From: a virus
IMG/VR virus record: IMGVR_UViG_3300007770_000056
Location: 1 to 32,129 of that record
Reading direction: 5' to 3' (one strand)
Length of the DNA stretch: 32,129 nt
The notes below the pieces were generated by a model. That model did not search any database. It was given only the letters and a program-made list of their open reading frames with translations, and was not told the origin of the DNA. A program made the position numbers and the translations under genes. Below are positions 1 to 32,129 of the stretch, piece by piece (the first letter of the stretch is position 1; every line of letters begins with the position of its first letter).

Positions 1-99
1 ATATTTAACCATATCACTGCCAACTAATACATCTGTAATATTAATCCTTACATCTCCTATTGAAGTTGGCACTCTTGTTACTTCTGGGTCAAACGCCAT
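1..99 (-). CDS. Start of an unidentified gene downstream of the tail fibre (partial)
   Basis: The first 33 codons of a gene that runs off the left edge of the window. The ATG shares bases with the stop of the tail fibre gene (TAATG), which suggests translational coupling. A good ribosome site (AAAGGAGA) lies about 8 nt upstream, inside the fibre gene. The peptide begins MAFDPEVTRVPTSIGDVRIN and continues through ITDVLVGSDMVKY. I do not recognise it. From its place after the fibre it could be a tail accessory or fibre-associated protein, but that is only positional inference. Confidence 0.7.
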   Translation of the reverse strand, partial: MAFDPEVTRVPTSIGDVRINITDVLVGSDMVKY

Positions 100-1571
100 T
101 ATGATTTCTCCTTTTTCAACTCATCTATCATCTTACTTAACTCTTTTACCGCATTAACAAGCGCAGCAACTATAGGTCTATCATCTATATTGTGGTAGCC
201 ATCATAATTTGTACCAACTGCTGTAGGTATTACTTCTGCCAGCTCTTGAGCTATAAATCCAGTATACATATGCTCCCTGTCCCAACCAGATAATTCATTC
301 CAATGATAGTTAGTTGGCTTGAGCTTTAAAACTTCAGCCAAACCGCCCTCATACGCTCCATCTATATCCTTCAACCTTGCATCTGAAGCAGTAATATTAC
401 CACTTGCATCAGTTGATAGAGCACCTGTTCCATAAGCATTGAATTGTATGTTACCACCTTGGTCAATAACAAATCTAGTTGTAGTGGCAAGGTTTGTTGA
501 CATAGAAATTTTAAATTTATCTCCATCACTATTATCAATTCCCATTGCCCAGTTTATAACAGCAGTAAGTTGGAAGTTTATACCGCAATCACCTGTGCCA
601 TCTTGGTCTAGTCTCAATATCTGAGTAGCCACTGTTGAATTATCAGCATAAACATCTAATAGAGAGGTTGGATTGTTTGTAGCTATACCAAAGTTCCCAT
701 CTTCATCTACTCTGAATCTTTCTGAGTTACTGGTATATATTGCAAACTCACCTTTTAAATCAGTAGTCCCCCTCATTACCCGATAATCTACACAAGGAGT
801 TGCTCCGTTATTAAAATGCTGAAAGCTATAGATACCGTTGCCAGAATCCGCCCTATCGTTATCACTTCTGCAAAAAAGCAAATTGTTGGTATTGTCAATC
901 TTAATCTTAAACATCGGATTGTCTATCGTGTTGGATGAATGCTCTACATGAAAGCGACCATCTGGAGCTGCAGTACCAATCCCTACGGTGCCTATAGTGG
1001 TTATGTCTTTGCTGTTGGCATCTAAATCACCTCCGAGCTGAGGCGTGGTGTCATCGACCACGTCACTGATACCGCCGGTGCGTAGGTTCAGAAACGGCCT
1101 GACATTGCGCCCCATAATGTAGCTGTTTGTAGAGTCGTCGGTATTCTTTATGCTCGTAGATCCTACACGGTGGTAGATAAGCGCGATCGGGATCTTGGTC
1201 TTCGGGTCAGGTATAGTGGGCTGCGACGGGCTGGCCCCTTCCGACCCTGCTGTTATCCCCAGTGTGCCGCCGCTAACGTCATAATAAAGCAGGTCTATCT
1301 TCGGATTTGTTGTCGGGGCGGTAAATGTACCGCTTGCCGTAGTAGTCACGTCCAGATTGCCGTCGAGAGAGAATTCGGTGTATGTCCCGCTTACAAAAAA
1401 CCTGCCGCCATAGACATCTACCGTCATGCCCGGAGTAGAAGTCTCCTCCACATGGAACAGCTCAAAATCCATCGAATGTAGAGACCGGAGCGTCTTCGAT
1501 ATATTGGTCTTTGACATGTTCGACGACTGGTCGGGTAATATCGAGTCGAGATATCCTTCTTGTTCTGCCAT
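99..1571 (-). CDS. Tail fibre with C-terminal S74 intramolecular chaperone domain
   Basis: A 490-aa receptor-binding type fibre. The C-terminus, roughly residues 390-490, has the peptidase S74 signature: ASDARLK around Ser396 to Lys401, GFIAQE at 438-443, and a final helical segment. In this family the chaperone trimerises the fibre and cuts itself off before the Ser. Two glycine-rich repeats (VGIGTAAP at 196-203 and FGIATNNP at 294-301) are typical of such fibres. The motif DDTTPQLGGDLD at 173-184 marks the junction of the N-terminal attachment part with the distal part. Base composition changes near that motif: the 5' third is GC-richer and the rest AT-rich, suggesting a mosaic gene. The ATG at 1571 has an AGGAGGC site 7 nt upstream. 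Confidence 0.9.
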   Translation of the reverse strand: MAEQEGYLDSILPDQSSNMSKTNISKTLRSLHSMDFELFHVEETSTPGMTVDVYGGRFFVSGTYTEFSLDGNLDVTTTASGTFTAPTTNPKIDLLYYDVSGGTLGITAGSEGASPSQPTIPDPKTKIPIALIYHRVGSTSIKNTDDSTNSYIMGRNVRPFLNLRTGGISDVVDDTTPQLGGDLDANSKDITTIGTVGIGTAAPDGRFHVEHSSNTIDNPMFKIKIDNTNNLLFCRSDNDRADSGNGIYSFQHFNNGATPCVDYRVMRGTTDLKGEFAIYTSNSERFRVDEDGNFGIATNNPTSLLDVYADNSTVATQILRLDQDGTGDCGINFQLTAVINWAMGIDNSDGDKFKISMSTNLATTTRFVIDQGGNIQFNAYGTGALSTDASGNITASDARLKDIDGAYEGGLAEVLKLKPTNYHWNELSGWDREHMYTGFIAQELAEVIPTAVGTNYDGYHNIDDRPIVAALVNAVKELSKMIDELKKEKS

Positions 1572-1587
1572 TTATAAAGCCTCCTTT

Positions 1588-4500
1588 TTAAACAATTCCT
1601 GACACCGCCAGTGCTAAATCGGTATAGTTAATAGTGGATACTGCCGCGTTATCACTTGTAAACTTAAAGCGGAATTTAAAATATCTTCCACTATATGTGG
1701 TGCCCGTAGTAAACGACTCCCAGCCGTTATAAGTAATGTCGTCATCAGACCTGTTTATCTCAATAGAGCTTGTCACCGTGCCGGTAAGTACCGTAGTCAG
1801 TGTCAAGTTAAACCTGCCAGTGGCGATCTGCCCTACGTCAAACGCCGGTGTCGTAAAGCTGGCCTCATCTGCAAGTACGGGGAACCCCCATACAGCGTTA
1901 TCAAGGTCAGTCACATCGTCCCACTGCTGGCTCGTATCTATAGTGATGGACGGTATCGTGCGGGATCTGCTTGTCGCATCTTCTATGTACTCAATGGCCG
2001 CATTTGTCAGGTTCTCGGCAATATTTCCAAGATTCTCATTGAAATCAATAGTCTGGTTTAATACATAACCGGTAGCCTTGTACCTCACGGTCCCGGTAGC
2101 CAATGCGGCTGCGTCTATATCAAAAGCCTTTACAGTAAAGCCGCTGACTGTCTCGCTAAACGATTTAGGGTGAAGGTACTTGGTGTCGTCCGCGTCAAAC
2201 AGCTCAAGCGTGCCGTTTGTTATAGACGGGGCCACCTCAAAAGGTGTGGTATATGTTACGGCGAGGCCAGTACTGGCGTTGGTTATCGTTACTATGCCGG
2301 TCTCGACCTTATCTATCACGTCAAAGACCGTGCTCAGGCTGTACACGTTTAACTTGCCGGTGTTTACATCTGTCGGTGTAAATGAGACCTTGAACTTGTA
2401 ATATCTACAAGTGTAGTTCCCTGTCGTAAAGACCTGCCAACCGTTCCAGGCATCCAGCGTGTCAGCCGTGTTGATTTCTATCACAAAATCGACAGATCCT
2501 GTCAACACCGTACCCATCGTAAGCTCAATCTTGCCCGTGGTCACGCCGCCCAGGTCAAAGGGCTCTGTGGTAAAGTCCGCCGCTGCGGATAACACCGGAA
2601 AGTCCCAGGCAACTCCGTCAAGGTCTGTAGTGTCGTCCCACTGCTGGAGCGTGTCGTTTGTGAAAGATGGTATGGTGCGTGAGTTAAAGCCGGAGACGGG
2701 AATATACTCTATAGCTATATTATTCCTGTCTGTAATGTCGTTAATCATGTCAATAGCGCTACTATCAAACGCTATATTTGTGGTCAGGCCCTCTACGTCG
2801 ATACTGTAGGAGACCGGTGTGGATACATTGCCGGAGTTATCTACTGCCACTATCCAAAACGTCTTTGTCCCGTTAGTCGCAGCGGTCTCTATATACTCAA
2901 TCCCGCCCAGATAATCCTCTGTCACCGGTATTGATGTAGCGAACACCGCTCCGGAGGAGATCTTGTACCCGAACAGGTCCGCATCCGTTATCGCATTCCA
3001 TTTAAAACGTAGATTATTCCCCTCCTGTACAACTGTAAATCCGGACACTGCTGAGGGTGCCACATCCTTACCCACTATGGTGATGGTATTTGATTCCGCG
3101 CCGTCTGAGAGGGTGTGCCTTTCGTTTTCGGTCTGTAGCTTTACCGTGTACGACTTGCCCACCTCAGCCGTTATAGGCAAGCTGAAAGTTGTATCGAGAT
3201 AGGAGACATACTTTACAAACTCATACGCCCCTGAGTCCTCTTTGACGAGTAGCCTGTATCGGGTGAGTGTAAGCGTCTGGGCCGGTGCGGTGAAAGAACC
3301 ATTGACCTTTATCTCCCACGTCCCGTCCTCATTCACGAAACCGCCCTCTTCGGTTATGGTCAGGCTTGTTACCTCGTCAGTGGCCGTGAACGGGTTAGCA
3401 ACCCTCACATAATCCAGAGTCACAGGATCAGTCTCCAGGCTGTCATTAAATATGGTCGAGTTATACGCCTTTGCTGTTATCTCCCTGGTGTGGTCAGGAT
3501 ACTCTACCACACGCTCCACTGTCAACTCATACCACGTCGCCCCGTCTCCGAGAATGGGGTGTTTTATCCTTATCACGTCCCCGCGTTCACGTGGTGCGCT
3601 ATCTATATCAGTCTTGAACTTACAGCCGAACCAGTTCACCCTGTGATCGTTCATCGCCTGTGTAATCATCCTGATCGCCTGAGACTGCCGGGAAATAGCC
3701 TTGTAAGTTATCTCTTTAGTTACCACACCGCGAGGATTAGTCTGTTGGTCTGAATAGTCGTCTATTACCGGCGTGCGTGTCCAGGCGTCGTTACCCGCAT
3801 CTGACGGGTCCTTATAGATACCGATCATGCGGTTAGGCCGTTCCTGCTTAGAGAAAGTGTAATAACCGAAAGATCCCGGCAATATGGTGCCTGTCATCGT
3901 ACCAGGCTCATAATCCTGAACAGAACTCTCCGCTTTCCTCACCTTTAGCTTTAACACCTTGCCATTTGAAACAATAAACCCACCGAAAGACATAAGGATA
4001 TCTTGCAGTACATCCGTCCACGGCTTAAAGCTGTCCAGGGAATATGTTACCCTTGCCCTCGGCTCTGTCCCACCGGCGCCATCGCTTACCAATACCTCGG
4101 CCCATGTATACACCACACCGAACGAGGCGTCGTCTATCTCAGCCGCTACAAGGCCCGCTCCGCCCTGCTCCCGGTCCAGTAACAGATAGTCTCGTATGAC
4201 AGCTGCCGGGTTACCGCTTGCCGCAGCGGCCAGTGTTGTCCAGTCAGATCCGTTCCAGAGGGCTATCTTGCGGCCCTTTGCCACGTTTGTAGTCACCAGG
4301 GGATCTCCGGTAAGCTTCTCGCTCGCCTCCAGGGTCAGAGCCAGATAAGCCGTGTCCCTGAGTCCCCCTATATCGTTCGGGCTTGCGTCATACCGAGAGT
4401 CGATTCCCTGGCTTGACGTACCGGTGTAAATAGACACGCTAGACCCTGTAAAATTAGATATCGCGTCACCGTTAAGCTCTACACTGTCCACCGTCTCAAG

Positions 4501-4827
4501 CTCGCCTGCACCTATCTCCAGGAGCTGCTTCTGTGTGGTCCCCGGATCAGACCCCCATAGCCGCTTGAGTGGTACCCTCATGCCGTCCTCGGTCCAGATA
4601 AGCGCTGATGGTACCATATTGGATACAATATTCCTGAACCCGGCCAATTCATATATTGGAGATAGCGCTTCCTGACTGAATGTGTCGGTAGGTCCCGCCC
4701 CAAAATCCTGACTAGGAGTAAATATATCAACTACCGCAGAGACTGTCCCGCCTATAACATCAGCGGCGCCGCCAATTACATCACCAGCAAAGTCAATAAC
4801 ATCGCCTACAAAATCAAAAAATCCCAC
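1588..4827 (-). CDS. Tail tip attachment protein (gpJ-like) with FN3 domain and duplicated C-terminal module
   Basis: A 1079-aa protein that should form the tail tip or central fibre and contact the host. The first ~35 residues are repeats of a hydrophobic, Gly-rich pattern (FVGDVIDFAGDVIGGAADV), as in other gpJ-like proteins. Residues ~55-460 resemble the gpJ hub region. A fibronectin type III-like domain lies at ~588-680. The C-terminus holds two homologous modules, ~691-817 and ~925-1060, each with IEYI, RTIPS, QQWDD-TDLD, FPVL, VLTG, NGW-FTTG and R-YKF landmarks, separated by a beta-rich linker module. The start codon is GTG at 4827, 9 nt after AGGAGG. Part of the second module is duplicated exactly elsewhere in the window (24411-24482). 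The beta-sandwich nature of the modules is inferred. Confidence 0.85.
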   Translation of the reverse strand: MGFFDFVGDVIDFAGDVIGGAADVIGGTVSAVVDIFTPSQDFGAGPTDTFSQEALSPIYELAGFRNIVSNMVPSALIWTEDGMRVPLKRLWGSDPGTTQKQLLEIGAGELETVDSVELNGDAISNFTGSSVSIYTGTSSQGIDSRYDASPNDIGGLRDTAYLALTLEASEKLTGDPLVTTNVAKGRKIALWNGSDWTTLAAAASGNPAAVIRDYLLLDREQGGAGLVAAEIDDASFGVVYTWAEVLVSDGAGGTEPRARVTYSLDSFKPWTDVLQDILMSFGGFIVSNGKVLKLKVRKAESSVQDYEPGTMTGTILPGSFGYYTFSKQERPNRMIGIYKDPSDAGNDAWTRTPVIDDYSDQQTNPRGVVTKEITYKAISRQSQAIRMITQAMNDHRVNWFGCKFKTDIDSAPRERGDVIRIKHPILGDGATWYELTVERVVEYPDHTREITAKAYNSTIFNDSLETDPVTLDYVRVANPFTATDEVTSLTITEEGGFVNEDGTWEIKVNGSFTAPAQTLTLTRYRLLVKEDSGAYEFVKYVSYLDTTFSLPITAEVGKSYTVKLQTENERHTLSDGAESNTITIVGKDVAPSAVSGFTVVQEGNNLRFKWNAITDADLFGYKISSGAVFATSIPVTEDYLGGIEYIETAATNGTKTFWIVAVDNSGNVSTPVSYSIDVEGLTTNIAFDSSAIDMINDITDRNNIAIEYIPVSGFNSRTIPSFTNDTLQQWDDTTDLDGVAWDFPVLSAAADFTTEPFDLGGVTTGKIELTMGTVLTGSVDFVIEINTADTLDAWNGWQVFTTGNYTCRYYKFKVSFTPTDVNTGKLNVYSLSTVFDVIDKVETGIVTITNASTGLAVTYTTPFEVAPSITNGTLELFDADDTKYLHPKSFSETVSGFTVKAFDIDAAALATGTVRYKATGYVLNQTIDFNENLGNIAENLTNAAIEYIEDATSRSRTIPSITIDTSQQWDDVTDLDNAVWGFPVLADEASFTTPAFDVGQIATGRFNLTLTTVLTGTVTSSIEINRSDDDITYNGWESFTTGTTYSGRYFKFRFKFTSDNAAVSTINYTDLALAVSGIV
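1980..2051. repeat. 72-bp repeat, copy A (inside tail tip gene)
   Basis: Identical base for base to 24411-24482, in the same orientation, and extendable to 76 bp with one mismatch (2052 T versus C). Here it encodes about residues 926-949 of the tail tip protein (IDFNENLGNIAENLTNAAIE and onward), at the start of the second C-terminal module. The paralogous first module has a diverged equivalent (IDMINDITDRNNIAIEYI), so this copy is the likely source. Confidence 0.95.
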
Positions 4828-4850
4828 TTACACCTGCCTCCTTAATCGAC

Positions 4851-5753
4851 TTACGGATTTAAGCTTCTAGCCACAGTATTCTTGCCCCTGAAGTTGGCCA
4901 TGTTCCCGTTACTGGCGTCCACCTCAGTAAATCTCGTTTTACACATATCAAGCGTCCGGTTACAGTCACGCAGCACCTTTACCGTGTCATCCTCTGCCGG
5001 TGTGTTCGGCAGTGGCCATGCCAGGGTGAATGACTTGGTTGACTGTACCCAGTCTGTTATATTCCTCACATACCCGTCATTTGATCCGGAGGTAAACTCT
5101 ATCTTTCCTATGTTCCAGTAGTCATCCGCCTGGGCCATAGTCTTTACCTTTACCACGCTGGTCGTAGACCCCGCGTCCACATTGTCCGCAGTCTCCTGGG
5201 TGAGATCCGACACGGTCACACCCTGCGCACAGCGCGAGTTTGCGAAGATTGAAATCGGGCACACCCTGTCGATAGCCTGTCCTGACCGAAACCCTGTATA
5301 ACCTGTTTTTGAGACCACTTTTATCTGGCATATAGCCTCACCAATAAAAACATGGTCTACTATTCCGTCCAGTATGGTGACTGAGTGGGAAGTGTCGCTG
5401 ACCAGGTCTGCGAATATCTGACGTATCAAAAACCGCTTGTCGAGCATAAAACCCGGATGCTGCCAAAAAAAAGTCTGGAATCTGTCATCTACATTGCCGA
5501 ACTGTATAGTCACCGACGACTGTCTCAACCCTGCATTGTGAGATACCTGTCCGCGGGACAGCCGCCCACCTGGATACGTCTGCGCGTTACCATCAATGTT
5601 GAAGAAATCTATTGATTTATCGTAGATGGCATAATGATTTGTATCAGCGTCATCCGCCGTCTGAGACCCCAGGAAGAAATCCACGATCTCCACCGGCTTG
5701 TTCTGCGCTGCCTGTGCCTTTGCGTCAAAAGATGCTGTAGTTGTTTTGCTCAT
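4851..5753 (-). CDS. Tail hub protein, DUF2163/BR0599 family (GTA gp13-like)
   Basis: A 300-aa protein with the family's recognisable ending: Cys-Asn-Arg-Thr-Leu-Asp-Met-Cys near residue 266-273 followed by RF, then NFRGK close to the C-terminus. In gene transfer agents and related siphoviruses this protein joins the distal tail ring to the gpJ-like megatron and is thought to work with a NlpC/P60 peptidase. No NlpC/P60 gene lies next to it here, which is a difference from the usual gene order. The ATG follows the TAA of the DUF2460 gene with no gap, consistent with coupled translation. Assignment rests on the C-terminal motif and gene order. Confidence 0.8.
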   Translation of the reverse strand: MSKTTTASFDAKAQAAQNKPVEIVDFFLGSQTADDADTNHYAIYDKSIDFFNIDGNAQTYPGGRLSRGQVSHNAGLRQSSVTIQFGNVDDRFQTFFWQHPGFMLDKRFLIRQIFADLVSDTSHSVTILDGIVDHVFIGEAICQIKVVSKTGYTGFRSGQAIDRVCPISIFANSRCAQGVTVSDLTQETADNVDAGSTTSVVKVKTMAQADDYWNIGKIEFTSGSNDGYVRNITDWVQSTKSFTLAWPLPNTPAEDDTVKVLRDCNRTLDMCKTRFTEVDASNGNMANFRGKNTVARSLNP

Positions 5754-6347
5754 TTAGATAGATTCCCTCGCAAGCTCTTTAAAAGAATAATTTGCCGATA
5801 ACAGTTGATAAGAGATAAGAGTGTCTTTTAAATTACTGTTAAACCGGCATATCCTGTAAACGTCGATATCCACTGTTAAGGCCGTGCCCAGCGCCGGTGC
5901 CACGCTATAAGTCACCGCACTCGTCTTTGATCCGTCTGTATTTGCGAAAGTAGCTGATACCCCACCGGCATCCACATAAGCCTGGTTACGTGTACCGGTG
6001 CCCGTGTATACCCTGCGATAGTAGTCTGTGTTATCAAGGTCAAACACCGTTGTGGAACCGTCACCGGTGCCCACGCTGAGCGTCTCAATGAGCCTGTCGT
6101 GATTCACCGGAGGAAGAAAAGAGAACGAATCAAACTTCCCACCCCGCGCTCGATAGAAAGCATCTAGTAGTTTCTGGTCAGCCACCGACATGACATTGGT
6201 GCTGAGGTCCCACGATCGTAGCTGTAATCCGCTTATCTGCTTACGCCTCTCAAGATTCCCCTGGATCTTCTCGATAACGACGTCGTCATTTAATTCGCGC
6301 TGTACCGCATAAGACGGATCAACCGGAAACAGATCTGCAACACCCAT
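5754..6347 (-). CDS. Distal tail protein, DUF2460 family (GTA gp12-like)
   Basis: A 197-aa protein. The core pattern, an RRKQISGLQLRSWDL strand pair followed by LLDAFYRARGGKFDSFSF and a proline-rich LPPVNH, is the DUF2460 signature of distal tail proteins that cap the tube below the tape measure. Its position between tape measure and DUF2163 gene matches gene transfer agents and many siphoviruses. The ATG is preceded by AAAGGGATAAAAAATT, a fair ribosome site. Confidence 0.82.
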   Translation of the reverse strand: MGVADLFPVDPSYAVQRELNDDVVIEKIQGNLERRKQISGLQLRSWDLSTNVMSVADQKLLDAFYRARGGKFDSFSFLPPVNHDRLIETLSVGTGDGSTTVFDLDNTDYYRRVYTGTGTRNQAYVDAGGVSATFANTDGSKTSAVTYSVAPALGTALTVDIDVYRICRFNSNLKDTLISYQLLSANYSFKELARESI

Positions 6348-6361
6348 AATTTTTTATCCCT

Positions 6362-8674
6362 TTAAGAAAGCCCCATCTGTTTAGCCGCGCCGTTTACCAT
6401 CGCCTGCCTCAAGAAACCCTCAAACACCTCAAGGTTCTCCGGCTTACTCAAAAAAGCAATCCCCGACTGAGTGTCGATCGCGTTAAGCGTAACCGGCGCC
6501 AATACCGTGATGCTCCCGCCACCACCGCCTTGCTGGAAGTCACTGAAATCTCCGCTGTTTATCCGGTTCAGCCTGTTTACTCCGAGTGATTTTGTTACGT
6601 TCTCGTTAAATACAAATTCCTTCTTTTTGAGCTTTGCAAGTGTTTCATCACCGGCCAGTCCGCCAGTGTGTAAAGTCAATATCTTCTGAGTCGGCAAACT
6701 ACCCACATGCCCACCACCGTGTGGCCTCTTTCCGAAGAGACTAAACAGCCCGGAGAGTATTCCGCCGCCACCACTGCCTGTGCCCCCTGGGAACACCAGG
6801 CTTGTCAGATAACTTATGGCCCTGTCAGCCGCCAGCTCTGCAAGCTTCCTCCTGATGACGTTTACCACGCCCCCCACAAGGCCCTGCAAGTTCATGAAAC
6901 CTTGATTTGCGCTATCGAAAAAGTCAGTAAAAGGCCCCTTCATTCTGTTGAGCACGTCACGGGTACCGGTTTCAAGCCTGTCTATTTCATTTATGCCCTT
7001 GCTGGACATCTCCTCAAAGCGCTTGTTATTCGCCAGTACCATCTCCTGGGTTTTTGTATCCAGTGTGTCAAATACATCTATCAGGTCAGGGGCCACCTGG
7101 CCGCTCCATACCTCAGCAAGTCGTTTCCCGGTGAGCTTTCCGGATCTCTCAATCTCCTGAAACCTCTTGAGGGAAGTAAGGGCTGCGGTTCTCATCTGTT
7201 CATCAGTGACGACTTTGAACTCTTTCATCGCCTTACGCCACTCCTCGACACTCTTCTTTCCTTCTCCTTTTGCTGTACCGGATGTAATAGGCATGACGGG
7301 AGATGCCGGCGAGTCGTCAAAGGTAGTAGCTTTAGTTGACCCAAGAGCCTTATTTATTTCTTTTCCGCTATCAATAAGCGACTGCACCAGTGTTTGATTC
7401 GCCTCAAGTGCTTTCTCGGATTCGATAGTGATATTTGTGTAATGGTCAACAAGTGCTTCCTGCCCGGAAGTATCAATCTTTCCTATCTTCACCCCTGGTA
7501 TCTTGTTGACTGCGTCGATCACCTTATTGACGCCCTGTATCATAAGTAATACCGCCCTGGAATTAGCTTCAATGGCAAGGTTCCACAATACCGGGAACGT
7601 CTTTACCGCCGCCTCAATACCGAGTAGTATAAGAGCCACCCTGCCTACTCCTGTGCCTAGCAGTAACGCCATAGCAGCCGCAGCCTTGAGCCCTACAGGT
7701 AGCTGGAATATGAACTTGCCTACCGTGGCAACGTCCTGGACCAATACCTTGAATATGCTAGACAGGCTTGCAGTTGTAGATTTAACCTTTTCTATAAATT
7801 CAGGCACTTTCTGTTTGATTAGATCGCTATTATTCTCCAGCCACTCTTTGAGCTTTGCATTAATACTGGTAAGCTGCTCTTTTAAAGCACCAAATACACC
7901 GGCATCAGCAACCTGCCTCTGTATCTCGATAACATAACTCTGGAATGCTGAAGTAAGTCCCTGCCATGATGTCATTCCTTCTTTTGCGGCACCACCGAAC
8001 TGGTCCCTCATGCCGGTCATCAACGCTTCAATCACCTTGTCAATTTCCACGTTCTGCTTCTGTAGCTCCTCTACAGTCATACCGAACGTATCCTGTAATA
8101 TCTTCCGTGAGTTGATACCTACCTCTGAAAGCTGATTGAGCTCCTCAGCTGATACCTTGCCCAGTGCTCCCATCTGGCCCAGTGCCCTGGCTATCCTTGG
8201 AAGTGCATCTTCACCCATAATGGTGGAAACATCGACGAGTGTCTCCATTTTTTCTATTGCATCGTCCAGCCCTTCTTGTGTGGAAGCGTCGATAATGCCG
8301 AATGCCTGCATGGTAGTAAAGGCATCAACCGCTTTCTTGGTGTTGACAGGCATATCCAGAGCCCATTTATTGATCCGATCTAAGGTTTCGACGCCTCTTC
8401 CATTGGTAAGCTTATTGAGCTTTAACTCGATTTGCTCAAAAGCCGCTGCAACTCCTATAGTAGAGACGGCAACCTTCTTTAATATAAGCCCTGTTCCCGC
8501 TACTGCTATTGCAGCTTTAAGGCCGAGGAAACTCCCCCGGACCTTTGCAAGAGATCTGTCTACTGACTGCACCCTCGTCTTTAGCTTTTTGAAATTCGTG
8601 CCCAGGCTTTTAAGCTTTTTATTGGCGTCCGCTATGCCTTTGGCAATGATATTTATCTCAACATTTTCAGCCAT
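6362..8674 (-). CDS. Tail tape measure protein
   Basis: A 770-aa protein that sets tail length and is threaded inside the tube. Residues ~75-245 match the tape-measure N-terminal domain (TIGR02675-like: ALDMPVNTKKAVDAF, ALGQMGALGKVSAEELNQLS, GMTSWQGLTSAF). A hydrophobic stretch at ~325-370 could insert into the host membrane during DNA entry. Helical segments fill the middle, then a glycine-rich stretch (GGTGSGGGGILSGLF) and a conserved-looking C-terminus. It is the longest gene directly after the tail chaperone pair, as expected. The ATG has AAAGGAAAC upstream. Long plus-strand reading frames opposite it are shadows of its codon use. Confidence 0.92.
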   Translation of the reverse strand: MAENVEINIIAKGIADANKKLKSLGTNFKKLKTRVQSVDRSLAKVRGSFLGLKAAIAVAGTGLILKKVAVSTIGVAAAFEQIELKLNKLTNGRGVETLDRINKWALDMPVNTKKAVDAFTTMQAFGIIDASTQEGLDDAIEKMETLVDVSTIMGEDALPRIARALGQMGALGKVSAEELNQLSEVGINSRKILQDTFGMTVEELQKQNVEIDKVIEALMTGMRDQFGGAAKEGMTSWQGLTSAFQSYVIEIQRQVADAGVFGALKEQLTSINAKLKEWLENNSDLIKQKVPEFIEKVKSTTASLSSIFKVLVQDVATVGKFIFQLPVGLKAAAAMALLLGTGVGRVALILLGIEAAVKTFPVLWNLAIEANSRAVLLMIQGVNKVIDAVNKIPGVKIGKIDTSGQEALVDHYTNITIESEKALEANQTLVQSLIDSGKEINKALGSTKATTFDDSPASPVMPITSGTAKGEGKKSVEEWRKAMKEFKVVTDEQMRTAALTSLKRFQEIERSGKLTGKRLAEVWSGQVAPDLIDVFDTLDTKTQEMVLANNKRFEEMSSKGINEIDRLETGTRDVLNRMKGPFTDFFDSANQGFMNLQGLVGGVVNVIRRKLAELAADRAISYLTSLVFPGGTGSGGGGILSGLFSLFGKRPHGGGHVGSLPTQKILTLHTGGLAGDETLAKLKKKEFVFNENVTKSLGVNRLNRINSGDFSDFQQGGGGGSITVLAPVTLNAIDTQSGIAFLSKPENLEVFEGFLRQAMVNGAAKQMGLS

Positions 8675-8686
8675 AATTTGTTTCCT

Positions 8687-9073
8687 TTAATTCGGACACG
8701 TTGCACACACGCGGTGAAGCATATCGCGGAAGTCCTTTTTACACTTTTCTGTATAAGCACCTCCGCAATGCTCACCCACCGCCTTGCTTTTTTTGGTCCC
8801 TGGCGCCGCAAGATCCGGACGCTCAGTCTCCTCTATGCCGAGAAATCTCAGCACTTCCTTGTGGAACCTTACTTCTCTGTCACATCGTTCGATGTATGGT
8901 CCGCACTCTCCTGGGGTAAATCCCCAGAGGATTTCTTCTCGCTTTGTGATGTCTCCCCTGGCGAGACTTGCGACAGATCTGTCAATGAAGTCAAATCTAT
9001 CTCCGGTAACAGGTTCCCGAGCACCGTCTTTAACTTCTGAAAGAGAGAACCAATCCGGTTGCATAAAAAAAAA
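8687..9073 (-). CDS. Tail assembly chaperone, T part (made as a G-T fusion by -1 frameshift)
   Basis: This is the downstream part of the tail assembly chaperone. The frame opens directly after a TGA at about 9074-9076, at a run of nine T (minus strand), and continues 125 codons from an in-frame ATG at 9064. That ATG has no Shine-Dalgarno sequence, so independent initiation is unlikely. It is in the -1 frame relative to the upstream ORF and overlaps it by ~200 bp. A slip on the T-run gives a ~225-aa G-T fusion. The T part has a Cys-rich end (CGGAYTEKCKKDF and CATCPN) and the motif WGFTPGECGPYIERCD. In lambda and many siphoviruses the G and GT products load the tape measure. Confidence 0.75.
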   Translation of the reverse strand, partial: FFFMQPDWFSLSEVKDGAREPVTGDRFDFIDRSVASLARGDITKREEILWGFTPGECGPYIERCDREVRFHKEVLRFLGIEETERPDLAAPGTKKSKAVGEHCGGAYTEKCKKDFRDMLHRVCATCPN

Positions 9074-9363
9074 TCATTTATTACATTAACCGTAGTCTCC
9101 AGCTCCAGAACATCCTCAAATCCATTTGCAAGGGCTTCGGTGTCCTTCTCTTTCGGTGATTTTCCCTCTTCCCTGAGCACTATCGCAACCGCTGCCGGCA
9201 GCTTGTCCTCTAATACGTCAATGATGCTCATGACGTTGAGATCGCCGGTAAACTTAGTGCCGGACAATAGATTTTTTAACTGCTTAATCTGCCCCCAGAC
9301 AAGAGGCTGCTGCGTAAACTTCGTATCACCTATCTCATACTCAAATAATTTCTTTTCTGACAT
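8869..9363 (-). CDS. Tail assembly chaperone, G part
   Basis: A 164-aa product of normal decoding, starting at an ATG with GAGGG upstream. The first ~97 residues (to NVINDFF) would be shared with the frameshifted G-T fusion. After that this frame reads a helical stretch and a charged, probably disordered tail (SQSEKKSSGDLPQESADH). It lies between the major tail protein and the tape measure, the standard place for the chaperone pair. Residues ~10-100 (TQQPLVWGQIKQLKNLL, LPAAVAIVLREEG) resemble the small helical chaperone domain of siphovirus G proteins. The unusually long 0-frame tail after the slip site is a difference from lambda, where slippage occurs near the end of G. Confidence 0.8.
   Translation of the reverse strand: MSEKKLFEYEIGDTKFTQQPLVWGQIKQLKNLLSGTKFTGDLNVMSIIDVLEDKLPAAVAIVLREEGKSPKEKDTEALANGFEDVLELETTVNVINDFFLCNRIGSLFQKLKTVLGNLLPEIDLTSLTDLSQVSPGETSQSEKKSSGDLPQESADHTSNDVTEK
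9065..9073 (-). promoter_or_regulatory. T9 slippery site for -1 ribosomal frameshift
   Basis: Nine T on the minus strand, read GAT TTT TTT TTA in the G frame. A one-base slip back gives TTT TTT TTT ATG in the T frame. The T TTT TTT heptamer fits the X XXY YYZ rule with full re-pairing in both sites. The -1 frame has a TGA immediately before the run, so the run is the earliest place where the switch can happen. Confidence 0.72.
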
Positions 9364-9371
9364 ATTTCCCT

Positions 9372-9413
9372 CTTTTTTTATCTGTTTTAATCTACTTTTA
9401 TCCGCGTCCTAAT
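9372..9413. repeat. Interspersed intergenic repeat (ATCTGTTTTAATCT... type), copy 1
   Basis: It shares the skeleton TTTTTATCTG-TTTAATCT-ATCCGCGTCCTA with 24748-24785. It fills the gap between the major tail protein and chaperone genes. It looks like a degenerate host-type interspersed repeat, not phage coding sequence. Confidence 0.6.
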
Positions 9414-9421
9414 ACTGTCTT

Positions 9422-10363
9422 TTAATCAAACAAGATCGAAATCTCGTCGTCGCCGCTGTTCTCTGCCAGCTGGAACGTCTGCCCGGCTATCACCTGGCCC
9501 TCAGCATCATCGTCGCTTACCTTAGTCGCAAGCAGCTTCGGTGCGGTGATGGTAAACTTGTTGTACTGAGTTGCGCCGATAGAGCCTATAGTGAGCGCGC
9601 CGGTTGTGCCGGCCAGCCATATGCCGTACCAGTCGTGAGTCGCCACCAGGACCATCTCCGGGTCCATATCTCCGGACATATTCCTGTCGGTTATCACATT
9701 TGATAAAAAGCCCTCTGCGCTGTTTACCGTCTCTCTCAAATGAAAGGAGTTACCAAAGTCGATATTGATCGCAGACATTACCGCCGCATAAGATGCCACT
9801 GTGAACGACGCTGATCTGAATATCGGCGGTATAGTGGACTCATAAGTCGGTGCAAGTAGAGCTACATCTGTCGCTCCGTTCCACACTCCGGTAAACTCAA
9901 ACTCCATCATTACCGGCTCGCCCTGCTTCATGGTGATCCTACAATTACCTCTTGCGCCCTTTATGCTTTTAAGAACGCCGTCCTCATAACATCCTAACGT
10001 GATACTTGACACCCCTGTCGATGCCGGCACGTAAGTCACTGTCTCTGACCCGCCTGTGGTGACAACCGTACTTGCCATCCCGCACGCCAGTAAATACGTA
10101 TCAAGCGCAGGAAGGTTGCTGCCCGAATAAGCAGATCCGGCACCCTTCACCTCTACCTTGAAACTGATACTCGCCTTTCTTGAGCCCGCAAGGCTTGTGA
10201 GCCGTCCCAGACTCGCCTTTGCCGGGGTACGCTCGTGCATTGCAATATCCACGTCCACCTTCGGGTCAATCGCCAGGATGCCGCCCTCTGCCGTTGTCAA
10301 CGCCTCTGCTGTGCCTTCTGTGGACTCGGCTTTCGCCGCTACTACTCTACGTTTTGTCAGCAT
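9422..10363 (-). CDS. Major tail tube protein
   Basis: A 313-aa protein forming the stacked rings of the tail tube. It begins with basic residues (MLTKRRVVAAKAE), then a strand-rich body with repeated alternations such as KASISFKVEVKGAG and MMEFEFTGVWNG, and ends in LFD. Such length, composition and place (after tail terminator, before chaperones) are standard for siphovirus tube proteins that use a two-sheet tube fold. The ATG lies inside the preceding 51-aa gene (17-nt overlap), with GGGGG about 10 nt upstream, so the two are probably translated as a pair. Confidence 0.85.
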   Translation of the reverse strand: MLTKRRVVAAKAESTEGTAEALTTAEGGILAIDPKVDVDIAMHERTPAKASLGRLTSLAGSRKASISFKVEVKGAGSAYSGSNLPALDTYLLACGMASTVVTTGGSETVTYVPASTGVSSITLGCYEDGVLKSIKGARGNCRITMKQGEPVMMEFEFTGVWNGATDVALLAPTYESTIPPIFRSASFTVASYAAVMSAINIDFGNSFHLRETVNSAEGFLSNVITDRNMSGDMDPEMVLVATHDWYGIWLAGTTGALTIGSIGATQYNKFTITAPKLLATKVSDDDAEGQVIAGQTFQLAENSGDDEISILFD

Positions 10364-10502
10364 TGTCGCTTACCCCCTTCGTTTTCGCTTTTGGTTTTGT
10401 CTCCTTCAATGGTTCCGTCTGCACGTCTTTACCATCGTGTATAACTTTACGTACAGACGCATCATTGACAGTATTGACAAACCCTGGTTTTTTATTTGCC
10501 AT
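10347..10502 (-). CDS. Small basic protein overlapping the major tail gene
   Basis: A 51-aa gene beginning MANKKPGFVNTVND and ending with a Lys- and Pro-rich tail (LKETKPKAKTKGVSD). It has a good ribosome site (AAAGGA, about 8 nt before ATG) and overlaps the start of the major tail gene by 17 nt. I recognise no domain. Its place between tail terminator and tube protein and its coupling to the tube gene suggest a tail assembly role, but that is inference. The start of the tube gene needs translation through this stop, so it may also set the expression level of the tube protein. Confidence 0.72.
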   Translation of the reverse strand: MANKKPGFVNTVNDASVRKVIHDGKDVQTEPLKETKPKAKTKGVSDNADKT

Positions 10503-10520
10503 TGTCTTTATCCTTTATTT

Positions 10521-10991
10521 TTAACCCGCAGTTTCCGGGTCACTCGTTAAATGTCGGTATTCGATTAACAGCCCGATCACAATCCCTGCGTACCTCTGCT
10601 CCTCTTCCGGTTCAAACGGTGACGACGATGTCACCTGAGTGCTCAGCGCATTACCTCCGCGAGTTTCATCTACCATGACGATCTTCTTGATATCGCCCTC
10701 AAGCTGGTTAAGGCGACCGTCTGTAGAGATTGAGTCTGTGGGCTGATGGGTGTAAAAAGCCGGAAGGAAAACCTCCATCGAGCAGTGGGATAGTGCATTC
10801 GCCAGTGGCTTTTGGGACTGATCACCCGGCGACACCACAATCATCGGCAGCTCTGTGGTGCTGTTACCGTGTATCGACTGCCTCTGTACCGTGTCCGATG
10901 TAAAATCGAAGTTATACCCATTTCCGGTAGTAAGCCCCTCCAGGGTCGTCTTCAAATCCGCCAGTATCTTTTCCCGTACAGTATCAGCCAT
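10521..10991 (-). CDS. Tail terminator-like protein
   Basis: A 156-aa protein with the layout of tail terminators (lambda gpU class): an N-terminal amphipathic helix (VREKILADLKTTLEGL), an ELPMIVVSPGD strand, a central strand run, GDIKKIVMVDETRGGNA, and a C-terminal IGLLIEYRH strand. This class forms a ring on top of the tail tube that stops polymerisation and joins the head. It sits between the head-tail joining gene and the tube gene. The ribosome site AAAGGAC precedes the ATG. Homology is inferred from pattern and order; no single residue is diagnostic. Confidence 0.65.
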   Translation of the reverse strand: MADTVREKILADLKTTLEGLTTGNGYNFDFTSDTVQRQSIHGNSTTELPMIVVSPGDQSQKPLANALSHCSMEVFLPAFYTHQPTDSISTDGRLNQLEGDIKKIVMVDETRGGNALSTQVTSSSPFEPEEEQRYAGIVIGLLIEYRHLTSDPETAG

Positions 10992-11002
10992 AAATCGTCC
11001 TT

Positions 11003-11040
11003 TTTAATTCCGCATTCAGAAATCCGAAATCCGCAATCGT
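11003..11040. repeat. Interspersed intergenic repeat (ATTCCGCATTC... type)
   Basis: The gap holds a quasi-repetitive string of ATTCCGCATTC, GAAATCCG, AAATCCGCAATC units. It looks like the short simple repeats found between genes in many uncultured bacteria. It lies exactly between two stop/start sites, with no visible promoter. Confidence 0.5.
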
Positions 11041-11041
11041 T

Positions 11042-11389
11042 CTACCACTCCACAAGTACATGCCACATCCCATCATCACTTGAGATAATCTCTACTATCC
11101 TTGCCGTCTGAGCGTTTCCGTCCCTGTCTGTGATCGCTACGCGGTCGGCCGTCTTATTAATAGACGTCACACCGTCCGTGGCGTCGTTTGCTATGTACAT
11201 CTCCGCCTGGTTATGTAACGTCAGCCTCTTATTCTCATCGTTCGGCTCTACCTTATCCCGTACCATCACGACATTGATAGACCGCGCACTCTCCCCGCTG
11301 GGCGTATACGAAACACTCTCGTCAAACTCGTCGTTACCGGCGAGAAAAACATTCTTAGCATCAGTCAATAAATCGTCTTTAAAAGTCAT
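11042..11389 (-). CDS. Head-tail joining (head completion) protein
   Basis: A 115-aa protein containing the SYTPSGESARSINVVMVRD motif near residues 27-45, typical of the lambda gpFII-like head-tail joiner family. A beta-strand series ends in DGMWHVLVEW. In that family the protein fills the portal opening below the connector and docks the tail. It is encoded next to the capsid and terminator genes. The start has only a weak ribosome site. Confidence 0.7.
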   Translation of the reverse strand: MTFKDDLLTDAKNVFLAGNDEFDESVSYTPSGESARSINVVMVRDKVEPNDENKRLTLHNQAEMYIANDATDGVTSINKTADRVAITDRDGNAQTARIVEIISSDDGMWHVLVEW

Positions 11390-11409
11390 GGTATTTTATT
11401 AGGGTATGA

Positions 11410-11430
11410 GCGGGGAACTCAGTCCCCCGC
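11410..11430 (-). terminator. GC-rich hairpin after the major capsid gene
   Basis: GCGGGG pairs with CCCCGC around a short loop, 50 nt after the capsid stop codon. There is no U-run, so it may protect the 3' end of capsid mRNA or slow polymerase rather than terminate fully. Confidence 0.35.
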
Positions 11431-11443
11431 CCCCTGAAATCTT

Positions 11444-11479
11444 CTAACTCGTAACCCGTAACGTGCAACTCGCAACTCG
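11444..11479. repeat. Interspersed repeat of CGTAACCCGTAAC/CAACTCG units, copy 1
   Basis: Made of imperfect AACTCGTAAC, CCGTAACGTG and CAACTCG units directly after the capsid stop. Related strings occur at 15125-15150 and 23926-23959. No coding role is apparent. Confidence 0.65.
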
Positions 11480-12406
11480 TTATGTATACGTCATCAGGCA
11501 AGCATTCTGCCACATTCCGAATCCTACGTTTCTCCACGAATCAACACCGTAGAGATGCCTCTTATTGTTAAACTCTTCCGCTGAACCTTCAGCTTGTGAG
11601 TCTATCTCAAGCGGTGTCTCTTCCTGTCTGATTAGCGCCTTTGTGCCGTTGCCATCAGCCCTGAACACATAAAACTCTGTTGTAGTGGTCAGTCTTGCGT
11701 TTACGCTAAACTTCACCTGGAAGTCACCAAGGCTGTGAATCACGTTTGTGTCTCCTGATACAATCGGGCTGTTGACTGCTGCGGCGGCTGCCTGCATCAT
11801 GTTAGTCGGTATCATCACCCTGAACATGCTTGCATCTTCATTCATAGGCTCATTCTCGTTATCCTTGAATCCGACTATCGCAGAGATACAGTCCAGGATA
11901 CCAGTCTGCATCTCGGCAGAAGTAGGTGCGGCGGCTGTCGTGATGTTATTAGTCAGGTCATTGTCCTGGCTTGTGGTGTTGTTGCCTTCTGCGTGGTCTG
12001 TATCAAAGAAGAATTGACCATCCTGGCAAGCTACTGACTGCCCTGTAATAAGGAGGTCTGTGAGTATTTTTGCCCAGTGCGACTGCGCTCTTCTTACAAG
12101 CTCATTGATCCTGATCTGCACCTGGCCGGTCTTGTCGCGTCTGATCTCAGACTTTAGTACCTGAAGTGTTGCCTCGAAGTGTTTGTTGACTATAGTGAGA
12201 TTGCCTAACATATCAAGCATCTTTGCATTTCTGCCGCTCTTCCACTCCTGCATGGTTGGCACCTGGCCGAGCTGCTCGTATGTCTCACTGGCCTGGTCTG
12301 ACTCGAAAAACATAGAGATCTCTTCCACCCAGGGTACTCCGGTGCTCTGTGAGAGCACATTGTAAAACTCTCCTTTTATTGCTCTGCTGCTCAATGCTGA
12401 TAACAT
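11480..12406 (-). CDS. Major capsid protein (Mu gpT-like)
   Basis: The shell protein, 308 aa from the ATG at 12406. Frame openness upstream reaches 12541, but the ATG at 12406 has a near-perfect AGGAGGTG site 5 nt away, so the longer reading is wrong. Motifs of the Mu gpT-like family are clear: LGQVPTMQEWKSGR, IVNKHFEATLQVLKSEI, RRAQSHWAKILTDLL, and the hallmark CQDGQFFFDTDHAEGN. Length is close to Mu gpT. The fold should be HK97-like. Decoration, scaffold and protease genes precede it. The leader holds a large hairpin that can hide its ribosome site. Confidence 0.9.
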   Translation of the reverse strand: MLSALSSRAIKGEFYNVLSQSTGVPWVEEISMFFESDQASETYEQLGQVPTMQEWKSGRNAKMLDMLGNLTIVNKHFEATLQVLKSEIRRDKTGQVQIRINELVRRAQSHWAKILTDLLITGQSVACQDGQFFFDTDHAEGNNTTSQDNDLTNNITTAAAPTSAEMQTGILDCISAIVGFKDNENEPMNEDASMFRVMIPTNMMQAAAAAVNSPIVSGDTNVIHSLGDFQVKFSVNARLTTTTEFYVFRADGNGTKALIRQEETPLEIDSQAEGSAEEFNNKRHLYGVDSWRNVGFGMWQNACLMTYT

Positions 12407-12410
12407 GCTA

Positions 12411-12499
12411 CACCTCCTGTAAATGATTAAAAAAGCCCGAATCTGGGCAAAATTAGATTTCGCACAAATCCGGGCTTTCATTGCTCCATACAGGAGGTG
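12411..12499 (-). promoter_or_regulatory. Capsid mRNA leader: nested inverted repeats with anti-Shine-Dalgarno arm
   Basis: The capsid gene's ribosome site lies in TACAGGAGGTG (complement of 12411-12421). The leader carries the exact 11-nt complement, CACCTCCTGTA (12489-12499), 67 nt upstream. Between them lies AAAGCCCG/CGGGCTTT (12471-12478 with 12432-12439), followed by six T on the minus strand. The same GGGC can instead pair with a nearer GCCC to form a compact GCCC-AGATTC-GGGC-TTTTTT terminator. The two stems are symmetric, with 10-nt single strands on each side. This suggests an attenuator plus translational switch controlling capsid output. Confidence 0.6.
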
Positions 12500-12518
12500 A
12501 CCTTTCCGAATATACTTA

Positions 12519-12566
12519 CCCCCCACTTTCCCCTCTCCCATTTGGGAAGAGGGTAGGGTGAGGGAT
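12519..12566. repeat. Interspersed palindromic repeat (CCCTCTCCCA...GGGAAGAGGG)
   Basis: A CCCCTCTCCCA / TGGGAAGAGGG palindrome with flanking GTAGGGTGAGGG, a sequence type common as a short intergenic element in many bacterial genomes. It ends 2 nt past the stop of the 59-aa gene and could act as a weak terminator or mRNA 3' end. Confidence 0.6.
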
Positions 12567-12567
12567 G

Positions 12568-12747
12568 TTACTTAAATTTCAACAAAGGCTTTACATCTAC
12601 AACAGATCCGCCGTGACAATTAATGATAATCTGCTCAGTGTTACGATTAAGCAGAGGGACGCTGATACCTTCGTGCGTCTCCACTAATACCTTCCTCAGT
12701 GTTTCGTTGAGATAAGTCTTTGTTTTGTCGTTGCTATCGTTTGCCAT
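12568..12747 (-). CDS. Small hypothetical protein in the capsid cluster
   Basis: 59 aa from the ATG at 12747 (an in-frame TTG lies 9 nt upstream). It has a helical, charged N-terminal half and ends in EQIIINCHGGSVVDVKPLL. The hydrophobic-IN-x-x-GG pattern near the end recalls the ending of the small gene at 20629-20787 (VVININQGETRSVEG). No function can be assigned. Both neighbours are intergenic repeats, so it is an isolated insert between decoration and capsid genes. Confidence 0.6.
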   Translation of the reverse strand: MANDSNDKTKTYLNETLRKVLVETHEGISVPLLNRNTEQIIINCHGGSVVDVKPLLKFK

Positions 12748-12788
12748 CTTTTTCAATATTCAATCGTCAATAATAAATTCTAATTGCC

Positions 12789-13565
12789 TTACGCCTCCTG
12801 TGCCCAGGTGCCTTTCTGGTTACTGACAACCCATCCGTCCGCATCTCCTGTGCGTAGCTGCACAAGGTCTCCTCTTCTGGCCGTGGCCTTAGTGTTGAGA
12901 TGGTCCTTATCATTTGTGCCTGCAATGTCAGGGGCGTGTATCATGTCTGATGCGTTTGGTGATACTGATACCAGGATCGTGCCGAATGCCCCGATATTTA
13001 CTATGGTACAATTCACCGGAGTCGCTACCGCTGGCAGTGTGATCGTGATTGCATCTGTATCGACAAACAGAACCTTGCCGTTGTCTTCAATATCCAGCGT
13101 TGTGTTTCCGCTAACTGTCTCATACTCGCCTGGCGCACCGTAGAAAGAGTATGGATCAATGAAGTTATTCGCATCGTATGAAACCTCAGCCACCCCTGCT
13201 GATACAAACCTGTGAACAAAGCCGATAAATACACCCCCTACCGGATTGAATACAAAAGCATTGTCATCTGTAGCATAAACCGGCTGGTTGACGTCTGTAA
13301 TAACTGCCCCGGAAACAGATAACTTGATCACACCCCTACGGCTCACCTGTACGTCAATATCCGCAGCCGAGCCGCTTGAGTTGTCTGCCTTTTCAGTACA
13401 AAAACCGACAAACTTATCTGCTGATGTTAGTGGCTGTGCATGGCCGGAAGCATCTACCAGTCCGACTGCTGACCGTGTGTAGATAATGTCAGAAGCAACA
13501 ACCGGGTAAGCGCCCATGTCACCAATCACATGATCTACCTGTTCATTAACTGCTAAAGTCGTCAT
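12789..13565 (-). CDS. Capsid decoration/stabilisation protein
   Basis: 258 aa. Residues ~20-130 carry the pattern of phage decoration proteins next to Mu-type capsids: YTRSAVGLVDASGHAQPL, SADKFVGFCTEKADNSSG, VQVSRRGVIKLSVSGAV, QPVYATDDNAF and IGFVHRFVSAGVAEVSYDA. The C-terminal half (~145-258) is an added strand-rich domain (TVSGNTTLDIEDNGKVLFVD, TIVNIGAFGTILVSVS) resembling domains found on tail and capsid spikes. Such proteins bind the outside of the shell. The ATG has AGGAGA 8 nt upstream. The add-on domain is longer than usual for this family and could contact cell surfaces; that is inference. Confidence 0.72.
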   Translation of the reverse strand: MTTLAVNEQVDHVIGDMGAYPVVASDIIYTRSAVGLVDASGHAQPLTSADKFVGFCTEKADNSSGSAADIDVQVSRRGVIKLSVSGAVITDVNQPVYATDDNAFVFNPVGGVFIGFVHRFVSAGVAEVSYDANNFIDPYSFYGAPGEYETVSGNTTLDIEDNGKVLFVDTDAITITLPAVATPVNCTIVNIGAFGTILVSVSPNASDMIHAPDIAGTNDKDHLNTKATARRGDLVQLRTGDADGWVVSNQKGTWAQEA

Positions 13566-13635
13566 AATTCAATCTCCTGTTAAAATTTTAAATTCTTAAA
13601 TACTTAAATTCCTATAACCTAAATACTTTAATCAA

Positions 13636-14208
13636 CTACAGAGAGATTTTGCCTGTTTTGTTAAAAGTGGCGTCTGCCTTAAAATAGCCGACATAACTGT
13701 CAAAACCATTTTCACCAAACTCAGCCTTTAATGCTGCGCCCTGTTTACCGTCCCAGGCTGCTTTCAGCGCTTCATCCGGTGTCTTTGCTTCCGGTACTGT
13801 TGAGTCAACATTCTCCGGTGCCACCGGATCAGCCGCCTCTTCCTGGAGGTTTGTCAGGCCGCTTGCCCTCTTTTCGTTCTCAGCCTTTACAACCTGCGCA
13901 GCGGCTTCCGGGCCTGTAGTCTTGCCATCCGCCTTGAGTGTGGCTACAAGCTTCTCATGCCCTGGTATACACGCCGCCTCTACCGCCAGTACCCTTGCCA
14001 GCTCATTCTTTGCGCCAATTACCTCACCGGCTGACTGCCCTTCTGCTTTTCCCTCTACCTTACCCGCATCAAACGCCTCAGCCTTGACAGCTTCGATGCC
14101 ATCCTGTGCCTTTGCTTCGCCCAGCGCCATCACTTCCTGATATATACCAGGGTGATCTTTCTGTAAGGCTTCTACAGACGGCTTTACATCCTTTCCAAAC
14201 AATGACAT
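13636..14208 (-). CDS. Scaffold-like protein
   Basis: 190 aa from the ATG at 14208, which has AGGAGAAAAGG upstream; the frame extends 13 codons further but without a ribosome site. The protein is Ala-, Glu- and Lys-rich. A long helix (EVMALGEAKAQDGIEAVKAE) and repeated EGKAEGQ units are followed by a Pro-rich hinge, and the C-terminus ends FKADATFNKTGKISL. This composition and its place right after the S49 protease suggest an internal scaffold that the protease removes. No specific family motif is visible. Confidence 0.62.
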   Translation of the reverse strand: MSLFGKDVKPSVEALQKDHPGIYQEVMALGEAKAQDGIEAVKAEAFDAGKVEGKAEGQSAGEVIGAKNELARVLAVEAACIPGHEKLVATLKADGKTTGPEAAAQVVKAENEKRASGLTNLQEEAADPVAPENVDSTVPEAKTPDEALKAAWDGKQGAALKAEFGENGFDSYVGYFKADATFNKTGKISL

Positions 14209-14252
14209 AACCTTTTCTCCTATAAAAATTATACAATTAATTTGCACTGTCT

Positions 14253-15104
14253 TTATTTAACCAGCGCGTTAATACGTTCTATTAATTCATCAGGCTCTAT
14301 GATGCCGTCGGCCAGCCCGGCCTCAATCCCCTGAGATCCAATAAACACCTTGCCGTCACCCATCTTTGAATTAACAGTATCCACACTTACCCCTTTAAAC
14401 CTTGCTATAGTTTCAACCAGCGCATCATTTACATGATCAAGCTGCCTTTGTATATCCGCACGTCCTTCTACAGAAAGAGGTGCAAAGGCGGAGGCGATCG
14501 CCTTGAACTTGCCGGCGGTGATAGGTGTAGTCTTGATGCCCAGGCTCTTTTCAAGCCCGGATATATCAACATGATTTGCAATAGTACCGATTGAGCCGGT
14601 TATAACGCTCTCACTGGTGATGAATACATCCTCGGCTGCCGAAGCAATCAACATCGCCAGTGATGTCATCATTGTACCGGAAATTGCAATAATCGGCTTT
14701 AACGACCTGGCACCATACACCAACTCCGCAAACTCAAAGCCCCCATGCACAACTCCGCCAGGAGAATCTATATCCAGCACAATCGCCTTGACATTATCAT
14801 CGCCTACCAATGCCTTAAAATCCCTGGTCATCACGTCGATTGTGGCTCCTCCGAACAGCCGGGAAAAAATATCAGCGCTCGGTGTGATGGTGCCTTCAAT
14901 CTGCATGATAGCAATCTGTCCATCCATAATGAATGTTGACGGCATTTTGTCGATATCGACGTCAAGTAGACTCGCCTCTGTTTTCAATACCTCACTGTCT
15001 ACAACCAGTGACTGCTTCAAATAAGACATAAAAGCGTGCTGAGTCATGCCAACCTGATCCGGCAAAATCGCCCACAACAACGGCATAGTCAATAATTTAT
15101 CCAT
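14253..15104 (-). CDS. S49 (SppA/ClpP-fold) capsid maturation protease
   Basis: 283 aa. DSPGGVVHGGFE (113-124) is the oxyanion-hole strand-loop of the fold. The nucleophile should be Ser148 in GTMMTSLAMLIASAAED, and the general base Lys199 (or Lys201) in ITAGKFKA, spacing that matches the Ser-Lys dyad of Bacillus SppA. GSIGTIANHVDISGLEKSLG and the final KVFIGSQGIEAGLADGII are typical S49 landmarks. In lambda-like phages this enzyme trims scaffold and portal during head maturation. It is followed by the scaffold-like gene. The usual Ala or Gly after the catalytic Ser is Leu here, a mild deviation. Confidence 0.88.
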   Translation of the reverse strand: MDKLLTMPLLWAILPDQVGMTQHAFMSYLKQSLVVDSEVLKTEASLLDVDIDKMPSTFIMDGQIAIMQIEGTITPSADIFSRLFGGATIDVMTRDFKALVGDDNVKAIVLDIDSPGGVVHGGFEFAELVYGARSLKPIIAISGTMMTSLAMLIASAAEDVFITSESVITGSIGTIANHVDISGLEKSLGIKTTPITAGKFKAIASAFAPLSVEGRADIQRQLDHVNDALVETIARFKGVSVDTVNSKMGDGKVFIGSQGIEAGLADGIIEPDELIERINALVK

Positions 15105-15124
15105 AATTTTTTACTCCCTTTTAA

Positions 15125-15182
15125 ACTCGTAGCCTGCAACTCGTAACACGAGCCCCGTCATCCTGAGCGGAGTCGAAGGATC
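15125..15182. repeat. Composite interspersed repeat: CAACTCGTAAC units plus TCATCCTGAGCGGAGTCGAAGGA
   Basis: The left half repeats the units seen at 11444-11479 and 23926-23959. The right half is TCATCCTGAGCGGAGTCGAAGGA written on the plus strand at about 15158-15180, a string widely seen between genes of many unrelated bacteria. It separates the protease from the 106-aa gene. Confidence 0.65.
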
Positions 15183-15185
15183 TCT

Positions 15186-15506
15186 CTATTTTTTGGTCTG
15201 TGGAGAAACCCACTTTCGCGTTTTCTTATCCTTAATCGCTTTAACTGTTGAAGCGTGAGAAGTTTTCAGTGTGAGTCCATAATCGTTATTGTTTGAATTA
15301 ATAGCTAACGATCTGGACGTTATCTTGCAGTCCAACCCGTCAAGCCTGACCTCCTCAACCCTTGACAACATACCCATCATGTCGCCGGACACATTTACTA
15401 GTTGACCCATTACCTCGTTTTTGTTGTTTGTTATCCTTACCTGCCCGGCTCCAAACTTCTCCGCGCTTGCCTGTGGCGATCTGTTCTGTTTATCCCTATC
15501 ACCCAT
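15186..15506 (-). CDS. Hypothetical protein between portal and protease
   Basis: 106 aa with a clear ribosome site (GAGGAGA, about 8 nt before ATG). A polar N-terminus is followed by strands (QVRITNNKNEVMGQLVNVSG, VRLDGLDCKITSRSLAI) and a basic end (KDKKTRKWVSPQTKK). It has no recognised domain. In lambda-like clusters this slot sometimes holds a small head accessory protein, which is a positional guess. Its end is only a few bases from an interspersed repeat. Confidence 0.7.
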   Translation of the reverse strand: MGDRDKQNRSPQASAEKFGAGQVRITNNKNEVMGQLVNVSGDMMGMLSRVEEVRLDGLDCKITSRSLAINSNNNDYGLTLKTSHASTVKAIKDKKTRKWVSPQTKK

Positions 15507-15539
15507 ACTTACGTCTCCTCAAAAAAAAATTGAAATTAT

Positions 15540-17081
15540 TTAATCCTTATCTGCGTCCTTAATATCGTCATCGGTAACAGTTGACTTTGAATCCGCCAGT
15601 CCCAGGTCTTTGATCTGCTTCTCTTCCCGTGCAGACTGCTCAATATTCTGGTCAAAGTCCTCTCCGATAGCTGCCGCCTCTCCGGATCTGGTAGTCAGCC
15701 TCAGCGCCAGCCTCTCGCCTGCCGCCTTAGTCTCCTTGACCGGGTCAATCTGTCCCGGTGAAGGGCCGATCCATGTATTACCGAGATAAGCCTGGCGTAT
15801 GATCGGATCATCGAGAAAGCCTGGCGCCGCTACCCTGCCGCGCAATACCGCCTCTTCCATCCACGCCTCATACACCGGATCACAGAAATGGTTTACCAGC
15901 CACGATCTGCGGGTGCTGAACATCTTCCACGCCAGCAACATACTTGTCCTGGCCGCTGAATAGCTTTTCTGGAAGTGCTGCACCAGCACCTCAAACGGCA
16001 ACCCCAGCGCCGTACCTATCTGACGAAAAATAGCCTCTACAAACTGGTCAAAGTTCTGGTTAGGCCGTTTTGGATCTGCAAACTCTACACTCTCGCCATT
16101 TGCAAGCTTTACAAATGCACCCATGCCCATTTTATAGTCATCATCAGACGCTTTGCCACCTGTCTCTGTAGTTGGCTGGAACGGTGCCAGTCCTGTGTCT
16201 CCATCCGGAGATTTTACAAATACAGTGAAATACGAGTTGATAACCGCGCTCATGATTTCTGCATTTGTAAATTTACCCAGCTGCTTGAGTAATTCTGTGA
16301 CAGGCGCTAGATACGGCACACCCCTGGTCTGGTCCGGTCTTAACTTTTCATACACATGTATAATATTCCTGCGTCCGGACTTGGTAAATACGTCCCTTTT
16401 ATCCCATTTACGCGCATAAGGTGTCTTTACAGTGCCCGGATGTGTGGTGCTTATGTGATACCTTTTAGGCGCTCCAAATCTGTCCTTTTCAACACCGGCT
16501 GTCAGTTCTGTCTTATCCTGGGTGTCATTCTCATTGCGTACCCTGTCAGCCTCAATGAGTTGTATTTTCAGGCCGTATGGTGAAGTCGGACGCACCACAT
16601 TGGCCAGGAGTGCAAATACGTCGCCACTCTCAAGCGCAGAACGAAAGACCAGATTTGTGATATCGGCAAAATTGCCGCCTCTGTCCAGGGAACAATCAAG
16701 ATTATCCGCCCACGACTTCCACTCCCTCTCAGTGTTTCGCTGCCACTCCTCCGCCGGATCTTCATCCATACCGAGCACTTTCCTATCAATCCGGGACTGC
16801 ATCTTGAGACCGGAGCCCACCACATTGACACAATTTGTATTTATAGCACCGGTTGCAATAGGCTGGTTTCGTAACAAATCCCTGCTGCGTTCCCTTAGCG
16901 ATGCCAGATCAAACAACGTATCCGCATCAGCATCTCCTCCGCCAGGCTTCCACCCATGCGACTGCCTCCGCTTCCGAGACCCGCCATGATACGCCCCCGC
17001 CTGTGCCGATACCGTACCATTTAGCTCAAGTTTTCGGCGGACAAAATCTGGCAAGGCATTGGTATTTATTTGGGGTTTCAT
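15540..17081 (-). CDS. Portal protein, lambda gpB-type
   Basis: 513 aa. Residues ~55-215 hold the lambda-family portal signature: LRERSRDLLRNQPIATGAIN, VVGSGLKMQSRID, LDCSLDRGGNFADI, ALESGDVFALL, IQLIEADRV and RYHIS. Further on, ALGLPFEVLVQHFQKSYSAA and WLVNHFCDPVYEAWMEEAV are also typical. The portal forms the dodecameric ring through which DNA is packed. It overlaps the upstream 64-aa gene at ATGA, so the two are likely coupled. Confidence 0.92.
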   Translation of the reverse strand: MKPQINTNALPDFVRRKLELNGTVSAQAGAYHGGSRKRRQSHGWKPGGGDADADTLFDLASLRERSRDLLRNQPIATGAINTNCVNVVGSGLKMQSRIDRKVLGMDEDPAEEWQRNTEREWKSWADNLDCSLDRGGNFADITNLVFRSALESGDVFALLANVVRPTSPYGLKIQLIEADRVRNENDTQDKTELTAGVEKDRFGAPKRYHISTTHPGTVKTPYARKWDKRDVFTKSGRRNIIHVYEKLRPDQTRGVPYLAPVTELLKQLGKFTNAEIMSAVINSYFTVFVKSPDGDTGLAPFQPTTETGGKASDDDYKMGMGAFVKLANGESVEFADPKRPNQNFDQFVEAIFRQIGTALGLPFEVLVQHFQKSYSAARTSMLLAWKMFSTRRSWLVNHFCDPVYEAWMEEAVLRGRVAAPGFLDDPIIRQAYLGNTWIGPSPGQIDPVKETKAAGERLALRLTTRSGEAAAIGEDFDQNIEQSAREEKQIKDLGLADSKSTVTDDDIKDADKD

Positions 17082-17272
17082 TTATTTTTTTTCCTTTTGT
17101 TTTTAATCTTCACCATGTCGTCACATACGCCTTTATGGTTTATAGTGACGGCTTTTAAATTGCAGCAAGTCTGGTCTGTGACAAGGTTGTAACAATCCAT
17201 ATTAATACAATAAATCCTTGAGATCGGCTCAACACTATATCTCTCAGGCTGCATCTGTTTATCATCACTCAT
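17078..17272 (-). CDS. Small Cys-rich (probably zinc-binding) protein
   Basis: 64 aa with five cysteines: C22-x4-C27, C36-C37 and C50 (CINMDC, QTCCNLKAVTINHKGVCDD), then a basic tail (KIKNKRKKNK). The layout resembles DUF1540-type zinc-binding peptides. It is wedged between the connector and portal genes and overlaps the portal start by 4 nt. A role in head assembly or as a passenger gene is equally possible. Confidence 0.68.
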   Translation of the reverse strand: MSDDKQMQPERYSVEPISRIYCINMDCYNLVTDQTCCNLKAVTINHKGVCDDMVKIKNKRKKNK

Positions 17273-17286
17273 GGTTTTTTAACACC

Positions 17287-17490
17287 TCAATCATCCACCG
17301 GCGTAATGCCACTTACCTCTATCCCGCTATTTGTCTCCCTGGCCACTTCCGCCCTTAACTCTTTCCTGAACTCTCTAAGCTCCTTCAAGTCTTCTCTTGT
17401 GTAAGAACGCCCTCCAATGCTATATGATTTTCCTCTCATAACCATAGATATGGCTGTTTCGCACTCCGTCAATAAGCTGCTTGAACTCAT
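17287..17490 (-). CDS. gpW/DUF6148-like head-tail connector protein
   Basis: 67 aa: an N-terminal helix, then AISMVMRGKSYSIGGRSYTREDLKELREFRKEL split over a short beta hairpin and a long helix, the pattern of small gpW-like joiners that sit at the portal. It starts at an ATG overlapping the terminase stop (ATGA), so it is translated with the terminase. Position after the large terminase and before the portal matches lambda W. Confidence 0.75.
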   Translation of the reverse strand: MSSSSLLTECETAISMVMRGKSYSIGGRSYTREDLKELREFRKELRAEVARETNSGIEVSGITPVDD

Positions 17491-19358
17491 TCGACTCTCT
17501 CCCCTTCGTTAATCATCCGCCCACCGCTTGTCGTACTGGCCGCCTCCGGAGCCGACATTTTCCGCTGCTGTTCGGCCAATCCGTCCAGCATCTGTACGAT
17601 AGTAAGGTTCGGATACACGATAAAAGCCACAATGTTAAGCGCGGCTATGTTATAAACAAACAGGTCCAGCGCCTCGTTGCGCTCCCTGGTCTTTACCCAT
17701 TCAAATTTCTTAAACCCCTTGACGTATTTCGTTATCTTTTTCTCAGCCGTGAGCTGCTTAAAATACTCTTCGGTCAGCGTAGTAGGAAAGTGTATATAAC
17801 CTGGTCCTTGCTCTGATATAGTAAGCCGGTTAAATAGCAGGTCCTTCGCGGTATCCGTTCCAACCATGTAGAGATCTACCCCGTTTTTCTGCTTTGATGG
17901 TTTTCCGCTTATCGGCTGCCCGGCCAGGCTGGCGCCCTTGATTGCGTAGATGTTGCGACTTCCCCTCTCTTTTACGAAATCATACACCTCTTTAGTGTGA
18001 TGTCCGCCTGTGTCCACTGCCGTACAAACAATCCTCATAAGTCCGCGTTCATGGATATACGTCTTCAATAGAAATTCATCCAGATTCCTCCATACTGTCG
18101 GTAGGCCCGGAGATCCCTTGAGAAATTTAACCTCCAGAACATAAGACTCCTCAAACGACGCCCAGCCCACAGTCTTCACCTCCAGGCGGTCATCCTGTAC
18201 GTCAACCGCTGCCGTGATAAGCACAATATCAGAGTTGATCTGGTCAGGGAACTCCTCGCGCCTGTTATAAAGGCCGGTATACTCAACCTCCTTGCCCTGC
18301 GACTCCCATGTCTCCGCCAGAATAGTATTTGTCCACGTCTTCTGTAGCGGTTCACTCTTGAGCTTTTTGAATTTCAGGAAATCTTTTACAATTTCCTTCC
18401 ATGAGATCCAGCCGATAGGCGCATACAGGGCGTTTAAGTGAAAGCCCGGGCACTGACCGTCCTCCTGGTTCTCGGCGATCCATTCGCCTTTAGCCAGCAT
18501 CTCAGTTTTGTGACGCTCTTCGATAAGTGCAGCGCATGTATTACACATATAAGTAACATCGCCGATAAGGTTATACTTCTCGTCCCTCTCAAACTTTATA
18601 TTCTTCCAGGATAAAACCTGCTTAGTGCCGCAATGTGGACACGGCACGTTAAACCTGCGCTGATCACTCTGGTCGTACTCCCTTTCGATCAAAGACGCCC
18701 CTGTCTCTGTGGGAGATGATGGTATAAATACCTTGCGCCTGCTGCCGAAAGTAACCGTCCTTTTCTCTGCCAGTGATACGGGATCGCCCTCGCCCTCGAC
18801 GTCCAGGGGATATGCATCCACCTCGTCCAGTGCCAAATTCCTGACAGGCATCATGCGCAGGCCCGCCGCGCTGTTTGCACCTGTCAATACCACTATCCCG
18901 CCCGGATACTCTTTAGACAATACCGTGTTTCCGCTATCCTTCTCTCTGGCAGGGGTTATCCTCTCCTCCAGTACCGGTGTGTCTCTTATTGCGGGAGCAA
19001 GCCTCTGTTTAGAAAGCTTTTTTGCCATATCGACGGTAGGTTCTACTATGAGGAATGGTCCAGGACACAAGTGTATGCAATAACCCACCCAGTTAATGAT
19101 CAGCTGAGTTCCGGATATCTGCGACGGTTTCATGAGGACCACCCTGTTACACGGGTGCGCAGGGCTGAGACATTCCATTATTTCTTTCATAAACGGCACA
19201 CGGCTGGTCCTGTATCTACCAGGCTCCGCGCTTCCATCAGAAGAGAGGATCATGTGCTCGTCCGCCCACTCGTCTATGTTTAGTTTAGGGTCAAGCGCAA
19301 GCCCTGCCTCGAAAGCCTCTTTATAAACAACCTCAGCATTGTTGAGCATTGTCACCAT
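17487..19358 (-). CDS. Terminase large subunit, lambda gpA-type
   Basis: 623 aa, the packaging motor ATPase and nuclease. Walker A variant MKPSQISGTQ at ~76-85, Walker B LALDEVD at 175-181. A zinc knuckle is formed by CPHC (240-243) and CNTC (272-275). The nuclease domain begins around AAVDVQDDRLEV (383-394, Asp386 a likely metal ligand), continues with AVDTGGHHTKEVYDF and closes with ALDLFVYNIAALNI. The family makes cohesive ends in lambda. Its ATG follows directly on the TAA of the small subunit gene, as in a coupled pair. Confidence 0.93.
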   Translation of the reverse strand: MVTMLNNAEVVYKEAFEAGLALDPKLNIDEWADEHMILSSDGSAEPGRYRTSRVPFMKEIMECLSPAHPCNRVVLMKPSQISGTQLIINWVGYCIHLCPGPFLIVEPTVDMAKKLSKQRLAPAIRDTPVLEERITPAREKDSGNTVLSKEYPGGIVVLTGANSAAGLRMMPVRNLALDEVDAYPLDVEGEGDPVSLAEKRTVTFGSRRKVFIPSSPTETGASLIEREYDQSDQRRFNVPCPHCGTKQVLSWKNIKFERDEKYNLIGDVTYMCNTCAALIEERHKTEMLAKGEWIAENQEDGQCPGFHLNALYAPIGWISWKEIVKDFLKFKKLKSEPLQKTWTNTILAETWESQGKEVEYTGLYNRREEFPDQINSDIVLITAAVDVQDDRLEVKTVGWASFEESYVLEVKFLKGSPGLPTVWRNLDEFLLKTYIHERGLMRIVCTAVDTGGHHTKEVYDFVKERGSRNIYAIKGASLAGQPISGKPSKQKNGVDLYMVGTDTAKDLLFNRLTISEQGPGYIHFPTTLTEEYFKQLTAEKKITKYVKGFKKFEWVKTRERNEALDLFVYNIAALNIVAFIVYPNLTIVQMLDGLAEQQRKMSAPEAASTTSGGRMINEGERVE

Positions 19359-19874
19359 TTATTCGCTTTGTAATCCCTTTTCGATTTCGTCCGTAATGAT
19401 CTGCCTTACAACATTCTCGTCGTCCTCAGCTGCTACAAGTGCGGAGATCCTGTCGGGAATATTCAACATATTATCTCTCAGCTTCCTTGCCTCACTAAAC
19501 GCGGCAACCTCGACATCCTTTGCCTTCACCAACTCACCAGCTTTTTCCTGGTAACTCAACTCCAATAAGGATACTTGAATCCTCTTTTCATGGGTCTTTG
19601 CCTCACTAAAAGACGACTTTTTGCTGCTGCTCTTCTTTTTCTTGACCCCGATACCTTCCGGCATTGCATTTTCGATCTGCTTATCAGCCAGATCCGGGTC
19701 AATTTTGCCGGAGTCATCAAGCGTGATTGTCCCATTCTTTACCAGCCGCCCGATATACACCTTTGATACATCCTTCATGCGCGCATACTCCGCCTGAGAA
19801 ACAAGCCCCTCGTTCGGGTCCTTCTCCGCGATCGCTAACATGCCTTGGTCTGATTGTGTAGATGTATTACTCAT
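19359..19874 (-). CDS. Terminase small subunit (Nu1-like)
   Basis: 171 aa. The N-terminal SQAEYARMKDVSKVYIGRLV is a winged-helix DNA-binding segment; then a Lys/Ser-rich linker (KKKKSSSKKSS), a long helix with KRIQVSLLELSYQEKAGELV, and NMLNIPDRISALVAAEDDE, the assembly region typical of Nu1-like proteins. It recognises the packaging site and recruits the large subunit, whose gene follows without gap. The cos or pac site itself could not be located. Confidence 0.82.
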   Translation of the reverse strand: MSNTSTQSDQGMLAIAEKDPNEGLVSQAEYARMKDVSKVYIGRLVKNGTITLDDSGKIDPDLADKQIENAMPEGIGVKKKKSSSKKSSFSEAKTHEKRIQVSLLELSYQEKAGELVKAKDVEVAAFSEARKLRDNMLNIPDRISALVAAEDDENVVRQIITDEIEKGLQSE

Positions 19875-19876
19875 TA

Positions 19877-20491
19877 TTATTTCCGCTTCCTATCCAGCTG
19901 CTTCTTAAAATCAGCATCAAACACCGGCTGATAATTCTCAACAATCGTCTTATTAATAACCACTCTCACCTTCCGGCTGTTATATAATTGAGCCACACTC
20001 GGCCCCAGGAGCGATCGTCTTTTAGTAGCTTTATACGGCCGTCCGGATTTGCTTATCCTGGTAACGGTTCCCAGTGCCTTGTCCCGGAGAAAAACAAACT
20101 GCGGCTGTTGAATCCCGCCCTTTCTCCAGGACGATATAAAAGCCCTGCCGATCTTCTTTCTGACTTTTGAGACCCTTACCGAAACACCGCTCTTTAACTG
20201 CTTTGCCCCATACTTAAACAGGCCGCGCGCTCTCTTCCGGATAAATATAGTAAAAGTCGGATTCGGCTTCCTTGCATCAGCCCTGCGCAGGCTCACCAGA
20301 TTGCCCAGCTTCAAAGACCTGGACTTAATATTATAATTCGACGTAATAAACTTCCTGGCCGCAGTATTCGCCTTCCGGCCCACCTTATTAAGAGTACCGG
20401 CAGTCACCCTCTTCGTGATCCGCGGCAACTCGTCAATCGTCCTCTGCACCGACTTAACATCAAAATCCAACCTTACAAATTCATTCGCCAT
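19877..20491 (-). CDS. gpZ-like minor tail / tail completion protein
   Basis: 204 aa from the ATG at 20491 (MANEFVRLDFD); the frame continues upstream through a terminator hairpin and is unlikely to be translated there. The protein is very basic. ITKRVTAGTLNKVGRKANTA, then RKFITSNYNIKSRSLKLGNL, and a C-terminal VVINKTIVENYQPVFDADF match the prophage minor tail Z family. The gene lies ahead of the terminase genes, not in the usual head-tail junction slot. Confidence 0.75.
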   Translation of the reverse strand: MANEFVRLDFDVKSVQRTIDELPRITKRVTAGTLNKVGRKANTAARKFITSNYNIKSRSLKLGNLVSLRRADARKPNPTFTIFIRKRARGLFKYGAKQLKSGVSVRVSKVRKKIGRAFISSWRKGGIQQPQFVFLRDKALGTVTRISKSGRPYKATKRRSLLGPSVAQLYNSRKVRVVINKTIVENYQPVFDADFKKQLDRKRK

Positions 20492-20504
20492 AATTTCTTT
20501 ATAA

Positions 20505-20578
20505 GCCAATAAAAAAAGGCCGAGTCCATGTATCATCCCGGTGCGCACAACACACACCCGATACATCAACTCGGCCTT
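20505..20578 (-). terminator. Long terminator-like hairpin before the late operon
   Basis: On the minus strand AAGGCCGAGT pairs with ACTCGGCCTT (20569-20578 with 20516-20525), a 2x2 internal loop follows, then ATGTATC pairs with GATACAT (20560-20566 with 20528-20534), and a GGTG/CACC apex. Seven T follow the outer stem. It would stop early transcripts before the late genes unless antiterminated. No late-gene promoter is obvious after it. Confidence 0.75.
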
Positions 20579-20628
20579 CTATCAATCCCGCATACTGCCG
20601 GGGTATATAGGTTATCGAATTTTAAGAT

Positions 20629-20787
20629 TTAATTGTGGTACTTTGTACCTTCTACGCTTCTCGTTTCTCCTTGATTGATATTAATAACAACCTTGCCTTT
20701 ATAGTCTTTATCAATAAGCCCTATCTCTTTAAGCAAATCAGAAATACGCTTTTTCCAGCCAGTTTTTTTATCAATTTCGTCCGCCAT
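20629..20787 (-). CDS. Small hypothetical protein
   Basis: 52 aa from the ATG at 20787 (MADEIDKKTGWKKRISDLL); an in-frame GTG at 20820 would add 11 residues. Neither start has a clear ribosome site. It is an amphipathic helix with the ending GKVVININQGETRSVEG. The last part resembles the end of the small capsid-cluster gene at 12568. It is the last gene before the late terminator. Function is unknown. Confidence 0.55.
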   Translation of the reverse strand: MADEIDKKTGWKKRISDLLKEIGLIDKDYKGKVVININQGETRSVEGTKYHN

Positions 20788-20895
20788 ATTTTGATTTTGC
20801 TCTTTGCTGCTTTGTTTCACCGAGCATAACGAGTTTTTTGTAATTTGTCAATAATAATATTAGTAACGTAACAGAATATTTTTAGTGATACGGAT

Positions 20896-21069
20896 TTATA
20901 TAACCTCCTCAAAGCAAATCTCCCTATCTGTAGCGTTAAAGACCGCAACTATCAACTCAGACTGCACATTATTGCCTATATCCTCACAAGCAGCTTTGAA
21001 TTTCCGTATAGCAAGCTCAAGATCCTGCCTCGCTTCATTAAATTTCTTATACTTCAAAGGATCACTCAT
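20896..21069 (-). CDS. Small helical early protein
   Basis: 57 aa from the ATG at 21069, chosen because GGAGGGTTTTTT lies just before it; the same GGAGGGTTTTTTATGAGT start context precedes the gene at 25016. One long charged helix (DPLKYKKFNEARQDLELAIR) is followed by a hydrophobic segment and ends FEEVI. The longer frame to 21201 runs through palindromic leader sequence and is not credible. Function unknown. Confidence 0.65.
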   Translation of the reverse strand: MSDPLKYKKFNEARQDLELAIRKFKAACEDIGNNVQSELIVAVFNATDREICFEEVI

Positions 21070-21239
21070 AAAAAACCCTCCGTTCTTGTAGGTCCCGCGA
21101 TCGCCCTGGCGATCACCTCCCGGTGATCCGCACAGATCCTCGCGTAACGTAAACCTTTTAAAAACCTGCCACGCTTGCGAAAAAGCGCACTCGATTCGCA
21201 CCCGTGTAGCTTGTACCTGCCAAAGTACCTTTTTGTTTA
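21070..21239 (-). other. Structured non-coding leader with two overlapping palindromes
   Basis: This gap has no convincing gene. Two perfect inverted repeats overlap by GATC: GATCGCC-CT-GGCGATC (21099-21114) and GATCACC-TCCC-GGTGATC (21111-21128). A third weak hairpin, CGCTT-AAGCG, lies near 21170-21186, and GGTAC occurs twice near 21225-21239 on the minus strand. It could be operator or RNA structure before the 57-aa gene. Confidence 0.5.
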
Positions 21240-21590
21240 TTAAGTAGCAACGATTCCCCCCTGCTGATGCTGGGATTGAATACGCCTCAAGTCTTTAATT
21301 GATTTTAATGATTGTATAATAATATCAATTGCGGCCTCGTCGAAGCCGAATTCAACAATTACATTTTTAAGATACGCCTGGTGTGGTGGTAATTTCTTTG
21401 TTTTGTAGTCGGTATGAATCCGAAATACTATCCCTTCGCCGTGTATACCATTATCGGATATTTCTAAATGATAAGGACAACCATCTCTTGTTCTGTATTC
21501 TTGCTCAGCTTCTGCGTCTTCAAGTCCTGTAGAAAAAAAATAACCAGTATCTATCCTTTCGAAAAAAACATGATAATAATCTTCCATCAT
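21240..21590 (-). CDS. Hypothetical early protein
   Basis: 116 aa with a strong ribosome site (AAAGGAGG) and two adjacent ATG codons (21590 and 21587). The N-terminal half is strand-like (DYYHVFFERIDTGYFFSTGL, GIVFRIHTDYKTKKLPPH) and acidic. The C-terminal half is a helix ending in a Gln/His-rich tail. No domain is recognised. It is the first of a run of small genes with short gaps that form one early unit. Confidence 0.68.
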   Translation of the reverse strand: MMEDYYHVFFERIDTGYFFSTGLEDAEAEQEYRTRDGCPYHLEISDNGIHGEGIVFRIHTDYKTKKLPPHQAYLKNVIVEFGFDEAAIDIIIQSLKSIKDLRRIQSQHQQGGIVAT

Positions 21591-21600
21591 CCGCCTCCTT

Positions 21601-21765
21601 TCATCTCTGATACCCGAACGTCACAGTCGCCGTGATCGCCAGTGCTGATAGCCAGTAGCAGCTATTGGCCCAGCTTCCTTGACACGCCCATCTGATAGCA
21701 GCCATAAGATACAGGCTCATGATAATATAGTTAAATATCTTTGGATCTAGTATGTAATCAATCAC
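21601..21765 (-). CDS. Small membrane protein (GTG start)
   Basis: 54 aa: MIDYILDPKIFNYIIMSLYL, then MAAIRWACQGSWANSCYWLS and ALAITATVTFGYQR. It has two likely membrane helices around a Trp-rich turn, a pattern seen in small early phage membrane proteins. The GTG start overlaps the upstream gene by 8 nt and has AGGAGAGGG about 8 nt before it. Role unknown; membrane location is inferred from hydrophobicity. Confidence 0.7.
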   Translation of the reverse strand: MIDYILDPKIFNYIIMSLYLMAAIRWACQGSWANSCYWLSALAITATVTFGYQR

Positions 21766-22069
21766 CGAACACCCTCTCCTTTACCTGTCTCGACAGTTCT
21801 CTGAATCTCTTTTTGCCCTCTTCTGTCCTCACCGGAGTGGGCGGTGACGGTTTAAAATATTGAGGTTTATAATCCAGCCTGTCTTTCTTTGTAGCAACTG
21901 CCTTGCTTGCTGTGTTTGGCTTTGACTTCAGGTAATACTCAATCTGAGTTCTCGTTGTATTCCATAGCCCCGGCATCTTTAGCAGTCCTCTCAAATACTC
22001 TTCAGGCACCTGGTCAAAGCGTCTGCCCTTGTACCTCCCCATCCTCAATATTGGTATAGGAATGCTCAT
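21758..22069 (-). CDS. DUF3820-like small protein with C-terminal motif shared with its neighbour
   Basis: 103 aa. The N-terminus (MGRYKGRRFDQVPEEYLRGL, residues 10-29) matches the short FGKYKG--DVP-YL-WL domain of DUF3820-type proteins, found near exonuclease domains and in phage replication regions. The C-terminus has TPVRTEEGKKRFRELSRQ (78-95) and ends FGD, similar to the end of the upstream replication-like protein. The ATG overlaps the stop of that gene by 4 nt (ATGA). A helper of replication is the best guess. Confidence 0.68.
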   Translation of the reverse strand: MSIPIPILRMGRYKGRRFDQVPEEYLRGLLKMPGLWNTTRTQIEYYLKSKPNTASKAVATKKDRLDYKPQYFKPSPPTPVRTEEGKKRFRELSRQVKERVFGD

Positions 22070-22854
22070 GCCCTTTTCCTTCTCTTTCCGAATGCCTTGT
22101 CACCTGCATCGCTTAGCAATTTCGAGATATGCTTTGTGCCTGCTTCCGTCCTTATTGGCGTCTCAACAGGCTTCCAGTCTGACGGTGGGCGGTTGATCTC
22201 CGGTGGCTGCCGGTATTCATCCTCCCACCCCTTCTCGGTAAGCCACGTCGAGGGTTTGGGGATGAAGGATCTGCCGCTGTCGTTGTCAGGTCTCCACTCC
22301 ACCGAAGTCTTGGCTTTCTCGATTTTGGCCAATATCTTGGCTACGAGTAGCTCGTCCGGATCAAGTGAGTTCCACGCCTTTTCCGCTTTGCCCTTCGATT
22401 TCTTGTTCGGCCAGGCAGGCCAGAAAAGCTTCTCAAACCATTCCCCCTTTGCAATCCCCCTTATATCCTTATCCTTTTCTTTATCTTTATCCTTAAGGGT
22501 TTCAAAACCCTTTAGATACCCTTCCAAAAGGTTTAATTTTTTTAACTGACTGATGACAGGCTTATGAGGATTGCACGATTCTGACAATTCTCCATATTGA
22601 AACTCAATAAAATCAGGAATAAACCAGAGTTTTCCTCCGTTGATCTCCAGAAACTGCCCATCAAAAGCCTCTCTTGTCTCCTTTATATCTAACTCACCCC
22701 TGATATAATACTCAGCCGTCTCGAAATCTACCTCCCATACACCGGCATTGCTGCACCTGTCCCGGAGATATTCCCAAAAAGCTTTATGCACTGGGCTGAG
22801 CCTCCGAAACCACAACTTATCCCATTTATTAGTATCGGTAAATCTTTTGGCCAT
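22066..22854 (-). CDS. Replication initiator/helicase-loader-like protein
   Basis: 262 aa. The N-terminal ~115 residues form the winged-helix type DNA-binding domain of phage replication proteins (KLWFRRLSPVHKAFWEYLRD, NAGVWEVDFETAEYYI, LWFIPDFIEFQYG). A charged linker (KDKDKEKDKD) follows. The second domain (~138-215) has the common phage pattern FWPAWPNKKSKGKAEKAW, then FIPKPSTWLTEKGWEDEY. The end, TPIRTEAGTKHISKLL (232-247), recurs in the next gene. It would bind the origin and recruit the helicase. No origin repeats were seen within it. Confidence 0.75.
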   Translation of the reverse strand: MAKRFTDTNKWDKLWFRRLSPVHKAFWEYLRDRCSNAGVWEVDFETAEYYIRGELDIKETREAFDGQFLEINGGKLWFIPDFIEFQYGELSESCNPHKPVISQLKKLNLLEGYLKGFETLKDKDKEKDKDIRGIAKGEWFEKLFWPAWPNKKSKGKAEKAWNSLDPDELLVAKILAKIEKAKTSVEWRPDNDSGRSFIPKPSTWLTEKGWEDEYRQPPEINRPPSDWKPVETPIRTEAGTKHISKLLSDAGDKAFGKRRKRA

Positions 22855-22878
22855 AATCCCATATCAAATAACAATAAA

Positions 22879-23505
22879 CTAAAGCTCAACAAGAGCCGGA
22901 AGCTTTGCCACTGTGCCCGGATCTGAATTAACAACATACCTGCCGTTAGGCCGCGTCTGCTCCTCAGCATCCTGGCACCTGGCACATACGCGGTTATAAG
23001 GCCCGGTGCTCATAAACATGAGCTCACCCGGATAATTACTCTGTTCAGTGCACAACCTGCCCAGGCAAACCCTCAGCTGCATGTCTGCATCCGGACAGGG
23101 TATAGAGCCCTGGTACTGGTGCCCGTTCTGGTCCTTAAAATCATCCCTGAACTTCTCTGAATACCTCCTCTGTCTCTCTTTCTCGCACGCCGACTTCTCC
23201 CCTTCCACCTTGGATATGTGTATCTTTTGCAGCGGATGATCCGGGACAAAAGATTCAAGGCATATTTCACATTCCACCTCTGTCAATTTGTCTCCTTTTA
23301 CAAACCGGTTACCACTCCAGGTATACCCCTTGCTCTCCGCTGAAAGCCTTCTGCGGTTCAAAACCTGACACCTGGACAACTTCCGCTTGCCAGTTGCTTC
23401 GGTTACAGGATTAATACAAACCACCTGATTATGCGGTCCGGTGGCCGGCAGCGGCTCTTTGCAGATCCTACAAAGCTTTTTACCGCTATTTTTTATTATT
23501 GGCAT
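22879..23505 (-). CDS. Cys-rich multi-zinc-finger early protein
   Basis: 208 aa with three Cys clusters: C12/C15/C30/C46, C79/C82/C107 (with His96), and C147/C152/C174/C177. The first and last share TGPHNQVVC and TGPYNRVCARC, so they look like copies of one zinc-binding unit. The last unit resembles phage zinc-finger proteins ending in NRVC-RC. It starts inside the end of the C2H2 protein gene. A role in DNA or RNA binding is likely; the target is unknown. Confidence 0.7.
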   Translation of the reverse strand: MPIIKNSGKKLCRICKEPLPATGPHNQVVCINPVTEATGKRKLSRCQVLNRRRLSAESKGYTWSGNRFVKGDKLTEVECEICLESFVPDHPLQKIHISKVEGEKSACEKERQRRYSEKFRDDFKDQNGHQYQGSIPCPDADMQLRVCLGRLCTEQSNYPGELMFMSTGPYNRVCARCQDAEEQTRPNGRYVVNSDPGTVAKLPALVEL

Positions 23506-23675
23506 AATATTCCTCTCTTTTTAAAGATCCTCTCAAGGCCGTCCATATTGATCTTCAAAGTCCTCTGTAGCAACTCCTGGCACCTCGCAGCGCAATGGTT
23601 ATGGATTTCAAAATGATACATCAAACCCCGTCTCTCCTTAAACTCACTCCCACACCCCGGACACCTATAAGCCAT
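23496..23675 (-). CDS. Small classical C2H2 zinc-finger protein
   Basis: 59 aa: MAYRCPGCGSEFKERRGLMY, then HFEIHNHCAARCQELLQR. The spacing C5-x2-C8-x12-H21-x3-H25 is that of a classical C2H2 finger, with a second CxxxC pair (C28, C32) after it. A C-terminal helix ends IFKKRGILCQ. GGGGGG lies 7 nt before the ATG. Its stop overlaps the start of the Cys-rich gene by 10 nt. Single C2H2 fingers occur in bacterial Ros/MucR-type and phage proteins. A transcription regulator is plausible. Confidence 0.72.
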   Translation of the reverse strand: MAYRCPGCGSEFKERRGLMYHFEIHNHCAARCQELLQRTLKINMDGLERIFKKRGILCQ

Positions 23676-23687
23676 TGTTTACCCCCC

Positions 23688-23740
23688 TTTGCTCTCTTCG
23701 CGTCTTCTTGTCCTCGGCGCCTTTTGTCCGTGGAGCGGCG
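23688..23740. repeat. Interspersed repeat of the CTTTGCG-TCTTC-CGGCG type, copy 1
   Basis: It contains TTCTTGTCCTCGGCGCCTTT and TCTTCGCGTC, close to 23848-23896, and a related shorter copy is at 28954-28990. It lies just before the ribosome site of the C2H2 gene. Sequences of this kind are common between genes in uncultured bacteria. Confidence 0.65.
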
Positions 23741-23751
23741 AACCTTACTGT

Positions 23752-23961
23752 TCATGTATTCCCCAAAACCTTCCACACAACATAAGCAAAATAACCACAA
23801 CAACCGCTTAATAAAGCTACAGCCCCATAAAAACAAAACCACTCTTTACCTTTGCGCTCTCCTTGTCCTCGGCGCCTTTGTGGCTCCGTGTGAGTACTCA
23901 ATCCCTTAATCCCTCTTTTCTTGACCCGTAACGTGTAACCTGCAACTCGTAACCCGTTCAA
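23752..23961 (-). CDS. Doubtful small membrane ORF extended by repeats
   Basis: A 69-codon frame. Its first ~39 codons are the translation of interspersed repeats (NGLRVAGYTLRV comes from the CGTAAC units; EPQRRRGQGERKGK from the CGGCG-type unit). Only the last part, WFCFYGAVALLSGCCGYFAY and VVWKVLGNT, looks like a real one-helix membrane peptide, and it has no good start of its own. It is probably the remnant of a small membrane gene whose 5' end was overwritten by repeats, or a chance frame. Confidence 0.3.
   Translation of the reverse strand: MNGLRVAGYTLRVKKRGIKGLSTHTEPQRRRGQGERKGKEWFCFYGAVALLSGCCGYFAYVVWKVLGNT
23848..23896. repeat. Interspersed repeat of the CTTTGCG-CGGCG type, copy 2
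   Basis: CTTTGCGCTCTCCTTGTCCT, CGGCGCCTTTGTGGCTCCGT and GTGAG follow one another here. The CTTGTCCTCGGCGCC core is identical to copy 1. Confidence 0.7.
23926..23959. repeat. Interspersed repeat of CCGTAAC/CAACTCG units, copy 3
   Basis: CCCGTAACGTGTAACCTGCA is followed by ACTCGTAACCCG. The units match those at 11444-11479 and 15125-15150. It abuts the stop of the 103-aa gene at 23958. Confidence 0.65.
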
Positions 23962-24269
23962 TTCAGCCCCCTATGCCCTCTCCTGCTAATCTCGATCGTG
24001 ATCAGTACTCCGTTATGCACCACATACGTGAAATCCTCGTCCCTGAAATACAGGCTATGCCCGTGCCTCCTGATCCTCTTGTGCTCCTTATTGCTGATAT
24101 TCTTCACCCTGTCCGCTTCCGGAAACCTCGCCTCGATATGCTTCTCCGCCTGGGCGCATGATATGGCCACGTTGTACAACTTCTCAAACCGCTCCTGAAA
24201 AGCAAAGATAGCGTGCCTCTTCAGCTCCAGCGGCACCTTCCTGCCCTTCCTATTAACATAAGAAATCAT
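23958..24269 (-). CDS. Hypothetical early protein
   Basis: 103 aa, basic. Helical N-terminal half (KRHAIFAFQERFEKLYNVAI) and a C-terminal strand hairpin HGHSLYFRDEDFTYVVHNGV, then LITIEI. This ending looks like small toxin-like or DUF4258-type hairpins, but no catalytic residues can be named. GGGAG lies about 8 nt before the ATG. Function unknown. Confidence 0.65.
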   Translation of the reverse strand: MISYVNRKGRKVPLELKRHAIFAFQERFEKLYNVAISCAQAEKHIEARFPEADRVKNISNKEHKRIRRHGHSLYFRDEDFTYVVHNGVLITIEISRRGHRGLN

Positions 24270-24294
24270 CTGACGTTCTCCCTTCGTCTTAGAA

Positions 24295-24546
24295 TCAATC
24301 CCAGCACTCTATCTCTGCCTCTGCCATCTGTTCAGGAGTTTTATCTTGCAAGCCTTCCTCTGGATCGCTCCAGTACTCCCATGATGCCTTTGCATACACC
24401 TCCAGATCTCCTTCTATGTACTCAATGGCCGCATTTGTCAGGTTCTCGGCAATATTTCCAAGATTCTCATTGAAATCAATAGCCTGCTCTCCGATAATCT
24501 CTACCATTCGTCTGATAAAGCGCGTTTTATACTCTTTGTATTCCAT
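24295..24546 (-). CDS. Small early protein carrying a 24-residue insert copied from the tail tip gene
   Basis: 83 aa. The N-terminus (MEYKEYKTRFIRRMVEIIGE) and the acidic end (VYAKASWEYWSDPEEG, PEQMAEAEIECWD) resemble a small phage early family with an EYA--YW-DP and C-term -A-Y/CW ending. Between them, about residues 22-45 (IDFNENLGNIAENLTNAAIE and onward) come from a 72-bp exact copy of the tail tip gene, a multiple of three that keeps frame. The insert would lengthen the middle helix. The start overlaps the previous gene region closely (2-nt gap). The function of the family is unknown. Confidence 0.75.
   Translation of the reverse strand: MEYKEYKTRFIRRMVEIIGEQAIDFNENLGNIAENLTNAAIEYIEGDLEVYAKASWEYWSDPEEGLQDKTPEQMAEAEIECWD
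24411..24482. repeat. 72-bp repeat, copy B (inside small early gene)
   Basis: Base-for-base identical to 1980-2051 and in the same orientation, 22,431 bp away. It encodes the same peptide in the same frame within the 83-aa gene. The absence of any silent difference indicates a recent event or continued gene conversion. Confidence 0.95.
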
Positions 24547-24548
24547 TG

Positions 24549-24737
24549 TTATTCAATCTCTGGCCTTTTATTCTCCCTCATACAATCCGCCAGCATGACA
24601 AGAGTCTGATGTGTATACTCAAGATCACTTGGCAGATTCTGCCTAAAAGCGATCGCATCAATGATACTTGCCCACCGCTCCCGCTCATACCTCCTTGCTG
24701 CCTTCCGTATATCCTTGACCTCCTGGTTCTTCATCAT
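24549..24737 (-). CDS. Hypothetical small early protein
   Basis: 62 aa from the ATG at 24737 (or the adjacent ATG at 24734). The longer frame up to 24773 is only the translation of an interspersed repeat. The sequence is basic and helical: NQEVKDIRKAARRYERERWA, then an IIDAIAFRQNLPSDL segment. The ribosome site is weak. Function unknown. Confidence 0.58.
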   Translation of the reverse strand: MMKNQEVKDIRKAARRYERERWASIIDAIAFRQNLPSDLEYTHQTLVMLADCMRENKRPEIE

Positions 24738-24747
24738 TTGTGTCTTG

Positions 24748-24785
24748 GTTTTTATCTGCTTTAATCTGTGCAAATCCGCGTCCTA
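24748..24785. repeat. Interspersed intergenic repeat (ATCTG-TTTAATCT type), copy 2
   Basis: GTTTTTATCTGCTTTAATCT then GTGCAAATCCGCGTCCTA, the same skeleton as 9372-9413. It spans the gap between two small genes and supplies the stop codon of the 77-aa gene. Confidence 0.65.
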
Positions 24786-25016
24786 CTCCCCTGTTGCAAA
24801 CACAACTTGCAGACCCTTCCACTCCCTGAACTCGCTGTCCCTAGCCTCGGTAAACCTTGTCGCCTCCTCAGCAAGCTCCTCTTTAGCGATCCTCGCCACT
24901 GCGTTGTCATGCACCTTCACGGCGCCGCGCGTACACAAGAACCCGATACCGGCAAAGAACGCTACCGCAAGGCAAAACTGAACAATATCCCACGCAACCC
25001 ATAAAGATTTACTCAT
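24783..25016 (-). CDS. Small membrane-anchored coiled-coil protein
   Basis: 77 aa. One membrane helix at ~9-30 (DIVQFCLAVAFFAGIGFLC), then a charged helix (VARIAKEELAEEATRFTEAR). GGGGAGGGTTTTTT precedes the ATG. The stop falls within an interspersed repeat. Possibly a superinfection-exclusion or lysis-timing type membrane protein, but nothing specific supports that. Confidence 0.65.
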   Translation of the reverse strand: MSKSLWVAWDIVQFCLAVAFFAGIGFLCTRGAVKVHDNAVARIAKEELAEEATRFTEARDSEFREWKGLQVVFATGE

Positions 25017-25050
25017 AAAAAACCCTCCCCAAGAAAAGAAAAAAACACCA

Positions 25051-25090
25051 TAACTTTAGGCACTTCAAACTTCAAACTTTAGGCACTTGT
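25051..25090. repeat. Interspersed repeat: AACTTTAGGCACTT units
   Basis: AACTTTAGGCACTT occurs twice, at 25052-25065 and 25076-25089, separated by CAAACTTCA. A simple tandem structure in a non-coding gap. Confidence 0.6.
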
Positions 25091-25092
25091 TT

Positions 25093-25266
25093 TCAAGCCT
25101 TCACCTCAAACTTCTGAAGCCACTTCGTGATCGCGCTCTGCTTAAAGAAACACCGCCCATTGATCCTGTAATGCGGTATCTCGTTCTCGCGGCACATCCT
25201 GTTTATAGTCCACTTCGCAAAAGGAACAATCTCCGCCAGCTGCTTAACAGTCAATAAATTCTCCAT
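25093..25266 (-). CDS. Excisionase/AlpA-like helix-turn-helix protein
   Basis: 57 aa: MENLLTVKQLAEIVPFAKWT, then INRMCRENEIPHYRINGRCF and FKQSAITKWL. This is the MerR-type HTH_17 fold: LTVKQLAE helix, recognition helix around WTINRMCR, an IPHYRINGR beta wing, and F--SAI--WL closing. Phages use such proteins as excisionases or as small regulators. No integrase lies next to it in the window. It is a minus-strand early gene with its own short gap on each side. Confidence 0.8.
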   Translation of the reverse strand: MENLLTVKQLAEIVPFAKWTINRMCRENEIPHYRINGRCFFKQSAITKWLQKFEVKA

Positions 25267-25292
25267 AATTTAACCCTCTGTGTTAAAATCTT

Positions 25293-25643
25293 TTAATCCG
25301 TTGTCTGAATCTTTGGTGTAAATCCGCCGTGTTTGAACGGCCAAAACTTAAAAATCGGTGAAACCACCTTTACGCTCTTCTCCTCTTCCAGCTTCCTCTC
25401 CGCCTCACCCTCTACCTTAAACCCTACCCCGTAGAACATACCGCACATCGGGCTTACCATCATCCGGGGCGTCAACACGAACCTATAATCAAACTCTTTC
25501 CAGAGAGCAGCTACCCGGTCCTCCTCGCGGTAGATCACCTGCCAGAGCCGCTTTTTGTTCTCCCTGCAAGACAAAGTACCAGCCAACGCCGACCCTATCT
25601 CCACATCCAAATGCTCCAAAAACTGATCAAGCGATAACTTCAT
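25293..25643 (-). CDS. Hypothetical early protein
   Basis: 116 aa. MKLSLDQFLEHLDVEIGSAL begins a helical half; the second half has strands around RFVLTPRMMVSPMCGMFYGV and a basic, Pro-rich end. GGGAGG lies 5 nt before the ATG, which overlaps the preceding stop by 4 nt. No domain is recognised. Confidence 0.65.
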   Translation of the reverse strand: MKLSLDQFLEHLDVEIGSALAGTLSCRENKKRLWQVIYREEDRVAALWKEFDYRFVLTPRMMVSPMCGMFYGVGFKVEGEAERKLEEEKSVKVVSPIFKFWPFKHGGFTPKIQTTD

Positions 25644-25852
25644 GAGATCCTCCCTATGATCAAGTTAAATAAATTGCTGATAGGTCCCTGGGCAACCACC
25701 TTCATGGATTCGTGAGAAATTATCCTATAAAAATCATCATCATGATAATAAGCTGCCCTGTCCAGGGCCGCCGGCGCCGTATCAAAATCCCCCTGGAACA
25801 CGTTATACTCGTCGTCCATATTTTCCCTGGTAAATAACATGTACTCTTTCAT
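25640..25852 (-). CDS. Hypothetical early protein
   Basis: 70 aa, acidic: ENMDDEYNVFQGDFDTAPAA, then YYHDDDFYRIIS. AGGGAA precedes the ATG. It sits directly after the CII-like gene with no gap and overlaps the next gene by 4 nt. Function unknown. Confidence 0.62.
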   Translation of the reverse strand: MKEYMLFTRENMDDEYNVFQGDFDTAPAALDRAAYYHDDDFYRIISHESMKVVAQGPISNLFNLIIGRIS

Positions 25853-26206
25853 CTATTCCCTCTCCGCCACCTGCTTCAACGCCTCCAGCAGCGCCATACC
25901 CGACTCAATATCCTCCATCATCTCCCGGTGTATCTCTTTGTATTCCTGCTTGTCTACCTTCTCGTCCTCAAGTGCGGCAGAAACCTTCTGGCACGTCTCG
26001 CCAAACTCCTTTGTCCATACCAGTAGTGCCTTATTGATCCCTGAGTTGCTAGTCACCCTCGGCAACCGGAACGGTTTCGACAACCCGTTCTGAGCACAAA
26101 GCCAGAGTATAGGTATATGCGCGCGTTCCGGGTCCTTCTTTTCAATAGCGTCGATAATCACCTGAATACGGTCCAGCCTTACCATCATTCTTAATCTTAC
26201 TTTCAT
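25853..26206 (-). CDS. CII-like phage regulatory protein
   Basis: 117 aa from the ATG at 26206; ATG codons at 26188 and 26185 are equally possible. LDRIQVIIDAIEKKDPERAH and IPILWLCAQNGLSKPF form the DNA-binding part seen in the phage CII (CP76-like) regulators. The C-terminal helix pair (VWTKEFGETCQKVSAALEDE and KEIHREMMEDIESGMALLEA) is the typical second domain. Such proteins activate lysogenic promoters or control early genes. It stands at the left boundary of an AT-rich insert. Confidence 0.6.
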   Translation of the reverse strand: MKVRLRMMVRLDRIQVIIDAIEKKDPERAHIPILWLCAQNGLSKPFRLPRVTSNSGINKALLVWTKEFGETCQKVSAALEDEKVDKQEYKEIHREMMEDIESGMALLEALKQVAERE

Positions 26207-26276
26207 CAAAATCTTTATCTTGCTCTAAATCTATATCTTCAGTCCAATCATCAGTCATGTTTTGGTTTATGCTCAT
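26142..26276 (-). CDS. Small acidic ORF overlapping the CII-like gene
   Basis: 44 aa, very acidic (DDWTEDIDLEQDKDFDESKI), ending SGDYRRY. It overlaps the start of the CII-like gene by ~65 nt in another frame and the end of the 48-aa gene by 26 nt. An internal ATG (residue 7) is an alternative start. The ribosome site is weak. It may be a real overlapping gene or a chance frame. Confidence 0.4.
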   Translation of the reverse strand: MSINQNMTDDWTEDIDLEQDKDFDESKIKNDGKAGPYSGDYRRY

Positions 26277-26397
26277 GTTGTTTTAGCCTTTCTTCTAATG
26301 TTTTAATCTTATCATCAAGTTTATTTATTTTATAGTGACCAGTGCGATTAACCACAAACAATGCAACAGTTATTAAATAAACTAAGGCAAAAATCAT
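26251..26397 (-). CDS. Small membrane protein with coiled-coil tail
   Basis: 48 aa: MIFALVYLITVALFVVNRTG is a membrane helix; KLDDKIKTLEERLKQHEHKP is a coiled coil. The ATG follows the methyltransferase stop immediately (TGAATG). Strongly AT-rich, like the methyltransferase, so probably part of the same acquired cassette. It might anchor a partner at the membrane, but there is no direct evidence. Confidence 0.65.
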   Translation of the reverse strand: MIFALVYLITVALFVVNRTGHYKINKLDDKIKTLEERLKQHEHKPKHD

Positions 26398-27387
26398 TCA
26401 TATCCCCAGCCCTTCCTGTCTCAACCTAGCATCATTAACAATATTTTGACAATGCTCACTATCTATCTCACTTCCTACAAACCTTCTATTTAACCTTTTA
26501 CATGCAAATAGAGTAGCACCAGACCCTGTAAAAGGATCAAAAACAATATCACCAACATTAGTACATGATTCAATTATCCTACATAACAATGCTACTGGTT
26601 TTTCAGTAGGATGGTTAGAAGGAGGGACTCTATCAAACTTCCACACGTTTGAATGTCTATACCCTTTTAATTTAAAATCTTTTTTTGGTATAAACGCAAT
26701 ACATTCATATTGATTGCCAAAATCCCCTTCAAGATTACCAGCAGTCCAATTATTCTTAACCCATATTATTCTATTGCGAATTCGAGTCAAATGAGGTTTT
26801 TGCTTTTCAAATTCCTTTACATTTTCATCAATAGCATGCATAGTTTGACTTATCATAGAGGTTATTTCCCCTTTACTAGCCCCACAACCTCTTAATTTAT
26901 CTAACATTGCTCCCATATGCATATACATTTTACTATGATTATCTCTCAACATTTCAATTTCACGTTCATCAGGATCATCTAATTCTATTTTATGACTATA
27001 AAAACTCCACAAACTTCCCGTATCTCTTAATAAATCCCAAAACATATCAATGTTCATATATAACACATCATCATTCTGAATATCTTTTAACTTTTCTTTT
27101 CTATGGTTAGATAAATAATTAATACCATATGGAGGGTCTGTTAATATCAAATCAATACTATTACCGTTTAACTCCCTTACTACATCATTCATGTCGTTAT
27201 TAAACAATGTTATATTCCCATCCTCATAATACGGCTCTAAATGCTCATAAGTCTCCGGGTAGTCACCGCCATGATCCGCGAAAACCGCTTCGCACTCTAT
27301 ACCCTGTTTTTTCAATAAGATCATGTGCGCTGTCGAATTCACCCCGCCGCCATAAGACAAATATTTCTTGATTTGTTTCCCGCTCAT
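26398..27387 (-). CDS. Chimeric protein: PAPS-reductase-type N-terminus fused to a DNA methyltransferase
   Basis: 329 aa from the ATG at 27387, which has AAGGAGA 8 nt upstream. Residues 1-50 read as the start of a PAPS reductase/ATP-pyrophosphatase fold: YLSYGGGVNSTAHMILLKKQ (P-loop-like SGG motif with GGGxNS) and VFADHGGDYPETYEHL. From about residue 57 it is a beta-class amino-methyltransferase: LTDPPYGINY (motif IV, 82-91), NHPTEKP (258-264), then FDPFTGSGATLF (motif I, 283-294). The rest of the PAPS reductase is missing. A helical stretch at ~135-200 may be a target recognition insert. GC content drops at the join. Methylation of adenine is likely from DPPY. Confidence 0.85.
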   Translation of the reverse strand: MSGKQIKKYLSYGGGVNSTAHMILLKKQGIECEAVFADHGGDYPETYEHLEPYYEDGNITLFNNDMNDVVRELNGNSIDLILTDPPYGINYLSNHRKEKLKDIQNDDVLYMNIDMFWDLLRDTGSLWSFYSHKIELDDPDEREIEMLRDNHSKMYMHMGAMLDKLRGCGASKGEITSMISQTMHAIDENVKEFEKQKPHLTRIRNRIIWVKNNWTAGNLEGDFGNQYECIAFIPKKDFKLKGYRHSNVWKFDRVPPSNHPTEKPVALLCRIIESCTNVGDIVFDPFTGSGATLFACKRLNRRFVGSEIDSEHCQNIVNDARLRQEGLGI

Positions 27388-27406
27388 TTGCATCTCTCCT
27401 TTGTTA

Positions 27407-27994
27407 TTAATTTTTTGACATTGCAAAAACTTCACACTCTAACTTCGCCACAGCCAGTACTGATGGTTTCAGTTCTTCGGGTACATCTTTATAGCCGTAT
27501 CTGTTTAGATGCATATGTACCTGCGTGCTCACTAATACTAAATTCTCTAAATGATAATTGCTTGGATTGCTGTCTTTGAACCTCAATACATGACCGTCTG
27601 GTATTTTGCCGTGAGCCTGTTCCCAAACAACGATGTGCTTGTATTGCCAGGTACTCGGTTCAGCAGTTTTAATTAGCACCCTGCCATCTGCATGGGGGGC
27701 TACCTCAGATCCTACAGGTTTTCTCCTTAGCGACTTGTCTCCTTTTTTAAAGCTGCCTTTATTTGCCTTACATACACCCTTGCCCTTAGTATCGGTATTC
27801 CAGGACCTGTTCCCTTTCTTATAGCGAGCGCTTCTGCCAGTGAGCCATCCACGCCTTATGCGAAATTGCTTTATTGCCTCATTGGTTTTGTCAGTTCCAA
27901 ACTTTCTATTAAAAATCTCAACAAGTCTGGCGGGTTCGAGAGCCCTGTTATCGTAAATAAATATCTCTTGCTTTTTTGTGTAACGGTTATACAT
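27407..27994 (-). CDS. HNH endonuclease
   Basis: 195 aa. N-terminal DNA-binding helices (TKKQEIFIYDNRALEPARLV, then NEAIKQFRIRRGWLTG), a basic Gly/Lys-rich middle, and an HNH_3-type nuclease core: YKHIVVWEQAHGKIPDGHVL (118-137; His120, His135) followed by FKDSNPSNYHLENLVLVS (139-156; Asn151). Freestanding HNH genes spread among phages as homing endonucleases or assist packaging. It lies beside the chimeric methyltransferase and may have helped move that cassette. Its start lacks a clear ribosome site. Confidence 0.85.
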   Translation of the reverse strand: MYNRYTKKQEIFIYDNRALEPARLVEIFNRKFGTDKTNEAIKQFRIRRGWLTGRSARYKKGNRSWNTDTKGKGVCKANKGSFKKGDKSLRRKPVGSEVAPHADGRVLIKTAEPSTWQYKHIVVWEQAHGKIPDGHVLRFKDSNPSNYHLENLVLVSTQVHMHLNRYGYKDVPEELKPSVLAVAKLECEVFAMSKN

Positions 27995-28015
27995 AGTTTA
28001 TGTATTCGTTCAGTT

Positions 28016-28255
28016 TCAGACTATCCCTTCTTTTAGCATTGTAGGAAATGATCGCTCGGATATGGAATATTGAGCCGCTACTTTGACACCTTCTAAAACG
28101 AGCTTTCTGTTCTCGATAATATTCTTTGCGATATCTGTAATCGCCCTGGCCCTTCCAATCTCAACCGTAAGAGCTTCCCCTTTGAGATCCTCCTCCCGCA
28201 GTTTCTCCAGCTGAGCAAAAAGATGATTGTTAAGATGGATTGATTTATTCTGCAT
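28016..28255 (-). CDS. Hypothetical early protein (small phage family)
   Basis: 79 aa: IHLNNHLFAQLEKLREEDLK, then EIGRARAITDIAKNIIENRK. This helical pattern (NHLF-QLE-L--EDL-GE, E--RA-A---A--II-N--L) recurs in small proteins of many temperate phages near the switch region. Function unknown. GAGGGAA precedes the ATG, and it overlaps the upstream gene by 11 nt. Confidence 0.7.
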   Translation of the reverse strand: MQNKSIHLNNHLFAQLEKLREEDLKGEALTVEIGRARAITDIAKNIIENRKLVLEGVKVAAQYSISERSFPTMLKEGIV

Positions 28256-28637
28256 TATTTCCCTCCTTTGTTGTGTTATGCGTACCCACCTTATCTAAGT
28301 AATACTTGACCTTGTCTGTAGAACAATAACCAAGTACGTCATCGTCTCTATCCTCCGTATCAAGCAAGAATGGGGCCCAATCGCCATCAGGTGTGAGAGG
28401 TGCAATTTCAAACAAGCCATTCTTTCCTCCATAAGTGTAAGGGCCTTGGATCACGCTAAGTGAAAATCCGTTTTTAAACTTCACAAGTGCGCGGCGTGTG
28501 TATTCGTCACTACGGTCTTCAATGTCCTCGATGCTGTTGAAGCATGACAGGCTTGCAAGATCTGTGATCAAATTTTCTTTTGGTGTGACATCTACTACAC
28601 ATTCATCATTGCCCCACATAAAACCATCATCACTCAT
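28245..28637 (-). CDS. Hypothetical early protein (small phage family)
   Basis: 130 aa, acidic. The central part (ALVKFKNGFSLSVIQGPYTY, GGKNGLFEIAPL) and ending (DDDVLGYCSTDKVKYYLDKV) match a widespread small phage family with FKNGY-LS---G--TYGG--GLFE and DVLGYL----V--YL motifs. Function unknown. AGAGGAA precedes the ATG. Confidence 0.7.
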   Translation of the reverse strand: MSDDGFMWGNDECVVDVTPKENLITDLASLSCFNSIEDIEDRSDEYTRRALVKFKNGFSLSVIQGPYTYGGKNGLFEIAPLTPDGDWAPFLLDTEDRDDDVLGYCSTDKVKYYLDKVGTHNTTKEGNNAE

Positions 28638-28653
28638 TTTCTATTTTCCTCTG

Positions 28654-28755
28654 TAAAAAAATAAAAGGAGCGTACCTCCCGGCCGTCCTGCTATTGGCAA
28701 TTAGCGAATCTCTACTGGGTCCGGAATAATCGTTTTTCAGCTGCCTCGCTCCTTT
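28654..28755 (-). ncRNA. Long-loop terminator-like hairpin / candidate structured RNA
   Basis: On the minus strand AAAGGAGCG (28747-28755) pairs with CGCTCCTTT (28664-28672) and is followed by a T-rich run. The 74-nt loop can fold further: GCTA/TAGC and CCGG/CCGG pairings are possible. The gap between the flanking early genes contains nothing else. It could be an intrinsic terminator, or a small RNA closed by one. The fold is by eye only. Confidence 0.5.
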
Positions 28756-28761
28756 GTTAAA

Positions 28762-28993
28762 TTACTTCTTTGCAGTAATTTTTCGCAGCCTTCGTTCTGC
28801 TGCTAATCGAACAGTCTTTTGAGTGTCCGGCCATTCAATCATTTCTTTAAGCTTCTTAGCATTAGCTTCTTTGACTCGCATCAAGCGACTTTCAACGTCC
28901 ACCCATGCGCACTCAGTTCCATAACCACGTCCAGCTGACCATGGATTCTTTTGCTTTCGCTTTTTTCTTTGCGTCTTTGCGGTGAGTCACCAT
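28762..28993 (-). pseudogene. Small early gene with repeat-derived start and broken frame
   Basis: A good start (GAGGGG, 8 nt, ATG at 28993) reads MVTHRKDAKKKAKAKESMVS and then stops. The plausible protein is in the -1 frame: NPWSAGRGYGTECAWVDVES, then RLMRVKEANAKKLKEMIEWP and DTQKTVRLAAERRLRKITAK. That frame is open from 28986 but has no start until a GTG at 28902. The frames meet at an A-run (AAAGAAAAAAG), and the start region is an interspersed repeat. Either a one-base loss has broken the gene or the ribosome shifts frame there. Confidence 0.55.
28954..28990. repeat. Interspersed repeat of the CTTTGCGTCTTTGCGG type, copy 3
   Basis: CTTTGCGTCTTTGCGGTGAG with a preceding T/C-rich string, related to 23688-23740 and 23848-23896. 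It overlaps the start codons of the small gene at 28762-28993. Confidence 0.6.
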
Positions 28994-29018
28994 TACGCTT
29001 TCCCCTCAAACAAATAAT

Positions 29019-29285
29019 TTACAACCCGACACATTTCTTAGATAATTCGGTCATGTTCGGTTTGCAGCCAGTAATATCAAAATCCAAATGCTCCTCCGGA
29101 AAGATCAATACAAGTGGAGGTATCCCCGTCGCGTCAGAGATAGCCCGATACTTCTTGACGGACAGTGCCTTAAAGCTGCACATATACCGGATAGTGCAAG
29201 CCTTCACCCCGGACGTCTTCTCAAGATCAGGGCACGACATTTCATTAAAATCCAGCCACTTTCTTAAAGGATGTACTCTCTTCAT
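29019..29285 (-). CDS. Cro-like HTH regulator
   Basis: 88 aa from the ATG at 29285. MKRVHPLRKWLDFNEMSCPD, then LEKTSGVKACTIRYMCSF (helix-turn-helix with recognition helix ~KACTIRYM), LSVKKYRAISDATGIPP and LIFPEE, the pattern of small XRE/Cro-type regulators. It is divergent from the repressor and first in the early operon, so it probably antagonises the repressor at the shared operators. Its mRNA would have a ~105-nt leader with an attenuator-like hairpin. Confidence 0.78.
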   Translation of the reverse strand: MKRVHPLRKWLDFNEMSCPDLEKTSGVKACTIRYMCSFKALSVKKYRAISDATGIPPLVLIFPEEHLDFDITGCKPNMTELSKKCVGL

Positions 29286-29355
29286 AATCAAATAAAACCC
29301 TTGAAATCTCTAGAAATCTGGTACAATCAGCAGTATTTCTCACGACACAAAGTAA

Positions 29356-29388
29356 ATAAAAATCAGGCTGTTAGAAATGCCAACCTGA
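29356..29388 (-). terminator. Attenuator-like hairpin just after the early promoter start
   Basis: On the minus strand TCAGGTTG (29381-29388) pairs with CAGCCTGA (29363-29370), eight pairs with one G-U, a 10-nt loop, and TTTTTATTT after it. The transcript start is predicted only ~5 nt upstream, so termination would give a ~35-40 nt RNA. It suggests that early transcription needs antitermination. Confidence 0.65.
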
Positions 29389-29398
29389 AACGGTGAGG

Positions 29399-29426
29399 AT
29401 TATAGCCATATTGCCAATTATGTCAA
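29399..29426 (-). promoter_or_regulatory. Early promoter (PR-like), perfect hexamers
   Basis: On the minus strand TTGACA (29421-29426), a 16-bp spacer, and TATAAT (29399-29404). Both hexamers match the sigma-70 consensus exactly. The spacer holds one operator arm, so repressor binding would block it directly. It points to the Cro-like gene and the early operon. Confidence 0.85.
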
Positions 29427-29447
29427 CAATAAAATTGGCAATATGGC
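29405..29447. promoter_or_regulatory. Paired operators: perfect 15-bp inverted repeat
   Basis: GCCATATTGCCAATT (29405-29419) and its exact reverse complement AATTGGCAATATGGC (29433-29447) are separated by 13 bp. Each arm holds TGCCA-type half sites in tandem. The left arm lies in the spacer of the early promoter; the right arm ends next to the -35 region of the weak rightward promoter. This is the layout of a lysogeny switch. Confidence 0.82.
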
Positions 29448-29470
29448 AAGTATATTATTGACATAAACTT

Positions 29471-29476
29471 TAAAAT
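29471..29476 (+). promoter_or_regulatory. Repressor promoter (PRM-like) -10 box
   Basis: TAAAAT lies 12 nt before the repressor ATG; the 17-bp upstream position (29448-29453, AAGTAT) is a poor -35. The mRNA would be nearly leaderless, as for lambda cI, and the start has no ribosome site. A bound repressor on the right operator arm could activate it. Confidence 0.45.
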
Positions 29477-29487
29477 GCGTATTTGCA

Positions 29488-30015
29488 ATGTCTTACGTTA
29501 ATAAAAAACTAGAAAAAAAAAGTGCTCGCGAAGAAGTTATTCAGAGAATGATTACTATTTCTGAATTGGATAGTAAAAAGCAACTTGCTAATAAACTAGA
29601 AATCAGGCCAGATAAAATATCTAAGTTCATCACAAGACACGACCTTTCTTTTTATAAAAGAATTATTGATTTTGCAGAAGAATACAAATTGTCTCTCGAT
29701 GAGCTTGTTACCGGCAAAAAACCGGTTGAAAAAGCCGGAGAATATGCTACAAATCACCATAAAGAGGCTGTCGGAATATACGAATACACCCTGCCGGAGG
29801 CACACAGAGAGCTGGTTACCAAACTGGTCGAGATCCTCGACGGGGCAAACAGGTCAAACGCAGTGACAATCGAGCAGAACGTAAACGCCTTTCACCAAAC
29901 CAAAGACATCCCGATACCGGGAGAAGAGGAAGACGACGACAAAAGCGCCAGTGACGGCGGGCAGAATAAAAAAAAACCGCAGCCCCGCAGAGAGAGCCGA
30001 ACGAAGACCGGATAA
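29488..30015 (+). CDS. CI-type repressor without a peptidase domain
   Basis: 175 aa. LDSKKQLANKLEIRPDKISK (27-46) and FITRHDLSFYKRII (47-60) form the helix-turn-helix of the phage CI repressor domain, and the stretch ending LSLDELVTGKKP is also typical. Residues ~98-120 (EYTLPEAHRELVTKLVEILD) could be a dimerisation helix. No S24 peptidase motif is present; the C-terminus is a charged tail (GEEEDDDKSASDGG, then NKKKPQPRRESRTKTG). RecA-stimulated self-cleavage is therefore not expected, and induction must work by another route. Confidence 0.75.
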   Translation: MSYVNKKLEKKSAREEVIQRMITISELDSKKQLANKLEIRPDKISKFITRHDLSFYKRIIDFAEEYKLSLDELVTGKKPVEKAGEYATNHHKEAVGIYEYTLPEAHRELVTKLVEILDGANRSNAVTIEQNVNAFHQTKDIPIPGEEEDDDKSASDGGQNKKKPQPRRESRTKTG

Positions 30016-30100
30016 TCTGCTTCAAGACCGCCACGCAGACAACATAAACAACAATCTTATAACCTTACACAACCTTATACAGAAGCGAGGATCCGTGAAC

Positions 30101-30457
30101 ATGTTTGGACTGTTTGGTAAAAAGGAATACCCTGTTCTCAAACCTGAAATGATCACACCAACAGATGTATTAATCACTACAACGCTGGCCAAGCAAACAT
30201 ACAGGAAATATATGGCACAAATAGGCTTCCTTAAAAAAGAGGAACTCTCGCCTCTCCCACTCCTGAATTTTTTGGAGATAAGAATGGAAATACATGAGCA
30301 GTTAAGGCCAATGGCAGTGCCCATTGATAGTGTTACCGAGGATGCAGAAAACGTAATGAGGCATCCTGAGAGGAATCAAGATGCAATCATAAACAGCTTG
30401 TCGTTGTATGGCCAGCGCAGACCAATTACTTTTATATATGGGGGGCGGACGCGATAA
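30101..30457 (+). pseudogene. Truncated gene with ParB-like domain
   Basis: 118 codons from the ATG at 30101 (a GTG at 30095 is also possible). The first ~60 residues (MFGLFGKKEYPVLKPEMITP and onward) are unrecognised. The end has VPIDSVTEDAENVMRHPERN followed by QDAIINSLSLYGQRRPI, the first half of a methyltransferase-associated ParB-type nuclease domain. Normally this is followed by 60 or more further residues; here only TFIYGGRTR follows before the stop. Sequence composition changes at that point, so the gene was probably cut by recombination. Confidence 0.6.
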
Positions 30458-30588
30458 AACCGTAAAAAGTGAGTGGCCAGAGGGTTTCGAGTGGTGTAAG
30501 TTGGGGTGAGGCATCATCCTGTAATTTCCCCTTGCAAGCTGGTCACATTGCCGTCCCCCTTTAATTTTTTGGAGAAAGGGAAATAAAA
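30458..30588. other. Intergenic junction region
   Basis: 131 bp with no gene. It holds short G-rich and C-rich strings (GGGGGGCGGACGCG just before it, CACATTGCCGTCCCCC at about 30546-30561) resembling fragments of REP-type elements. GGAGAAAGGG before 30589 is the ribosome site of the next gene. No convincing promoter was found. Confidence 0.45.
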
Positions 30589-30792
30589 ATGACAAAGGAA
30601 GAGTTAGAAAATGCAGGACATTTAACTATGATTAAATATTTCTGTGAAGAAAAAGGAGATATTGAAAGATATTGTGATTGGAAAAAGATAAAACCGGATG
30701 TGGAAAGAGAATTTCCCGAGTTAATAAAAGCGTTAGCTGATCTTAAAAATGCTGAAAAAACAGTAAAATATCTTGTGGAAAATTTATTATGA
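30589..30792 (+). CDS. Small helical protein upstream of the helicase
   Basis: 67 aa: MTKEELENAGHLTMIKYFCE, then WKKIKPDVEREFPELIKALA and a final helix. GGAGAAAGGG lies 8 nt before the ATG. It overlaps the helicase start by 4 nt (ATGA), so it is co-translated. AT-rich like the helicase. Function unknown; a small partner of the helicase is possible. Confidence 0.7.
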   Translation: MTKEELENAGHLTMIKYFCEEKGDIERYCDWKKIKPDVEREFPELIKALADLKNAEKTVKYLVENLL

Positions 30793-32060
30793 AACTAGAA
30801 AAATATCAAAATAAAGGAGCTGATTTTTTGGCCAGTAATTTTCACGCACTATTGGGCGATGATATGGGTTTGGGAAAGACAGCACAAGCTATCTCGGCAT
30901 GTGATCGGGTACTGGCACACAGTGTTTTAGTGATATGCCCTGCATCAGTTAAATTCCATTGGAAAAACGAGTTTGAGAAGTGGTCTAATTGGAGACACAA
31001 GGTAGAGGTGGTTGATGGTGGTAAACATAAATTCAGCGAAGATTCTACGGTAGTTATTGTTAACTATGATCTTCTATTAAGGGAAAGAATATTTTCTACT
31101 CTTAAAGAAAGAGCATGGGACGTTATAATTTGTGATGAAGGGCACTACTTAAAGAGTTTAACATCACAAAGAACTAAGAGGACTTTAGGGAGTTTCGGAT
31201 TAGCGACAAATGCAAGGTATAAATGGATGCTCACAGGAACACCTATAGAGAATAGACCAGTTGATCTATTCCCTATGCTCTATGTCTTAGCACCTAAAGT
31301 TTTGGGAGATTATAATACTTATGAGAAGTATGTGATGCGATACTGTGATGGATATTATGATGCAATTACAGGGAAACCTATGCCAAATGGTGCGACTAAT
31401 GAGGATGAATTAAGGGATCGGTTGAAAGGGTTTATGTTGAGAAGGAGTATGGAAGATGAAATGCCACAGACTGACGTTCAGGTGATTAGGTTTAAGAAAA
31501 ATGTAGAGGTGGATAAAATTGAAGGGCAGATCTCAGATGTTGAGTCTTATTTTAAACCAATGGATGAGCTAGGTGCTTTGGCTTCGTTAAGGCAAGAGGT
31601 AGCACTGGCAAAGTTGCCTCAGTGTATTGAATATATTAAAGACACCTTAAAGACAGTTGATAAGGTAGTGGTGTTCGCTTATCACAGAGCAGTTATTAAT
31701 AAGTTAGCAGAAGAATTATCTAGATATAGTCCGGTTAAATTTTATGGAGGGTTAACGGCAAATCAAAAAGAAAATGTAAAGAATTATTTTATTAAAGATC
31801 CAAAGAGTAAAGTTTTTATTGGTCAGATCAAGGCAGCTGGGGTGGGGCTTGATGGATTGCAAGAAGTATGTCACCACATGATCTTTGTAGAAATTGATTG
31901 GGTTCCTTTTAAACAATGTGTGGGTAGGCTGAAAAGAAAAGGACAAAAGGCAGACAGAGTTATTGTTCAGATGTTAGTTTGTAAGGACTCAATAGAGGAG
32001 CAGATGTTGGGAACAGTGGGTTCCAAGTTAAAAAGTATTGATAAAATTTTAAATGATTGA
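30789..32060 (+). CDS. SNF2-type helicase/translocase
   Basis: 423 aa, phage-size SNF2 enzyme without accessory domains. Motif I GDDMGLGKTAQA (23-34; Lys30), Ia VLVICPASVKFHW, II DEGH (116-119, a variant of DEAH), III MLTGTPIENRP (147-157), the second lobe VVVFAYHRAVI, motif V IKAAGVGLDGLQ, and motif VI QCVGRLKRKGQK. It moves along double-stranded DNA and may remodel forks or assist recombination. Its AT-rich codon use differs from the structural genes. Distinguishing replication from defence or counter-defence roles is not possible here. Confidence 0.9.
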   Translation: MKLEKYQNKGADFLASNFHALLGDDMGLGKTAQAISACDRVLAHSVLVICPASVKFHWKNEFEKWSNWRHKVEVVDGGKHKFSEDSTVVIVNYDLLLRERIFSTLKERAWDVIICDEGHYLKSLTSQRTKRTLGSFGLATNARYKWMLTGTPIENRPVDLFPMLYVLAPKVLGDYNTYEKYVMRYCDGYYDAITGKPMPNGATNEDELRDRLKGFMLRRSMEDEMPQTDVQVIRFKKNVEVDKIEGQISDVESYFKPMDELGALASLRQEVALAKLPQCIEYIKDTLKTVDKVVVFAYHRAVINKLAEELSRYSPVKFYGGLTANQKENVKNYFIKDPKSKVFIGQIKAAGVGLDGLQEVCHHMIFVEIDWVPFKQCVGRLKRKGQKADRVIVQMLVCKDSIEEQMLGTVGSKLKSIDKILND

Positions 32061-32070
32061 GAGGCAGATT

Positions 32071-32129
32071 ATGAGTTTAGAACAAAGTATTGAGAGTTTG
32101 ATAACAGCAGTAAATAAAAACACCAACGC
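32071..32129 (+). CDS. Start of an unidentified small gene (partial)
   Basis: Nineteen codons and two bases, MSLEQSIESLITAVNKNTN, cut by the window edge. GAGAGGCAG precedes the ATG. Polar helical starts of this type are common in small phage DNA-metabolism genes. Nothing more can be said. Confidence 0.6.
   Translation, partial: MSLEQSIESLITAVNKNTN

Follow-up and report, generated by a model that had tools for sequence, protein, structure and literature searches.

The repeat and the two genes that carry it

The window, that is the whole stretch of 32,129 nucleotides of viral DNA that was analysed, holds a tail gene and a small gene, both on the minus strand, which share an exact repeat. The features concerned are the following:

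1588 to 4827, minus strand: donor gene, central tail fiber J-like protein of 1079 aa (PHROG phrog_31 'central tail fiber J', E = 6e-32)
1980 to 2051, minus strand: donor copy, within the second C-terminal module encoded by the tail gene; a related contig (L012) has a diverged, collinear counterpart
24295 to 24546, minus strand: recipient gene, encoding 83 aa, or 60 aa when the insert is lacking, and of no recognised family in profile and homologue searches
24411 to 24482, minus strand: complete 72-bp exact match, consisting of the insert plus 1 and 2 bases common to donor and target (sequence comparison)
24412 to 24480, minus strand: inserted 69-bp segment of 23 codons, IDFNENLGNIAENLTNAAIEYIE, missing in the otherwise identical gene of L003/L008 and equal to 1981 to 2049 exactly
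24411, no strand: end base of contig L007, from a third sample, and last base that filled and empty forms share (contig comparison)

The first-pass annotation had claimed that positions 24411 to 24482 equal positions 1980 to 2051 base for base. A base-by-base comparison confirmed this, since all of the bases (72/72) were identical and in the same orientation, and one mismatch appeared when the repeat was stretched to 76 bp. The significance of the 72-bp match, as searched within the 32-kb record, was E = 7e-36. A scan of the window for exact direct repeats of at least 18 bp returned this pair plus two pairs of 18 bp; inverted repeats of at least 18 bp were absent from the window. The repeat encodes an identical peptide in both genes, on the minus strand. 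Outside the 69-bp segment and its edges, the donor and recipient genes showed no match to each other; the segment is thus a fragment common to otherwise unrelated proteins, as in phage domain mosaicism.

The residues on both sides of the segment in the small protein had been said to look like an ordinary small phage family, and our profile searches did not support membership of a known one: the 83-aa protein had no Pfam match and no significant PHROG match, and the PHROG matches of the small protein in either form were weak (E = 0.016-0.084). For the 60-aa form, the top PHROG match spans the insertion point and, at E = 0.016, is only a hint. No relative was found in the phage records searched with the small protein and its neighbours, and the genome contigs searched gave none for either the small protein or the terminase; matches of the 60-aa form at E of at least 3 and a 76-bp match at E = 0.6 in the phage records were rejected as chance. 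A more distant relative (L018) keeps both neighbouring genes and has a slot of about 240 bp without a recognisable small gene, which makes the small gene accessory. That slot (positions 2730 to 2969 of L018) carries an inverted repeat, CTACACATAC...GTATGTGTAG.

The empty site and the direction of copying

When the 83-aa protein was searched against viral contigs, an empty-site allele was recovered on contig 3300009374_000444 (L003, L008; IMG/VR). The L008 version of the small gene encodes 60 aa and is without exactly 69 bp, and the DNA flanking the site is identical to that of the window for 76 bp in one direction and 688 bp in the other. In this contig GAGCAGGCT is followed directly by GGAGATCTGG, and it is at the point between these two that the window holds the 69 bases ATTGAT...ATAGAA. 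This point falls between two codons, so that the only difference between the two forms is one of whole codons. The exact match is longer than the insert because the target already had the three remaining bases, CT at one end and G at the other. The earlier description of a 24-codon piece inserted in frame therefore stands as to the frame, while the empty-site relative sets the unit at 23 codons (69 bp). It had also been proposed that homologues of the small protein would lack about this stretch, and the sole full-length homologue found (L003/L008) is indeed without exactly residues 23-45 and otherwise identical.

An ectopic templated insertion is expected to show an empty target site in a close relative, which is found in L003/L008, and an exact copy of a distant sequence with the donor kept, which is found in the 72/72 match to a tail gene that is intact and open. 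The copy has not diverged from the tail-gene sequence (72/72), in line with the earlier remark that no silent changes had yet accumulated.

The tail gene had been named as the likely donor. A tail homologue on contig L012, which shares 82% identity in DNA and 88% in protein with the tail gene over the C-terminal 440 aa, holds the segment collinearly, diverged to an ordinary degree (82.5% over 63 bp). It follows that the segment is native to the tail gene, which supports this gene as the donor. A search of phage records with the tail C-terminus found no relative. The opposite polarity, in which the filled form would be ancestral and the segment either lost by L008 or taken by the tail gene from the small gene, draws on the fact that no more than a single full-length homologue is known for the small gene; it is barely credible, because the segment sits in its collinear place in a tail homologue with about 18% DNA divergence, and because a precise loss of 69 bp that lacks flanking repeats and matches the tail gene exactly is implausible.

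Joints, contig ends and the proposed route

At the left joint (CAG.CT), donor and target match at 5 of 6 bases, for which the chance is 0.5%, while the exact shared joint bases number three (CT plus G), for which the chance is 5.5%. Apart from about 6 bases at one joint and 1 at the other, the flanks of donor and target are unrelated. This microhomology is too short for naming a mechanism.

The window is the only direct witness of the filled form, as a direct search for the filled junctions in further contigs found none. With these junctions known from one metagenomic contig and with a repeat that is perfect, an assembler or a chimeric molecule might have put the tail segment into the small gene of a phage that is really empty. 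We consider this unlikely. The empty site and the tail locus share few bases at the joints, far fewer than any assembler overlap, so that both junctions would need real molecules. Moreover, contig L007, from another sample, is identical to the window over its last 1490 bp and ends at 24411, exactly where the two forms part: read from the L007 side, the filled form is AAG/GAG and the empty form CTG/GAG, with 24411 as the last common base. The rough chance of such an ending is about 1 in 10,000, and a contig merely broken at the repeat would enter the repeat, or end at 24410 if trimmed. De Bruijn contigs stop at the branch base when both continuations are present. Under this general assembly behaviour, the end of L007 suggests that filled and empty alleles coexist in its sample, which makes misassembly less likely.

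We therefore favour, with a probability of about 0.78, a recent, non-reciprocal, ectopic templated insertion of tail-gene bases into the small gene. The data show both forms of the site, the donor, the precise limits of the insert and the lack of divergence in the copy; the molecular route that we infer would run as follows. A break or a stalled strand in the small accessory early gene would have received the copy; 69 tail-gene bases would have been copied in with few shared bases at the joints (CAG.CT and G), and the tail copy would have been left intact. The likeliest events are template switching in replication or repair, or the annealing of a short tail-gene strand, with the same genome or a sibling genome inside the same cell as the template. 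The insert would have been tolerated, probably because the small gene is dispensable. The window genes that were scanned yielded no recombinase, so that the enzyme would be the host's or encoded elsewhere. That an active process of the phage or its host moves copies of short pieces, in frame, from one phage gene to an unrelated one, with filled and empty alleles coexisting in one population, appears distinctly improbable.

Reading frame, known systems and other features of the window

Among the sense-strand frames of the segment, the donor frame alone is stop-free and the other two contain stops. The in-frame survival of the segment therefore needs no selection for the helix, and the kept donor frame was rejected as proof of function. 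Single-sequence AlphaFold2 models predicted one helix at residues 3-59 in the filled form (mean pLDDT 88) and two short helices in that region in the empty form (mean pLDDT 64), which would suggest, weakly and from one sequence each, that two short helices become a single long one through the insert. These models and the preserved reading frame are what speaks for a selected capture, in which the segment would be retained for a useful longer helix or for contact with a tail partner. We consider such a capture distinctly improbable: the stops in the other sense frames mean that the donor frame simply leaves a full-length protein, there are zero substitutions from which selection could be measured, the small gene is missing in the relative L018, and single-sequence helix models are weak evidence. 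The stop-free donor frame, together with the absence of the gene from L018, fits a tolerated accident without selection.

Two classes of element were considered and rejected. In-frame mobile elements of the Rickettsia palindromic element type reside in genes, have inverted repeats and occur in several dispersed copies; here there are two copies only, the window lacks any inverted repeat pair, and the tail copy is native to its gene. In diversity-generating retroelements, the variable and template repeats differ at template adenines and a reverse transcriptase is present; here the copies are identical over 72 bp, and no match to a reverse transcriptase was found among the subset of window genes scanned.

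Mosaic phage proteins are usually observed long after the event. The present case is a fresh, unusually small example of this known mosaicism, in which the donor, the target, the empty allele and the two joints can be read to the base, before divergence. Recently emerged fragment sharing among phage proteins of different function was surveyed by Smug et al. (2023; PMC10684548), with a minimum fragment of 50 aa. Our case resembles theirs in that a piece of very high identity lies in differing proteins, among them tail proteins and others of unknown function (PMC10684548), but it differs in that the piece is 23 aa long, donor and recipient belong to one genome, and the empty allele and exact joints are known. 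It shows that a unit as small as 23 codons can be exchanged, and on how little homology. Surveys with a 50-aa limit are blind to such events, which may therefore be commoner than thought. The open-access papers searched, with limited terms, described nothing comparable inside a single phage genome.

The MMBIR model of microhomology-mediated template switching was built for human copy-number changes (PMC2621351); our case is like it in the short copy from a distant place, the unchanged donor and possibly the few shared joint bases, and unlike it in that the carrier is a phage and the shared bases are few. Relaxed homologous recombination of the lambda Red type (PMC2327257) explains mosaic phage genomes via joints in diverged sequence. 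It acts on homology that is diverged but long, whereas the flanks here are unrelated beyond about 6 bases and the scanned window genes yielded no recombinase of this kind.

Several other features were observed in the window and its relatives. Over 14 kb, 40 of the 47 differences between L007 and the window fall within 20103-20231 and 20831-21048, like exchanged patches. L008 carries, at its positions 4375-5633, about 1.26 kb that the window lacks at 21078-21142; this extra DNA has a 267-aa reading frame with the motif EKLDGVRAVW, which looks like an ATP-dependent DNA ligase. The joint adjoins a 26-bp repeat at 21056-21081, also found at 25003-25028, with a ribosome-binding site and a start, which is likely a recombination boundary. 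Contig L006 (5478-8078) continues for 2.6 kb past window position 1 and ends in a putative tyrosine integrase C-terminus; the window is therefore probably a truncated temperate phage. The gene at 26398-27435 encodes a DNA methylase whose N-terminal residues 11-67 match phrog_424, a phosphoadenosine phosphosulfate reductase family (E = 2e-9); part of a reductase appears to be fused to the methylase. Finally, a 27-bp sequence like AACTCGTAGCCTGCAACTCGTAACACG occurs in three copies that are 81-100% alike, at 11453-11479, 15124-15150 and 23930-23956.

Follow-up and report, generated by a model that had tools for sequence, protein, structure and literature searches.

The window analyzed here is an entire IMG/VR virus record (32129 bases) of a phage that its terminase identifies as lambda-type tailed (phrog_15, E=7e-243); one end carries repressor-like and CII-like genes. 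On its minus strand lies a composite ORF of 329 aa (26398-27387), in which the head of a PAPS-reductase-type protein continues in frame into a beta-class DNA methyltransferase. PHROGs places residues 7-51 in phrog_424 (PAPS reductase; E=1e-8), and phrog_67 (DNA methyltransferase; E=1.7e-52) accounts for residues 47-318. Thus two adjoining significant matches, together with the alignments of both families, define a composite gene drawn from two unrelated families; by profiles and alignments, the joint is continuous in neither. The ATG start sits behind AAAGGAGAGATGCAA, and the ribosome-binding region aaaggagagatgcaa (27388-27402, minus strand; located by inspection), originally that of the reductase gene, would now serve the methyltransferase. 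Just upstream of the reductase start is an HNH endonuclease gene (27407-27994, minus strand; PF13392, E=2.9e-15; phrog_1891).

The reductase remnant (27216-27387, minus strand), delimited by phrog_424 and by identity to the intact 233-aa phage reductase of contig L020, comprises residues 1 to ~51-57 including the start codon. Identity to the L020 protein is 70% over residues 5-51 (47 residues), and identity to three other intact phage reductases is 53-57%; in all four, the match to the head ends at residue 48-51 (the intact phage reductases compared are 231-252 aa long). The Pfam PAPS_reduct match on the ORF is weak and below the cut-off (E=0.025), because the head stretch is so short. The GGGxNS loop and the DHGGDYPET motif are unmutated and the N-terminal reductase features are present. 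Phage PAPS-reductase-type proteins (PF01507/phrog_424), among them those of L020 and of Planktothrix phage PaV-LD, have the same residues 1 to ~51 with both motifs; however, their remaining three quarters are missing from the window ORF. The longest reductase alignments into the fusion reach residue ~60-64 at most, and they extend that far since two strands, ITIL of the reductase and ITLF of the methyltransferase, stand at equal spacing in the alignment; judging from this spacing, the graft could be less arbitrary than its appearance. The whole alpha-hydrolase-like domain with its C-terminal half is not present, therefore the ORF was not filed as a reductase. Phages carry PAPS-reductase-type genes, and such genes also occur in defence linked to phosphorothioation (PMC11437467, PMC12839542).

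The methyltransferase part (26401-27215, minus strand) was delimited by the PF01555 match (residues 78-316) and by alignment to 13 relatives. The PF01555 (N6_N4_Mtase) match is strong and nearly complete (E=5.8e-31; 108.6 bits versus a cut-off of 26.7; profile positions 1-219 of 221), and DPPY (motif IV, residues ~84-87) stands ahead of FDPFTGSG (motif I, residues ~285-292), as in the beta class. Phage orphan methylase relatives are 31-42% identical to this part, and its model matches M1.HpyAVI, CcrM and M.BceJIV in the PDB, with which the sequence search agrees. The DPPY-before-FxGxG order and the full core fold are held in common with these beta-class enzymes (PF01555/phrog_67); in contrast to them, the window protein adds a foreign reductase head of ~50 aa. 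It also carries a helical insertion of ~60 aa (26796-26980, minus strand), which is lacking in all 13 aligned relatives and which the model shows as a pair of long helices (block mean pLDDT 61-86). The sole phage match of the insertion was a weak one (E=8e-3), to the Srd anti-sigma factor of Acinetobacter phage Acj9. From its DPPY motif, the methyltransferase probably targets N6-adenine. The stand-alone methyltransferases that were aligned start at the graft point, give or take a few residues.

The sequence-only reading had proposed this two-part ORF, a PAPS-reductase-type start followed by a beta-class methyltransferase, and had further held that the rest of the reductase domain is absent. 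The phrog_424 and PF01555 matches bear out the former, while the loss of reductase similarity past residue ~60-64 and the lack of any C-terminal piece nearby bear out the latter. Short N-terminal extensions do occur in some methyltransferases (those of L006 and L017), so that the reductase resemblance might be coincidental and the N-terminus a normal one in some methyltransferase subfamily. Such a coincidence is extremely improbable, given the phrog_424 match, the 70% identity to a true reductase and a step in GC content at the boundary. Moreover, a whole-protein search of viral contigs for the same layout returned 18 methyltransferases, none of which matched the head before residue 43. Many homologues sharing the N-terminus as part of the methyltransferase fold, which the earlier reading had named as grounds for refutation, were thus looked for and none was seen (0/18 relatives): the resemblance is not a matter of chance.

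Searches for further proteins with the two-part layout, which that reading had also suggested, yielded no second case in viral contigs or genomes. Searching phage genomes with the head revealed no other protein of this layout; a search based on the reductase alignment (viral contigs, 18 loci; genomes, one locus) recovered three truncated copies and no methyltransferase fusion. A limited literature search yielded no description of a comparable reductase-methyltransferase fusion. The truncated phrog_424-family reductases were cut at other points: at residue ~42 in L056, ~70 in L055 and ~175 in L053. Such differences among phages suggest an often-broken accessory gene, not a conserved head module or domain. 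In L056 (773-2602), an HNH gene, a truncated reductase head (a 59-aa ORF) and an N6_N4 (PF01555) methyltransferase gene follow each other in the order of the window, yet unfused. Homing by the adjacent HNH endonuclease was considered and set aside: an HNH gene precedes the reductase stub in both phages, but the two HNH proteins match different Pfam HNH families.

The head could nevertheless be a functional add-on that the methyltransferase has co-opted, for instance for dimerisation, targeting or nucleotide-sensing. The open frame, the intact GGGxNS loop and DHGGDYPET motif, and the position of the truncated L056 head, a separate ORF directly before an N6_N4 methyltransferase gene, are consistent with this idea; however, the remainder of the alpha-hydrolase/PAPS-reductase domain is missing, no further fusion was found and the truncation points vary between phages. 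Structure prediction of the N-terminus, another step that the sequence-only reading had named, also argues against it. The fusion was modelled by AlphaFold2 from an alignment with both reductase and methyltransferase rows (only 27 sequences), and an intact reductase with a 14-row alignment served as control. In the fusion model, residues 1-53 had no strand and block mean pLDDT of 34-72, while blocks of the methyltransferase core reached pLDDT of 84-95. In contrast, the equivalent region of the control folded as strand-helix-strand-helix-strand with pLDDT of 83-94. Thus, as modelled, the head in the fusion is mostly unstructured and the methyltransferase core well folded. A working role of the head is therefore very unlikely. 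We give equally little credence to the broader proposal that the stub was co-opted as a working N-terminal element and that a stub beside a methyltransferase, seen in the window and separately in L056, is a recurrent selected arrangement and not debris. Were the head to work after all, it would amount to a novel means of modifying a DNA methylase.

The base composition of the locus delimits a replacement block. The best two GC change points in a two-change-point fit fall at 27216 (2-lnL interval 27162-27257) and 26178 (26132-26193), and enclose ~1.04 kb of AT-rich DNA (26178-27216; 31% GC) between flanks of 43% GC upstream and 53% GC downstream. No other 1-kb stretch of the window is as low in GC as the block, and the window mean outside the block is 47% (sd 3.5%). 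The sharp GC step noticed in the initial reading was hence confirmed, with its change point at the very place of the protein scar in the reductase; the second change point likewise coincides with a scar, in a phage regulator. At this far edge lies the C-terminal remnant of a CII/YmfL-like regulator (25853-26185, minus strand), a second truncation that the initial reading had missed, recognized by three independent profiles that are covered at their ends only: PF06892 at positions 85-145 of 146, phrog_101 at 81-164 of 203 and NF041471 at 80-141 of 143. Positions 1 to ~80 of the CII-like profile (PF06892), i.e., its N-terminal part, are not matched in this ORF. In the CII-like regulator family, the N-terminal part bears the DNA-binding helix-turn-helix.

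Since the far edge of the block cuts the CII-like regulator, the event was a two-sided substitution and not a clean insertion: the block took the place of the reductase's last three quarters, the regulator's beginning and anything that lay between. Besides the methyltransferase, the block holds a small ORF of 48 aa (26251-26397, minus strand), with a hydrophobic segment, a coiled-coil-like tail and only weak PHROG matches. A small acidic ORF of 44 aa (26142-26276, minus strand; no PHROG match) spans the right-hand scar. An intron-like insertion was rejected, there being no reductase C-terminus beyond the block. No convincing direct or inverted repeats, the mark of a transposon or site-specific cassette, were found at the two block edges, and blastn against phage genomes detected no DNA-level donor of the block.

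Relatives of the phage place the site in a variable slot. Five contigs match parts of the window at >99% identity, but all of them end at or before 25628 (some at 24411), and searches via the terminase, HNH, CII and flanking genes revealed no relative covering the site beyond 25628 except the distant L029. The L029 terminase is 89% identical, and its HNH gene and downstream genes keep the order they have in the window; between them, however, L029 holds other content, without reductase, methyltransferase or CII tail. Therefore the site is a variable slot. No close relative was found whose reductase or regulator is intact at the site, as the near-identical contigs end before it and L029 differs; thus the event is reconstructed, not observed. 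The genome-contig search found no host.

Since the record is a metagenomic contig, an AT-rich block from another phage could have been joined in error during assembly or amplification. That the junction, as an exact 30-mer, has no match in other IMG/VR contigs and that the near-identical contigs stop at 24411 or 25628 would fit such a chimera. Yet this explanation needs two wrong joins ~1 kb apart, blastn finds nothing similar to the block in phage records, and the slot is variable in L029 as well. Furthermore, joins without a long common overlap are an atypical error for k-mer assemblers, which counts against a chimera. An artefact is consequently unlikely, though somewhat less so than a working head.

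Illegitimate recombination in a variable accessory slot, which left the methyltransferase on the start of a dead reductase and the reductase head as a passenger, is very probably the explanation of the locus. In the proposed sequence of events, the DNA between the inside of a PAPS-reductase-type gene (~codon 51-57) and the inside of a CII-like regulator gene would have been swapped out in a temperate-type phage. The incoming DNA would have been ~1.04 kb of AT-rich sequence that brought a beta-class methyltransferase gene along with one or two very small ORFs. In the exchange this gene may have lost its own start codon; joined in frame, it would instead depend for translation on the ATG and the strong ribosome site left by the dead reductase gene. 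The frame at the joint would be open by chance in one of three cases anyway and is no proof of translation. Like its relatives, the enzyme is predicted to methylate DNA of the phage or its host, and most plausibly it either shields the phage against restriction or works as an orphan methylase. The head from the reductase would then be an inert N-terminal tail and the regulator remnant a fossil. This explanation retains much of the simpler of two proposals in the sequence-only reading, namely that an AT-rich cassette bearing a methyltransferase inserted into a reductase gene and captured the gene's start and ribosome site. The capture is supported, while the insertion was in fact a replacement, in that the regulator's N-terminus is gone. 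The other proposal, a functional fusion of the nucleotide-binding tip to a methyltransferase, found no backing: no second such protein exists among those searched, the head is unstructured in the model, and the cut points vary among phages.

Composite genes in viruses are established, and mosaic phage genes were surveyed by Jachiet et al. 2014 (PMC4202312); mosaicism of phage genomes is attributed to illegitimate recombination in a review (PMC9262239). Like the composite genes of that survey, the window gene is one frame from two unrelated families, lies in an accessory region and is of atypical composition on one side. In contrast to them, the far scar is visible too, and both scars lie within genes and not at gene or domain boundaries. 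The window gene is thus a real composite of a familiar kind, a product of ordinary phage mosaicism with both of its scars in view. As an example of how an accessory slot is rewritten, it illustrates that a single swap can kill two genes and lend a start codon to the newcomer. For annotators it carries a warning: a PAPS-reductase match on a methyltransferase, even a significant one, can be a scar.

Several repeated sequences were observed elsewhere in the window. Positions 24411-24486 and 1980-2055 are identical at 75 of 76 bases; the copy at 24411-24486 represents a 69-bp in-frame insertion from a tail gene into a small ORF, is absent in the near-identical contig L026, and lies at the exact end of contig L024. 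This tail-gene copy is another non-homologous event in this phage, and it speaks for the proposed recombination. A 27-base sequence of the type AACTCGTAACCTGCAACTCGTAACCCG occurs in three dispersed copies (11453-11479, 15124-15150 and 23930-23956), which are 81-85% identical to the reference. The translation-start region GGAGGGTTTTTTATGAGT occurs twice, at 21056-21081 and 25003-25028, ahead of two different small genes.
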